DNA from: Pelagibacterales bacterium SAG-MED28
Lineage (GTDB): Bacteria > Pseudomonadota > Alphaproteobacteria > Pelagibacterales > Pelagibacteraceae
DNA length: 64,000 bases
Direction: 5' to 3'
NCBI GenBank assembly: GCA_014653835.1
Contig: JACWDY010000001.1
Coordinates: 210,961 to 274,960, forward strand
The notes under the pieces are model-generated. The model saw only the letters and a program-made list of their open reading frames with translations. It ran no database searches and was not told the origin of the DNA. Position numbers and translations under genes: made by a program. This document shows positions 1 to 64,000 of this stretch, in pieces (the stretch's first letter is position 1; each line of letters starts with the position of its first letter).

Positions 1-443
1 TCACAGAAAATTTAAGATTAGGGGGTTTTATCTTAAAAACAAACCAACAATTAAAAGACAATTTAGAAAAGGTTTTTAATTATTTTCCAAGATTAAATGA
101 AAGAAAAGATCAATTAGCCGCCACCCTTTCTGGAGGAGAGCTACAAATGTTGTGTATCGGCCGAGGCTTAATGTCAAATCCTAAAATGATAATGTTAGAT
201 GAACCTAGTGCTGCCTTAGCACCTCAAATTGTTTTAGATATATTTAAGAATATAAATAGAATTAGAAAAGATGGACTAACGGTTTTAGTTGTGGAACAGA
301 ATGTTAGAATGGCTTTGCTTTTAGCTGATTATGGTTACGTTATTAAAGATGGCGTAATAAATGTTGAGGGAGAAAGTAAGAAACTTATGTATGACGAAAG
401 CGTGAAAGAATCTTATTTAGGAGGTACTAAAGCAAATGTTTGA
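1..443 (+). CDS. livF: Branched-chain amino acid-type ABC transporter ATP-binding protein, LivF-like (5' truncated by window)
   Basis: Frame 3 is open from the window edge (TENLRLGGFIL...LAATLSGGELQMLCIGRGLMS...MLDEPSAALAP); ABC signature LSGGE and Walker B present. The track ORF starts at an internal ATG. Confidence 0.88.
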   Translation, partial: TENLRLGGFILKTNQQLKDNLEKVFNYFPRLNERKDQLAATLSGGELQMLCIGRGLMSNPKMIMLDEPSAALAPQIVLDIFKNINRIRKDGLTVLVVEQNVRMALLLADYGYVIKDGVINVEGESKKLMYDESVKESYLGGTKANV

Positions 444-532
444 AAAATTTAGGTTAGGAAAAAAGAGGAGAAAATATTATATTTACTATTTTTATATTAA
501 TTTATGTTGTTTATTGTCTAAATAGTCCTGAC

Positions 533-1474
533 ATGAGTTTTGAGTCTTTTAAAACAGTGCTTACTATTGGTTTATCTGTAGGAATTATTTATGGATTGGT
601 AGCTCTAGGTATTTCATTAATTTATACAGGTTTAGATGTTGTTAATTTTTCCCATGGTGAATTTTTTATGATTGGAGCCTTTGCTGGCCTAACCATGTTC
701 AATATTTTGGGAAATCAAGATTGGATTTTTAATTTATTTCCTGAAGCTTATGGTTGGATTATTTATGTAATTTGTCTTTTTACAGCATTTGTATCGATGG
801 GATTATTCGGTGTTTTTATTGAAAGAATTTTTCTAAGACCACTTACAAAAAAAGGTGGTGGTTACACGGTTGCAGGAATGGGAATAATTATTTGTGGTTT
901 TGGTCTTTCAGTTGTTTTAATTAATGTTGCCTATTTAATTTGGAACCCAGTTGCTAAACCTTTTCCAGCTGAGCTTGGCCTTCCAATGGAAATTGGGGGA
1001 ATATTTTTACCCATCACTTATGTATGGATGATTATTGTGGGTTTATTTGTTGCTGGAGGTCTTTGGGTATTTTTAAATAAAACAAAAATGGGTTTAGGTA
1101 TACGGGCTGTAGCATTTTCAAAAGATGTTTCAAATCTTGTTGGAATTAATGTTCCTTTGTATATCTCAATAATTTTTGGTATCGCTTGTGCGATAGCTGG
1201 TATAGGAGGAACTTTAGTTGGACCTACATATCAAGTTGTTGTTTTTATGGGTTACATAATTTTAATGAAAGCTTTTGCTGCTGCTGTAGTTGGCGGCTTT
1301 GGTAATTTACCTGGGGCAATTGTAGGAGGCTTCACTGTCGGAATTTTTGAGACAGCTTCCTCTTTTTATGTTTCTGGAAGTCACAAAGATTTATATGCAT
1401 TCTTATTAATGATTATAGTTCTTATGATCAAACCAACTGGTTTCTTTGGTGTACAAGTAAAAATGAAAGCTTAA
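533..1474 (+). CDS. livH: Branched-chain amino acid-type ABC transporter permease, LivH-like
   Basis: GIIYGLVALGISLIYTGLDVVNFSHGEFFMIGAF is typical of LivH; the N-terminus may be frameshifted (see findings). Confidence 0.85.
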   Translation: MSFESFKTVLTIGLSVGIIYGLVALGISLIYTGLDVVNFSHGEFFMIGAFAGLTMFNILGNQDWIFNLFPEAYGWIIYVICLFTAFVSMGLFGVFIERIFLRPLTKKGGGYTVAGMGIIICGFGLSVVLINVAYLIWNPVAKPFPAELGLPMEIGGIFLPITYVWMIIVGLFVAGGLWVFLNKTKMGLGIRAVAFSKDVSNLVGINVPLYISIIFGIACAIAGIGGTLVGPTYQVVVFMGYIILMKAFAAAVVGGFGNLPGAIVGGFTVGIFETASSFYVSGSHKDLYAFLLMIIVLMIKPTGFFGVQVKMKA

Positions 1475-2418
1475 TGATTAAAAAAGATACAAAAGTAGCT
1501 GTATTGGGCGCTGGAGCAATGGGTTGTTTGTTCGGAGGCTTATTAGCAGAAAAAGGTCTTGATGTTGTTCTGATAGATGTTTGGAAAGAACATGTTAAAG
1601 AAATTAATTCAAAAGGTTTAAAAATGATGGGTCATGGTGGTGACCGAATTATAAAAATTAAAGCTACAACTGAACCTCAAAAACTTAGTGAAGTAGATGC
1701 AATTATTGTAATGTGTAAAGCTACTGCATTAAAAACAGCACTTACAAACGCAAAAAATATTATCGGATACAAGACAATGTTGATGTCTTTTCAAAACGGT
1801 ATAGGGCACGAAGAAATAATGCAAGAAATTGCAGGAAAAGAAAAAGTTTTAGGCGGATCTACAACTCAAGCTGCGAGTGTGCAAGGTCCTGGGATAATTC
1901 AAAATCATGCAAGTTTACCCTCATGGATTGGTGAATACGACGGAGGCGCAAGTGAGAGAGTAAAAGATTTAGCAGAAACCTTTACTGCTTATGGTTTGGA
2001 AACATTGACTGAGGAGAATATTAAAAAGAGAAAATGGATGAAATTATTTGCTCTTACAGCTATTGGACCGCTATCTGCTATCTTTGATTTGCACCACACA
2101 GATTTATACATCTCTAATAAAAATCAAGTAATGTCTAGAAAATTGGGCAAGGACATCATACTTGAGACAAGAAATGTTGCAAAGGCGGATGGAGTTGATG
2201 TTACAGAAGATGAGTGTTTAGATATGTTCAATCGAATTGTAGATTCTAGACAGACAAATAAATCTTCAATGGCATTTGATGTTTTGAAAAAAAGAGCTTC
2301 TGAAATTGATTTCATTAGTGGTGCTGTTTCTAGAATAGGTAAAAGGCACGGAGTGAAAACACCTTTAAATGATCTTATGTATAATATTATTAAAATTAAA
2401 GAGGGAATGTATACTTAA
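1474..2418 (+). CDS. 2-dehydropantoate 2-reductase family (ApbA/PanE-like) oxidoreductase
   Basis: N-terminal GAGAMGCLFGGLLAEKG Rossmann motif; K-rich C-terminal domain; TAATG overlap with livH. Confidence 0.82.
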   Translation: MIKKDTKVAVLGAGAMGCLFGGLLAEKGLDVVLIDVWKEHVKEINSKGLKMMGHGGDRIIKIKATTEPQKLSEVDAIIVMCKATALKTALTNAKNIIGYKTMLMSFQNGIGHEEIMQEIAGKEKVLGGSTTQAASVQGPGIIQNHASLPSWIGEYDGGASERVKDLAETFTAYGLETLTEENIKKRKWMKLFALTAIGPLSAIFDLHHTDLYISNKNQVMSRKLGKDIILETRNVAKADGVDVTEDECLDMFNRIVDSRQTNKSSMAFDVLKKRASEIDFISGAVSRIGKRHGVKTPLNDLMYNIIKIKEGMYT

Positions 2419-2424
2419 ATATAC

Positions 2425-4341
2425 ATGAGTAATGAAATCGTCTGGTCTCCTCCAGAAGAAATAGTAAAGAATTCAAAATTAACCAAATTTTTAAAATTTT
2501 GTAAGTTAAGCGACTATGATGAACTTGAAAAAAAAAGTTATGCTGATCCTGGTTGGCTTTGGGACAATGTTATTAAATTTTCTGATCTAAAATTTTATCA
2601 ATCCTATGAGAAAATCATGGATGAGAGTAAAGGAGCACCGTGGACAAAATGGTGTGTGGGTGGAAAAACTAACATTGTTCTTAATTGTATTGATCGGCAT
2701 AAAGAAAAAAAATTCTTTAGCGAAACTTTTATATTTTCAGAAAAAGAGGATGGCACTAAAGGTTCAATTACCTATGAGGAATTTAATAAGCAAATCTCTA
2801 AAGTAGGTAATGCTCTTAAGATTAATGGTTTTCAAAAAGGTGATGTGATTGCACTCTATATGCCTCAATTTATAGAAACCTACATTGCTTATTTTGCGAT
2901 TTTAAAAATCGGTTGTATCGTTCTTCCATTATTTTCTGGTTACGGTTCTAATGCTGTAGTTGAGAGATTAAATATTGCAAATGCAAAAGGTATTTTTACG
3001 GTAGAAAAGACTTTTAGAAAAGGAAAAGAAATAAAGATGTTTGATCTTATCAAAAATGATTTGGATCAAGTGAATTCTTTAAAAAAAGTTTTTTTATTAG
3101 GTGATGAAAAAGGTAAAAAAATTTTTAATTGGGAAAATTTTAAAAATGTTTCAGATAAATTAAAGACTGAAGAAATGGAGGCTGAAGACCCAGCGATAAT
3201 TCATTTTACATCTGGGACTACTGGTAAACCTAAAGGGTGTGTGTATACACATATTGGTTTAGTGACTAAGATGTCTTTCGATGAGGGAGTTTTAGCAGAT
3301 TTTAAACAAAGTGATGTTCATTTATGTATGGCGGATATGGGATGGATGGTTGGCTCTAAATCTGCAACTATCGCCTCGTCTCACGGTGCAAAAATGTTAA
3401 TTGCAGAGGGTGTTCCAGATTTTCCTGACGAAATTAGATTTTGGAAATTAATAGAAAAATATAAAGTATCTTGGACTGAATTATCTCCAGCATTAATTAG
3501 AGCTCAAATGATTAAAGACAAAAATTTATTTAAAGATATAGATTTAAGTTCGCTTAGGATTATCTGTACTGGTGGTGAACCTTGGACTGAGAAACCTTGG
3601 AAATGGTTATTTGATTTTATTGGTAAATCAAAAGTTCCTATAATGAATTCAGCAGGTGGGACTGAAGTATCTGGTTCTATACTTCATTGTTGTTTACATA
3701 GACCTTTTAAAGTTGGTTCTTTTAATGCGCCTATTCCCGGAATGAGTCCAGGAATTATTACTAATGATGGAAAAGAGGTAGAAGTAAATCAGATGGGTGA
3801 ATTAATAATGAAAAAGTCATCCATTGGTTTAACTAAAAGTTTATGGGATGATGATGATCGTTATATAAATAATTATTGGATGGTAATAAAAAACTTTTGG
3901 GTACATGGAGATTTAGCTAGTAGAGATAAAGATGGCCATTGGTATCTTCATGGTCGGTCTGATGACACAATAAAAGTTTCAGGAAAAAGAATAGGTCCTT
4001 CTGAATTAGAGAGTGTTGTTGTTAAAAGTGGACAAGTTAAAGAAGTAGCTGCGGTAGGTATTCCTGATGAGAGTAAAGGATCTAAAATTATACTGTCCAT
4101 AGTTCCTTTAGCTGGAAAAGACGGACTAAAAGCTGATTTTTTTGCTGATTTAATCATTAAAGATTTAGGGAAGTCGTTTAAGCCTGATAAAATAATATTT
4201 GTAAAAGATTTACCTAAAACTCGAAATATGAAAATAATGAGAAGGGTTATAAAATCTTGTTTAACAAATGAGGATCCTGGAGATGTTTCTACTTTACTTA
4301 ATCCGGAATCCGTTGAGGAGATAAAACAGCATGCAATTTAA
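2425..4341 (+). CDS. AMP-dependent acyl-CoA synthetase (acetoacetyl/acetyl-CoA synthetase-like)
   Basis: FTSGTTGKPKGCVYTH P-loop, HGDLASRDKDGHWYLHGRSDDTIKVSGKRIGPSELE. Confidence 0.88.
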   Translation: MSNEIVWSPPEEIVKNSKLTKFLKFCKLSDYDELEKKSYADPGWLWDNVIKFSDLKFYQSYEKIMDESKGAPWTKWCVGGKTNIVLNCIDRHKEKKFFSETFIFSEKEDGTKGSITYEEFNKQISKVGNALKINGFQKGDVIALYMPQFIETYIAYFAILKIGCIVLPLFSGYGSNAVVERLNIANAKGIFTVEKTFRKGKEIKMFDLIKNDLDQVNSLKKVFLLGDEKGKKIFNWENFKNVSDKLKTEEMEAEDPAIIHFTSGTTGKPKGCVYTHIGLVTKMSFDEGVLADFKQSDVHLCMADMGWMVGSKSATIASSHGAKMLIAEGVPDFPDEIRFWKLIEKYKVSWTELSPALIRAQMIKDKNLFKDIDLSSLRIICTGGEPWTEKPWKWLFDFIGKSKVPIMNSAGGTEVSGSILHCCLHRPFKVGSFNAPIPGMSPGIITNDGKEVEVNQMGELIMKKSSIGLTKSLWDDDDRYINNYWMVIKNFWVHGDLASRDKDGHWYLHGRSDDTIKVSGKRIGPSELESVVVKSGQVKEVAAVGIPDESKGSKIILSIVPLAGKDGLKADFFADLIIKDLGKSFKPDKIIFVKDLPKTRNMKIMRRVIKSCLTNEDPGDVSTLLNPESVEEIKQHAI

Positions 4342-5101
4342 AGATATTCTTTATGAAGTTAAAGATGATTATGCTCATGTAACAATTAATAGACCTAAAG
4401 TTCTCAATGCTTTTACTCCCGCCACACTTCAAGAATTGAAGACCGCTTTAGATACAGCCGAAAAAGACAAAGAAGTTGGTGTGATAATATTATCGGGTTC
4501 AGGCGATAGAGCTTTTTGCTCTGGTGGAGATATGAACTGGGAAAGTTCTAAGGAATTTCAAGATCATGAATACGAATTTCATATTCATCTAACAAAATGT
4601 AGTAAACCAATAATTGCTAAAGTCGATGGTTACGCTATTGGAGGAGGAAATCATATGGCCTATTTTTGTGATCTCACTATCGCTAGTGAAAATTCTATTT
4701 TTGGACAGAACGGCCCCAGAGTAGGATCTCCAGCTGGTGGCGCTATTGTAGCTCACTCAACAAATATTTTAGGTCACAAACGTGCTAGAGAAATGTGGAT
4801 GACCTGTAAAAGATATTCAGCAAAAGAAATGCTGGATTGGGGTTTAATAAATTCTGTAGTTAAGAGAGAAAAATTAGACGACGAGGTAAAAAAATATGGT
4901 GATGAAATTTTAAAAGCTGCTCCTACATGTTTAAAAATATTAAAAGCAAGTTTTAGAAAACAATTTGATGAAATACTAAAGATTACTCAAAAAAGTATGG
5001 TAGATGAGGTTTCTCCCAACTATTTCAAAACTGGAGAACAAGCTGAGGGTGCAAAAGCTTTTTTAGAAAAAAGAAAGCCTAATTTCAAAAAATTTCGTTA
5101 A
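4331..5101 (+). CDS. Enoyl-CoA hydratase/isomerase family (crotonase)
   Basis: VTINRPKVLNAFTP, GDRAFCSGGDMNW, KVDGYAIGGGNHMAYFCDLTIAS. Confidence 0.88.
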   Translation: MQFKDILYEVKDDYAHVTINRPKVLNAFTPATLQELKTALDTAEKDKEVGVIILSGSGDRAFCSGGDMNWESSKEFQDHEYEFHIHLTKCSKPIIAKVDGYAIGGGNHMAYFCDLTIASENSIFGQNGPRVGSPAGGAIVAHSTNILGHKRAREMWMTCKRYSAKEMLDWGLINSVVKREKLDDEVKKYGDEILKAAPTCLKILKASFRKQFDEILKITQKSMVDEVSPNYFKTGEQAEGAKAFLEKRKPNFKKFR

Positions 5102-6189
5102 TGAAAATTAAATCAATCAAAGCAATAACTTTGAGCATGCCTTTCAGTCATGGTGGAAAAAAAGTAATTTTTCATGGCAAAGAGTGGAAAAGTTTAGAGT
5201 TTAACATTGTTAAAGTAGAAACTAATAAGGGTGTTACAGGTTGGGGTGAAGCATTTGGTTACACTAGTTGGAAGTCAGTGAAAATTGCGATTGAAGATAT
5301 GGTTGCTCCCCTGCTCATTGGTAAAGATATGGCTGACATACCAAAATTACTTTTAACTTTACAAAAATCTTTACATTTATTTGGGCGTTACGGAATTACT
5401 ATGTTTGCAATTTCTGGAGTAGAAATAGCCTTGTGGGATGCTTTAGGTAAGGAAAAAAATAAACCTATTCATGAATTATTAGGTAAAAAAAATAATGATC
5501 TTTTTAAAGCTTATTCAAGTTTATTTAGATATGGAGACCCAAAGATTATAGAACAAAAATGTAAACAATCATTAGATGATGGCTATCAAGCAATTAAGTT
5601 ACATGAAATTGAAAATGATTGTATTGAAGCTGGGAGAAAAGGAACAGGAAATCTTCCTTTAATGCTAGATACAAATTGTCCTTGGACTTACGAGGAAACA
5701 CTTTCAAAAAAAGAATTTTTAAAAAAAATGAAATTAACTTGGCTTGAAGAACCAGTTTATCCTCCAGAAGATTACGAAACACTTGCTGAACTAAAGAAAG
5801 AACTAGAAATACCAATAGCCTGCGGTGAAAACGCATGCACAGAGTTTGAATTTAAATCAATGATTAATCAAGAAGCAGTAAGCTATGTGCAGCCATCCGT
5901 TATAAAAGTTGGTGGTATATATGAGATGTTTAAAATTATAAAATTTGCTGAGACAAATAATATATCAGTGATGCCACATACTGCTTACTTTGGACCAGGT
6001 TTCTTAGCTACATTGCAGCTAGCTGCTTTGATGCAAAGAGATACTTATATTGAACGATTTTATCTTGATATAGATCAAGAATTCTACCCAAACTTTAAAA
6101 AGACAATTAATGGAAAATTCAAACTTCCAACGGGTCCGGGTCTTGGAATTGATTTTGATCATAAAAAATTAAGTAAATATGAGATATAG
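5101..6189 (+). CDS. Mandelate racemase/muconate lactonizing enzyme (enolase superfamily)
   Basis: VKVETNKGVTGWGEAFG, LMLDTNCPWTYEE, WLEEPVYPPEDYE, IACGENACTEFEF. Confidence 0.85.
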   Translation: MKIKSIKAITLSMPFSHGGKKVIFHGKEWKSLEFNIVKVETNKGVTGWGEAFGYTSWKSVKIAIEDMVAPLLIGKDMADIPKLLLTLQKSLHLFGRYGITMFAISGVEIALWDALGKEKNKPIHELLGKKNNDLFKAYSSLFRYGDPKIIEQKCKQSLDDGYQAIKLHEIENDCIEAGRKGTGNLPLMLDTNCPWTYEETLSKKEFLKKMKLTWLEEPVYPPEDYETLAELKKELEIPIACGENACTEFEFKSMINQEAVSYVQPSVIKVGGIYEMFKIIKFAETNNISVMPHTAYFGPGFLATLQLAALMQRDTYIERFYLDIDQEFYPNFKKTINGKFKLPTGPGLGIDFDHKKLSKYEI

Positions 6190-6829
6190 ATCAGTTTTAT
6201 TTGTTCCTGGTCATGAAGAAAAAAAAATCAGAAAAGCATATACTCTAAATCCTGACTTAATTGTTATCGACTTAGAATCAACAGTGCCGGATCAAGAAAA
6301 AGATAATGCAAAAAAAATTATTCAAACTTGTAATGTAAATAAAAAAAAAACATATATTAGAATAAATTCTAGTAATGATTTATCCTTTGTTTGTGATGAA
6401 AAATTTATCGGGATATTTTTACCTTTTACAGAAAGCAAAGAGCAATTATTGTCAATCGATAGTCAATTGAAAAAAATTGAAAAATTTAAAACAGATATTA
6501 TCCCTATTATTGAAAGTCAAAAAGGTTTAAACAATCTTCAAGCAATTTGTAATTTTGATGAGAGAGTTAAAATTATTTCATTTGGTTCTCATGATTTAGC
6601 AAAATCAATTAATCTAAAAGTCTCTGAAAATGAAGATGAAATTTTAAAATACAGAAAATTGATTACTAAATTTTCTAAAAAACCGATAGATACTTCTTAT
6701 CTTAATTTTAAAGATATAGATGGTTTCAAGAAGTCTTGTAAGATAGTTAAAGATTTAGGTTTTGGTGGAAAAGCATGTATTCACCCAAATCAAATTGAAA
6801 TATCAAACGAAATATTTAATGAAAAATAA
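6179..6829 (+). CDS. HpcH/HpaI aldolase / citrate lyase beta-subunit family protein
   Basis: RSVLFVPGHEEKKIRKA, DLIVIDLESTVPDQEKDNAK, IPIIESQKGLNNL, GGKACIHPNQIEI. Confidence 0.82.
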   Translation: MRYRSVLFVPGHEEKKIRKAYTLNPDLIVIDLESTVPDQEKDNAKKIIQTCNVNKKKTYIRINSSNDLSFVCDEKFIGIFLPFTESKEQLLSIDSQLKKIEKFKTDIIPIIESQKGLNNLQAICNFDERVKIISFGSHDLAKSINLKVSENEDEILKYRKLITKFSKKPIDTSYLNFKDIDGFKKSCKIVKDLGFGGKACIHPNQIEISNEIFNEK

Positions 6830-7859
6830 AATTAAAATTGCTGTAGTTGGTATCGGCCTAATGGGTAATCAGCATTTAAAGGCTATTCACTTAAGTAAAA
6901 AGGCAAAACTTCATTCAATTGTTGACATTAATAAGAATTCGAAACTCCATGCCAAAAAATTTAAAGTACCATTTTATAAAACTTCTACAGACCTACTTAA
7001 AAACAAAAAACCTGATGCAGTCATTGTAGCTACCCCTAATCAATTTCATGAAAAACATACTATTAGTTTTTTAAATGCTAAAATTCCAGTTCTCTTGGAA
7101 AAGCCTATTTCAAATAATATACAAAAAGCAAAAAAGATTATAAATAGTGCAAAAAAAAATAAAACACATCTATTAATTGGTTATCACAGAAGACATAATT
7201 CAATCGTAACAAACGTAAAAAAGAAAATTGACTCTGGCAAATTAGGTAAAATTGTAGCTGGTAATGTGATGTGCTGGTTATATAAAAATAAAGATTGGTA
7301 TAAAGAAAAATGGAGAATTAGAAAAGGTGGCGGTCCATTAGGGATAAACTTAGTTCATGATATTGATTTAATTTGTTATTTGCTTGGTCCCATTCAATTT
7401 GTTCAAGCCTCTACATCTAATAAAATTAGAAAATACGACATTGAAGATACGGCCATAGTAAATTTTACTTTTAAATCCGGTGCATTATGCACTCTAAGTG
7501 TTTCAGACACTATTGTGGGTCCTTGGAGCTATGAATTAACAGCTGGTGAAAATCCTGCTTACCCAATAACCAATCAATCAGCATACTACATTGGTGGTAC
7601 AAAGGGCTCTATTCAATTTCCAAATTTAAAACATTGGTTCAACAAAGGTGAGAGAAGTTGGTGGAAACCTATATTTCATAAAGATATGAATATTAGATTA
7701 AGTAGATTCACTTTAATAAATCAAATCAACCATTTATGTGATGTCGTACTTAATAAAACTAAGCCAAAAGTAACGGGTGATGACGGCTTGCAATCTTTAA
7801 AAATATTTGATGCAATACTTAAAAGCACTAAATCAGGAAAAAAAATAAAAATTAATTAA
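6819..7859 (+). CDS. Gfo/Idh/MocA family oxidoreductase (1 of 3)
   Basis: IKIAVVGIGLMGNQHLKAI, VIVATPNQFHEKH, VLLEKPISNN. Start set to ATG 6819, which overlaps the aldolase stop, rather than track start 6762. Confidence 0.85.
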   Translation: MKNKIKIAVVGIGLMGNQHLKAIHLSKKAKLHSIVDINKNSKLHAKKFKVPFYKTSTDLLKNKKPDAVIVATPNQFHEKHTISFLNAKIPVLLEKPISNNIQKAKKIINSAKKNKTHLLIGYHRRHNSIVTNVKKKIDSGKLGKIVAGNVMCWLYKNKDWYKEKWRIRKGGGPLGINLVHDIDLICYLLGPIQFVQASTSNKIRKYDIEDTAIVNFTFKSGALCTLSVSDTIVGPWSYELTAGENPAYPITNQSAYYIGGTKGSIQFPNLKHWFNKGERSWWKPIFHKDMNIRLSRFTLINQINHLCDVVLNKTKPKVTGDDGLQSLKIFDAILKSTKSGKKIKIN

Positions 7860-8990
7860 ATGAAAAAACTAAGATTGGGTATCGTTGGTGGGGGTCCTGG
7901 ATCTTGGATAGGTCATGTTCATAGAATTGCATCACGTTTTGATGACAAATATGAAATAGTTGCAGGTGTATTTTCAAGAAATTTTAAAGTTAATCAATCA
8001 TTTGGTGTAAGCATAGGTATCAATAAAAATAGATGCTACAAAGATTTTAAACAACTTTGCGATAAAGAAAAAAAAAGAAAAGATGGCATAGAAGTAATAG
8101 CAATTATGACACCTCCGGGAAGTCATCAAGTAATAGCAGAACTTTTCATTAAAAATAACATACATGTCATATCAGATAAGCCCTTTGCAGGCACACTTCC
8201 GCAGGCTAAAAAACTTTACAAAACTATAATTCAAAATAAGAAAATAGTTTACGGTTTGACACATAATTATTCTGCTTACCCAATGGTAAGACATGCTAAA
8301 AAATTAATAGAAGATAAAAAACTGGGAAATGTCGAGTATATAAATGTAGAATATGTTCAAGATTGGTCTAATGGTGTCAAAGTTACTGCTAAAAATGCTA
8401 AAAAAGTTTTTAGATGGAAATTAGATAAAAAAATTGCAGGTGTATCAACAGTATTAAATGAAATAGGTTCTCATGCTTATCATCTTTGCAACTATATAAC
8501 TGGCCTCGAAGGTAAATCTTTATTTGCAGATATAAAAAAGTATTCTAAAAAAATTAAATTTGATACTAATGCACAGGTTTTCATAAATTATGAAAATGGT
8601 GCCAAAGGATTATTTTGGGCTTCAACTACTGCGAAAGGTGGAATTTATGGTCTTAGAATTAGAGTGTTTGGATCAAAAGGAAGCCTCGAGTGGGTTCAGA
8701 ATGATCCGAATTATTTAAAATATAGCAGCGAAACCGGCGCAACAAAAATTTTAGAAAGAGGTTTTAATGAAAGTAATTTTTCTAAATCTTTTTCAAGGAT
8801 TAAATATGGTCACCCTGAAGGGTATTTAAGTGCTTTTTCTAATCTATATAAAGAAATTGCATTAAAGATAAATCTAAAGAAATCTAAGAAAAGATTTTAT
8901 TTTCCAACTGCCTATGAAGGTCTGCTTACTGCAAAGTTTATTGATGGTTGTGTAAAATCCTCTTCAAAAAAAAAATGGGTACAATTTTAA
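7860..8990 (+). CDS. Gfo/Idh/MocA family oxidoreductase (2 of 3)
   Basis: LRLGIVGGGPGSWIGHVHRIA, IAIMTPPGSHQ, VISDKPFAGTLPQAK, LTHNYSAYPMVRHAK. Confidence 0.85.
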   Translation: MKKLRLGIVGGGPGSWIGHVHRIASRFDDKYEIVAGVFSRNFKVNQSFGVSIGINKNRCYKDFKQLCDKEKKRKDGIEVIAIMTPPGSHQVIAELFIKNNIHVISDKPFAGTLPQAKKLYKTIIQNKKIVYGLTHNYSAYPMVRHAKKLIEDKKLGNVEYINVEYVQDWSNGVKVTAKNAKKVFRWKLDKKIAGVSTVLNEIGSHAYHLCNYITGLEGKSLFADIKKYSKKIKFDTNAQVFINYENGAKGLFWASTTAKGGIYGLRIRVFGSKGSLEWVQNDPNYLKYSSETGATKILERGFNESNFSKSFSRIKYGHPEGYLSAFSNLYKEIALKINLKKSKKRFYFPTAYEGLLTAKFIDGCVKSSSKKKWVQF

Positions 8991-9902
8991 ATGATTAAAT
9001 CCTGTGTAATAGGATTATCAAAAATTGGCCAAATTCATTGTAATAATTTAAAAAAATTAAAAAATACATCTTTAAATTTTGTATACGATAAAAATTTAAT
9101 CTTAAGAAAAAAAACTGCAAAAAGATTTAAATGTAAGACTTCAAATAGTTTTGAAGAAATTTTGAGAAATAAAGAAATAAAATTATTTATTATAGCTTCC
9201 CCAACTACTACTCATGAATATTATTTAAATAAGCTAATACAGTACAAGAAAATGATTTATTGTGAAAAGCCTATATCTCTTAATTCATCAAAACTAAATA
9301 GTTTTGTAAAAAAAATTAAAACAAATAAGATTAAAATATGTATTGGGTTAAATAGAAGATTTTCTGATGCTTATATTAAAATGAAAAAATTAATTAAAAA
9401 TAAGAAAGTCAAAATTATTCAGATTATATCAAGATCATCAAATGCTAATGTTCATCAATCCGTTAGAAATGGAGGTCTTTTTATGGATAAAGGATTTCAC
9501 TTTTTTGACTTGGCTTGTTGGTTTGCTAACTCATTTCCAAATAAAATAATCACAATTGCTAATCCCTTGAGTACTAAAGAATTTCTCAAAAATAATGACT
9601 ATTCAGATGCAGTGATAAATATGAAATTTAAAAATAAAGTAATAGTAGAATATATATTCAGTAGAAATTGTAGACTTGGTCATGAGGAAAGGATTAAATT
9701 ATTTGGAAATGGATTTAAGATTGACTCTAATAAGTTTTTTAAGAAATCAATAATTTATAAGAATTTTGATATAAAACATAAAGAGAGTTATTTTAGATGT
9801 TTAAAAAAATTCGTTCATTTAAGTAAAAATTTATTATTGAATGAAGGAATTCAAACTCAAAAAATTTGTGATAAAGTATTAAAGTCTGCTAAACTTAATT
9901 AG
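8991..9902 (+). CDS. Gfo/Idh/MocA family oxidoreductase (3 of 3)
   Basis: KSCVIGLSKIGQIHCNNL, IIASPTTTHEYY, IYCEKPISLN, IGLNRRFSDAY. Confidence 0.82.
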   Translation: MIKSCVIGLSKIGQIHCNNLKKLKNTSLNFVYDKNLILRKKTAKRFKCKTSNSFEEILRNKEIKLFIIASPTTTHEYYLNKLIQYKKMIYCEKPISLNSSKLNSFVKKIKTNKIKICIGLNRRFSDAYIKMKKLIKNKKVKIIQIISRSSNANVHQSVRNGGLFMDKGFHFFDLACWFANSFPNKIITIANPLSTKEFLKNNDYSDAVINMKFKNKVIVEYIFSRNCRLGHEERIKLFGNGFKIDSNKFFKKSIIYKNFDIKHKESYFRCLKKFVHLSKNLLLNEGIQTQKICDKVLKSAKLN

Positions 9903-9905
9903 ATT

Positions 9906-11036
9906 TTATAAAAATTTATTTAAAGATGATCCTGCTTGAAACGCAGAGGAATTAGTACTTTTTAAATTTTTTAAAATTAATTGAGTTTCCTTAATTTGTT
10001 CTTCCATTCTCTCTGGGTTATCTAGAAAATCGATTGTTTTATTAGAAATGTTTTTAGGATTACAATCTCCTTGTAATAATTCTGGAATAATTTCTTTTTT
10101 TGCAGCAATATTAATAATATTAGCAAATTTTGTCTTCACTAACATTTTTACTATTAGAAAATTAATAAAATTCATTTTGTATAAAATTAAAGAGGGAATT
10201 TTAAAATTAGAGATCTCTAGAGAGACTGTTCCAGATTTTGCTATGGCAAATATTGACTTCCTGAGTATATGGGATTTGATTTTATCATCGCTGATTACCT
10301 CGCAATTAATTAATTTACTTTTAGATATATGAGTTTGTATGGAAGATGAGTATTCTTTGGTTGAATGAAAAACGTAAGTTATGTCTTTGTTGCTTTTATT
10401 CAATAGTTTTATTGATTCTAATAAAATAGGAGTTAAAACTTCGATTTCAGATTTTCGACTGCCTGGAAAAACAGATATCAAAGCTTTATTTTTTCCTATA
10501 ACTTGATTGATATCTATCGCCTTATCATCTTTGTCATCTAATAATGGGTGTCCTACAAATTCATTGCTCATATCCTCCTTATCGAAGTATGTTTTTTCAA
10601 AGTTAAATAATAACAATATATGGTCTATAAATTTTTTGATTTTCTTAACTCTTCCCTCCCTCCATACCCATACTTGAGGGGCTACGTAATGAATTGTTTT
10701 AATATTGGGATTATTTTTCTTTACCCTTTCAGCAACCCTTAACGTAAAATCAGGACTATCAACAGTAAATAATATGTCTGGCTGAAAATTCTCTATTGCT
10801 TCAACAGTCTCATTAATTTTTTTTTTTATTTTTAAAATGTTGAAAATAACACTTGTAAATCCTAAATAGGTAATTTCTTTAAGATCGTAGATTGATTTTA
10901 TTCCCAATTTTTTCAAATTTTCTCCACCTACTGAAAGATATTCAATATTTGAATTTAATTTATTTAAGTTACTTATTACTGATGAAGCCAATTTATCACC
11001 AGAAGCTTCTCCGGTAACAATAAATATCTTTTTCAT
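9906..11036 (-). CDS. lpxB: Lipid-A-disaccharide synthase
   Basis: MKKIFIVTGEASGDKLAS, HYVAPQVWVWREGRVKKIKK, FVGHPLLD, SVFPGSRKSEI. Start moved from 11051 to 11036. Confidence 0.92.
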   Translation of the reverse strand: MKKIFIVTGEASGDKLASSVISNLNKLNSNIEYLSVGGENLKKLGIKSIYDLKEITYLGFTSVIFNILKIKKKINETVEAIENFQPDILFTVDSPDFTLRVAERVKKNNPNIKTIHYVAPQVWVWREGRVKKIKKFIDHILLLFNFEKTYFDKEDMSNEFVGHPLLDDKDDKAIDINQVIGKNKALISVFPGSRKSEIEVLTPILLESIKLLNKSNKDITYVFHSTKEYSSSIQTHISKSKLINCEVISDDKIKSHILRKSIFAIAKSGTVSLEISNFKIPSLILYKMNFINFLIVKMLVKTKFANIINIAAKKEIIPELLQGDCNPKNISNKTIDFLDNPERMEEQIKETQLILKNLKSTNSSAFQAGSSLNKFL

Positions 11037-12100
11037 TTTTGAAGCTTCCATATTGAACCTTGGTCTGTTAACAAAAATATTTTTCCAGTACTCTCTTGAA
11101 TTTCAATATCTCTAATTCTACCAATAAGACCTTTGAAAATAATTTTTTCACTTATAAAGTTATTTTCTTTAAATTTTATTCTTCTTAAAGATTGATCCTT
11201 AAGAGAAGTTATTAAAGCATCACCATTCCATTCTTTAAATTCTTCACCTTTATAAATAACCATAGAACTTGCGGCAATTGAAGGAACCCAATATTTAATA
11301 GCTTTAGTAAAGCCAGGTTTCCATTTTGGTCCTATTTTTGTGCCAGTGTAATTTGTGCCACCCCATCCTAATATTTTCCATCCGTAATTTTCTCCATATC
11401 TTGCTTCACCAAACCAATCGCCCCCTTTAGCGCCGTGATTAGTTAAATAAATTTTGTTATCAAATGGTGATAAATCCATCCCTTGAGGATTTCTAACTCC
11501 AATTTGAAATATTTCTGGTAACCAATTTTTTTTATCTTTAAATTTTGGATTATCTTTAGGAATTTTACCATCTAAATGAATTCTAATTATACTTCCTGGA
11601 TGTTTTGTGGGGTCTTGTGCAATCATACCTTCACCTCTTTCACCCGCCGTTATATAAAGTAAATTATTTTTAATAACTAGCCTTGAGCCAAAATGATAAC
11701 CTGAATTAATTGGTGGTTCTGCTCTAAAAATATTTTTAAATTTTAATTCTTTATTATTAAATGAAGCTCTAGCAACAGAAGTGCTCGACTTACCTTTTCC
11801 TCTGTCCTCGGAATATGACACAAATACATTCTTATCAAAATATAAGACTTCAAGCAGTCCTCCCTGTCCATCTACAAGAATATCTAGATTGTGATTAATT
11901 TCACTTAAATCTTTATTTTTTATGTTTGCTAAAAAAAAATTACCTGACTTTTCGGTAATTAATAATCTGCTATCATCAATAAATGATAGACTCCAAGGTC
12001 CCTTTAAGCCGCTAAGTATTTCCTCTAATTTTGGTTCTTTAGTAATTGAAATTGAAAATTGAAAAATAAAAATTATAGAAATTAGAATTATTTTTTTCAT
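11033..12100 (-). CDS. PQQ-dependent sugar (aldose) dehydrogenase-like protein
   Basis: LEEILSGLKGPWSLSFIDDSRLLITEKSG, NPQGMDLSPFDNKIYLTNHGAKGGDWFGEARYGENYGW; N-terminal signal-like segment. Confidence 0.87.
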   Translation of the reverse strand: MKKIILISIIFIFQFSISITKEPKLEEILSGLKGPWSLSFIDDSRLLITEKSGNFFLANIKNKDLSEINHNLDILVDGQGGLLEVLYFDKNVFVSYSEDRGKGKSSTSVARASFNNKELKFKNIFRAEPPINSGYHFGSRLVIKNNLLYITAGERGEGMIAQDPTKHPGSIIRIHLDGKIPKDNPKFKDKKNWLPEIFQIGVRNPQGMDLSPFDNKIYLTNHGAKGGDWFGEARYGENYGWKILGWGGTNYTGTKIGPKWKPGFTKAIKYWVPSIAASSMVIYKGEEFKEWNGDALITSLKDQSLRRIKFKENNFISEKIIFKGLIGRIRDIEIQESTGKIFLLTDQGSIWKLQK

Positions 12101-12885
12101 TTTACTAAAATAAACATCTTGTTTTTATTTGCATATTTTATAGTTTTTTTTTTATCTAAAAAAATATTTCTTTTGTGCTTAAGAACAATTCCTTTAATAC
12201 CTGACATCTTACATTGTTTAAAAGTCTTTAGCCCAATAGTAGGAAGATCGACTCTGTAATCTTGTTTTTTTTTAGGAAATTTTACCAAAACTCCGTTAGT
12301 AATATTTTTAATCTTTTTAATTTTTTTAAGCATTTTTTGTGTACCCTCTCTTTTTTCTAAAATAACAATATTATTTCTACTAACAGCTCCTTGGATATGA
12401 CTATATTGACTAGATTTATTTAACGCTTTAAGAGCATTTTTAATATCAATTTTATCTTTAAGATTAGGTTTTAATTTAGAGTAATTGCCTTTTGATAAAT
12501 TTAACTCTGGGGTAAAGATAGTTGAGCTAATAGTTTGAATTCTTTCTTTTTTGAAAATATCTATTATTTCTTTAAGTAAGGCTACATCACCTAGTTTAGC
12601 CTTTTTAATTATTCTTGGTATGTAATAAACTCCTTTAAAATCTAATCTTAATTTAGAAAAATTTGGCTTTTGAACTTTTCCTGCAAGTAAAACTTTTTTA
12701 CAATTATGCTGTTTTAAGATTGAAATTATTTTACCAAGTTGGCCTATTGATACAGAAAATGAGTCTTTGTCTTTTTTAAATAATTTTTTCTTTGTTAGAT
12801 CGATTATAATATACTTTTTTTTATCTTTAATCTTTTTATATATATATTTTGGAAAATCAGTTTCTCCAAAAATTAGCCCGATCAT
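12097..12885 (-). CDS. lpxI: UDP-2,3-diacylglucosamine pyrophosphatase LpxI-type (DUF1009)
   Basis: Position between lpxA and lpxB; IGQLGKIISILKQHNCKKVLLAGKVQKPN; DLPTIGLKTFKQCKMSGIKGIVLKHKRNIFLDKKKTI. Confidence 0.82.
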   Translation of the reverse strand: MIGLIFGETDFPKYIYKKIKDKKKYIIIDLTKKKLFKKDKDSFSVSIGQLGKIISILKQHNCKKVLLAGKVQKPNFSKLRLDFKGVYYIPRIIKKAKLGDVALLKEIIDIFKKERIQTISSTIFTPELNLSKGNYSKLKPNLKDKIDIKNALKALNKSSQYSHIQGAVSRNNIVILEKREGTQKMLKKIKKIKNITNGVLVKFPKKKQDYRVDLPTIGLKTFKQCKMSGIKGIVLKHKRNIFLDKKKTIKYANKNKMFILVK

Positions 12886-12888
12886 ATT

Positions 12889-13668
12889 TTAATTTTGCGG
12901 CACGCAAATAGGTCTCTTTTTATCTTTTTCAATAAATCTTATAACCTCAGATACAAGTTCGTTATCTTTATATTCTCCATTAATTTCACTTAAATTTTCA
13001 TGTAAATTTTTTGAGGAAAAAATTTCTTTGTAAGCCTTATCTAATCCCATGATCTTTTTATTGTCATATTTTTTTCTTCTTAGACCTATTAAATTTAGTC
13101 CTTGGAGGTAATTTCTATTTCCAATCGATAAAGCAAATGGAGTTACATCTTTTAAAACTCCTGTCATTCCCCCTATCATTGCTAATCTACCTATTCTCGT
13201 AAACTGCTGGACAGCAGAATTTCCACCGATTACAACATTATCTTCGATTGTTACGTGACCACCTAGAGGAACGTTATTAGCTATGATTACCTCATTACCA
13301 ATCTTACAATCGTGAGCGATATGTGACGAAATCATAAATAAGCATTTATTCCCTATTATAGTTTGAGATCCGCCACCCTCGGTGCCGGGATTAATCGTTA
13401 CATACTCTCTTATAATATTTTTTTCACCTATTGATAGGCTGTTTTCTTCATTTTTAAACTTAAGATCTTGAGGCTGAGTACCGATACTAGCAAATGGGAA
13501 AATTTTTGTGTCTTTACCAATTTTAGTATTCCCCTCAATATGAACATTTGAAACAAGCACCACTCCATCAGATAGTTCAACATGCGGTCCAACATAGCAA
13601 AAAGGACCTATTTTAGTGGAGTGAGAAACTTTAGCATTTTTATCAATTACGCTTGAGCTGTGTATCAT
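12889..13668 (-). CDS. lpxA: UDP-N-acetylglucosamine acyltransferase
   Basis: Hexapeptide repeats; MIHSSSVIDKNAKV...NCLFMISSHIAHDCKIGNEVIIANNVPLGGHVTIEDN. Confidence 0.93.
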   Translation of the reverse strand: MIHSSSVIDKNAKVSHSTKIGPFCYVGPHVELSDGVVLVSNVHIEGNTKIGKDTKIFPFASIGTQPQDLKFKNEENSLSIGEKNIIREYVTINPGTEGGGSQTIIGNKCLFMISSHIAHDCKIGNEVIIANNVPLGGHVTIEDNVVIGGNSAVQQFTRIGRLAMIGGMTGVLKDVTPFALSIGNRNYLQGLNLIGLRRKKYDNKKIMGLDKAYKEIFSSKNLHENLSEINGEYKDNELVSEVIRFIEKDKKRPICVPQN

Positions 13669-14120
13669 TCTTTTCTATCCACTATTGTTGCGGACCATTC
13701 AGCATCAGCCATTCTTTTTCCATCTACTTTTGCGGTACCTTTATATTTCCAAACTCTCCCGTGTGATCTGACCGCCTCTATTTCTAAGTGTAGTTCGCAA
13801 TCTGGGAATACAGGGTTTCTAAATCTGGCTTTATCAACTCCCATCAAATAAACTAATTTATTAGCATATTCTTTGGGATCAATACCATGTGCAGTTAAGG
13901 CTGCTGCTGCCTGACCAAAAGCTTCTACAATTAAAACACCTGGCATTACTGGCTGGCCTGGGAAATGACCTTGGACATAAAATCCATCTTTTTTAACATA
14001 CATAATTGCTGTAGCTGATTTTAAAGGAACAATATTAATTAATTTATCAATTAGTAACATTGGTTCTCTATGAGGTAATAAAGACTCTATTATTTTTTTA
14101 TCTATTTCAGTTACGCTCAT
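13665..14120 (-). CDS. fabZ: 3-hydroxyacyl-ACP dehydratase
   Basis: LLPHREPMLLIDKL, GHFPGQPVMPGVLIVEAFGQAAA. Confidence 0.93.
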   Translation of the reverse strand: MSVTEIDKKIIESLLPHREPMLLIDKLINIVPLKSATAIMYVKKDGFYVQGHFPGQPVMPGVLIVEAFGQAAAALTAHGIDPKEYANKLVYLMGVDKARFRNPVFPDCELHLEIEAVRSHGRVWKYKGTAKVDGKRMADAEWSATIVDRKE

Positions 14121-15075
14121 GATCTTTTTTATTTTTTCTAATAAATTCTTTTAATGGAATAGCTGGATAACCCATTACAATTTGATTATCTTGAATATTT
14201 TTAACGACACCACTTCCTCCACCAATTTTTACATTATTTCCAATTTTTAAATGACCTGAAATACCTGCTTGACCTCCAATCGAAACATTATTACCAATCT
14301 TTGAGCTTCCTGCAAAACCTACCTGTCCTGCAATCATACAATTTGAGCCAATTTGAACATTATGGGCAACATGAACTTGATTGTCTAAATAAGTATTTTT
14401 TCCAATTATTGTGTCATCTATGGAACCGCGATCTATAGTACAGCTAGAAGCTATCTCAACTTCGTCCTCTATCTTTACTTTTCCAATATGAGGAAACTTA
14501 ATATTTTTTTCTTTATTGGGTATAAATCCAAAACCTTTTTGACCAATATTACAACTATCTTGTATCACAACATTGTTACCTATTATTGAGTTCTTTATAA
14601 TCACATTAGAACCAATTATACAATTTTTACCAATTAACACGTTACTTTCGATTATACTATTAGATCCAATAGTTGAATTTTTACCTATTTTAACCTTTTT
14701 ACCAACTAAAACATTATTACCAAATTTTACTTTTTTATGATTAGATTTTACTGGTTTTTTTAACGTTAAATCAGGATAGTCGATGTCTGCGAGTGGATAT
14801 AAAATTTTGGTTACGCGGACTAATTCAATCATGACATTTTTTACAATTACTTTATGAATTTTTTTAGGTAAATATCTTTCAATATTTTTGGTGGTTATAC
14901 AGATCGAGGCTTGTGTATTAAATGCTAAGTTTTTATAATTTATTGATTCAAAAAAAGTAATATCGTTTTTTTTTGCAACTCCTAATGGTTTTATATCGTT
15001 AATTCTAAAATTCTGCTTATATTCTTCATTCGGAAATAAATCGGAAAATTTAATATTTTTTTTTAAAAAAAACAT
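14107..15075 (-). CDS. lpxD: UDP-3-O-acylglucosamine N-acyltransferase
   Basis: Hexapeptide repeats; GQKGFGF, CTIDRGSIDDTIIGKNTYLDNQVHVAHNVQIGSN. Confidence 0.93.
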   Translation of the reverse strand: MFFLKKNIKFSDLFPNEEYKQNFRINDIKPLGVAKKNDITFFESINYKNLAFNTQASICITTKNIERYLPKKIHKVIVKNVMIELVRVTKILYPLADIDYPDLTLKKPVKSNHKKVKFGNNVLVGKKVKIGKNSTIGSNSIIESNVLIGKNCIIGSNVIIKNSIIGNNVVIQDSCNIGQKGFGFIPNKEKNIKFPHIGKVKIEDEVEIASSCTIDRGSIDDTIIGKNTYLDNQVHVAHNVQIGSNCMIAGQVGFAGSSKIGNNVSIGGQAGISGHLKIGNNVKIGGGSGVVKNIQDNQIVMGYPAIPLKEFIRKNKKDHERN

Positions 15076-15089
15076 CTAAGCCCATTTAA

Positions 15090-15614
15090 TTAATCTAATT
15101 TAATCGATTTAAGTTTTTGATTAATAATATTCATTATATCATTTGTGATATCCAAGTTTTCATCTCCAAGCAATATACTTTTCTTATCTAAAACAATTCT
15201 AATTTTTTTTTCTTTCATATAGTCTTTTAATATTGGATTTAAATTTTTTAGAAGCTCTCCTTTTGCTTTGTTTCTTTGCTTAGAAATTTGATCTAGCATG
15301 CTACTTCTCTCTTTTTGTAAAGAGGAGACTTTACCTCTTAATACATTGACCTTTTTTTTATATTCCTCTGCTGAAATCAATTTTTTTTGTTGTATAATTT
15401 TTTTTTCCTCTTCTTGTATTTTTTTTTCTTTTTCTTTTATACTTTTAATATTTTTTTCAAGTTTTGATTTTAAAAAATCTTGGGCTTTTTTTCCTGCATT
15501 ACTTTCATTAAGAATATATTTAAAGTCTATGTAATAAGGTGAGTCTGCAGACAATGGATTGCTGCTTAAGATGCTTATTAACATTAAAATTATTAGACTA
15601 TTAAATTTAATCAT
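15090..15614 (-). CDS. OmpH/Skp family periplasmic chaperone
   Basis: Signal-like N-terminus, YIDFKYILNESNAGKKAQDFLKSKLEK, coiled coil; located between bamA and lpxD. Confidence 0.82.
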   Translation of the reverse strand: MIKFNSLIILMLISILSSNPLSADSPYYIDFKYILNESNAGKKAQDFLKSKLEKNIKSIKEKEKKIQEEEKKIIQQKKLISAEEYKKKVNVLRGKVSSLQKERSSMLDQISKQRNKAKGELLKNLNPILKDYMKEKKIRIVLDKKSILLGDENLDITNDIMNIINQKLKSIKLD

Positions 15615-15628
15615 TTTAATTTAATCAT

Positions 15629-17860
15629 TTAAAATGTTGTACCCAAATTGAAACTAAATCCCTGTGTTTTATCTGTGCTAGCTTTTGATAAATTTTGGGA
15701 CAAGACAAAATTCATTGGACCAATTGGTGACATCCAATTTGCAATAATACCTGTCGATGATCTTATTTTATTACTGTCATCAATTGAACTATCGTAATCT
15801 ACGCCCCATACATTACCTAGATCAAAAAAAAGATTTACATCAGTATTAGTGTCATCAGGTAAAATATTAGGTAAGTTAGCCTCAAAATTTAAAGCTGCAA
15901 CATAGTTTCCACCTATATAATCTTTATTATCTACTGGTCCAATTTTATTTTTTTCAAATCCTCTTAATCTCCTTGTGCTTAAATTTTTTCTTTTACTAAG
16001 TCTCACATCGTCTGAGCCAATACCGTTGATTGTTGATAAATAAATTTTCCCAACACCAACTACATTTTCATTTATTGTTTTATATTTGCTTGCGGATAAA
16101 AAATTAGAAATAGAGGCGCTATCTGCGTATAATGGAAGTGTTTGGCCTAATTTTATAATTGAACCCTTAGTTGGCATAAAAGAACGGTCTCTTGTATCAA
16201 AAGAAAATCCATAATTTCCTGAAATATCACTATAAGAACCCTCTTGTTTTTTTAAAGCTGATGATGCTGTAGAATTCGTTCTCAAATCGTCGTAATCTGC
16301 ATTTAACCCCAAAGACACAAAAATATCTTTATATTGCTCAAAAGAAGTAGCCAAACCAAAAGATGTTAACGAGTTTTCATATCCTTGATCAGGTTTGTCA
16401 TTTGTCTCTGAGGCTAATGAATAACTTAGTGAGTTTCCAAGAAAATCATAATTAGGATCCATATAATTTAATACTCCAGTAAATGACTCACTATCAATTT
16501 CGATATCAAATGCTACAGATTTTCCTGTTCCTAACCAATTATTTTCCTTTACACCTAAAGCGAATAGTCCTCCATCAGTTCCTACTCCAGCACCAGCAGT
16601 GATTTCTCCTGTTGGCTGTTCCTCAACTTCAATATTTATAATTTTTAGATCATTCTTAGATCCATCAATTACCTTATAATCAACATTTTTAAAAATTCTT
16701 CTTGATTTTATTTCAGCTATGGATCTATCCAGATTTAATTTAGAGAAAGGTTCGCCTTCATCCAATAACAGTTCTCCTCTTATTACATTTTCATTAGTGA
16801 CTGAATTTCCAGAAATATTAATTCTTTCTACAGATATTTTTTTCCCTTCATAAATATTTAATACAATATTAATTGAATTTTTAGTTATTTCTTCTTGAAC
16901 ATTATGTTCAACAAATTGCAAATTATTTTTATCGATTAAATCATCTAAATCCTCTAAAAGTTTTTTAACTTTAAAAGGTGAATAATAATCCCCTATATAT
17001 TTTTTATAAATTTGGTTTAAAGGAAAAAATATTTCTGCGTCAAAAACTTTATCGACATTTGTGGAGATCTTATTAATCGTATATCTTGTTCCCTCAGATA
17101 TAATATATGTCAATTCAGCTTGATCATTATCATTTATCTTTGCTACTTTTGAATTTATTCTTACATCATAGAATCCAGTTGACTTATAAAAATTTCTCAA
17201 CAATCTTGTATCTAGTTCAAGTAAATTTTTATTAAAATTGGTGTTATTTGATATTATTTTCCAAAATTTATCCTCTTCACTAGCAATCACATCTCTTAAT
17301 TTTCTGCTACTAATCTTTTTATTTCCAATAAATTTAATCGAGGATATTTTAGTTTTATCTCCCCGTTCAATTTCTATCAATAAATCAAAGCTATTCTCTG
17401 AAACTTTTTTAGTTTTCATTTCTACATTCGTAGAATTATAACCTCTACTAGAATATAAAGTTTTTATAATTTCAATATCACTTTTAAGATTAGATTTAAT
17501 AAATGATCTTTTTTCTTTAGATTTTATATTTTTTATTATTTGTTCTCTAAGATTTTTACTTTTTTCACCTATTATGACAAGCTGATCAATAAAGGGATAT
17601 TCCTTTACATCGATTAATAATTCGTTACCGGCTATTTTAATTTTGACATTTTCGAACAGTTCAGTTTCATATAGTTTTCTTAAAATTTCATTTGTATCGA
17701 AATCACTATAATTTTTGTTAACTTCTATATCTCCGTAAATTTTGATTGTTTCTGAGGATAATCTTTTATTGCCAGTAATACTAACTTTATCTATATTTTC
17801 AGCCTTTGTAGAAGAAATTGAAAAAAATATAAAAAGTAATATAAAAAAATATTTATACAT
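15629..17860 (-). CDS. bamA: Outer membrane protein assembly factor BamA
   Basis: POTRA-type repeats, C-terminal barrel ending NLGTTF, GSIIKLGQTLPLY, FDLGNVWGVDY. Confidence 0.92.
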   Translation of the reverse strand: MYKYFFILLFIFFSISSTKAENIDKVSITGNKRLSSETIKIYGDIEVNKNYSDFDTNEILRKLYETELFENVKIKIAGNELLIDVKEYPFIDQLVIIGEKSKNLREQIIKNIKSKEKRSFIKSNLKSDIEIIKTLYSSRGYNSTNVEMKTKKVSENSFDLLIEIERGDKTKISSIKFIGNKKISSRKLRDVIASEEDKFWKIISNNTNFNKNLLELDTRLLRNFYKSTGFYDVRINSKVAKINDNDQAELTYIISEGTRYTINKISTNVDKVFDAEIFFPLNQIYKKYIGDYYSPFKVKKLLEDLDDLIDKNNLQFVEHNVQEEITKNSINIVLNIYEGKKISVERINISGNSVTNENVIRGELLLDEGEPFSKLNLDRSIAEIKSRRIFKNVDYKVIDGSKNDLKIINIEVEEQPTGEITAGAGVGTDGGLFALGVKENNWLGTGKSVAFDIEIDSESFTGVLNYMDPNYDFLGNSLSYSLASETNDKPDQGYENSLTSFGLATSFEQYKDIFVSLGLNADYDDLRTNSTASSALKKQEGSYSDISGNYGFSFDTRDRSFMPTKGSIIKLGQTLPLYADSASISNFLSASKYKTINENVVGVGKIYLSTINGIGSDDVRLSKRKNLSTRRLRGFEKNKIGPVDNKDYIGGNYVAALNFEANLPNILPDDTNTDVNLFFDLGNVWGVDYDSSIDDSNKIRSSTGIIANWMSPIGPMNFVLSQNLSKASTDKTQGFSFNLGTTF

Positions 17861-17866
17861 AATTTT

Positions 17867-19024
17867 CTATTTTAAAACTTTGTAAGTGATACTCCTAGCC
17901 CATTTGTCGATTAGATTAATCTGATTTAAATTTCTAGGTCTTTTTATAGCATATTTTTTATAATTGATATCTTTCAAAATAGCTAGAATAAACCTATTTA
18001 TATCTAAAAAACCTATCTTTTTCTTGAGAAATTGGTCTACTAAAATTTCATTAGCGGCATTGATTATAATTGGTGAAGAATAATATTTAAATATTTTTTC
18101 TTTTAATTTTATTAAAGGAAATATTTTACTATCAACCTTTCTGAAGATTAAGTTACTAATGTTGTATTGTTTTTTATATTTATAAATTTCTTTTATATCA
18201 ATCTCACCATCATAAATTGCATTTGCTAAAGGTATTTTCATTGTTGTATCGTGAGAAATTAAATTTGTAAGACCATTATTTAATTCTAAAATCGCATGAA
18301 CTAAAGAGTTTGGATGTATTATAATATCAAGTTTGTTTGAAGGTAAATCAAATAATTTTTGGGCTTCAACTAATTCAAATATTTTATTCATTAATGTCGA
18401 TGAGTCTATTGATATTTTTTTTCCCATTTTCCATTTTGGATGTTTTAGGGCTTTAGAGGGTTTTATCTTTTTTAGTTGTTTTGCGGAATAGTTCAAAAAC
18501 GGCCCACCAGATGCAGTAAGATATATTTTTTTGATAGATTTTTTATTTTTATTTTCTAGTAATTTCAAAATTGAGTAATGTTCAGAGTCCACTGGAACTA
18601 GTTTAGTCTTATTTTTTTTTGCTGTTTTTTTAATTAGTTCCCATCCACAAATTATAGACTCTTTATTTGCTATTAATACCTTTTTACTAAATTCAACTGA
18701 TTTAATAGTTGGTTCTAATCCAGCTATTCCTGGAATAGCAGTGACTGTAATATCAGATAATGGTTTTTTTTTTATCGATGTAAAATTATTTAATATTAAA
18801 ATATTTTTTTTTTTATATTTTTGAAAAATTTTTTTAAAGGTATTTTGATTGCTTATAACAAAAATCTTTGGTTTAAATTTTAAAATTTGTTTTGATATTA
18901 ATTTATAATTTTTATTCGCAGAAAAAATGTAAGGAATAAAATTATTTTTTTTTTTTTCTATAATATTTAAAGTGGATAATCCAATTGAACCTGTTGATCC
19001 TAAAATAGATATTTTTTTTTTCAT
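17867..19024 (-). CDS. dxr: 1-deoxy-D-xylulose-5-phosphate reductoisomerase
   Basis: KKKISILGSTGSIGLSTLNII, NKESIICGW, PVDSEHYSILKLL, LTASGGPFL, HPKWKMGKKISIDSSTLMNK. Confidence 0.94.
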   Translation of the reverse strand: MKKKISILGSTGSIGLSTLNIIEKKKNNFIPYIFSANKNYKLISKQILKFKPKIFVISNQNTFKKIFQKYKKKNILILNNFTSIKKKPLSDITVTAIPGIAGLEPTIKSVEFSKKVLIANKESIICGWELIKKTAKKNKTKLVPVDSEHYSILKLLENKNKKSIKKIYLTASGGPFLNYSAKQLKKIKPSKALKHPKWKMGKKISIDSSTLMNKIFELVEAQKLFDLPSNKLDIIIHPNSLVHAILELNNGLTNLISHDTTMKIPLANAIYDGEIDIKEIYKYKKQYNISNLIFRKVDSKIFPLIKLKEKIFKYYSSPIIINAANEILVDQFLKKKIGFLDINRFILAILKDINYKKYAIKRPRNLNQINLIDKWARSITYKVLK

Positions 19025-19675
19025 TTAATAAATTACAACTAATGATATTAAACCAAATGGAACTCCTAATAAAATTCCATCAATTCTATCTAATATACCG
19101 CCATGTCCTGGAAGTATATTGCCAGTATCTTTAACATTTGCTTTTCTTTTTAAATAAGAAATAAATAAGTCTCCTAATTGGCATGCAATAGAAATTATTA
19201 ATGATATAATTACTATCTTGTAATTAAATTGACTTAAACTTACAAACATAGAGGCAGAGAAAGCAAGACAGGTAAATATTAAGCTCCCTATGGATCCAAA
19301 AACGGTTTTATTTGGACTTATGCTGATAAGTTTTGGACCTTTAAATGTTTTGCCAAAAACAAATCCTCCTATATCGGATGCAATACAACCAACTAATATT
19401 GAACAAATGATTAATTTAAATTGATAAAAATTTGAAAGAAAAATAAAAAAATAGCAGAAAAAAGAAATATATATAATGAAAATAATATTTAAAATGTACC
19501 TGTAAAATTTATTGGTAAATATTTTATTAAAAAGATGTAAAAATTCTAAAATAGAAAGCACACCAAAAATTAACAAGGTGTAGACTAAAATTAAGTTAAA
19601 TTTGAAAAATAAATAAAATAAAAAAATTAAAAAAAATGAAGTAAATATTCTAAGTTTTGTGTTTTTATCAATCAT
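19025..19675 (-). CDS. cdsA: Phosphatidate cytidylyltransferase
   Basis: SISPNKTVFGSIGSL and LGDLFISYLKRKANVKDTGNILPGHGGILDRIDGIL. Confidence 0.92.
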   Translation of the reverse strand: MIDKNTKLRIFTSFFLIFLFYLFFKFNLILVYTLLIFGVLSILEFLHLFNKIFTNKFYRYILNIIFIIYISFFCYFFIFLSNFYQFKLIICSILVGCIASDIGGFVFGKTFKGPKLISISPNKTVFGSIGSLIFTCLAFSASMFVSLSQFNYKIVIISLIISIACQLGDLFISYLKRKANVKDTGNILPGHGGILDRIDGILLGVPFGLISLVVIY

Positions 19676-20337
19676 ACACTACCATAGTTTCTTTTTATCT
19701 TTTGAAATTTTCTTACTATTTTTTTTAAATCCGATGAATTAAAGTCTGGCCACAATTTTTTCAAAAAAAATAGCTCAGCATATGCTAATTGCCATAACAT
19801 AAAGTTACTAAGTCTTTGATGGCCACCAGTTCTTATCAAAATATCCGGATACTTTATATTTTTTGTATCTAAATTTATCTCAAATTTTTTTTTATTTATT
19901 TTTTTTGTTTTTTTGAAAGCATTAATAATTTCATTTTTAGATCCATAATTTATAGCCAAATTAACAGTTATACTTTTATTTTTCTTGGTTATTAACATTG
20001 ATTTTTTTAAAATTTTTCTTAAATCAGGCGAAAGTTTTTTTATTTCACCAAATATATTTAATTTTATTCCTTGATTTTTTATATTTTCAATTTCTTTTAT
20101 AAAATAAATTTTAATTAATTTAAGTAAATAATTTATCTCTTTTTTGGGGCGTCTCCAATTTTCTGATGAGAATACAAAAAAAGTTAAAATTGGTATTTTT
20201 AATTTTATTGAAGATTTAACAATTTTTTTTAATGTATCTACTCCTTTTAAATGACCATAATTTCTACCTTTACCTCTTTTTTGTCCCCATCTTCCATTCC
20301 CATCCATGATAAATGCAACATGGTTAAGGGTGTTCAT
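19672..20337 (-). CDS. uppS: Isoprenyl (undecaprenyl) diphosphate synthase
   Basis: NHVAFIMDGNGRWGQKRGKGRNYGHLKGVDTLK, FFVFSSENWRRPKKE, PDILIRTGGHQRLSNFMLWQLAYAELFF. Confidence 0.94.
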   Translation of the reverse strand: MNTLNHVAFIMDGNGRWGQKRGKGRNYGHLKGVDTLKKIVKSSIKLKIPILTFFVFSSENWRRPKKEINYLLKLIKIYFIKEIENIKNQGIKLNIFGEIKKLSPDLRKILKKSMLITKKNKSITVNLAINYGSKNEIINAFKKTKKINKKKFEINLDTKNIKYPDILIRTGGHQRLSNFMLWQLAYAELFFLKKLWPDFNSSDLKKIVRKFQKIKRNYGSV

Positions 20338-20894
20338 AATTGTATTATCTCTTTTTCTTTTTCTGATAAAATTTTATCTATATTTTCTATATTTAGATCA
20401 GTAAGTTTCTGAATAATTTTTTCAAAATTTTTATTATTATCCTCTGATATAATTTTTTCCTTCAGTTTTTTTTTTAAATCTTCGTTTGCTTCTCTTCTAA
20501 TATTTCTTATAGAAATTTTTCCCTTCTCACCCATATTTTTTAATATCTTTATTAAATCTTTTCGTCTTTCTTCGGTTAAATCTGGAATTCTCAACCTAAT
20601 TATTTGTCCATCTATTTGCGGGTTTATTCCGAGTTCAGATTTTTGGATTGCACTTTCAACTAAAGCTATGTTTGCTTTGTCCCAAACCTGTACTGAAATT
20701 AGTCTTGCCTCTGGCACGCTTATGGTGCCAATTTGGTCGATGGGCATTAACTGACCATAAACATCAACTTTAATCGTATCAAGCATGTTAGTATTGGCTC
20801 TACCAGTTCTGAGTGTTGAAATATCTTTCTTTAATGAATTAATACTTTTATTCATCTTTGATGAATAATTTTTCTCATTGAACTCGTCGCTCAC
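20334..20894 (-). CDS. frr: Ribosome recycling factor
   Basis: LRTGRANTNMLDTIKVDVYGQLMPIDQIGTISVPEARLI. Confidence 0.95.
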   Translation of the reverse strand: MSDEFNEKNYSSKMNKSINSLKKDISTLRTGRANTNMLDTIKVDVYGQLMPIDQIGTISVPEARLISVQVWDKANIALVESAIQKSELGINPQIDGQIIRLRIPDLTEERRKDLIKILKNMGEKGKISIRNIRREANEDLKKKLKEKIISEDNNKNFEKIIQKLTDLNIENIDKILSEKEKEIIQL

Positions 20895-20896
20895 TT

Positions 20897-21763
20897 TTAA
20901 ATCCCTTCTCCAACTTTATAACGAATAAAATCTAAGATTTTAAGCTGTTTTTCGGTAGAGTTTTCTTTAAGTATATCTGAAACCTTTTTTTTAGAATCCA
21001 TAATCCACAATTGATTTAGTAAAGAATTGTCATTTAAAAACTTTGATATTTTGCCTTTGGAAATTTTTTCGGCTATTTCAACTGGCTTTCCGGAGTTTAT
21101 AATTTCAGCTTTAATGATCTCCAATTCCTTCTCTACTAAGGCTGTATCAATATCTCTTTGATTTATAGCTAAAGGATTTGAAGCAGCTATGTGCATGGCT
21201 ACCTTAGTTCCAATTTCTTCGTTTTTTCCTTTAACTATTCCTTCAATTTTTACAACGGAAATAATTTTACCAATATCCTTTTCAATTGCTGAATGAACAT
21301 AATAAAAATTTACACCATTTGAATTGTCAAAAAAATTAGCTCTTCTTATAGTTATCTTTTCACCTATTTTTGCTATTAAATTTACTAAATTATCCTTTAC
21401 TAAAATCCCATTAGACATTTTAGTACTATTAATTTTATCTAAATCACTTTTATTATTAAAATTAATTTCTGAAAGTTCTTTACAAAAATCTATGAAATCT
21501 TGGTTCTTTGCTACAAAATCAGTCTCACTATTTATTTCTATAAATGAAACCTTTCCATCTCTTTCTTTAACTAAAGCTAATCCTTCAGAAGCAGTTCGGC
21601 TCATTTTTTTTGAAGCTTTGGCAATACCTTTTTTTCTTAAGAATTCAATTGATTTTTCAATATTTCCACTGCTTTCATCCAGAGCAATTTTACAATCCTT
21701 AAATCCTACTCCTGTCATCTCTCTTAATTTTTTAATATTTTCTAATAAATCTTTATTTGACAT
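20897..21763 (-). CDS. tsf: Elongation factor Ts
   Basis: IKKLREMTGVGFKDCKIALDESSGNIEKSIEFLRKKGIAKASKK; INSETDFVAKNQDF. Confidence 0.95.
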   Translation of the reverse strand: MSNKDLLENIKKLREMTGVGFKDCKIALDESSGNIEKSIEFLRKKGIAKASKKMSRTASEGLALVKERDGKVSFIEINSETDFVAKNQDFIDFCKELSEINFNNKSDLDKINSTKMSNGILVKDNLVNLIAKIGEKITIRRANFFDNSNGVNFYYVHSAIEKDIGKIISVVKIEGIVKGKNEEIGTKVAMHIAASNPLAINQRDIDTALVEKELEIIKAEIINSGKPVEIAEKISKGKISKFLNDNSLLNQLWIMDSKKKVSDILKENSTEKQLKILDFIRYKVGEGI

Positions 21764-21780
21764 GAAATAATAATTTAAAA

Positions 21781-22521
21781 TTATTTATCTTTTGGTGGAG
21801 AAGATTTTTCCTCAGTTTTTTCGATGGATCCTTTAATAAATTTTTCAGCATCTTTAATTGTACTTTTTAAAAGTTCGCAATATAAATTAATTGATCTTCT
21901 GGCATCATCATTTCCTGGAATAGGAAAATCTATTCCGGTTGGATCAGAATTAGTATCTAATACAGCTATTATTGGTATCCCCAATTTTTTTGCTTCGGCT
22001 ACTGCTAATGACTCAATATTGGTATCAATTATAAAAATTAAATCTGGTGTTTTTTTCATATCAGAAATACCACCGAGTGAACGTTGAAGTTTTTCTCTTT
22101 CTTTTCCAAATTTAAGTATTTCTTTTTTTGTAAAGCCTAAGTTTTCTTTTGTTAATTGGTCATCAAGTTTTCTTAATCTTTTGATTGAGTTTTGAATTGT
22201 ATTCCAATTTGTCAACATTCCTCCAAGCCACCGATGATTAACGTAATATTGCCCTGTTTCTTTTGCTAGATCGCTTATTTGTTCAGAGGCTTGTTTTTTT
22301 GTTGAAACAACTAGCAGTTTCCCTCCACTAGCTACTACTTTATGAACTTGAACTAATGCATTTTTAATAAAATCAACAGTTTGTGTTAAGTCTATAATAT
22401 GTATTGAATTTTTTTCTCCAAAAATATATCTCTTCATTTTTGGATTCCATCTTAAGGTTTTATGGCCAAGATGCACGCCTGCTTCTAATAACTGTTTTAT
22501 ATCTACTTTTGGTACGTTCAT
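21781..22521 (-). CDS. rpsB: 30S ribosomal protein S2
   Basis: [38 protein letters not shown]. Start set to ATG 22521; track start 22620 runs into the leader. Confidence 0.95.
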
Positions 22522-22530
22522 AATATTTTT

Positions 22531-22600
22531 CCGGTTAATCCACCACAGTAATTCCAAATATTGGACCGGTAGGGCAATGCCCTTGAAACTGTGTGCGAAA
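22531..22600 (-). promoter_or_regulatory. Candidate structured, pseudoknotted 5' leader of rpsB
   Basis: Complementary segments: CACAGU(22593-22588)/ACUGUG(22549-22544); GGGC/GCCC hairpin (22582-22572); UCCAA/UUGGA hairpin (22565-22553); CCGG(22569-22566)/CCGG(22534-22531) crossing the first stem, about 10 nt upstream of AUG. Confidence 0.65.
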
Positions 22601-22641
22601 TTAGACCCAGATATATACAATCAATTTAAAAAATCAACCTT

Positions 22642-25600
22642 CTAAACTGTTATTTTTTCAACATATTTCTTGGCTTTTAGGGCCTTAAGATGATTTAAAT
22701 CAAATTTCCTATTTTGTTGCAGGGAATAGCGGGCTTGTTTATTTTTATTTTTTACTACAAGATTAATTTCGGTGTCACCCTTGTTTGACAATAGCTTTTT
22801 AATTTCATCTAAGTTAAAATTATCCTTTAGTTCTATAGTAACTTTAGAATAAGGTTTATTTAAAGCTTCTTCTAAATTAAGAATTTTTTTTACATTAATT
22901 CTCTTTTTTGACGTTTCTCCTGTAATTTTCTCTTTTTTTAAAGTTAAAACAAAAGACTCAGACTCTTTTAATTTATCTCTATTCGAAACTAAGGTTTCAG
23001 CAAAAAAAAAGAGTTCAAATTCAGCTTTTTTATCACTAAACTTAACAATAGCATAGGGAGTGCCTTTTACACTTTTCCTCTCTTGGATAGACATTATCGT
23101 ACCTGCTACCAGTCCTTCATTTAAATCGTCTTCATAGAATTCATTGTAAGGTTTTATTTTCAGTTGATTGAATATTTCATCAAATTCGTTAAGCGGGTGG
23201 TTGGTTAAGTAAAATCCTATAGATTTAAACTCTTCTGATAAAAGTTCTTTAACCGACCAAGGTATAGAAGATTCGAAATCGAATGCTTCTTTGTTTTTTT
23301 CTTGCCCATCAAAAAGATTAGATTGATGATTTTCTTTATCATCATTTATATTTTTAATTTTCTGAATAATCTTTGGTATTGAAGTTAAAATTTTATTTCT
23401 ATCCGTATCAAATTCATCAAATACCCCTGCTTTTACTAAACCCTCTAATTGAAGTTTATTTACATCTTTTGCATTTACTCGATTAATAAAGTCAAAAAAA
23501 GATTTAAATTGTCCATTATTTTCTCTTTCATTAACAATATTTGTTATAGCTTCAAATCCAACATTTTTTATAGCTCCAAGCCCATAAAAAAGTTTTCCAT
23601 TGATTGATTTAAAATCAGAGAAACATTTGTTTATTGAAGGTTTTACTATTTCAATATTTAATTTTTTAAGTTCCTCAACAAATTCTCTTAACTTAGAGGT
23701 ATTAGTAAGTTCTGTTGACATTGTAGCTGCAATAAAATCTTCTTTATAATAGGTTTTTAAATAAGCAGTTTGATATGCGATTAGGGCATATGCTGCTGCA
23801 TGACTTTTATTAAAACCATACTGGGCAAATGGTTCTATTTTAGTAAAAACAAAACTAGCTACATCTTTAGCTATACCATTTTTTAAAGCTCCATTAATAA
23901 ATCTTTCTTTTTGTCTGTCTAGTTCTGATTTCTTTTTTTTACCCATAGCTCTTCTTAAAATGTCTGCCTCTGCTGCTGTAAAGCCTGCTAATGTTTGGGC
24001 AATTTGCATTACTTGCTCTTGGTAAATAATAATTCCATAGGTTGGGGTTAATATTTCTTTTAACGTAGGATGGATATAGTCTGGATCCTTAATTCCATTT
24101 TTACAATCATTATAAATAGGAATGTTGCTCATTGGGCCTGGTCTGTATAAAGCAACTAATGCAATTATATCATCAAATTTATTTGGCTTCATTTGTTTGA
24201 TGGCTTCCCTCATTCCAGCGCTTTCAAGCTGGAATAATCCAGTTGTTTCACCTGTTGAAAGCATAGAAAAAACTTTTTTATCATTATGATCAATTTTAGT
24301 TATATCTAAATCAATTTTATTCAACTTTAATCTTTTTAAAGTGTTATCAATTACTGTAAGAGTTTTTAAACCAAGTAAATCAAATTTAACTAGTCCTGCG
24401 TTTTCAGAAGAATACATATCGTATTGAGTGGATGGCAAAGTTAAATTTGAACTGTGATCAATATATAATGGGAATTGTTCTGCCAATTTATCTCCAGCAA
24501 TTACTACACCTGCAGCATGGGTTGCCATGTTACGATTAAGTCCCTCCAATTTTAACGATAATTCTATGAGTTTTTTTACTTTAACGTTATTTTTAATTTC
24601 CTCTTTAAACCTTGGTTCTCGATCAATAGATTCTTGCAATGAAAGAGGTCTTGAAGGATCAAAAGGCACCATTTTACAAATTCTATCTACATGACCATAA
24701 GAAAGTCCCAAAACTCGTCCTACATCTCGTAAAACCATTCTGGCTTTTAATTTACCAAAGGTTATAATATGGGCTACACCATTTTTATATTTTGATTTTA
24801 AATACTCAAATACTTGATCTCTTTTTTCCTCACAAAAATCTATATCGAAATCTGGCATAGAAACTCTATCAGGGTTCAAAAATCTCTCAAATATTAAATC
24901 GAATTCAATTGGGTCTAAATCTGTTATATCTAGACAGTATGCTACTAGAGATCCAGCACCTGATCCTCTTCCTGGACCGACAGGTATAAAACTTTTTTTT
25001 GCCCATTTTATATAATCAGAAACTATTAAAAAATAGCTGGCGTAATCCATTGAATTTATTATATTTATTTCGTGAGTTAATCTATCTTCATAGATTTCTT
25101 TAATTTGTTTTTTAGATTTGATTTTATTTTTTTTTAAAATAAAATTTTCAAATCTTTTTTCTAAACCTTCTCTCGCCAATTTTGACAATTCTTCTTCTGG
25201 AGAACCACTTTGTTTATTTGCTATAGAAGGTAAGATTGGTTTTGATTTTTTAGGTTTAAAGTTAAATCTTAAATGAAAATTATAATTATTCACAAGTGCT
25301 TCTGGTAAATCTGAGTATAATTTTTCCAGATCTACTTGGGATTTAAAATAGTGCTGGTTGCTGTATCTAAATCTATTTTTATCATCTATAAAATTTTTTT
25401 CACCGATACAAATCAAGGCATCATGTGCCTCATACATATTTTCGTTTAAATAAAAAATTTCTTGGGTTGCAATTAATGGAAGTTTAAAAGAATTTGAAAT
25501 ATTAAGTAGATAATTTTCAAAGTTTTTTTCGTGGTTTTCATTATGACGTTGAATTTCAATATATAACCTATCTTTAAAACAATTTTTTAAATAATTTAGT

Positions 25601-26058
25601 ATTCGCTCAAAATCTTTAAGTTTATTTTTGTAAAAAAGTTGACCAAAAAAATTTCTATAATTACCTGTCAATAATATTAAATCATCACTATTTTCTTTAA
25701 GATCTTCTAAATTACAAGAAGGTTCTGTTGCTCCATCATTTTTTAAATAACTTTTTGAAGATAATTTTGTTAAATTTTTATATCCAGTTTCAGATGTTGC
25801 GTATAATGAAATTTTTCCGAATATATTTAAAATATTTAGATTAATTTGAGTTCCAATAATTGGATGTGTGCCAACTTTAGATATTTTTTCTGAAAATTCT
25901 AAAGCACCGCATAAATTATAACTATCGGACAAGCCTATTGATTTAATTTTATTTGATTTGCAATAATCAGCTAATTCATCAATTTTTATAGCACCTTCAC
26001 ATATTGAATATTGAGTATGAACTTTTAAATGATTAAAATTTTTATTACTCTCTGACAT
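22642..26058 (-). CDS. dnaE: DNA polymerase III alpha subunit
   Basis: FNHLKVHTQYSICEGA PHP start; GPGRGSGAGSLVAYCL, MPDFDIDFCEEKRDQV, ALYRPGPM, YGFNKSHAAAYALIAYQTAYLK. Confidence 0.95.
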   Translation of the reverse strand: MSESNKNFNHLKVHTQYSICEGAIKIDELADYCKSNKIKSIGLSDSYNLCGALEFSEKISKVGTHPIIGTQINLNILNIFGKISLYATSETGYKNLTKLSSKSYLKNDGATEPSCNLEDLKENSDDLILLTGNYRNFFGQLFYKNKLKDFERILNYLKNCFKDRLYIEIQRHNENHEKNFENYLLNISNSFKLPLIATQEIFYLNENMYEAHDALICIGEKNFIDDKNRFRYSNQHYFKSQVDLEKLYSDLPEALVNNYNFHLRFNFKPKKSKPILPSIANKQSGSPEEELSKLAREGLEKRFENFILKKNKIKSKKQIKEIYEDRLTHEINIINSMDYASYFLIVSDYIKWAKKSFIPVGPGRGSGAGSLVAYCLDITDLDPIEFDLIFERFLNPDRVSMPDFDIDFCEEKRDQVFEYLKSKYKNGVAHIITFGKLKARMVLRDVGRVLGLSYGHVDRICKMVPFDPSRPLSLQESIDREPRFKEEIKNNVKVKKLIELSLKLEGLNRNMATHAAGVVIAGDKLAEQFPLYIDHSSNLTLPSTQYDMYSSENAGLVKFDLLGLKTLTVIDNTLKRLKLNKIDLDITKIDHNDKKVFSMLSTGETTGLFQLESAGMREAIKQMKPNKFDDIIALVALYRPGPMSNIPIYNDCKNGIKDPDYIHPTLKEILTPTYGIIIYQEQVMQIAQTLAGFTAAEADILRRAMGKKKKSELDRQKERFINGALKNGIAKDVASFVFTKIEPFAQYGFNKSHAAAYALIAYQTAYLKTYYKEDFIAATMSTELTNTSKLREFVEELKKLNIEIVKPSINKCFSDFKSINGKLFYGLGAIKNVGFEAITNIVNERENNGQFKSFFDFINRVNAKDVNKLQLEGLVKAGVFDEFDTDRNKILTSIPKIIQKIKNINDDKENHQSNLFDGQEKNKEAFDFESSIPWSVKELLSEEFKSIGFYLTNHPLNEFDEIFNQLKIKPYNEFYEDDLNEGLVAGTIMSIQERKSVKGTPYAIVKFSDKKAEFELFFFAETLVSNRDKLKESESFVLTLKKEKITGETSKKRINVKKILNLEEALNKPYSKVTIELKDNFNLDEIKKLLSNKGDTEINLVVKNKNKQARYSLQQNRKFDLNHLKALKAKKYVEKITV

Positions 26059-26734
26059 TAACTCGTTTTATATCACCATTAGAAATTAACAACTTGTAAT
26101 CAGCCCTGTTAGCAAGTTCTCTATTGTGAGTTGCAAAAATTATTGTTTTTTTTAATTTTTTTAATTTTAAAAAATATGAAAATATTTCTTTTGAGGTTTT
26201 AAAATCTAAATTACCTGTCGGTTCATCTGCTAAAATTATATTTGTCTCAGCTATTATAGCTCTAGCTATAGCTACCCTTTGCTGTTCTCCACCAGAGAGT
26301 TCTTTTGGAAAATGTTGAGATCTATCTAGAATTTTTATTGCTTTGAGAATTGTTTTAGCTTTATTTTTAGCATTTTCAACTTTCTCACCTTTAATAATTG
26401 AGGGCATCATTACATTTTCAATTGCAGTAAAGTCATTTAATAAATTATTATCCTGAAAAATAATTGAAATATTTTTCCTTCTTATTTCATCTTTGTCTTC
26501 ATCCGTAAATTTTCTAGTCAAAACATTATTAATCTTAATATCCCCTTTAGTAGGTTCGTCCAATAAAGCTAACAAGTGAAGTAGTGATGATTTGCCAGAT
26601 CCAGATGGACCTACTAAAGCCACAAGATCACCCTGCTTAATTTTTAAATTAAGATTGTTAAATAAATTAACATTTCCTTTTACATGTTTGTAAATTTTTC
26701 TAAGATTAATTGTCTCTAATAAAATTTTAGTCAT
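26045..26734 (-). CDS. lolD: Lipoprotein-releasing ABC transporter ATP-binding protein LolD-like
   Basis: ALVGPSGSGKSSLLHLLALLDEPTKG, LSGGEQQRVAIARAI, LADEPTGNLD; adjacent to LolC/E-like permease. Confidence 0.9.
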   Translation of the reverse strand: MTKILLETINLRKIYKHVKGNVNLFNNLNLKIKQGDLVALVGPSGSGKSSLLHLLALLDEPTKGDIKINNVLTRKFTDEDKDEIRRKNISIIFQDNNLLNDFTAIENVMMPSIIKGEKVENAKNKAKTILKAIKILDRSQHFPKELSGGEQQRVAIARAIIAETNIILADEPTGNLDFKTSKEIFSYFLKLKKLKKTIIFATHNRELANRADYKLLISNGDIKRVNVRE

Positions 26735-27959
26735 ATTTTAATGCTCTAAATGTTTTCATTTTTGAAATATGTCTGGCAGGAATATAAGAGGCTATAGCTG
26801 AAACTAATAGTGAAAGAGTAAAAATTACAAATATTGAAATTAAATTAATTTCACTCGGTAACTTTTCTAAAAAATATATATCACTTGGAAATATCTCTAA
26901 GTTAAAGACTGTTGAAAGAAATATTCTTACTTTTTCAATATTCAGTGAGAATAAAACTCCTAAAATAATGCCACTTATTGAAGCAAAAAATCCTATTGTA
27001 AAACCAGTTAAAAAAAATGATTTTTTTATTGATGTATTATTTAAACCTAATGTTTTTAAGATAGCGATCTCCTTAGTCTTGTTTTTAATTAATATTGTTA
27101 GCCCTGAAATAATATTAAATGCAGCCACAATTATTATTAAAGTAAGTATTACAAACATAACATTTCTCTCAACTTTAAGAGCACTAAAAAAAGATTTATT
27201 TAAGTCAGCCCAAGTATAAATAAAATAATTTTGATTTAATTTTTCAATTTTTTTTTTATATATGTTGGCTTCCAATGGATTCTTCAAGTAAATTTCTAGG
27301 TTTTGATCTTTAGTACCTTTGTCAAAAATCGATAAAGCATCTTCAATATTCAAAAAAATAATATTTTGGTCAAATTCAACAAATCCTGTGTTAAATATTC
27401 CTGCAATTTTAAAAGTTTCTTGCTTTGGTAGACTTCCTAGGGGCGTAGCAACAAATGCAGATGACATTAAGCTAATACTATCTCCTTCTTTTAAATCAAG
27501 ATTGAAAGCAAGCTCTGTTCCTATAAATATATTATTTTTTTTAAATTGATTAATATTTCCTCTAACAATGTTATTTTCAAAAAACTCTTTTATTTTTTTT
27601 TCTTTGTTATTAACTCCTTTAAAAATAATACCCTTTGCTTTATCATTAATTATTATTATACCTTCTCCTGAATAAGTTTTACTTATAGTGATATCTTTAA
27701 AATTTTCTTTTAATTTTGTTACATAGTCATTGTCAATTATAAAACTATTTGGCTGAACTACGATATGTGGATTTAAACCTAAAATTTTTTTTGTTAAATC
27801 AGTTTTAAAACCGTTCATCACTGACATAACAATTATCAAAATTGCTACTCCAAGCATTATTCCTACGAAAGAAAAAATTGATATTATTTTTAAAAAACCC
27901 TCTTTTTTTTTGGGTTTTAGATTTCTTGACGAAATTAATCTTTCTACTTTTGTGAACAA
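26727..27959 (-). CDS. Lipoprotein-releasing system permease, LolC/LolE family
   Basis: Membrane segments with FVGIMLGVAILIIVMSVMNGFKTDLTKKILGLNPHIVV; FtsX-like C-terminus. Confidence 0.88.
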   Translation of the reverse strand: MFTKVERLISSRNLKPKKKEGFLKIISIFSFVGIMLGVAILIIVMSVMNGFKTDLTKKILGLNPHIVVQPNSFIIDNDYVTKLKENFKDITISKTYSGEGIIIINDKAKGIIFKGVNNKEKKIKEFFENNIVRGNINQFKKNNIFIGTELAFNLDLKEGDSISLMSSAFVATPLGSLPKQETFKIAGIFNTGFVEFDQNIIFLNIEDALSIFDKGTKDQNLEIYLKNPLEANIYKKKIEKLNQNYFIYTWADLNKSFFSALKVERNVMFVILTLIIIVAAFNIISGLTILIKNKTKEIAILKTLGLNNTSIKKSFFLTGFTIGFFASISGIILGVLFSLNIEKVRIFLSTVFNLEIFPSDIYFLEKLPSEINLISIFVIFTLSLLVSAIASYIPARHISKMKTFRALKYD

Positions 27960-27963
27960 TTTT

Positions 27964-29277
27964 TTATTCTTTAAGTTTAGATTTAATATTTTCTAAACTT
28001 AATAGTTCACTTCTTGAATTTAATTCTTTAAACTCAAATTTATTTTCCTCGGATTTTGATCCAATAATTATTTGAAAAGGAATACCTATTAAGTCGTGTT
28101 TTTTAAATTTATTTGACATATTCTCTTCAACATCATCTAACAATACGTCAATATTTTGTTTTTTTAGTTCTTTATATATTTTGTCAGCTTTTTGTAAGTT
28201 ATCTTTATTATTTTTATTTATACTGGGTATAATAACTACATCAAATGGAGATATGGACTTCGGCCACTTCATTATGTCGTTATTATAATTTGCCTCTATT
28301 GTTGCCCCAACTAGTCTTGAAACACCTATCCCGTAAGATCCCATTTTTACAGATATTTTTTTTCCACTTTTATCATCAATTAAACAATTCATAGGTTTAG
28401 AGTATTTATCACCAAAATAAAATATATGCCCCACTTCAATACCTTTTGTTTTAATTTGATTTTTTTTATCCACTGTACCATTAAATTCTTTTTCATTGAA
28501 TTTTTCATCAGTTGCAGAATAAAAATCAGAAAAATCTTTTCTCATTTGTACAAGAGAAGTATCTGTGTTTTTATATTTATTTAAATCTATTTGAAATATT
28601 CTTTTATCAGCATAAATTTGGCTCTCCCCTGTTTCAGCTAAAATAATAAATTCATGTGAAAGATCTCCTCCAATTGGGCCAGTATCTGCTGCCATTGGTA
28701 TTGCTTTTAAACCAAGTCTTTCAAAAGTCTTTAAATAAGAAAAAAACATTTTGTTATAAGATTTCTTTGCTTCATCCTCAGTAACATCAAATGAATAGGC
28801 ATCTTTCATATAAAATTCTTTACAACGCATTACTCCAAATCTCGGTCTAATTTCATCTCTAAATTTCCACTGTATGTGGTACAGAATTTGGGGGAGAGAT
28901 TTATATGATTTAACACTGGATCTAAAGACATCTGTTATTAATTCCTCATTAGTCGGCCCATATAACATTTCTCTACCTTGGCGATCTTTAATTCTTAACA
29001 TTTCTTCACCATAATCATCATATCGACCACTTTCTTTCCAAATTTCAGATGATTGAATAGTGGGCATCAACATCTCTTGAGCATTAATTGCATTCTGCTC
29101 TTCTCTAACAATTTGTTCTATTTTTTTCATAACTTTAAATCCTAATGGAAGCCATGAATAAATACCTGCGGATGATTGCTTGATCATGCCAGTTCTTAGC
29201 ATCAATTGGTGAGATTTTATTTTTGCTTCTGAGGGTAAATCTTTAGTAATAGGAATGAATAATTTTGAAAGATGCAT
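27964..29277 (-). CDS. proS: Prolyl-tRNA synthetase (short alphaproteobacterial type)
   Basis: RTGMIKQSSAGIYSWLPLGFKVMKKIE, YGPTNEELITDVFR, WKFRDEIRPRFGVMRCKEFYMKDAYSFD. Confidence 0.94.
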   Translation of the reverse strand: MHLSKLFIPITKDLPSEAKIKSHQLMLRTGMIKQSSAGIYSWLPLGFKVMKKIEQIVREEQNAINAQEMLMPTIQSSEIWKESGRYDDYGEEMLRIKDRQGREMLYGPTNEELITDVFRSSVKSYKSLPQILYHIQWKFRDEIRPRFGVMRCKEFYMKDAYSFDVTEDEAKKSYNKMFFSYLKTFERLGLKAIPMAADTGPIGGDLSHEFIILAETGESQIYADKRIFQIDLNKYKNTDTSLVQMRKDFSDFYSATDEKFNEKEFNGTVDKKNQIKTKGIEVGHIFYFGDKYSKPMNCLIDDKSGKKISVKMGSYGIGVSRLVGATIEANYNNDIMKWPKSISPFDVVIIPSINKNNKDNLQKADKIYKELKKQNIDVLLDDVEENMSNKFKKHDLIGIPFQIIIGSKSEENKFEFKELNSRSELLSLENIKSKLKE

Positions 29278-29278
29278 T

Positions 29279-29533
29279 TTATTGTAAGTATTCTCTTAAA
29301 TTTAATAAATCAAATTTAACAAGATAATATATTACAATAAAAATTAATGAAGTAATTATCGTTGTAATTAAAAATTTTCTGGCTATTTTAGGATTTTTTG
29401 GTGCTCCAGGATCAATACCCTCTATTTTTTCTCTAAATTTTTCTTTATTTGATTGTATTCCAACTGGAAGTACAGAAAAGAAAATTATCCACCAAATTAA
29501 TACATAGACGATGATCGAACCAGTTATACCCAC
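29279..29533 (-). CDS. DUF1467-like small membrane protein
   Basis: 84 aa, two predicted TM segments, IVYVLIWWIIFFSVLPVG; located between proS and RNase J genes. Confidence 0.7.
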   Translation of the reverse strand: MGITGSIIVYVLIWWIIFFSVLPVGIQSNKEKFREKIEGIDPGAPKNPKIARKFLITTIITSLIFIVIYYLVKFDLLNLREYLQ

Positions 29534-31194
29534 TAGACTCTCGCAATATTAATATTTGTAAAAGGTTTTTTTCCAGTTTTTTCTCTAACAATTCTTCTGC
29601 AGTTTTGCTTGATAGTTTCTATTAAATTATTTTGTTGGTTTTTAGAATCTAAGGAAAAAGTTCTACAAATATTTAAAATCTCATCTTCTATGTCGAAGAT
29701 AAAAGGTTCATGTTCATTATTCTCTGGAATGCCTTTGAATGAAATAATGGGTTTTTTAATTTTTCCATTATTTGAAACGATTAAAGTAATTTCTAAATAG
29801 CCGTTCAATGATAGATTTTTTCTCTCTTTAATTGATTGTGAGTCACTTTCAACATTAACACTTCCATCTAAATAAACACGTCCAGATGGTGCTTTATCTA
29901 TAATTGCTGGATGTTCATTTGGAAGAATTTTAATGATATCACCATTTTCTATTAATAAGGCTTTTGGAACTTGCATCTCTTTGGCAAAAGATACATGTTC
30001 TACCATATGCCTATGCTCTCCATGTACAGGAATAACACATTTTGGTTTCACCCATTTGTACATATCTTTTAAATCGTCTCTATTAGGATGACCTGACACA
30101 TGAACAAATGCGTTCTCCTCCGTAATAATTTCTATTTTGTTTTTTACTATCAAATTCTGAAGTTGATATAATTTTTTCTCATTTCCGGGAATAATTTTTG
30201 ATGAGAAAATAACACAATCGCCAGACTCTAAAAAAACTTCTGGATGTACTCCGTTAATTATTCTAGTCATTGCTCCCATTGGTTCTCCTTGGCTTCCAGT
30301 TGCTAAATATAGAATTTTATTTTTTTCAATTTTTTTGGCTTCTCTTGGATCAACAGGATCAATCATTCCTTTAAGATAACCGCACTTTTTTGCTGCTTTA
30401 TAAATTCGTTGCATTGATCTTCCAACTAAACAAATATTTCTTCCAGTTTTTTTTGCGCAATAAAAAATAGACTCCATTCTTGCGACGTTAGAGGCAAAAG
30501 ATGTTACTAGTAGTCTACTGGTTTTTAATTCCATAATCCTTAAAAGACTATCTCTTACTTCTGACTCAGAACCTGCTCTTCCTGGGCTAAATATATTTGT
30601 TGAATCACAAATCATAGCTGAGACGCCATTATCACCAATTTTTTTTAGTTTTGCTTCATCAATTGTTCCACCTATTAATGGATTAGGATCAATTTTCCAA
30701 TCTCCGGTATGCAATATGGTCCCTAGTGGAGTTTTAATGCAAAGACCATTAGGTTCTAGAATAGAATGTGTTAAAGTTACAAAATCAATTTCAAAGTGTC
30801 CAAGTTTAATTTTACTATTTAGTGCTACAATTTTTAAATATGAAAGTATGTCTATTTTTTTTTCTTTAAATTTCTCTATTAGTAATGTCGCTGTAAAAGG
30901 AGTTGCATAAATTTTACATTTTAGTTTGGGCCAAATATGAGCTACAGCTCCAATATGATCTTCATGAGCATGCGTTAAAACTATACCAAGTAAATCGTTT
31001 TTTTTATCAATTATAAAACCTGGGTCAGGCATAATTAAATCTACTCCAGGAATAGAGTCATCAGCAAAAGAAACACCCATGTCTACAATAATCCATTTAT
31101 GATCATTTTCTTTACCATAAGCATAAAGATTCATATTTGCTCCTATTTCACCAGAGCCACCTAAAGGACAAAAAAGTAGTTCTTCTTTACTCAT
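29533..31194 (-). CDS. Ribonuclease J-type metallo-beta-lactamase RNase
   Basis: PLGGSGEIGANMNLYAYG, LTHAHEDHIGAV, LHTGDWKIDPNP, ATGSQGEPMGAMTRI, HVSGHPNRDDLKDMYKWVKPKCVIPVHGE. Confidence 0.93.
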   Translation of the reverse strand: MSKEELLFCPLGGSGEIGANMNLYAYGKENDHKWIIVDMGVSFADDSIPGVDLIMPDPGFIIDKKNDLLGIVLTHAHEDHIGAVAHIWPKLKCKIYATPFTATLLIEKFKEKKIDILSYLKIVALNSKIKLGHFEIDFVTLTHSILEPNGLCIKTPLGTILHTGDWKIDPNPLIGGTIDEAKLKKIGDNGVSAMICDSTNIFSPGRAGSESEVRDSLLRIMELKTSRLLVTSFASNVARMESIFYCAKKTGRNICLVGRSMQRIYKAAKKCGYLKGMIDPVDPREAKKIEKNKILYLATGSQGEPMGAMTRIINGVHPEVFLESGDCVIFSSKIIPGNEKKLYQLQNLIVKNKIEIITEENAFVHVSGHPNRDDLKDMYKWVKPKCVIPVHGEHRHMVEHVSFAKEMQVPKALLIENGDIIKILPNEHPAIIDKAPSGRVYLDGSVNVESDSQSIKERKNLSLNGYLEITLIVSNNGKIKKPIISFKGIPENNEHEPFIFDIEDEILNICRTFSLDSKNQQNNLIETIKQNCRRIVREKTGKKPFTNINIARV

Positions 31195-31937
31195 ATAAAT
31201 TCTTTATAAACTTTTGAAATGCCTTTAACAGTAATATTTTGATCAACAAATATTTTTCTTTTTATCACTTTCTTAAAAAAATTTGCATAACCTCCCGTAA
31301 GTATGATTTTATACTTAAGTTTTTCCTTGGAGATAATTTTGTTGATAATATTGTTTATTAAACCCTCGTAACCCCATACAAAGCCGGCGTTAAGTGCTTC
31401 TTTTGTATTCTTTCCATAAGTTCTTTGATGATTTTTTAAATTTATTTTTGGAAGTAAGGCGGTTGATTTAATTAAATTTTTCATGGAAAGCTTTATCCCA
31501 GGAGCAATTACGCCTCCCTCATATTTGCCATTTTTAATCACATCAAATGTAGTAGCTGTACCAAAATCTAAAACTAAACAATTTTTATACTTTTGTACGC
31601 CTATTGCATTTGCAATTCTGTCTGAGCCTAATCGATGTTTATTCTTAATATTTATTCTTATAATTTTTTTTAAATCAAAATCTTTTATTTCTAAAAATTT
31701 ATATTGAGATTTTTTAAATTTTTTCTTTATTTCTTTAAATGCTTTTGGAACTACACTTGAAAACAAAAAAACTTTATTTAAATCTTTTGTCAATTTATTA
31801 GAGAGAAATTTCTTTAAAAAAATACCTTTATAAATTTTATCTGTTTGAAATTCATAAGATCTTAAAATTTTAAACTCTTTGTTTAAAATACATAATTTTG
31901 TTGAAGTATTTCCTATATCGCCAATTAAATATTTCAT
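31191..31937 (-). CDS. coaX: Type III pantothenate kinase
   Basis: LIGDIGNTSTKLCI, LGSDRIANAIGVQKYKNCLVLDFGTATTFDVI, GGVIAPGIKLSMKNL. Confidence 0.92.
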   Translation of the reverse strand: MKYLIGDIGNTSTKLCILNKEFKILRSYEFQTDKIYKGIFLKKFLSNKLTKDLNKVFLFSSVVPKAFKEIKKKFKKSQYKFLEIKDFDLKKIIRINIKNKHRLGSDRIANAIGVQKYKNCLVLDFGTATTFDVIKNGKYEGGVIAPGIKLSMKNLIKSTALLPKINLKNHQRTYGKNTKEALNAGFVWGYEGLINNIINKIISKEKLKYKIILTGGYANFFKKVIKRKIFVDQNITVKGISKVYKEFI

Positions 31938-32503
31938 GCTTTATTAGTATATTTTATTAAATCTAAATAAGAGTATTTTTGTGTTTTTATTAGAAATTTT
32001 TCATATTTTTTTTTTATTATGTAAAGCAGCTTATTATTATCAATATTTCTATTAATTATATATTTTAAACAAGTTGATGAAAAACTTTTGATATTTGGGT
32101 CGAAATTAGTATTTATGCCCATTCCAACTATTAAGAATTTCTTTTTTCCGTAAATAATTGTTTCCTGTAAAATTCCGCAAATTTTTTTTTTACTAAACAA
32201 TAAGTCATTCGGCCATTTAATCTTAATTTTTTTTTTAAATTCTTTAGAAATTATATGTCTTATCAAATAAGCATTTAAAATAGCAAAATGTTTGAAATTA
32301 ATTTTTCTTTGGTTTAATTCAAAAAAAATAGTAAAAAATAGATTGCCTTTTTTTGAAATCCATTTCTTTCCCATTGTTCCTCTGCCTCTTGTTTGCTTCA
32401 AAGAAGTAATTATAGTTGGTTTTGAATACTTGCTCTTAATAAGTCTTAAAGCTGTATCATTTGTACTTTTTACACTTTTAAATTTTAATAATTTTATTTT
32501 CAT
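31934..32503 (-). CDS. birA: Biotin--[acetyl-CoA-carboxylase] ligase
   Basis: FKSVKSTNDTALRL, QTRGRGTMGKKWISKKGNLFFTIFF, KIKWPNDLLFSKKKICGILQE, GMGINTN. Start set to ATG 32503 rather than 32578. Confidence 0.88.
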   Translation of the reverse strand: MKIKLLKFKSVKSTNDTALRLIKSKYSKPTIITSLKQTRGRGTMGKKWISKKGNLFFTIFFELNQRKINFKHFAILNAYLIRHIISKEFKKKIKIKWPNDLLFSKKKICGILQETIIYGKKKFLIVGMGINTNFDPNIKSFSSTCLKYIINRNIDNNKLLYIIKKKYEKFLIKTQKYSYLDLIKYTNKA

Positions 32504-33918
32504 TAATAAATAAATAACGACTCTGCAATATTGTTTAATGCTGAGGGATATAAAAAGAAGGTTAATAAGGTGATACAACTTATTAAAATTGATAATTGAG
32601 CGAATTTATTTTTAGGGGCATCAAATGTTATTACGCTATCATCAAAATATATCGTTTTGATTATTTTAAGATAATAAAAAGCTGATATTACTGTGGTAAG
32701 TAAACCAATTATTGCTAGCGCATACATCTTTTGTTCAAGTACTGCCGTAAATACATAAAATTTTGCAAAAAAACCTCCAAGTGGCGGTATACCAGCTAAA
32801 GAAAATAATATTACTAAAAATGAAATAGCTATAATGGGATGCTTTCTTGAAATTCCAGAAAGATCTGAAATTTTTTCTTTATATTCACCATCTTTTTTTA
32901 ATAGGTATAGACATGAGAAAGCTCCAATATTCATTATTACGTAAATAGCTATATAAACTATTGCACTTTCATATCCTGAAATAACGCCGGTAGCCACACC
33001 CGCTAAAGCGTATCCTATGTGACCAATAGAGCTGTAAGCTAAAAGTCTTTTTATATTTGTTTGACCAATTGCGGCTACTGCACCTAAAATCATAGATGCC
33101 AAAGATATAAAAATAATAATTGTTTGCCATTCTAATAATATATTTGAAAAAGGAATATGCATAAACTTAATCAAAATTGCGAGACCTGCAACTTTTGGAA
33201 CTACAGCGAAATAACTTGTAATTGATGTTGGTGCACCTTCATATACGTCTGGTGTCCACATGTGAAAAGGAACTGCAGAAACTTTAAAAGCTAAACCAAC
33301 TAAAATAAATACCATAGCGAAAACTGCTCCAATATTTTCTTTATTTAATTCGTTTGCTATTAAGTCAAAATTCGTTGACCCAGTAAAACCATATAATAAC
33401 GAACATCCATAAAGAAGTAAGCCTGAGGATAAAGCACTTAGCACAAAATATTTAATGCCTGACTCTGAAGACCTTAAATTGTCTCTGTCAATTGATGCGA
33501 GTATATAAAGCGATAAAGATTGAAGTTCTAAGCCAAGATAAAATAATATAATGTCGTTAGAACTTACCATGAAAAACATTCCTAAAATTGAAAGTAAAAT
33601 AATAATTGGGTATTCAAATTTTCCTAATTTACTATCAATTATAAAAGCTTTAGATGAATTAAGGACGAATAAACTTGAGATCAGTATTAAAATTTTAAAA
33701 AAATTTGAGTAAGCATCTCTTGAAAAACTATCTAAGAATATTTTTTCAGAACTATTATAATTGTTAAATATTATAGCTATAGTCACTAGAATTATTATTG
33801 AACTTAAATTAAAGATCAGATTAAAACTATTCTTAATAAAAACTCCAATCATTAAAGCAGAAAAAATTGATATAGTTAAAAATATTTCTGGGAGTAATAC
33901 ATTTAAATTGTTTATCAT
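32503..33918 (-). CDS. nuoN: NADH-quinone oxidoreductase subunit N
   Basis: Polytopic antiporter-like subunit; LGLELQSLSLYILA, FHMWTPDVYEGAPTSITSYFAVVPK; end of nuo operon. Confidence 0.94.
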   Translation of the reverse strand: MINNLNVLLPEIFLTISIFSALMIGVFIKNSFNLIFNLSSIIILVTIAIIFNNYNSSEKIFLDSFSRDAYSNFFKILILISSLFVLNSSKAFIIDSKLGKFEYPIIILLSILGMFFMVSSNDIILFYLGLELQSLSLYILASIDRDNLRSSESGIKYFVLSALSSGLLLYGCSLLYGFTGSTNFDLIANELNKENIGAVFAMVFILVGLAFKVSAVPFHMWTPDVYEGAPTSITSYFAVVPKVAGLAILIKFMHIPFSNILLEWQTIIIFISLASMILGAVAAIGQTNIKRLLAYSSIGHIGYALAGVATGVISGYESAIVYIAIYVIMNIGAFSCLYLLKKDGEYKEKISDLSGISRKHPIIAISFLVILFSLAGIPPLGGFFAKFYVFTAVLEQKMYALAIIGLLTTVISAFYYLKIIKTIYFDDSVITFDAPKNKFAQLSILISCITLLTFFLYPSALNNIAESLFIY

Positions 33919-35405
33919 TAATTTAATCCTTTTGATTTAATTGCTATCTCATAATTATTTATCAAATTATCTACAGAGAAATTTACAGTATCTATTAATG
34001 GAACAGGATAAAAACCAAAATAAATTACTAGTAAGCCTAAAGGAACTAACATCAATGTCTCTAGTTTATTAACATCTTTCAAAATTTTAATTTCACTATT
34101 ATTCGTGTTTCCAAAAATAACTCTTTTGCTAAGCCAGAGCATATAGGCTGCTCCAAGAACAACTCCAAAAGTAGCAATCATTGCAATCAAATAATTTTTT
34201 TGAAAAGCTCCAGTCAAAACCAAAAACTCACCTAAAAATCCTGAAGTTCCTGGAAGGCCTAAACCTGCTAAAGCAAAGATTATAAATAAAAAAGAATATT
34301 TTGGTAGATAATTTACTAATCCTCCGTATGTACTTATCATTCTCGAGTGCAGTCTGTCATATACAACTCCCACACATAAAAAAAGCGCCGCAGAAATTAA
34401 TCCATGACTTATCATTTGAAAAATACTTCCCTCAATACCTTGTTTTGTAAAAGTAAAAATACCCAAAGTAACATATCCCATATGAGCAACAGAGGAATAG
34501 GCGATTAGTTTTTTCATGTCCTCCTGCATTAAAGCTACTAATGATGTATAAATAATTGCAATTATACTTAAGGTAAAAATTAATGGGGTAAAGTATTCAG
34601 ATGCTAAAGGAAACATAGGTAGCGAAAATCTTAAAAAACCGTAACCCGCCATTTTAAGAAGTATTGCAGCTAATATCACTGAACCCGCAGTCGGTGCTTC
34701 AACATGGGCGTCTGGTAACCAAGTATGAACAGGCCACATTGGCGTCTTAACTGCGAAAGAACTAAAAAAAGCTAGCCATAATATATTTTGATATTCTTTA
34801 GGTATTTTTATCTCGTATATTTGTGTGATGTCTGTTGTGCCCGTTAACCAATAAATAAATATTATAGCCGCTAACATTAAAACTGAACCTAAAAGGGTAA
34901 AAAGAAAGAATTTAAAAGCTGAATAAACTCTTTTAGGTCCGCCCCAAACTCCTATGATTAAAAACATTGGAATTAATCCTGCTTCAAAAAAAAGATAGAA
35001 TACTACTAAATCTAAAGAGCAGAAAACACCTAACATAAATGTTTCGAGTATTAAAATTGCAATCAGAAACTCTTTAATTCTTGTTTTAACACTGTTGACA
35101 CAAGATATAATGCAAATTGGAGTTATAAAAGTTGTAAGCACTATAAAAAGTATCGAAATACCATCAACACCTAATTTAAATTTTATAAAATCATTTATCC
35201 AAGATTTTTCCTCTAAAAATTGAAAATCTGAAGATGATAAATCTAGTGAGAACCAAACAAATAAAGATAATATAAACGTAGCTAAACTACTAAAAAGAGA
35301 AATATAAATTGCGCTATTATCATTTTTTTGCCCTTTTGATAAAAAAATAAAAATAGAACTAATTAATGGTAAAAATATTAGAGTCGTTAAAATTGGAAAA
35401 TTCAT
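33918..35405 (-). CDS. nuoM: NADH-quinone oxidoreductase subunit M
   Basis: FFEAGLIPMFLIIGVWGG, VKTPMWPVHTWLPDAHVEAPTAGSVILAAILLKMAGYG. Confidence 0.95.
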   Translation of the reverse strand: MNFPILTTLIFLPLISSIFIFLSKGQKNDNSAIYISLFSSLATFILSLFVWFSLDLSSSDFQFLEEKSWINDFIKFKLGVDGISILFIVLTTFITPICIISCVNSVKTRIKEFLIAILILETFMLGVFCSLDLVVFYLFFEAGLIPMFLIIGVWGGPKRVYSAFKFFLFTLLGSVLMLAAIIFIYWLTGTTDITQIYEIKIPKEYQNILWLAFFSSFAVKTPMWPVHTWLPDAHVEAPTAGSVILAAILLKMAGYGFLRFSLPMFPLASEYFTPLIFTLSIIAIIYTSLVALMQEDMKKLIAYSSVAHMGYVTLGIFTFTKQGIEGSIFQMISHGLISAALFLCVGVVYDRLHSRMISTYGGLVNYLPKYSFLFIIFALAGLGLPGTSGFLGEFLVLTGAFQKNYLIAMIATFGVVLGAAYMLWLSKRVIFGNTNNSEIKILKDVNKLETLMLVPLGLLVIYFGFYPVPLIDTVNFSVDNLINNYEIAIKSKGLN

Positions 35406-35406
35406 T

Positions 35407-37314
35407 TTAATTTAAAATTAAGTAAGTTAATAAAACAGATAAACCTATAAGCATTGCAAAAGCATAATCATAAATAAAACCCGTTTGAAAAAGACCTGCT
35501 TTGTTAGAAAGTTTCTTAATCAGTTTTGAGATGCCATCAGGTCCAAATCTATCTATGAAGCCTAGGTCACCTTGTTTCCAGAGAAAAGATCCGATCTTTT
35601 TTGCAGGAAATACAAAAAGCTTTTCATATAAATCATCTATATACCATTTATTAAGTAAAAAATTATAGAGGGGTAGGTTTGTTTTTTTGAAGTCATCTAA
35701 AATTTTAGTATTATAAATAAAATAATAGTAGGCAATTGGAATAGATATAACTACCAATGTTGGTGTTAAAAATAAAAACCAAATAGGAATCGGGACATGT
35801 TTAATCTCATCCAAAAAAAATACTGATGCTTGCCAAAAATCATTACTATGATGCCCTATAAATGTTTCTTTAAATAAATATCCAGAAAATACTGCTCCTA
35901 TAGCTAAAAGCAATAATGGAGCTAACATAACAAAAGGAGATTCGTGAGTTTCATTAATTGGTATGTTCTTATTATTGTAGGGGCCGTGAAAAGTTTTAAA
36001 AAATAGTCTCCAAGAGTATATCGAGGTCAAAAACGCGGTAAATATTCCAATTGAGGCAGCATAATTTCCTAATGATGAGCCTCTTAAATAAGCAAATTCA
36101 ATTATTGCATCTTTCGAATAAAATCCTGATAAAAAGGGAAAGCCAGTTAATGCTAAAGTTCCTATTAACATTAAAGCATAAGTATATGGAAGTTTTTTTC
36201 TAATTCCGCCCATATTTCTAATATCTTGCTCATCTTTGAAAGCATGTATTACTGAACCAGATCCTAAAAATAACAATGCCTTAAAAAAAGCATGAGTGAA
36301 AAGATGAAACATTGCTACATGATAAGCACCAACGCCAGCAGCAAAAAACATATATCCTAATTGACTACAGGTAGAATATGCTACTATTTTTTTAATATCA
36401 TTTTGAACTAAGGCGACGGAAGCTGCAAAAATTGCTGTTATCATTCCAACAATAGTCACTAAATTTAGAGCAGTTTCGGAATATTCAAAAAGCGGTGAAC
36501 ATCTCACCACTAAGAATACTCCTGCAGTTACCATTGTAGCAGCATGAATTAATGCTGAAACAGGGGTCGGTCCCTCCATTGCATCTGGTAACCAAGTATG
36601 TAAGAGAAATTGAGCAGATTTACCCATAGCCCCAATAAATAAAAATATACAAATTAAGGTAATTAAAGATGACTCAAAGCCAAAAAATACTAATTTATTT
36701 TCTATAAATTGTGGAGCTGTATCAAAAACTTCTTGAAAATTTATAGTTCCAAAATAAAAAAAAATAAGGAAAATTCCTATTGCTAAACCAAAATCACCCA
36801 CTCTATTGACTATAAAAGCTTTAATTGCTGCATTGTTTGCGCTTTCTTTTTTATACCAAAATCCGATTAATAAATAAGAACATAAACCAACTCCCTCCCA
36901 GCCAAAAAATAATTGTAAAAAATTATCTGAGACAACAAGTACAAGCATTGAAAAGGTGAATAGAGACAAGTAAGACATAAATCTTGGTTTATAAGGATCA
37001 TGGCTCATATAACCAATTGAATAAATATGAACTAATGCTGAAACAAAAGTTACTACCAAAAGCATCACTGAACTCAATGGATCAATATTAATTGACCAGT
37101 TCGCTACAAAATTTCCTGAGCTAATCCATTCAAATATTTTGTAGTTACCGTACTCTCCGGTTTGCAAGCCTTTCCAAAATAGTATTATTGAAAAAATAGC
37201 AGACAAGCTTACAAATAAACTCGTAGTTATCTCTGCAAAGTATTTTACTAATTTTCTACCTAGGTAACCAAAAATTGAACCTAACAGAGGAAGAAAAATG
37301 ATAGCGTATTCCAT
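35407..37314 (-). CDS. nuoL: NADH-quinone oxidoreductase subunit L
   Basis: FGWEGVGLCSYLLIGFWY, GKSAQFLLHTWLPDAMEGPTPVSALIHAATMVTAGVFL. Confidence 0.95.
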   Translation of the reverse strand: MEYAIIFLPLLGSIFGYLGRKLVKYFAEITTSLFVSLSAIFSIILFWKGLQTGEYGNYKIFEWISSGNFVANWSINIDPLSSVMLLVVTFVSALVHIYSIGYMSHDPYKPRFMSYLSLFTFSMLVLVVSDNFLQLFFGWEGVGLCSYLLIGFWYKKESANNAAIKAFIVNRVGDFGLAIGIFLIFFYFGTINFQEVFDTAPQFIENKLVFFGFESSLITLICIFLFIGAMGKSAQFLLHTWLPDAMEGPTPVSALIHAATMVTAGVFLVVRCSPLFEYSETALNLVTIVGMITAIFAASVALVQNDIKKIVAYSTCSQLGYMFFAAGVGAYHVAMFHLFTHAFFKALLFLGSGSVIHAFKDEQDIRNMGGIRKKLPYTYALMLIGTLALTGFPFLSGFYSKDAIIEFAYLRGSSLGNYAASIGIFTAFLTSIYSWRLFFKTFHGPYNNKNIPINETHESPFVMLAPLLLLAIGAVFSGYLFKETFIGHHSNDFWQASVFFLDEIKHVPIPIWFLFLTPTLVVISIPIAYYYFIYNTKILDDFKKTNLPLYNFLLNKWYIDDLYEKLFVFPAKKIGSFLWKQGDLGFIDRFGPDGISKLIKKLSNKAGLFQTGFIYDYAFAMLIGLSVLLTYLILN

Positions 37315-37629
37315 CTATCCTTTCATACCGTGAATATCTTCAACTCGAATTGACCCTTTGTTTCTATAATAAATTACAATTATTGCTAAACCAATGGCTG
37401 CTTCAGCTGCTGCAACAGTTAAAATTAACATTGTAAATATTTGACCAACTATATCACCAGAAAAAATTGAAAAAGATATAAGATTTATATTTACAGCAAG
37501 CAAAATCAGCTCAATTGACATTAAAATTACAATCACATTTTTTCTATTTAAAAAAATACCTATTACTCCTAAAAAAAATACAATAGCTCCTAAGGATAAA
37601 TAATGACCAAGTCCAATTTCAATCATCAA
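37315..37629 (-). CDS. nuoK: NADH-quinone oxidoreductase subunit K
   Basis: [54 protein letters not shown]. Confidence 0.95.
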
Positions 37630-38245
37630 TTTTTACTCCCTCGTTTGATTTAACTTCTCTGAGTTCAATTGATGACGAAGGATTTCTAGAAATTTGATTA
37701 AAATAACTTTGTTTTTTTACTCCTTTTCTTTGTCTAAAAGTTAATAGAATAGCTCCAATCATGGAAAGTAAAAGTATTACCCCAGACAATTGAAAGTATA
37801 AAATGTAGTCAGTGTACATGACTAGACCTAATTGGTGGGTGTTAGAGATATCAGATATATATAATGTATTACTGGACATAAGATCGTCTTTATATTTCCA
37901 ACCACCAACAACTACTAATAATTCTAAAAGAATTAATACACTTACAATCAATCCTATAGGAATATGAGTTGATTTTTTCCCGATAAACCAAGACTGTTTT
38001 TGCTCAGCTACATTAAGCATCATTACTACAAATAAAAATAGTACTGCTACTGCTCCAACATAGACGATTAATATTATCATGCCTAAAAATTCAGCTCCAA
38101 CCATGATAAAAAGACATCCAACAGAAATAAAATCTAAGATTAAAAAGAAAACCGAGTTAACGGTATTTCTTGAAGTAATAACCATTAAGGAAGAAAAAAT
38201 AGCTATTATTGAAAAAAAATAAAAAAAGATAGAGTGGGCTAACAT
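37619..38245 (-). CDS. nuoJ: NADH-quinone oxidoreductase subunit J
   Basis: [27 protein letters not shown]. Confidence 0.94.
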
Positions 38246-38731
38246 TTATCTGTAAGGTTTATCTAACTTAATATTCTTAGCTAAAACTGACTCCCATCTA
38301 TCCCCATTGTCTAACAATTTTTGTTTATTGTAATAAAGTTCTTCTCTTGTTTCAGTTGCAAATTCAAAATTAGGACCTTGAACTATTGCGTCTACGGGAC
38401 AAGACTCTTGGCACAAACCACAGTAAATACATTTTAGCATGTCGATATCATATCTAGTAGTCTTTCTGCTACCGTCACTTCTTTCAGCTGACTCAATGGT
38501 AATGGCTTGAGCTGGACAAACTGCTTCGCAAAGTTTACACGCAATGCATCTTTCTTCTCCATTAGAGTACCTTCTTAAAGCGTGTTCACCTCTCATACGT
38601 GGACTAATTGGTCCTTTTTCAAAAGGATAATTTATAGTTTTTGATTTTTTAAACATCTCTTTAATAGCCATTATTAAACCTTTCACAAACTCTACTAATA
38701 AAATAGTTTTTAAAATTCTTACCAAAGTCAT
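38246..38731 (-). CDS. nuoI: NADH-quinone oxidoreductase subunit I
   Basis: Two 4Fe-4S motifs: [12 protein letters not shown] and [12 protein letters not shown]. Confidence 0.95.
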
Positions 38732-39738
38732 TAAAAGTTTCCTTTCGGAAGTTTATCAAAATAAAATAAAAAACTTGCAGTTAGCACCAGATATATCAAG
38801 GAAAAAGGCAATAAAATTTTCCAACCTAATCTCATTAATTGGTCGTATCTATATCTTGGTACAATTGCTTTAACTAGTGCAAATAAAAAAAATAAAAATA
38901 AAATTTTCAATATCATCCAAATTGGTGCTGGAACTAAATTAAATGGGTAGATATCAATAATTGGTAACCAACCGCCTAAAAATAATATAGCCCCCATAGC
39001 ACACATTAGAAGTATATTTGCATATTCTCCAAGCCAAAACATTGCATACATCATTCCAGAATATTCAGTTTGATAACCGGCAACTAGTTCTGCTTCTGCT
39101 TCAGCTAAATCAAAAGGTGGTCTATTTGTTTCTGCTAAAGCGGAAATAAAAAAAATTACAAACATTGGAAATAAAGGAATTACGTACCACAACTCTCTTT
39201 GAGCTAAGACAATGTCTTTTAAATTTAGAGAACCAACACACAAAAGCACGTTAATAATAATAATTCCAATTGATACTTCGTATGAAACCATCTGGGCTGC
39301 GGATCTTATAGCTCCTAAAAAAGGATATTTAGAATTAGAAGCCCATCCTCCCATAATTATTCCGTAAACCCCAAGCGAAGAAACTGCAAATAAATATAAT
39401 ATACCAACATTTATATCAGATAGAACAAAGTCTTCACTCATTGGGATCACCGCCCAGGCAACTAAAGCAAGAGTCATTGTTACAATTGGAGCTAAAATAA
39501 AAACAGCTTTATTAGCACTAGCTGGGATGATTATTTCCTTAAAAATATATTTTAAAGCATCTGCTAATGTTTGAAGCAAACCAAATGGGCCAACGACGTT
39601 TGGACCTTTTCTTTTTTGAACTAAACCCCAAACCCTTCTATCTAACCATACAACCATAGCTACAGATACTAATATCGGCACTAGCATAAATAAGATTTTG
39701 TAAACTTCCTCACCTAAGACCTGTAAATATTCAAACAT
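38731..39738 (-). CDS. nuoH: NADH-quinone oxidoreductase subunit H
   Basis: [53 protein letters not shown]. Confidence 0.95.
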
Positions 39739-41786
39739 TAATTGTTAGTCCCATCTTTTATAGTTTTTTGCCGGATTTGCCTGCATTCACTCATTGTTTT
39801 TGACGAACGAGAAATAGAATTTGTGTAGTAATAGTCAAGTTCTCTAATACCAACTTCTTCGCTTATAAAGTCAGCTTCAATCTCATTCTTTTTTATTTCT
39901 TGTATTTTTGGTAATTCATTTAAATTAGAAAAATTTGAGACATTATTTAAAACTTCTTTTCTTAATTGATCAAAGTTTGATGTCTCATCTTTATAACCTA
40001 GTTTTTTAATAATGTGATTAAAAATTTTCCAATCTTCTAAAGACTCTCCGATTGGATATGAAGCTTTTTTACACTCTTGAAGTCTACCCTCTAAATTTTC
40101 ATATAAACCATTTTGTTCTGTATAAGTTGCACTAGGTAAGATTATATCTGCTAATTCAGCCCCTCTATCTCCATGACTACCTTGATAAACTACAAATTCA
40201 TTATCTTTTTTAAAATCAAGATTGTCTGAACCTAATAAATATAAAAGTTTAAATTTTTTGCTCTTTAAATTAATAAAGAATTGATTATGTGTTTCGGCAT
40301 TTAAAATTTTTAAATCTAATAGGCCTACTGTGGAAGCATTTTGAGTTAATATATTTAATGAATTCCAATTTTCATTGATTAAATTATTTTTTATTAAAAA
40401 AAATTTGAGTTTTTCAAAAATATATTTTCCACTTTTCAGTTCTAACGCGGATTCACCGATTATTATTATTGGTTTTTTTGCTAATAAAAGTTTTTTAGTA
40501 AATTCATGTTCGTTGTTTATAATTTTTTTGATTTCATCTGTCCTGTTGCCGATTATTTCATAGTCGTAAGTTAAATCACCAGGATCACCTATTGAAAAGA
40601 TTGGAACTTTTTTATTGACAAATGTTTTTCTTATTCTTGCATTTAAAATAGCCGCCTCATGTCTAGGATTTGTCCCAATTAGTAATATTAAATCTGACTC
40701 CTCTATTCCAGCTATTGAAGAATTAAAAATATAATTTATTTTTTCTTCGGAATTTACGTAAAAATTCTTCTCTCGAAATTCTAAGTTTTCACTTTTAAAT
40801 ACATTGAATAGCTTTTTAAAACCGATAGCGCTTTCCATATTAATCATATCACCAATATGTCCTGCTATTTCATCAGGTTGAAAAGATTGTATTTTCTCAA
40901 CTAAAAGAGCTATGGCCTCGTCCCAGCTAGATTTCTGTAGTTTATTTTCCTTCTTTATATATGGAACATCTAATCTTTGTTTTAATAGCCCGTCACATGA
41001 ATATCTAGTTTTGTCAGAAATCCATTCTTCATTAATCTCGTTATTTAATCTTGGTAAAATTCTTTTTACTTCCCAGTTGTAGGTGTCCACTCTTATATTT
41101 GAGCCCACAGCATCCATTACATCTATACTTTCAGTCTTTTTTAATTCCCATGGTCTGGCTTCAAATGCGTAAGGTTTAGATGTTAATGCTCCAACAGGGC
41201 ATAAATCAATTACGTTTGCAGATAACTCAGACTCCATAGATTTTTCTAAATAAGTTGTTATCTCCATATTTTCACCTCTACCTATAGCGCCAATTTCTGG
41301 AACTCCAGCTACTTCGGTTGCAAATCGTATGCATCTTGTGCAGTGAATACATCTTGTCATTTGAGTTTTAATTAAAGGACCCATGTACTTTTCTTTTACA
41401 TCTCTTTTGTTTTCAACAAATCTAGATTTATCTACTCCATAATAAAGCGATTGATCTTGTAAATCACATTCTCCACCTTGATCACATACAGGACAATCTA
41501 ATGGATGATTGGCTAGTAAAAATTCCATCACACCTTTTCTAGCTTTCTCAACAAAAGGAGTATTAGTTTTAATATTCATTCCTTCGGCTGCTGGCATAGC
41601 ACAAGAGGCTATCGGCTTTGGAGATTTTTCCATTTCAACTAAGCACATTCTGCAGTTTCCAGCTATTGAGAGTTTTTCGTGATAACAAAATCTTGGTATT
41701 TCTACATCTGCAAGCTCACAAGCTTGAAGAACTGTCATGCCTTTTTCAAATTCTATTTCTTTTCCATTTATTAGAATTTTAGGCAT
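39738..41786 (-). CDS. nuoG: NADH-quinone oxidoreductase subunit G
   Basis: N-terminal 2Fe-2S and [38 protein letters not shown]. Confidence 0.95.
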
Positions 41787-43122
41787 TTTTATTCTCCAAT
41801 AAATGTTGATCCACTAAATAAGGATTATTTAATTTTTTCTTAACTAAAGGCTTGTCTCTGCATCGACTTTCTACTTCTTTTCTAAAATGTCTTAGTAAAC
41901 CTTGAACTGGCCATGCTGACCCCTCGCCGAAGGCACATATGGTATGGCCTTCAATTTGTTTAGTTACATCTGCTAGCAATTCTACGTCACTATAAGTTGC
42001 TTTTCTTTGAACTACTCTGTCAAGAATTCTCCACATCCATCCTGATCCTTCTCTACACGGTGTACATTGACCGCAACTTTCATGCTTATAAAACCGGGCT
42101 ATTCTAGCCATACATTTTACAATATCTTGATCTTTATTTATAACCACAATTCCTGCGGTACCTAATCCACTTTTATTTTCTATAAGCGAGTCAAAATCCA
42201 TTGTGATAGTGTCACAAATTTTTTTAGGCAATAAAGGCATTGAAGAACCACCAGGTATTACTGCTTGAAGATTGTCCCAACCACCAATTACTCCTCCAGC
42301 ATGTTTTTCAATTAAGTCTTTTAATGGAATGCCCATTTCTTCCTCAACGTTACATGGAGAGTTTACATTTCCCGAAATGCAAAATATTTTTGTGCCAGTA
42401 TTCTTTGGTTTCCCTAATGAAGAAAACCATTTACCGCCTCGTCTTAAAATTGTTGGAACTACTGCTACTGTCTCTACGTTATTTACTATAGTTGGACATC
42501 CGTATAAACCTACCAAGGCAGGAAAAGGAGGTTTTAGTCTTGGTTGTCCTTTGTTTCCTTCAATGCTTTCTAAAAGAGCAGTCTCCTCACCACAAATATA
42601 AGCACCCGCTCCATAATGAATGTGAATATCAAAATCCCATCCAGAGCCACATGCATTTTTTCCTAAGTATTTTTTTTCATACGCTTGATCGATAGCTTCT
42701 TGTAGTCTTTTACCCTCATTAAAGTATTCACCTCTAATATAAATATAACATATATGAGCGTTTACAGCGTAACCTGCTATTAGACATCCCTCTATTAATT
42801 TTTGAGGCTCAAACCTTAAAATATCTCTATCCTTACAAGTTCCTGGTTCTGACTCGTCGGCATTAATCACTAAGTAGTGAGGACGTGAACCAACCTCTTT
42901 TGGTGCAAAGGACCATTTAAGACCTGTCGAAAAACCTGCCCCACCTCTACCTCTTAACTCGGATGTTTTAACTTCATTAATAATCCATTCTCGACCTTTT
43001 GAAATTAAATCTTTGGTATTTTTCCAATCATCTCTTTTTAATGAATTTTCTATATCCCAGCCTAATTCATTATAAAGATTATTAAAAATTTTGTCTTCTT
43101 TCTTAAGCATGTTTTCCTCCAT
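41779..43122 (-). CDS. nuoF: NADH-quinone oxidoreductase subunit F
   Basis: [61 protein letters not shown]. Confidence 0.95.
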
Positions 43123-43708
43123 TAATATTTTCTATTTTTTCAGGAGAAGTATTTTTTCTACCTCTAAATGAACCTGGTTTTAGAGGTTTGTTATTAATTA
43201 AAGACTCAAGTATTTCGGTTGTACTTTTCTCATCTAAGTCCTCATAATAATCATCATTAATTTGTATCATTGGAGCGCTCACACATGCTCCAAGACATTC
43301 AACTTCCATCCAAGAGGAGTTATTTTTTTTAGAAACTTCATTTTCATTCGGGGAAATTTTTTCTTTGCAAAGTTTAACTATTTTATCAGCTCCCCTTAAT
43401 AAACATGGAGTTGTAGTACATACTTGAATAAAATTTTTTCCAACGGGTGCAAGATTATACATGCTATAAAAAGTGGCTACCTCATATACAGAGATGTAGG
43501 GCATAGCTAAAAAATTAGCTATATATTTCATTGCAGCTAAAGGTATCCAATTTTCATTCTGCTTTTGAGCTAAATATAGTAAAGGCATTACTGCACTTTT
43601 TTTATTTTTATCAGGGTACTTTTTCAGTATTTCTTCTACCCTCTTAGTGTTTTCAGTTGAGAATTTAAATTCTTTCGGTTGATCATCATGTACTTTTTTC
43701 ACACTCAT
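43103..43708 (-). CDS. nuoE: NADH-quinone oxidoreductase subunit E
   Basis: [48 protein letters not shown]. Confidence 0.94.
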
Positions 43709-44880
43709 CGATCTACCTCACCAAAAACTATATCTAGAGAACCTAGAACAGCAGGAACATCAGCTAACATGTGCCCTCGAATTAAATAATCCATGGCTTG
43801 AAGATGTGAAAATCCAGGGGCTCTTATCTTACATCTATAGGGTTTACTGCTACCATCTGATATCAAGTAAACTCCAAATTCACCTTTAGGAGCCTCTACA
43901 GCCGTATAAACATTTCCTTTTGGAACTCTATATCCCTCTGTAAATAACTTAAAATGGTGAATCAAAGCTTCCATTGACTCTTTAATTTCATCTCTGTTAG
44001 GTGGAGAAATTTTATTATCAATAGATTTAACAGGGCCTTTGGGTAATTTGTTGATACATTGTAAAATTATTTTAACACTTTCTCTCATCTCCTCTATCCT
44101 ACAAAGATATCTATCGTAACAATCACCGTTTTTTCCAATTGGAATTTTAAAGTCTAAATCTTTATAAACTTCATAAGGTTGTGATCTTCTCAGATCCCAA
44201 GGCACTCCTGAGCCTCTTAACATCACGCCAGAAAAACTATGATCCAATGCTTCTTGTTTAGAAACAATTCCTATTTCAACATTACGTTGTTTAAAAATAC
44301 GATTATCTGTTAGCAAACCCTCTAAATCATCAATTATTTTAGGGAAAGATCTACAGAATTTTTCTATATCTTCTATAAGTTTTAACGGAATATCTTTGTG
44401 AACCCCCCCTGTTCTAAAATAGTTAGCATGTAATCTAGATCCCGATGCTCTTTCATAAAATGTCATTAAAGTTTCTCTTTCTTCGAATCCCCATAGTGAA
44501 GGAGTTAAGGCTCCAACATCTAATGCTTGAGTTGTAACATTTAAAATATGACTTAAAATTCTTCCGATTTCGCAAAAAATTACTCTTATATATTTAGCTC
44601 TAATGGGCACTTCAACATTTAGCAATTTTTCTGCGGCTAGAGCGAAAGCATGCTCTTGGTTCATCGGAGCTACATAGTCCAGCCTATCAAAATAAGGTAA
44701 TGCTTGCGTATAAGTTTTTTGTTCTATTAATTTTTCTGTACCTCTATGAAGTAAACCAATATGTGGATCTGCTTTTTCTACTACTTCCCCGTCTAATTCA
44801 AGTATTAGTCTAAGAACACCGTGAGCAGCAGGGTGTTGAGGACCAAAGTTAAGGCTTAATGACTTAGTTTTTTTTGTCAT
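43705..44880 (-). CDS. nuoD: NADH-quinone oxidoreductase subunit D
   Basis: [44 protein letters not shown]. Confidence 0.95.
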
Positions 44881-45478
44881 CTTTACCTAAATTTTTTACT
44901 TCTTTGATGTAATTTGTACCTTCCCAAGGACTCTCGAAATCAAAGTTTCTATAATTTTGTTCGAGTTTTACCGGCTCATAAATAACTTTCTTTTCTTTTT
45001 CACTATATCTAACTTCATTAAAGCCAGTTAATGGAAAATCTTTTCTTAAGGGATGACCTTTAAAACCGTAATCAGTCAAAATTCTTCTGAGATCAGGATG
45101 ATTTTTAAATTTTACACCATACATATCAAAAACTTCTCTTTCCATCCAGTTCGCTGAGGGAAAAATTTTAGTAATAGAATTTATAATTTGATTGATTTCA
45201 AATTTAATCAAAAGTTTAATTCTTGTATTATTTTCGTGTGACAAGAAAAGATAAATTAGTTCAAATCTTTTATCGTTTTCGGGATAATCAACTCCAGCAA
45301 TATCAATAAGTTGTTTAAATTTACAATTTTCATTTAATTTTAAAAACTGAACCACATCTATTAAGTCTTTTTCATTAATTCCGATTAAAAGCTCTCCATT
45401 GTTTATAGAAGAACTTTGAATTTTTGACGAAAGCTCTGAATTAATTAATTTTTCTAGATTTTGTAATTTTGAAATCAT
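44864..45478 (-). CDS. nuoC: NADH-quinone oxidoreductase subunit C
   Basis: [44 protein letters not shown]. Confidence 0.95.
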
Positions 45479-45480
45479 TA

Positions 45481-46038
45481 TTATCTTTGCAATGAACCTT
45501 CTCTTCTTATTTTTTTTTGTAGTTGCAAAATTCCATACAACAAAGCCTCAGCTGAAGGAGGGCAGCCTGGAATATAAATATCAACCGGGACAATTTTATC
45601 ACAACCTCTTACAACCGAATAAGAGTAATGGTAGTATCCACCTCCATTTGCACAACTTCCCATCGATACAACATACCTTGGTTCTGGCATTTGATCGTAT
45701 ACCTTTCTTAAAGCTGGGGCCATTTTATTTGTTAAAGTTCCAGCTACAATCATTACATCAGATTGTCTAGGTGAAGCTCTAGGTGCCGCGCCAAATCTTT
45801 CAAGATCATATCTTGGCATAGATGTTTGCATCATTTCGACTGCACAACATGCGAGGCCAAAAGTCATCCAGTGTAAAGAACCAGTTCTTGCCCAATTAAT
45901 TAAATTATCAGTTGACGTTGTTATAAATCCTTTTTCGGCAAAATCTTTTGCTAAGTCTTTAAATTCCTCAGGTATTTGCTTTTCCTTGTTAGAAAAAGGG
46001 TCGATCTTTATTCCCATTCTAATGCTCCTTTTTTCCAC
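45481..46038 (-). CDS. nuoB: NADH-quinone oxidoreductase subunit B
   Basis: [45 protein letters not shown]. Real start probably the downstream ATG (MGIKIDPF). Confidence 0.95.
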
Positions 46039-46376
46039 TCATAAATAAAACCGATTGTTAATACTCCAAGAAAAATCATCATTGACCAGAAACCCAAAGC
46101 ACCTATCCCGCCTAAAGAAATAGCCCAAGGAAATAAAAAAGCGATCTCTAGGTCAAATATAATAAAGAGTATAGCAACTAGATAAAATCTTACGTCGAAT
46201 TCCATTCTTGAGTCATCAAAAGCTTCGAATCCACATTCGTAAGCAGATAATTTCTCTGGACCAGGATTTGAAGGTGAAGCTAAATAATTAGCTATAACAA
46301 AGCCTATACTTAAAAATATAGCTAAAAATAAAAATATTATTATAGATAAATATTCAGATAGAAAATTATAAATCAT
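46008..46376 (-). CDS. nuoA: NADH-quinone oxidoreductase subunit A
   Basis: [44 protein letters not shown]. Confidence 0.95.
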
Positions 46377-46542
46377 TTTTTTTAATCAATATCTACCTTG
46401 ATGCCCGTGGCTCAAAGATTCTTATATTAATTATTATTACTTATAACATTTCATCTTAAAGTGTACAGGACAGAAAGAAGCATTTTTGTTGATCAATAAA
46501 TGTTTATTTATTTCGATCTACATGAAAATGATTATCAATTAG

Positions 46543-46619
46543 TGGCGGGAGTGACCGGGCTCGAACCGGCGACCTCCTGCGTGACAGGCAGGCGCTCTAA
46601 CCAACTGAGCTACACCCCC
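46543..46619 (-). tRNA. tRNA-Asp (GTC)
   Basis: 77 nt cloverleaf read by eye: GGGGGTG/CACTCCC acceptor, GCTC/GAGC D-stem, CCTGC-CTGTCAC-GCAGG anticodon arm, GCCGG-TTCGAGC-CCGGT T-arm, G73 and encoded CCA. Confidence 0.95.
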
Positions 46620-46802
46620 ACTTAACTTTTTGCAAAACTTGGTGCAAACGTGGTGCAACTCTAAGCGCTGTCACCACTTCAAACTTCTTCTACAAGATGC
46701 TTGTTACACTCTTTATATATACTTTATAAGAAAATAAAAGACCTCATTTACACCAGTAAAATGAATCTTTTTTTACACCAAAATAGGATTATATTATTAT
46801 TA

Positions 46803-46979
46803 ATGAGTAAATTTAATCAGGCGAGAACACAGCAAAGACTTGAGGAAGTGCTTGATAGTCTGTGTCGTTTAACTGGAAGAGATATATTTGTCGTACTGCC
46901 TAAGCAAGTAGATGAGAGAATACCTTATTTAAAGGAAGAGATTAAAAAGACTTTAGATCTTATTCAAAGAACTAATTAA
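46803..46979 (+). CDS. Small hypothetical protein (58 aa)
   Basis: MSKFNQARTQQRLEEVLDSLCRLTGRDIFVVLPKQVDERIPYLKEEIKKTLDLIQRTN; track ORF trimmed to the internal ATG. Only + strand protein candidate in the phage region. Confidence 0.45.
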   Translation: MSKFNQARTQQRLEEVLDSLCRLTGRDIFVVLPKQVDERIPYLKEEIKKTLDLIQRTN

Positions 46980-47130
46980 AACCTTTTAACATATTTGTAT
47001 AAGCCTTAGCACTGATTGTGCTTTTCTTTTTAGTTCGAGACTTGCCAGCTTTCTTACGTTTGTTAATGTTGTAGTACAAACCTTTACGTGCAGTCTTACC
47101 GCTTTTAGTTTTATGATAACCTTTTTTCAC
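46972..47130 (-). CDS. Tiny basic phage-type protein (52 aa, GTG start), not in ORF track
   Basis: GGAGG Shine-Dalgarno then GTG; MKKGYHKTKSGKTARKGLYYNINKRKKAGKSRTKKKSTISAKAYTNMLKGFN. Confidence 0.7.
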   Translation of the reverse strand: MKKGYHKTKSGKTARKGLYYNINKRKKAGKSRTKKKSTISAKAYTNMLKGFN

Positions 47131-47452
47131 GAAACCTCCTTTGTTTCATTTCTGTTTTATAATTATTAAGTTTTGCCACGATGGCAGCTCTCTCTTCTGA
47201 AGTGATTACTTTTTCTTTTTCTTGAGATTGCTTTTCTTTTTGTGGCTGTAAGCCTTTTTCTTTTTCTTCTTGTACATTAGTGTCCTTATGGTTGAGCCAG
47301 TCTGTGTGGCAATCCTTAGTAGCTGGATAACCTGGTGTTTGTTCCATACAGAATGTGTGTTGAGTTGCAGTTATAATAAAGCTTTCATTATTCTGACCGC
47401 AGTAATCGCATTTAGGTGCGATAATTATTTTACGCTTTTTTCTTTTGTTCAT
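47111..47452 (-). CDS. Small protein with zinc-ribbon-like Cys pattern
   Basis: KCDYCGQNNES...TFCMEQ...KDCHTDW followed by a K/E/Q-rich tail. Confidence 0.6.
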   Translation of the reverse strand: MNKRKKRKIIIAPKCDYCGQNNESFIITATQHTFCMEQTPGYPATKDCHTDWLNHKDTNVQEEKEKGLQPQKEKQSQEKEKVITSEERAAIVAKLNNYKTEMKQRRFREKRLS

Positions 47453-47518
47453 TTATGGTAATTGTTTTCACAATAATGGTGACAGCATTATTCAATCCTT
47501 ACAGCTGCACTATTATGT

Positions 47519-47595
47519 GGAGTTGTAGCTCAATTGGTCAGAGCATCCGATTGTCGATCGGAAGGTTGCGAGTTCAAGTCTCGTCAACTCCGCCA
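47519..47595 (+). tRNA. tRNA-Asp (GTC), apparently phage-borne
   Basis: 77 nt cloverleaf: GGAGTTG/CAACTCC acceptor, GCTC/GAGC D-stem, TCCGA-TTGTCGA-TCGGA anticodon arm, GCGAG-TTCAAGT-CTCGT T-arm, G73 and encoded CCA. Confidence 0.85.
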
Positions 47596-47602
47596 AATTA
47601 AT

Positions 47603-47842
47603 TTAACGCCAAGCTCGACAGCTCCAATACCTAGCCTTTGTCTTAGGACCAGGAGTTGAACAACGATGTCTCGCTAAAAAAGATTTCTTTCTGCCTGGCT
47701 GATTTTTTTTAATACTCATTGTCTTACTTCCAAAAGAAACTTTCTTTACCTTGCTTCCGTCTTTTACATAGACGTAAGATTTTTTAGATCCGCCTCTTAC
47801 TGGTTTATTAAGAGTAACTTTTTTTCCACGATATGTTGCCAT
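47603..47842 (-). CDS. Small basic conserved marine-phage protein
   Basis: 79 aa ending GRKKSFLARHRCSTPGPKTKARYWSCRAWR, a C-terminal motif I recognise from marine phage genomes. Confidence 0.65.
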   Translation of the reverse strand: MATYRGKKVTLNKPVRGGSKKSYVYVKDGSKVKKVSFGSKTMSIKKNQPGRKKSFLARHRCSTPGPKTKARYWSCRAWR

Positions 47843-48042
47843 TAGTCTAAATTAGATATGCTTAATATTTTGCCGTCTTTAACTACTGCTTTAACTCGCA
47901 TACATCTAAATTCAGCATTGTTTGTAGATCTCATTGATATACGTCTGCGCTCTAAGCATTCACCTAAATTTTTCATAAGTAAGTGTTCTTTTAAAATTGG
48001 TGGATCACCTAAAAATAATAAGAGACTAATTACTATTTCCAT
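47842..48042 (-). CDS. Small hypothetical phage protein
   Basis: 66 aa, hydrophobic N-terminus, two Cys; TAATG coupling to next gene. Confidence 0.55.
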   Translation of the reverse strand: MEIVISLLLFLGDPPILKEHLLMKNLGECLERRRISMRSTNNAEFRCMRVKAVVKDGKILSISNLD

Positions 48043-48403
48043 TTAATTTTCTTGTTAGATTTTTTAAGTATTCGATATTTTCTTGAGCCTTCTCTAAAGA
48101 CTTCTCTATGTTATTAATCATAACCTGTGAGTGAATGTTTTTGTCTAGCAGCTCCTGGTGTTTAGCTATGATCTTTGCGTTATGTTCTATAAGCATATAG
48201 ATCTCTAAATTCTTAGGTGTCTGTTCAGCTTTCTTTAAAAGATCAGATGACATTAATTGATCTTGCGTCTCAAGACTGGTAATCCTATTCTGAAGATTGC
48301 TGAAGCCGAGAACTGCCGAAATAATAAAAGTTACAATAACGAGAAAGTTTGCAATAGGAATATTTAATTTTGTTTTGTCGCTTACAGAAATTTGATCTTT
48401 CAT
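48026..48403 (-). CDS. Membrane-anchored coiled-coil phage protein
   Basis: N-terminal TM (IPIANFLVIVTFIISAVLGF) followed by a long coiled coil. Confidence 0.6.
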   Translation of the reverse strand: MKDQISVSDKTKLNIPIANFLVIVTFIISAVLGFSNLQNRITSLETQDQLMSSDLLKKAEQTPKNLEIYMLIEHNAKIIAKHQELLDKNIHSQVMINNIEKSLEKAQENIEYLKNLTRKLNGNSN

Positions 48404-48534
48404 CTACCTTGTCCTCTATATTTCTTAGGTCTTTGTTTACCTGGTCCTACTTTTTTTCTTATTCTTCCTGGTCTTTTTCTTGGTTTAGTTTTGACGTAGT
48501 TTGAAATTCCAAACAGACCTTTTTTCTTTGCCAT
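48400..48534 (-). CDS. Tiny basic phage-type protein (44 aa), not in ORF track
   Basis: MAKKKGLFGISNYVKTKPRKRPGRIRKKVGPGKQRPKKYRGQGR; TAATG overlap upstream and ATGA overlap downstream. Confidence 0.7.
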   Translation of the reverse strand: MAKKKGLFGISNYVKTKPRKRPGRIRKKVGPGKQRPKKYRGQGR

Positions 48535-48881
48535 TACTTCTTAAAGATATTTGAAATTTTAATACCGAAGCTTGCTGCTACGATTGCACCAAAGATATAG
48601 AAGATCTCTGCTGGCATAGCCGATAAGACTTTAGCCCAGTTCATAAACCTTTCAGTCTCACCAATTAAAGGTAAACTTAGAATTACTAAAAACCAAACAA
48701 GTATGAGTTCATCTTTAAAACTACCACCGCTCTCTTTAATTTTAGCAATTTGAATTTCTTTTTGGCACTCGATCTCTGTATTACGCTGCACTTCTTTTTT
48801 CTTAAGATGATGCTTAAGTGCGCCAATAGAATTTTCTAATAATGTTTTTCCTAGTAAATTAAATATCATTAATATTTCCAA
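48534..48881 (-). CDS. Putative holin (3-TM-holin-like)
   Basis: GGSFKDELILVWFLVILSLPLIGE...AKVLSAMPAEIFYIFGAIVAASFGIKISNI; overlaps endolysin start. Confidence 0.6.
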   Translation of the reverse strand: MEILMIFNLLGKTLLENSIGALKHHLKKKEVQRNTEIECQKEIQIAKIKESGGSFKDELILVWFLVILSLPLIGETERFMNWAKVLSAMPAEIFYIFGAIVAASFGIKISNIFKK

Positions 48882-49270
48882 GCATTAGGTCTCATGTCGA
48901 AGCCTTCAGCTGCTGTTAGGTTGTCAATATGGATAAATGATTTTGCTACACCTAAGCCTGTAACTTTAGCTGTAAAGTAATCAATGAGTTGTTTTCTGTG
49001 TTTACTATCTTTGACTGAAATATCTAAAGCATGACCTGTTGTGTGAGGTCCGTTTGCTCCAGTGCTAGACACACTTGAGTTATGTGAGCTGCACCTGTAA
49101 GCGCTTGTAATAGATAAAGATCCTAGTTGATCTCTAGCGTCTTGCAAAAGATCTAAGATCTCTGCATTTACTTTTACAGCGGCACAACCGCATTTACATT
49201 TAAACTCATCAAGCTTAAAGTTTTTCCACCTTTCCTTCCACTCGCTTTGTTCTTTTATGTAAGTTGACAT
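48869..49270 (-). CDS. Peptidase M15-family endolysin
   Basis: FKLDEFKCKCGC, SITSAYRCSSHN, GPHTTGHALDISV and FIHIDN zinc-site motifs. Confidence 0.85.
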   Translation of the reverse strand: MSTYIKEQSEWKERWKNFKLDEFKCKCGCAAVKVNAEILDLLQDARDQLGSLSITSAYRCSSHNSSVSSTGANGPHTTGHALDISVKDSKHRKQLIDYFTAKVTGLGVAKSFIHIDNLTAAEGFDMRPNAWKY

Positions 49271-49502
49271 AATAATTTTTTACTCCTAATTTTTTTTGAA
49301 TTTCTGATGAGTATCTTTTGCGGTGACGTTTATCGTCATCACATTTGACATCGTATAGTTCCACCTCACCTGTCTTAATATTTATACGGACTATATCTAT
49401 TGGTCCTTGACCTTGTATATTTTCAAATAGAAGATGATCGTCATCCAACAGATCTATTGCAGCTGTTAGATGAGCAACAATCCCACGATTGTAATATTTC
49501 AC
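49215..49502 (-). CDS. Putative small PD-(D/E)xK-type nuclease
   Basis: 95 aa; GPIDIVRINIKTGEVELYDVKC resembles the D...(D/E)xK signature. Confidence 0.5.
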   Translation of the reverse strand: MKYYNRGIVAHLTAAIDLLDDDHLLFENIQGQGPIDIVRINIKTGEVELYDVKCDDDKRHRKRYSSEIQKKLGVKNYYVNLHKRTKRVEGKVEKL

Positions 49503-49693
49503 TAAAGAATTTTATTTAATAATAAAAATAGTTCACCTAGTACGGCTAAACCTACAGCACCGAGTACATATAAAATTCGATCAATGTCTTTTTTTATATG
49601 TGCTAAATGATTGTTTTCTAACGTATCAAGTTTTTCGTTTATGATCGCTACTTCTTTATCTAGCTTTTGGACAAGTTGATCTGTTTCTTGCAT
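49502..49693 (-). CDS. XhlA-like coiled coil plus TM protein
   Basis: 63 aa; N-terminal coiled coil and C-terminal TM ILYVLGAVGLAVLGELFLLL. Confidence 0.5.
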   Translation of the reverse strand: MQETDQLVQKLDKEVAIINEKLDTLENNHLAHIKKDIDRILYVLGAVGLAVLGELFLLLNKIL

Positions 49694-49695
49694 GG

Positions 49696-49761
49696 TTATT
49701 TTTCCAATTTAGAAATTAAATCTTTCCAAAACTTTTTTATTTTTGTAATTATTTTTTTCAT
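49696..49761 (-). CDS. Candidate 21-aa cationic amphipathic peptide in lysis region, not in ORF track
   Basis: ATG overlaps oxygenase stop (TAATG); TAA then 2 nt then next ATG. Peptide MKKIITKIKKFWKDLISKLEK. Confidence 0.55.
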   Translation of the reverse strand: MKKIITKIKKFWKDLISKLEK

Positions 49762-50390
49762 TATTTAAAAGGTGGTCCTCCAAACCACATAACCAATGAC
49801 TTACGATTTCCTTTTGTAACAGGTGTAACTCTGTGTCTTACAAAACTTGCAAAGAAGATTGCATGACCTCTTTTCATCTTTGGTCTTTTTGCATCATCTA
49901 TCATTTCTAAATCGCCACCTTCAAAATCTTTTTCATCAGATAATAAAAGTGTCATTGATATTTTTCTTACAGGCGGCTGTAACCTCATATCTGTGTCATT
50001 ATCAGTATGCCATTCATAGAAAGCTCCTGTTGGATATTCAGTATATTGTGCTTGTTCTGTTATTTGAATGCCATCAAAACCAAAATGATTACAGTTTATA
50101 TTTCTAACTAATGTATCAATTTTTTTGTACATAAGTATAGTATCAGGTCTATTAAACGGCAGCCATGAAATAGTAGTTATTCTTTTTTTACTATCATTAA
50201 CTCCAGTATCTTTTATTTTTGTTGGATCTAAATTTTTTTCAGTTTGTGTAGCTGTTCCAATTTTAGCAGCAGCTTGATCTTCACTTTGACCAATTCTAAT
50301 AATATGATCGCATTGTTCAGGTGTAAAGATAGCTTCGTTAGTTGCTACAATATATGATTTCCATCTAGGTTCTAAAATCATTATTGCCAA
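49761..50390 (-). CDS. 2OG-Fe(II) oxygenase (prolyl-4-hydroxylase-like)
   Basis: YPTGAFYEWHTDNDTD (HxD), FEGGDLEM, KRGHAIFFASFVRHRVTPVTKGNRKSLVMWFGGP (distal H, R). Confidence 0.88.
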   Translation of the reverse strand: MAIMILEPRWKSYIVATNEAIFTPEQCDHIIRIGQSEDQAAAKIGTATQTEKNLDPTKIKDTGVNDSKKRITTISWLPFNRPDTILMYKKIDTLVRNINCNHFGFDGIQITEQAQYTEYPTGAFYEWHTDNDTDMRLQPPVRKISMTLLLSDEKDFEGGDLEMIDDAKRPKMKRGHAIFFASFVRHRVTPVTKGNRKSLVMWFGGPPFK

Positions 50391-50959
50391 ACTTCTTTCA
50401 TAGCTTCGTCTTTACCTTGACCAAGATATTTTCTTCCGTCTAATGCAAATGATTTATAATTACCATTAGCTCTAATATAATGTAAAAAAACTTGCATACA
50501 TTTTTCGCCATTGTAAGGATCTCGCCAATGAGAATAGTTACAACCTTCATAAACAATAGCATCACCTGGCTTTGTTAAATATGAAGTTGGTTTAGCATTA
50601 GGATTAACTTTTGTTGTTCCTTCTTTTAATTTATGAAACCAAATAGACCAATCTTTATCTGCAAAGATATTTAAACTGATAGATACTTCACATGACGGTC
50701 TATCATTATGTTTAACTAGCTCACCACCTTTATGATACATTCTTGAGTATGTGTAAGTTGGTGTAAGTTTCTCGCCTACAAATTTTTCTACTAAAGATTT
50801 TTTTGTGCTTAAAAATGTTTCACTTAAAAAATCAGAATATACAGCAACAGAGTTTGGCGATTGAGTACATGGCTTTAAACCAGGCTCTCTGATCTTCCAA
50901 TAATCCTGTGCTAATTTTAATTCTTCACTATTGAGAAAGTTTTGGATTGCTTTTATCAT
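50381..50959 (-). CDS. Second 2OG-Fe(II) oxygenase-like protein
   Basis: GGELVKHNDRPSCEVSISLNI (HxD), KPGDAIVYEGCNYSHWRDPYNGEKCMQVFLHY (distal H). Confidence 0.7.
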   Translation of the reverse strand: MIKAIQNFLNSEELKLAQDYWKIREPGLKPCTQSPNSVAVYSDFLSETFLSTKKSLVEKFVGEKLTPTYTYSRMYHKGGELVKHNDRPSCEVSISLNIFADKDWSIWFHKLKEGTTKVNPNAKPTSYLTKPGDAIVYEGCNYSHWRDPYNGEKCMQVFLHYIRANGNYKSFALDGRKYLGQGKDEAMKEVWQ

Positions 50960-51614
50960 TGGTTGTACCTTTACCGTTTGTGTTGATTTTAAGCGTTCCT
51001 TCTTTTTCTAATCTTTGCGCTGTCATAATTTGAGCAGCTATATTTTTAGCTCCATCAGCATCATTAGCTTTGTCAAAAAATTGAAATGTTTTCATTAATC
51101 TTTTTGGTAAGCTTTCTTGCTGATGCGTATTAACATTCTGTTTATCAAAATCAGGATCTTGTTTTACAAGCTCATCTTTAAGCTCTGACCATAATCTTAA
51201 CTCTCTCATTCTATCTTTAGCTGTAAGTTCCATACCAGCTTTATCAAAAGTTTTTTGTTCTAGGTCTATTTGTAAACTTTCTTTTTCTAGTTCGTCTTTT
51301 TCTTCAGCTATTTTTTTGTGTAGTTTTTTAATCTCAACTTCATTTCTTCTGTAGTCAAAAGATAAAAAAACCATTTGTTCAAAAAATACGTTTTGCTCTC
51401 TAACAGCTTGCCAGTATTTAGCAGCTGGTGTTGGATGTTTAAGATCATTTAAAACAGATATTCTCATTTCTGTTTCAGTTCTAAACATTTGTTTTTTAAC
51501 CCATGTGTCTTGCAATTCTGCTTTCATGGCTTTGAAGTCTTTAACCTCATCTTCACTTAAAATATTTAATAAGTGGTTATCCATTGGCATCAATGGATTT
51601 ATTTGTTTTGGCAT
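50928..51614 (-). CDS. Hypothetical phage protein, charged/coiled-coil
   Basis: 228 aa helical, K/E/Q-rich, in phage operon. Confidence 0.6.
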   Translation of the reverse strand: MPKQINPLMPMDNHLLNILSEDEVKDFKAMKAELQDTWVKKQMFRTETEMRISVLNDLKHPTPAAKYWQAVREQNVFFEQMVFLSFDYRRNEVEIKKLHKKIAEEKDELEKESLQIDLEQKTFDKAGMELTAKDRMRELRLWSELKDELVKQDPDFDKQNVNTHQQESLPKRLMKTFQFFDKANDADGAKNIAAQIMTAQRLEKEGTLKINTNGKGTTNDKSNPKLSQ

Positions 51615-51618
51615 TTGA

Positions 51619-51912
51619 TTACTCCTTTGGATTAGTTGGAAATTGTACTGCCTTTACTTCTGCTTCTGTTGTTAGATCGTTTGTGATGTCTCTTAAATCT
51701 TTTCTATATTTTTTTATTTCATCAGACATTGTATTATCTGATAAAGCATAGTAGTCAGTTTCTTTTAAAAGATTATTTCTTTTATTTCTTAAATCAAAAA
51801 TTGCTCTATCAAATGCACCATTAGCCCAAGCCAATTCTTCTGCGTCTCTTGCAGTTTCTTCTGCTGTTGTAAATCTTATTCTTTCGCCATTAACTAATTT
51901 ATATCTTGCCAT
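51619..51912 (-). CDS. Tail-fibre assembly chaperone-like protein
   Basis: FDLRNKRNNLLKETDYYALSDNTMSDEIKKYRKDLRDITN...VQFPTNP resembles phage tail assembly chaperones. Confidence 0.65.
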   Translation of the reverse strand: MARYKLVNGERIRFTTAEETARDAEELAWANGAFDRAIFDLRNKRNNLLKETDYYALSDNTMSDEIKKYRKDLRDITNDLTTEAEVKAVQFPTNPKE

Positions 51913-51921
51913 AATTATCTC

Positions 51922-53325
51922 CTAACTATTAACCACACCAAAGAGTGAAAAATTACCTCTATCAATATTTCCTGATCCTGATCTTATTTGAAATCCTGTA
52001 ATTGCTGCAGTTGATGTATTTGATCCTGAGAAATAACCTGATAGAGTACGTGCGTGTTGGCTTATACCTACAATAGTTCCATGAACTAATTTACGTGTAT
52101 CAGTAGTTGATGGTTTATAAATATTTATTTCAAGACCCATACTTTCAGCTGCAGCACTACCTTGTCCTGTTTGGTGTATTCTTATATCGCTATCACTAGC
52201 ACTATTAAAATTATCAGTTCCACTATTACTATCTCTCGTCATACCTGAAAAATCATAATTTGATGTTAGATAAGATGAACCAGCATCAGTAGAATATCTT
52301 ATATGTAGTTTTTGATTATCTGTTGCAATTCTCATATCAGAAACAATTAATTTATATGCGTTATAAGTACTATCAAAAACAACACCTGAAGAACCATGAT
52401 TAAAATCAACAGAAGCTACTCCTGAAGTTACGTTTTGTGTTTTAATATGAACTAATCCACCACCACCAGCATCAGCAAAAGATAAAACTCCTGAGCCATT
52501 TGTTGTTAAAACTTGGTCTGATGTGCCATCGGCAGTAGGTAATTTTAATAATGTTCCACTTGTATTAATTTGATTAGATAAATGGTTTATATGATTTCCC
52601 ATGTAAGCATGAGAGCTGCATTGATAGTAAAGAATATTTGGTGTGTATTCATCTACTTGAATTGTTGTAAAAGCTCCAGCATTACCAGGTGTTCCAGTTG
52701 CTGTTACATTAGTGGTATATGCTCCTGTTTTATCTGCTTTTAAATAAAACAATAAAGGATGTCCTGAATTAGAGGCATCTGATTGATCAAACTTATAATA
52801 ATATTTTTTACCTGTATCAGATCCGTTAAATTTTAAAACAGGTGCTTCAACACCATCGATTTCATAACCACTTCCTGATCCTGATCCGTTGTAAGGATGT
52901 GCAGCAGTTTTAGTTATAACTTTAACTTCATAAGTTATTGGATTGCTTGATGAACCATAAACGCCTTTTTCAGAATTTTGATCTGCTAATTTTTTATTTG
53001 TTACTGAACTTGTTTTTAATTTAACAGCACTAATACTATCATCACTTGGAACTCCAATATCGTTTACATCACCTAATACTAAAATAAAGTCGATAACATC
53101 CGAGCTAGTCAAAGAGCTGTCGAAAACAATATTAGATCCTGATATTGTAAACGCATCTGTTGGAGCCTGTATTACCCCATTTAAAGATACAATCATTTGA
53201 TTAACCGATTGTGGAGTAAATGCTGCTCCACCATTAGCTAAAGCATACGTTGCTGTTGCAGACGTAGTGATACTATCTAATTTTGTAAAGTTTCCTGATA
53301 CTATTCCTCTTCCAATATATGGCAT
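51922..53325 (-). CDS. Tail fibre / receptor-binding protein with cupredoxin-like segment
   Basis: FDQSDASNSGHPLLFYLKADKTGAYTTNVTATGTPGNAGAFTTIQVDEYTPNILYYQCSSHAYMGNHIN; Gly/Ser/Thr-rich. Confidence 0.75.
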   Translation of the reverse strand: MPYIGRGIVSGNFTKLDSITTSATATYALANGGAAFTPQSVNQMIVSLNGVIQAPTDAFTISGSNIVFDSSLTSSDVIDFILVLGDVNDIGVPSDDSISAVKLKTSSVTNKKLADQNSEKGVYGSSSNPITYEVKVITKTAAHPYNGSGSGSGYEIDGVEAPVLKFNGSDTGKKYYYKFDQSDASNSGHPLLFYLKADKTGAYTTNVTATGTPGNAGAFTTIQVDEYTPNILYYQCSSHAYMGNHINHLSNQINTSGTLLKLPTADGTSDQVLTTNGSGVLSFADAGGGGLVHIKTQNVTSGVASVDFNHGSSGVVFDSTYNAYKLIVSDMRIATDNQKLHIRYSTDAGSSYLTSNYDFSGMTRDSNSGTDNFNSASDSDIRIHQTGQGSAAAESMGLEINIYKPSTTDTRKLVHGTIVGISQHARTLSGYFSGSNTSTAAITGFQIRSGSGNIDRGNFSLFGVVNS

Positions 53326-53341
53326 AATTTTTTATTACTCC

Positions 53342-54559
53342 TTAAGCAAATGTTGCTGGTGATGTTAATACTGCTAATGCAGCTCCTGTATATTCTGCAA
53401 CAAGATTTCCTGGATAAGGTGGACTTCCACCTCCAAATACAATTCCTCCTGAGTTTCCTCCACCTGTGTTTCCTCCACCTGAATGTGAACCATTTGAAGA
53501 ACTATAAGTTGGTGCGTTAGCTAAAGGAATATCTGAACTCCAAGAAGTTCCATTGTACAATTCTGTTGAGTTAGTCAAAGATGGATAATCACCACCTATT
53601 GCTAAAACTCCTGTGTTAGTTGGACCATTAGCTGTTCCTAGTCTTGAACATTCAGGTCTTGCAGTACTTAATGATGGTCCAGCTGCATATGCTGTGCCAT
53701 TAAATGTTGCTGATGTAGCTGCATAAGATCCACTAAAAACTAAGAGATTACTTGTAGGTCCAGCACTTGCAACAAAGTTAGAACCTGTAGGTGCAGTTGC
53801 TCCAGCTGACCAAGAAGATCCATCGTATGCTTGTGATGCTGTTGGATTACTAGGATGGTTCCATCCATTAGTAATAAGAGCATCTGATTGTGTTCCATGT
53901 CCATGTTGCTGACCCAAACTAGATGCAGCATAATTTAAACTTGCAGATGATCCCCAAGAAGATCCATCAAATTCATAAGAAATAGTTGTTTTAGGATAAG
54001 AAGGATGCGATGCATTTGGACCTGATGGATTACCATGTCCTCCTCCACCTAATGCAGCAGATTGAGTTCCAATCGCCATTGTTCCTGAGTTATAATAAGG
54101 ATAGTTAGGTCCATTAGACCAGCTTGATCCATCAAATTTTATAAAGTCATTACCTCTTGCTCCGTTGTCACCACCAGTTCTAGGATGCGATCCATAACCT
54201 GATAAACCCCAAGTGCTGTCTTTTGTAGTTCCATTACTTGACCAACCTGATGCTCCATAAGGAATTGCAGTTCCAGCTGAAAAAGCAGCAGAACCTATTA
54301 AATAAGATTTTAATTGTTTTGTATCAGTTCTTAACCACATGTCACCTTCATTAGGTGATGGAGGATTTGATGTTACAGCTGGTACACCAAGATTAACTGC
54401 TGGTGAAATATCTGCAGCAGCGATTGTGCCTGGAGCTATCTCAGTTGTTGTAACAGTTCCTGGTGCTATGTCTGCAGCTGCAACTGTATTAGGTGCAATT
54501 TCAGTTGTTGTAATTGCATCTGCTGTAATTCCTCTTTGTTTAAGTTTTGTTATAGCCAT
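53342..54559 (-). CDS. Tail fibre protein with short Ala/Thr/Pro repeats and kelch-like repeats
   Basis: TTEIAPNTVAAADIAPGTVTTTEIAPGTIAAADI repeats; recurring (Y/F)(D/N)G(S/T)SW...G modules. Confidence 0.75.
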   Translation of the reverse strand: MAITKLKQRGITADAITTTEIAPNTVAAADIAPGTVTTTEIAPGTIAAADISPAVNLGVPAVTSNPPSPNEGDMWLRTDTKQLKSYLIGSAAFSAGTAIPYGASGWSSNGTTKDSTWGLSGYGSHPRTGGDNGARGNDFIKFDGSSWSNGPNYPYYNSGTMAIGTQSAALGGGGHGNPSGPNASHPSYPKTTISYEFDGSSWGSSASLNYAASSLGQQHGHGTQSDALITNGWNHPSNPTASQAYDGSSWSAGATAPTGSNFVASAGPTSNLLVFSGSYAATSATFNGTAYAAGPSLSTARPECSRLGTANGPTNTGVLAIGGDYPSLTNSTELYNGTSWSSDIPLANAPTYSSSNGSHSGGGNTGGGNSGGIVFGGGSPPYPGNLVAEYTGAALAVLTSPATFA

Positions 54560-54561
54560 TT

Positions 54562-54867
54562 TTATTCCGTTATAGTAATTGCTTCAGGTCTTAAAATGTT
54601 GTTTTGTTTTTCAAAGCTGTCGCTTGGTAAAGCATCCCAATCAGATTGTGATTGAGCGACAACAGTATTAACAAGAGTTTGAGCTTCAGCTTTTGTTTTA
54701 GAAACTCCATTAACTCTAGTAATCCATGCTTGACCTGTAGTATTATCTTCTACTTGCCAAACATTACCTGGATAACCTTTAACATTTAAAGATGTAACAT
54801 TTTCTTGATCTGCATTAGTTATAAAACCTTTGCCTAAGTTATTTGCTTTACAATATATTTTTGCCAT
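54562..54867 (-). CDS. Hypothetical phage tail-associated protein
   Basis: Starts MAKIYCKANNLGKGFITNADQENV; start moved from 54918 to 54867 to clear the neighbouring gene. Confidence 0.6.
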   Translation of the reverse strand: MAKIYCKANNLGKGFITNADQENVTSLNVKGYPGNVWQVEDNTTGQAWITRVNGVSKTKAEAQTLVNTVVAQSQSDWDALPSDSFEKQNNILRPEAITITE

Positions 54868-54884
54868 TTTTTTTTCTTTATTGT

Positions 54885-55211
54885 TTATGTTGAAATTGCA
54901 TCTACAGCTGATACCCAAACATCTAATGAAGATGCTGTATCTGATATAACTTTTAAAGCATCACCTGAGTGAACTACAAATTTAGCTCCCCCATCTAATA
55001 CTTGTAAAGAACCACCAGCTGCAATCGGTGCATCCTTAACAAGATAAATATCATTTGATCCATCATTGATATAAACCGATGCCTCTACAGTTGATGTAGT
55101 TATATTTGCTAGAGATATTCCAACAACAGTGTCGAAACTGTCTGCTGTAAATATTGTTGCGGCTCCTGTGCCTACATCATTACTTGTATATCTTCTAAAG
55201 TTTTGCGCCAT
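54885..55211 (-). CDS. Hypothetical phage structural protein
   Basis: MAQNFRRYTSNDVGTGAATIFTADSFDTVVGISLANITTSTVEASVYINDGS; beta-rich, in tail module. Confidence 0.6.
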   Translation of the reverse strand: MAQNFRRYTSNDVGTGAATIFTADSFDTVVGISLANITTSTVEASVYINDGSNDIYLVKDAPIAAGGSLQVLDGGAKFVVHSGDALKVISDTASSLDVWVSAVDAIST

Positions 55212-55222
55212 TTTTTTTCCTC

Positions 55223-56290
55223 CTATAGTGCTATTGCCATTGCAATTCCAAATCCTTTAGTTCCAAACGCTGAAACATCCGTTGCGGCTACTTGCCAGGA
55301 AGATCCGTTGTAAACATAAAGTTGATTGTCTGTTGTTAAAAATACTAAATCACCAGCTGTTAAAGCATCACCGTCATTATCAACTGATGGTAAACTTGAT
55401 TTTGCTCCAAGATAAACATCGTCAAAATTATCTGCTGCTAATTCTGCTGCTGTCTTAGCTGCCTCTGCTGCTGTTGCAGATGTTGCTGCTTCACTTGCTT
55501 TAGTCGTTGCTGTTGATGCTGAGCTAGCTGAAGCTGTTGCTGAATTTGCTGCTGCAGTAGCGGATGATGCTGCTGCCGTTGCAGATGTTGCAGCTGCCGT
55601 TGCAGATGTTGTAGCAGATGCTGCATCAACGATTAAATCCCATTTAGCGTTATCGGTATTACTTGTTAACGGTTGAGATCCGCTAGAGGTGTGAGCAGTG
55701 TTACAGTAAAAAATGTTATTTGTGCTAGTGTCTTTAACTAAATCTCTTACAGCGTAAGTTCTTGATGCTGCCCAGTTGCCTTCAAAAGATCCTAATTCTT
55801 GAGCAACAGTTAATTCACCAGCGCTATCAAATGAAACTAATTTATTTGCACGATCTGTTGCAGATTGCGTAAACTCTGTAGAGGTAATTGTATTTGTTCT
55901 TGATAATTTTAAAGATCTATCAACTTCTTCTTGAAGCTCTTGAGTAATAGAAGTTAGTTTATCGTAAGCATCTTCTAAAGTATTTGCTGGAAGTGGATCG
56001 TTTTCAATTAAATCTACTCCTTGCGTTTTTGGTGTATCTCTTCTTAAAACAACAGTTTCAGTAGCTGTTGGAATGTTTCCGCTAGTGAAAGTAACAGTTC
56101 CTCCGTTAGCATTCCCAACACCACCGACAGTATAATGAGTGGTAATCGTTTTAGTTGTTTCTGTTCCATCAGCGCTCCTTATTATTACGTCAATGTCGTC
56201 TTGATCTGTAATTTTAAATGTATAGTTAAAGGCTGTTGTAGAGCCGTTTCCACTTGATGAATTTTTTATTGTTGTTGTAGATATAGTCAA
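55223..56290 (-). CDS. T7-like tail fibre protein (N-terminal adaptor plus Ala-rich shaft)
   Basis: SGNGSTTAFNYTFKITDQDDIDVIIRSADGTETTKTITTHYTVGG...VVLRRDTPKTQGVDLIENDPLPANTLEDAYDKLTSI; T7-tail-type N-terminus. Confidence 0.82.
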   Translation of the reverse strand: MTISTTTIKNSSSGNGSTTAFNYTFKITDQDDIDVIIRSADGTETTKTITTHYTVGGVGNANGGTVTFTSGNIPTATETVVLRRDTPKTQGVDLIENDPLPANTLEDAYDKLTSITQELQEEVDRSLKLSRTNTITSTEFTQSATDRANKLVSFDSAGELTVAQELGSFEGNWAASRTYAVRDLVKDTSTNNIFYCNTAHTSSGSQPLTSNTDNAKWDLIVDAASATTSATAAATSATAAASSATAAANSATASASSASTATTKASEAATSATAAEAAKTAAELAADNFDDVYLGAKSSLPSVDNDGDALTAGDLVFLTTDNQLYVYNGSSWQVAATDVSAFGTKGFGIAMAIAL

Positions 56291-56301
56291 TTTATTTCCT
56301 G

Positions 56302-59112
56302 TTATTGTTCTTGTTCAAAGTAATCACCTTGTATTGGCTCACCTTGATTTAGTGTTAGTATTTTTTCTGCGAATTTTTCTGTCGCTTCTTCTGTAATTCT
56401 TGTATTAACATCTTCTGATTTAGAATAAGGATTATCACCAGCACCTATTAAATCACCGTAAGCTGCTTGTTCTGCTGCAGTAAAAGCTTTTTTTATATAA
56501 CCTTGTTTAATAAAGTTATCTTGAGCTTCTGAATATTCATCAGAAGAAAATAAAACAGATAGATTTTCTTTTGCATATGCACCTTTACGTTTTTGTAAAA
56601 ATGCTAATTCATCAGATGTGTATTCTACTGTAGTTCCAAGAAAACCTTTTGTAATAGATTTACCTCTTCTCATGGGTCTAATCTCTACTTGAGTTTTTCT
56701 AAGCTCGTCTCTAATAGGATCGTTTTTAGCAATAGTGTATGCACCCCAACCTTGAACTTCGTCACCTAATAAATCGTATTGTTTATTTAAGTTGTTATTA
56801 ATACCGATAGCTTTTTTTGCGTATTCACTAAACTCAACAGCAAGTTTTTGCTGACTATCATTTGTAATAAAATTATAAGTCTTACCAGTTTGTTTTACGA
56901 TTGAAGGTATAAAGCTTGTTCCAATATCTTTTCCCCATCGTTGCGCACCTTTAGCTAAACCTAACTGTTTAAAGTTTTGAAAATCATTAATACCTTTTGA
57001 AACACCTGACATAAATGTACTGTCAGATAAGTTCTCACCAAAAGACAACATTAAAGCTGTAGCTATCGCAACGTGATCTTGCCATTGATCATGATCTTTA
57101 AAACCCATTTGTGCAATAGCGCTAAGATCTGCTGCTTGTTTAAACATCATAGCAACTGGATCAAATAAAGTATCTCTTACTGAAACATTTATAGTTGTAT
57201 CACCATAAGGAATATTAATAGTACCACTTCCAGTGCCTAAAGTTTTTTGCATAGCAAACTTAGATCCGTCTGCTTTAAATTTACTTCCAAGCTCAGGTGA
57301 TGTTCCTGTTGCATAACCACCATAGTTCATTCCCATAACTGTAGTATAGAATGCTGAGCCTAAAGCCATTTTCGCTTTAGCTTTATCTCTAATCGCTTTG
57401 TTAGGTGAACTTAATTGATTTCTATAATCTTTTAATAATAAATTTAAACCTGGTGATCTCTCTAAGGCAAACTTAGCTACGTTCGTAGGTGTTTGAATAA
57501 ACGGTAAATAGTAGTTCATCATGAAATTCATGTAACCTAGATCTTTACTATTTTTTATATCTTGTAATTTACCTCCGACAAAAGCTATAGCTCCGTCTTG
57601 ATCTTTCATTTTAGTTTGAAATGTAGAATACAAAGTTGCTTGTCTTGCTTCTTCCACTATTGATTTAGTTGGATTAGCAACAAGATCAGCTAAATATATT
57701 TCTGCATTCTTTCTATCTAAAGATCCATCACCTATTTTTTTTAAAGTATCTCTATAAGCTAAACCATATAGTTCAGCTCTGTATTCTCTGTTTTTAAAAT
57801 AGTTATCTGAAACTGTTAAAAGCTTAGTAGGTATTCTATCTAATGTTAAAATTCTTCCAGCTATATCCGTAAAGTTAGCTGATAAACTGCCAGCTTCTTG
57901 ATTGAAATTAGCTGCTGTAAATTTACCTGGTCTAACTTCAGCTTTATTACCGCTGACCATACTTGTAATTTTATCTATGTTTTTTAAGCTACCATTCATA
58001 GCAGCCCACATTTCTCTCGTTGCCATCGTTTTACCGAAAGCTCTAGCCATATCTTCGTATTCAGCAATTCCGCCACCTTTAGCATCACCAAATAATCTTG
58101 CAGCTAGTTTGTTTTCTGCTTGAATAATTCCTTGAGTAATCCAGTTACCAGCAGTGTTTCTTACGTGTGTTAATGGATTAGATAAAATCGCATTAATAAA
58201 AACTTCTGATACTGCTTCAGATATTCTGCTGTTAATAGTTCCAGCTTGTTCAGTAAATTGTAATCTTTGTTTTGTTGTACTTGTCTTAAGATACATCTGA
58301 GCCATCATCTTGATGTTATCTTCACCGCCAATCTCAACTAATAACTCTTGTCTATTTAATTCATCTAATCTTGCATTAGTGAATTTTTTAGTTCTTGTTG
58401 GTATTGAAAACTGTTGCAAGGCTCTTGCTGTTTCAGTTTGTACACCTTTTAAAATCTTTGTTAGTTCAGATGTTAAAGCAAAGTGTTGTCTATACTTTAA
58501 TATATCATCAGAGCTTCCAGCTACTGCTTTAGCAGCAAGTTCATCTAATTTAGTGTAAGAAGCTTCAACTAATTCTCTTGTAGCTAATATGTATTCAGCA
58601 TTTAATGTGTCACCTTTTTTTAAGTTCAGTAACGTAGCTGATAATTTTGTTTGGTCCTTTTGTAATAGGTCCGCTAAAGCTTGCGTTTGTTTATTAGTTT
58701 GTTCGCCTCTTTTTCTTGAACTAAAATCTTTTTTATAAGTTTCTGCAACTTCATCTATGTATTTAATAATATCGTCTTTAGACTGCATATTATTAATATT
58801 AAAATCGTTTAGTTTAGCTGGTGTTATTTTACCTCCAGCTTTTACTTTAAATAAAACTTTGTCTGCCTGTTCATCAGGAAAAGGCGTTTTTACTTTTGTC
58901 TTAACCGTAGCTGTTAATTCACCATCTACAGTTTCATAGTTTTTACCATCAATAAGAACTTTTTCTTTTTTAGCTTTATCGCCTTTTAAAAGTTTATCTC
59001 TTCTTATTTTAGGTCCAGCAATCTTCTCATCGATAATTTTTTGAGCGCCTTCTAATAATTGTTTACCTTCTGCTTCAGTAAATTTCTTACTGATGTTTCT
59101 AATGTTCACCAT
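56302..59112 (-). CDS. Large internal virion protein (T7-like ejectosome position)
   Basis: 936 aa between tail fibre and smaller internal virion protein genes. Confidence 0.65.
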   Translation of the reverse strand: MVNIRNISKKFTEAEGKQLLEGAQKIIDEKIAGPKIRRDKLLKGDKAKKEKVLIDGKNYETVDGELTATVKTKVKTPFPDEQADKVLFKVKAGGKITPAKLNDFNINNMQSKDDIIKYIDEVAETYKKDFSSRKRGEQTNKQTQALADLLQKDQTKLSATLLNLKKGDTLNAEYILATRELVEASYTKLDELAAKAVAGSSDDILKYRQHFALTSELTKILKGVQTETARALQQFSIPTRTKKFTNARLDELNRQELLVEIGGEDNIKMMAQMYLKTSTTKQRLQFTEQAGTINSRISEAVSEVFINAILSNPLTHVRNTAGNWITQGIIQAENKLAARLFGDAKGGGIAEYEDMARAFGKTMATREMWAAMNGSLKNIDKITSMVSGNKAEVRPGKFTAANFNQEAGSLSANFTDIAGRILTLDRIPTKLLTVSDNYFKNREYRAELYGLAYRDTLKKIGDGSLDRKNAEIYLADLVANPTKSIVEEARQATLYSTFQTKMKDQDGAIAFVGGKLQDIKNSKDLGYMNFMMNYYLPFIQTPTNVAKFALERSPGLNLLLKDYRNQLSSPNKAIRDKAKAKMALGSAFYTTVMGMNYGGYATGTSPELGSKFKADGSKFAMQKTLGTGSGTINIPYGDTTINVSVRDTLFDPVAMMFKQAADLSAIAQMGFKDHDQWQDHVAIATALMLSFGENLSDSTFMSGVSKGINDFQNFKQLGLAKGAQRWGKDIGTSFIPSIVKQTGKTYNFITNDSQQKLAVEFSEYAKKAIGINNNLNKQYDLLGDEVQGWGAYTIAKNDPIRDELRKTQVEIRPMRRGKSITKGFLGTTVEYTSDELAFLQKRKGAYAKENLSVLFSSDEYSEAQDNFIKQGYIKKAFTAAEQAAYGDLIGAGDNPYSKSEDVNTRITEEATEKFAEKILTLNQGEPIQGDYFEQEQ

Positions 59113-59163
59113 GTTTTAATTTTTCTGTTTTGAAAAAAACAAATATCTGAGGATAGTGTTTTC

Positions 59164-59985
59164 TTACTCTTTTTCTGTTGTTTGTGAAATAATATTGTTT
59201 TGGATATTATCTGATACTTTATTTACAGTTTCAGCTGTAGCTGTAGCTCCACCAACTGCAACAGCATTCTGTTGCCAGTTAGAATTTTTAATACCTTTTA
59301 ATACTGGACCTAACTTATCGAAAGCAAAACCTAAAGATGAACCTTCTATAGCAAGTAAAGCATTATCAACCATATCATCTGCTGATGTTCCTTCTTCTAT
59401 ATTTGCGTATCTCTTTAAACTTTTTACAGCGTCAGTATCTACAAGTATGCTTGTATCTTTATTAAAAGCTAATGATTGACCAGTACCAAAAGCTAGAGGT
59501 AAAGCGTACTGTTTTGGTAATCCAAATGATTTAAGTTTTTTATAAACTGGAACTATGTAAGCAGCATCTTGTCCAACGATTGCAACCATCTTTGAAACTA
59601 ATGGACTATCTTTATCAAGCTCATCTAAGCTCTTCATTTGCTTATCTATTTTATCTTTAACAAATTCGTATGAGCTATCAGGATTAACACCTATTAAGTT
59701 TGTAGCACTATTAACAAATCCAAATCCATTCATTGTTCCTCGAGTTACACTTAACAACATGTCTTTAGGCATAGACTTAACGAAATCAAAAACATCTTCT
59801 ACTAATATAGTTTTTTCAGCTTCATCTATTTTACCTAACTGAACTTCACCAGCATTAGGATCAGGATCTTCACCGTCTAATAAAGCAGTATCAATTTTAT
59901 TTTCTTTTAATAGCTTATACTCCTGGCTACTAATTAGCTCTTCATCAGTTTTAAGACCTAAATATAAATCTAGTATATCAGCCAT
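59164..59985 (-). CDS. Internal virion-type protein
   Basis: 273 aa in the internal virion module; hydrophobic/Ala-rich C-terminus. Confidence 0.5.
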   Translation of the reverse strand: MADILDLYLGLKTDEELISSQEYKLLKENKIDTALLDGEDPDPNAGEVQLGKIDEAEKTILVEDVFDFVKSMPKDMLLSVTRGTMNGFGFVNSATNLIGVNPDSSYEFVKDKIDKQMKSLDELDKDSPLVSKMVAIVGQDAAYIVPVYKKLKSFGLPKQYALPLAFGTGQSLAFNKDTSILVDTDAVKSLKRYANIEEGTSADDMVDNALLAIEGSSLGFAFDKLGPVLKGIKNSNWQQNAVAVGGATATAETVNKVSDNIQNNIISQTTEKE

Positions 59986-61595
59986 TATTTAGTGCCTTCT
60001 TCCATTTTTGATTTATTTTTAGTATCAGCTCCTAGATCTTTTCTGACTTGGTAAACGTCAAATATAAAATCTAATCTTTTAATGTTTTCTCTATAATCAT
60101 TTACATTTTGAGATCTTTTAAATTCATCAACAACTTTTTGATAAAGATTTGTTTTTGTGCTTATTGGATCGTTTTGTATCTTTATTTCCAAATCGCTAGT
60201 ATCAATCTTTACGTTTAATGGTAAATCAAGATCCTTAAGTTTTGGAAGTTTTTTAGTGTCAGTAAAATTATTAATAGATTTTAGATAAGCATTCTCAGGT
60301 GAAAAACCGTTATTAATATATCTATTAAAATCACCTACAGCTTTCATACTTAATTTTTTTTTATCAGCTGCGCTAGCAGTGTTAGTAAAACTAATCATGA
60401 CATTATTTACATTGCCAACATTTAATTTTAATAATTCTTGGTATTTTTTATAATCTTGCAAACCAACAATATCTTTACCGTATTTATCTAACAATCCTTT
60501 CATGACGATTGTTTCCTCAGGATTTAATCCTTCAATAAGAACTCTGTCAGAATGAATTGATCTTTTAATTTGATCTACATCTTCAGCTGTAGCTGCATAC
60601 GCTAATTGTGCATTAATTTGCTCAAGCATTTCTTCATTAGAAGTAGCTTTAGGATTTGCATAATATTTAATTAAAGCATTATACATTACAGTATTTATTT
60701 GTCCGTCTTGTAATGTGTCGTAAATTTGATCTAAACTATATTCTTTTTTAGTAGCATCGCTTTTAGATAAATTAATACTTTCAAGAATTGCTGTAAAATT
60801 ATTTAATTGTTGTTCAACTTGAATTATTTCTTGTTTTTTAATTTCGTTATCTAAATTAAGTTCAGCGCTAAGTGTTTTGTTTCTAGCTTTTTCTAAATAC
60901 TTTTTAGCTCCTACGTCACCAAATACTTTTACAATTTCTTTTCTTGTTTTGTTATTAGTAAGATCTATGTCGTTATTGTTTATTCTATTAATTAATATAG
61001 ATGATTGTAATAGTTTATCTTTTTCTTTTTTTAGCTTTCTAAAATTATCTATACCGTAAAAATTTTCTTCCTCAGGATTTTGAAAAAAACTATCATATTT
61101 CTTTAAAGCTATGAAACTTGTTGTTTTATCTTTGCTTGCAATATCACTAATTAGACTATTAAGATTTTGATCTTTGTTATCTTTAGATTTAGTAACTGAA
61201 TTTGCAATTAACTGATTTGATAATTTTAAACCTAAATCTAATCTTTTATCTCTGACATATTTATCGACACTTTTTTTAACTTCTTTATTAGAAGCTTCAT
61301 ACTTAAGACCCATAAGATCATTACTAAATAAATTAACATTATCTATATTAGTGCCTTTAGAATATTTAGAATAGCTTTGAGATATTTTAGAATTTAAACC
61401 TGTAATAATATCTGTAGCTTCATTTTCGTTTTCTTCTCGTCTTTGATCTTTTCTAATATCGTCAACGACTTTACCGATCTCACCTAAGCCTTTACCTAAT
61501 TGTGTAGCTAGAGATACAGGAATTAATCCTCCTTGAGCTTGATCACCTGGTTGTCTAACTTTAGATTGTACTTGATAAATTTTTAAAGTTGCCAT
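59985..61595 (-). CDS. Internal virion protein (gp15-position)
   Basis: 536 aa helical protein; start overlaps neighbour; T7-like order. Confidence 0.6.
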   Translation of the reverse strand: MATLKIYQVQSKVRQPGDQAQGGLIPVSLATQLGKGLGEIGKVVDDIRKDQRREENENEATDIITGLNSKISQSYSKYSKGTNIDNVNLFSNDLMGLKYEASNKEVKKSVDKYVRDKRLDLGLKLSNQLIANSVTKSKDNKDQNLNSLISDIASKDKTTSFIALKKYDSFFQNPEEENFYGIDNFRKLKKEKDKLLQSSILINRINNNDIDLTNNKTRKEIVKVFGDVGAKKYLEKARNKTLSAELNLDNEIKKQEIIQVEQQLNNFTAILESINLSKSDATKKEYSLDQIYDTLQDGQINTVMYNALIKYYANPKATSNEEMLEQINAQLAYAATAEDVDQIKRSIHSDRVLIEGLNPEETIVMKGLLDKYGKDIVGLQDYKKYQELLKLNVGNVNNVMISFTNTASAADKKKLSMKAVGDFNRYINNGFSPENAYLKSINNFTDTKKLPKLKDLDLPLNVKIDTSDLEIKIQNDPISTKTNLYQKVVDEFKRSQNVNDYRENIKRLDFIFDVYQVRKDLGADTKNKSKMEEGTK

Positions 61596-62053
61596 TAGCC
61601 TAATAAACTTCCTGAGCTTTGATAGTTAGCAAACATTTTGCCACCAGCTTTTGCAAACTCTGTATCTCTTGTTAAATCACCTTTAAATCTTTCAGCAGTT
61701 CCTCTGCTTTCAGTTAAGATAGATCTATTAAAACTATCTATTAAATTCATTTCTGCGTTATAATCTTGAATAGCAACATCTGTAGCTTGATTAACTTTAA
61801 ATTCTAAACCAGCTAAATAAGGTGATGTACCAGCTCTAAATTCTGCTCCTGAGTTTAAAGCACTTACTAAAAAAGTAGAGTATTGAGATTTTTGCTGTTT
61901 TAAAAATATAGGTCGAGTGACTTTATCATAAGTAGCTTTAGCTATTTCGCCTTGACGTTTTTGATAAGCTGCTTGCGCACTATAAACACTTTGATTGTAC
62001 TTACCTATCGCTGAAGCTGCTTGTCCAGCTACTATGTTACCTATAAAACTCAT
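61595..62053 (-). CDS. Internal virion protein (gp14-like)
   Basis: 152 aa; IVAGQAASAIGKYNQSVYSAQAAYQKRQGEIAKATYDK, FLVSALNSGAEFRAGTSPYLAGLEF. Confidence 0.65.
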   Translation of the reverse strand: MSFIGNIVAGQAASAIGKYNQSVYSAQAAYQKRQGEIAKATYDKVTRPIFLKQQKSQYSTFLVSALNSGAEFRAGTSPYLAGLEFKVNQATDVAIQDYNAEMNLIDSFNRSILTESRGTAERFKGDLTRDTEFAKAGGKMFANYQSSGSLLG

Positions 62054-62505
62054 AAATATATTTTTGCCATTCTGTAATAATCTGAACCATCAGGTCCATA
62101 TTTTTTCATCAATCCTTCATCTTGCAATCCTAAGAACTTTGCAAAACGATAACCTTCTTTAAAACCAGCTTTTACTGATGTTTGTAATCGTCTAATATTA
62201 TTGTTTAGACATAAGAGATCTGTTCTCTTTTTAATTAATCTCGTAGCTTTGAATTTGATTTGAAATATTCTTTTGCCACCAATAACCCAGCCTTCGCATA
62301 CTCCACTCCATAACGGAATAATGCCACCACAAACAATAGGATGACCATCACCCAATAAAGTAAATGACATACCAGGTCGTGAATGATCGAGGCGTAATTC
62401 TTCATAGCTTGCATCAATTTTAAGTAATTCATAATTTAAACCTTCTTTAACAATTTGATCGCCATGTTCCTGACGGTATGGAACAATTAAATAATTATCC
62501 GTCAC
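62050..62505 (-). CDS. GNAT-like / gp13-position virion module protein
   Basis: SFTLLGDGHPIVCGGIIPLWSGVCEGWVIGGKR...LQTSVKAGFKEGYRFAKFLGLQDEGLMKKYGPDGSDYYRMAKIY. Confidence 0.6.
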   Translation of the reverse strand: MTDNYLIVPYRQEHGDQIVKEGLNYELLKIDASYEELRLDHSRPGMSFTLLGDGHPIVCGGIIPLWSGVCEGWVIGGKRIFQIKFKATRLIKKRTDLLCLNNNIRRLQTSVKAGFKEGYRFAKFLGLQDEGLMKKYGPDGSDYYRMAKIYL

Positions 62506-64000
62506 TGGTTACAACTGTTGGATAAATCGCCAGTACCGATAATGGTAAAGGTTGATCTTGTTTTATAAAAATAAATCCATCCGTATTGTAATCGTCTCTA
62601 AATTCTATTTCTTTATCACCAGCTATTAATGTTGAAACTGGAGTGTCCATTGGATCTGATGAAGTTCTAAATGGAACTGTTTCTAAATTCGTTAAGCTTG
62701 GTCCTACCTTCGCACCAACTGTTTCAAATAATCTTAATGTAACTTTACTAATTCTTTTTGTTTTTCCTTGAGACGTTCCTTCTGCAGCTCCACCTTCTAT
62801 TCTCATAGTCTGTAGAACACTGTCATAGCTCAAACCTACAACTGCTTTTGATGTAGAGCGATCTAAGGATATTGAACCACTCGACACAACCTTATCTGCA
62901 TGCGTTGCGCCATCCGCTAGGATAGAAACAGTTTGACCTTCCAAGTGGCTCAATCCTGTCAGCGTTGTTGTCGCTGAACCATCGTAAGTAAGATGACTGT
63001 CCACAAATCTAAAATCAGTTGCTGTTGTCTCATCAAAATCAAATTCAGAGAAACACTCAACATATCTTTTAGTTGCACCATTGACAGTTCTTTTTACGAT
63101 AACCCATAATTCATCTTCAGTTAAATTTCCTGAGATAGAAGCAACACTTTCACAAACAGCATCACCTGATCCAAAAGATCCACCGAAAATATGTCTATGC
63201 CAGGCAATAACATTTTCAGATCTCTGATAAGTTAATCCTGATAAAATTCCATCGTCTCTAACACACCAAAGAATACTGTCAGGCTCTTGCTGATAAGCCA
63301 TTTCATTTATTCCTGTTTTAGTTACGATGTCATTTAATATGGTAAGGTCAGCGGCTACATATCCGTCAACGTCAAAATTGTAAGTTAGTTCTCTAATTTT
63401 TCTTTTAGCTTTTTGTAAAAATAGTATTGAGTTACCAGCTGGTTGCGCATCAACATTAGCTGATCCATAAGAGCTTTGTTTTTTAATGGTAACATTTGTT
63501 GGTGTAATAGCTGCATCTGTGCCATCAGCTGAAACTGTAAACTCACCGCCAGTTGTTCCAACAATTAAAGTTCTTTGTGCTTTTAAATATCTTATGGCAT
63601 TAACCTGATTTGATGCGATGGTATAAATCATAGCATCGTCAGCATCGGTACCAGCAGTCATATTTTCGTAATCACCTGACTTTGAAAAATATAAAGTTTG
63701 CGGCTCAGCTGTAGTTCCAGCAAAAACCAATCTTTGTTCGAAGAATGATACGCTTGAAGGATGACCTGTTGTATCTGAGAAAGCTCCTAACTTCCAATCT
63801 GTCTTAGCATCAGTATTAGCAAAAGCTTTTGTAATTGTACAAACAACTACTGTGGTGCTAGTACGAGCTGTAATTTTTGCTAAGCCACTATTAAAAGATA
63901 TTATTCTTCCAACATCTGTAGCTAAAAATCCTGATCCACTATTAATTCCTGTGACAGCAGAAGCAGTAATATTAACGCCTGTACCTGTTGAAGCAGATGC
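62495..64000 (-). CDS. Tail tubular protein B-like structural protein (5' end beyond window)
   Basis: Frame stays open from 63730 to 64000 (ASASTGTGVNITASAVTG...TTGHPSSVSFFEQRLVFAGTTAEPQTLYFSKSGDYENM); the track start at 63730 is an internal TTG. Confidence 0.75.
   Translation of the reverse strand, partial: ASASTGTGVNITASAVTGINSGSGFLATDVGRIISFNSGLAKITARTSTTVVVCTITKAFANTDAKTDWKLGAFSDTTGHPSSVSFFEQRLVFAGTTAEPQTLYFSKSGDYENMTAGTDADDAMIYTIASNQVNAIRYLKAQRTLIVGTTGGEFTVSADGTDAAITPTNVTIKKQSSYGSANVDAQPAGNSILFLQKAKRKIRELTYNFDVDGYVAADLTILNDIVTKTGINEMAYQQEPDSILWCVRDDGILSGLTYQRSENVIAWHRHIFGGSFGSGDAVCESVASISGNLTEDELWVIVKRTVNGATKRYVECFSEFDFDETTATDFRFVDSHLTYDGSATTTLTGLSHLEGQTVSILADGATHADKVVSSGSISLDRSTSKAVVGLSYDSVLQTMRIEGGAAEGTSQGKTKRISKVTLRLFETVGAKVGPSLTNLETVPFRTSSDPMDTPVSTLIAGDKEIEFRDDYNTDGFIFIKQDQPLPLSVLAIYPTVVTSDG

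Follow-up and report, generated by a model that had tools for sequence, protein, structure and literature searches.

A 21-residue cationic amphipathic peptide, encoded by a micro-ORF in the late operon of a SAR11 prophage, is arranged far beyond chance expectation and is absent from all relatives found with the neighboring genes. It is best explained, tentatively and at less than even confidence, as the product of a real coupled micro-gene, a membrane-binding helix with an accessory late function that would assist envelope breakdown. Related prophages carry the same lysis genes and no such peptide; thus, it is at most an optional helper of lysis. SAR11 bacteria and the phages that infect them count among the most abundant marine organisms, and gene callers pass over ORFs as short as this one. 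Here, the window is the whole 64,000-nt stretch analyzed (Pelagibacterales bacterium SAG-MED28, contig JACWDY010000001.1, positions 210,961-274,960).

The Micro-ORF and Its Junctions

Translation of the minus strand from 49761 to 49696 gives MKKIITKIKKFWKDLISKLEK, which includes eight Lys, one Asp and one Glu (net charge +6) and has neither a membrane segment nor a lipobox. The micro-ORF fills the operon gap on both sides: its ATG has one base in common with the TAA of the oxygenase gene (TAATG), and the next ATG (49693) is 2 nt beyond its stop. The lysis block follows directly on the same strand (Table 1). The location, reading frame, residue counts, hydrophobic positions and operon coupling given in the original prediction were all right. 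Several genes of the prophage begin on or adjacent to the preceding stop; thus, the TAATG junction is a local habit. There is no good ribosome-binding site at the usual distance before the micro-ORF.

Two other readings of this segment were rejected. Frameshift fusion between the oxygenase and the peptide is ruled out by a TAA two codons upstream in the frame of the peptide (the open frame is 22 residues). An RNA element instead of a peptide was also rejected; there was no RNA fold signal (z -0.07), and the Rfam search returned tRNAs as its only matches, with terminator-like matches at the chance level.

Table 1. Features around the micro-ORF and loci of the MID micro-proteins.
Feature	Position	Strand	Remarks
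228-aa protein, upstream part of cargo cassette	50928-51614	-	51% identical relative upstream of oxygenases in G096; phrog_1409
Second oxygenase-type cargo gene	50381-50959	-	PHROG name 'ferrochelatase'; phrog_2954, E 1.6e-50
2OG-Fe(II) oxygenase, directly upstream of micro-ORF	49761-50381	-	Pfam PF13640, E 1.9e-15; phrog_61, E 1.6e-36
Micro-ORF, 21 residues, cationic amphipathic	49696-49761	-	MKKIITKIKKFWKDLISKLEK, ATG...TAA
XhlA-like membrane protein, 63 aa, first gene of conserved lysis block	49502-49693	-	70-77% identical in related prophages; membrane window 2.32
95-aa protein between XhlA-like and endolysin genes	49215-49502		Conserved in related prophages
M15 peptidase endolysin	48869-49270	-	Pfam PF08291, phrog_894; 62% identical in HTVC028P
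Holin candidate, two membrane segments	48534-48869	-	phrog_2524; membrane windows 1.9 and 1.8
Very basic protein, 44 aa, net +18	48400-48534	-	Recurrent pelagiphage family; HTVC028P relative matches phrog_17967
i-spanin-like protein, 125 aa	48026-48403	-	phrog_20984; 40 phage records; membrane window 2.36
66-aa protein overlapping i-spanin-like gene	47842-48042	-	Short hydrophobic start, two Cys, no lipobox; phrog_24646
MID	L078:10221-10319	-	
MID	L080:11001-11099	-	
MID	L084:8415-8513	+	
MID	L110:15868-15996	+	
MID	L061:2382-2504		
MID	L063:2352-2486		
MID	L064:2377-2523		
MID	L065:2346-2486		
MID	L114:585-704		
MID	L117:583-723		
MID	L118:567-704		

Amphipathicity against Chance

The Fauchere-Pliska hydrophobic moment of the 21-mer is 0.77 (100 degrees). 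This value is reached by shuffles of its own residues with p = 1.5e-4, by one of 21,947 random ATG mini-ORFs of 18-26 aa in a simulation and by none of 2,491 in a smaller one, all for a peptide that was selected in the first place for its amphipathic look. Charge and moment together are matched by none of the 18,485 21-mers from the larger ORFs of the window. The peptide ranks first in amphipathicity among 735 mini-ORFs in the window, and the expected count of such peptides is ~0.005, given 101 ATG mini-ORFs of 18-26 aa there. A charge of +6 or more is seen in 5.5% of random mini-ORFs. Charge alone is therefore unremarkable in AT-rich DNA; the arrangement of residues is remarkable. The exceptional cationic amphipathic character in the original prediction thus lies beyond the nulls and, with that selection as a caveat, the 21-mer is very likely more than chance.

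Other measures are neutral. The open length alone is weak or neutral evidence, as 22% of random frames are open over 20 codons. The codon-usage log-ratio of the micro-ORF (+2.8) falls within the coding and the non-coding spread alike.

The Junction in Related Loci

The tblastn search with the 21-mer, a very short query, against 50,697 phage records gave no match. No homologue turned up among phages, in 197 genomes of the family or in 19 records of pelagiphages. Weak matches were observed in SAR11 genomes (E 0.002 for the best, which is in its own genome, and 0.05-1.7 for the others). They were rejected as homologues; the inspected ones are Lys-rich helices within ordinary enzymes or out-of-frame reads.

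Six other loci (L003/L024, L004/L025, L122, L123, L124 and L125) contain the downstream XhlA-like gene, with an identity of 70-77%. In all six, its upstream neighbor is a different gene, mostly tail-fibre-like and -1 to 4 nt away, and the peptide is absent between the two. HTVC028P has a different small coiled-coil/membrane protein at the corresponding place and does not have the micro-ORF peptide. On the oxygenase side, a contig of another genome (G096) encodes relatives of the 228-aa protein (51% identity) and of the second oxygenase (56%), the latter followed, with overlapping ends, by another oxygenase-like gene. This nearest oxygenase cassette includes no such peptide. In Marine virus AG-345-E15, the gene next to the oxygenase starts 2 nt downstream, with no peptide between them.

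These comparisons point to the junction as a site at which the genes upstream are exchanged. The peptide would have arrived with, or after, the oxygenase cargo. The micro-ORF lies at the downstream edge of a cargo cassette that varies, and it is not among the conserved lysis genes. Such exchange, together with the absence of the peptide from relatives, argues strongly against an essential role in lysis. Membership in the lysis system, as proposed in the original prediction, is thus not borne out: the ORF that it proposed to look for in related phages is missing from the six XhlA loci, HTVC028P and G096. Two of the findings that it had named as contrary were largely observed: each relative found with the XhlA-like gene is without the ORF, and the prophage encodes a conserved i-spanin-like protein, but no canonical o-spanin was recognized.

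Prophage Context, Lysis Block and Spanins

The prophage is HTVC028P-like, with 62% identity in the endolysin and 68% in the i-spanin-like protein. The proposed SAR11-phage context therefore holds, with HTVC028P as the closest isolate. The end of the window (64000) is the end of the contig; thus, the prophage is cut, and the remainder, including any integrase, is outside the window. The window also has two tRNA-Asp (GTC) genes, clearly different in sequence and on opposite strands, at 47519-47595(+) and 46543-46619(-). One of them adjoins the host nuo operon, at the border of the prophage, and the other is inside the phage end.

Downstream of the micro-ORF, the block is ordered as XhlA-like protein, 95-aa protein, M15 endolysin, holin candidate, 44-aa basic protein, i-spanin-like protein and 66-aa protein. 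The XhlA-like protein has a coiled-coil-like N-terminus and a membrane segment at its C-terminal end. By sequence only, the D...(E)xDVK motif of the 95-aa protein suggests a small PD-(D/E)XK nuclease-like fold. Very basic, Lys/Arg/Pro-rich proteins of 42-49 aa recur in the lysis region across several pelagiphage groups (also at L005:6781-6918). Many copies end in K-Y-R-G-Q-G-R or similar, and phrog_17967 is of unknown function.

The i-spanin-like protein is composed of an N-terminal membrane segment (2.36) and a long polar helical remainder, whose putative coiled coil was judged from the sequence and the annotation of relatives ('fibrinogen-like coiled coil'). The protein has matches in 40 phage records, and 36 of these are named as Pelagibacter phages. 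Most phages with this gene have a 65-75-aa two-Cys partner that overlaps or abuts it. The lipobox scan of the prophage minus strand, in the part within the window, found no lipobox protein. An i-spanin-like protein is thus present, but no canonical o-spanin was found in this part; the product of 47842-48042 does not have the lipobox of an o-spanin lipoprotein. The earlier statement that no clear i-/o-spanin pair was recognized is thus correct for the o-spanin, in the part of the prophage within the window; a conserved i-spanin-like protein is present. The overlapping pair at 47842-48403 may represent a new type of spanin pair. The search of the library yielded no paper on how pelagiphages get through the outer membrane.

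Micro-Proteins in Other Pelagiphages

Of the 8,217 mini-ORFs in ~0.84 Mb of DNA from pelagiphages and prophages, 45 close an operon gap at either end. Cationic amphipathic peptides are over-represented in this set (odds ratio 33), with p = 0.008 after the 21-mer and one duplicate are left out. The set contains, in addition to the 21-mer, a 36-mer of HTVC115P and members of the MID family, both described below.

About a dozen pelagiphages encode a micro-protein of 32-48 aa, here named MID, in which a tail rich in Lys comes after an amphipathic helix. The carriers are HTVC021P, 022P, 024P, 034P, 035P, 105P, 111P, 168P, 200P and 203P, Skadi-4 and Jormungand. MID is located between the holin region and the i-spanin-like gene, just upstream of the latter. 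It overlaps the i-spanin-like start in most members, while in HTVC111P it ends 83 nt before that gene; in HTVC168P it overlaps another annotated ORF. HTVC021P gp54, HTVC024P gp33 and Skadi-4_24 are annotated members, and MID is unannotated in at least five (HTVC034P, 035P, 111P, 203P and Jormungand). Three members tested had no PHROG match. The MID family is a better conserved candidate for a membrane-active lysis peptide than the 21-mer. Homology between the two was rejected, as their similarity is no better than that of pattern-preserving shuffles (p 0.52).

HTVC115P contains an unannotated 36-aa ORF, MKKKIKTIKKVIKGLKKASNSHKKQAQTLSKVIKGK (net +14), at L074:7066-7176(-), corresponding to HTVC115P 26966-27076. 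It exactly closes the space between gp43 and gp44, where stop and start share one base (-1/+1 fit). Recurrent 'MANKIW...' mini-ORFs were rejected, as they overlap a longer ORF in another frame.

Unannotated cationic amphipathic micro-ORFs in the late operon are thus seen here and in HTVC034P, HTVC035P, HTVC111P, HTVC115P, HTVC203P and Jormungand. If their peptides are membrane-active, pelagiphage lysis would depend in part on overlooked peptides. An extension of this idea is that SAR11 phages open the outer membrane with fast-evolving, largely unannotated cationic amphipathic micro-proteins (the 21-mer, the MID family and the HTVC115P 36-mer) plus an i-spanin-like protein without a lipoprotein partner. 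Such a mixed spanin/disruptin lysis system is improbable.

Possible Roles of the 21-mer

In the preferred explanation, the micro-ORF would be a real micro-gene with translational coupling, part of the late operon of the HTVC028P-like prophage. It would sit in a variable segment between the tail genes and the lysis block, as an accessory and not a core gene. Its product, a 21-residue cationic amphipathic helix, would bind membranes late, and this binding may speed or sharpen envelope breakdown after holin and endolysin action, as a helper beside the i-spanin-like protein and not as its replacement. Moment and charge beyond every null, the gap-filling geometry, the stop-start habit, the position before the lysis block and the MID micro-proteins inside that block elsewhere are counted in its favor. 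The six XhlA-like loci without the peptide, the lack of a homologue, the poor ribosome-binding site and the undecided codon usage are counted against it.

A non-lytic micro-protein is a serious rival, though somewhat unlikely. The peptide may bind the inner membrane face or a partner, such as the XhlA-like coiled coil or the oxygenase, or have a cargo function with the oxygenase cassette. It is at the edge of that cassette and is absent wherever the lysis block adjoins other genes, which fits cargo better than lysis. However, the G096 cassette has no such peptide, and strong positive charge with a regular face is what membrane binding requires. A second serious rival, though an unlikely one, is a non-functional ORF, a leftover or spacer that separates two blocks of genes and is open by accident. 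Translation through it would then do no more than couple the XhlA-like gene to the oxygenase. The frequency of open random frames, the undecided codon usage, the lack of homologues in all sets searched and the look-alike helices inside ordinary SAR11 enzymes are consistent with such a leftover, but composition accounts for the charge and not for the moment, and the two are combined in no 21-mer of the larger ORFs.

That the peptide is a true disruptin, the phage's own outer-membrane disruptor replacing spanins, is very improbable. A short amphipathic cationic helix has the character reported for the phiKT disruptin in PMC12819732, and no lipobox o-spanin is seen in the window part of the prophage. 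On the other hand, no relative found with this lysis block has the peptide, and the i-spanin-like protein and its small partner are present and conserved.

Comparison with Known Systems

The phiKT disruptin (Holt et al. 2022) is described in PMC12819732 as a short amphipathic cationic helix. The 21-mer matches this description in its net charge and moment, and both are encoded in a phage late operon near lysis genes. It differs in having only 21 residues, in the presence of an i-spanin-like protein and in its location: it is at the border of the lysis block instead of within it, and it is not kept in relatives. Compared with two-component spanins of the Rz/Rz1 type, the 125-aa protein has an i-spanin-like topology and its gene overlaps that of a small partner, but the partner has no lipobox, and the 21-mer lacks both a membrane segment and a lipobox. 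The MID micro-proteins resemble the 21-mer in being unusually small, amphipathic and net positive and, for the most part, in filling a gap of the late operon next to lysis genes. They differ from it in their greater length, the MID start, the Lys-rich tail and their place between the holin region and the i-spanin-like gene.
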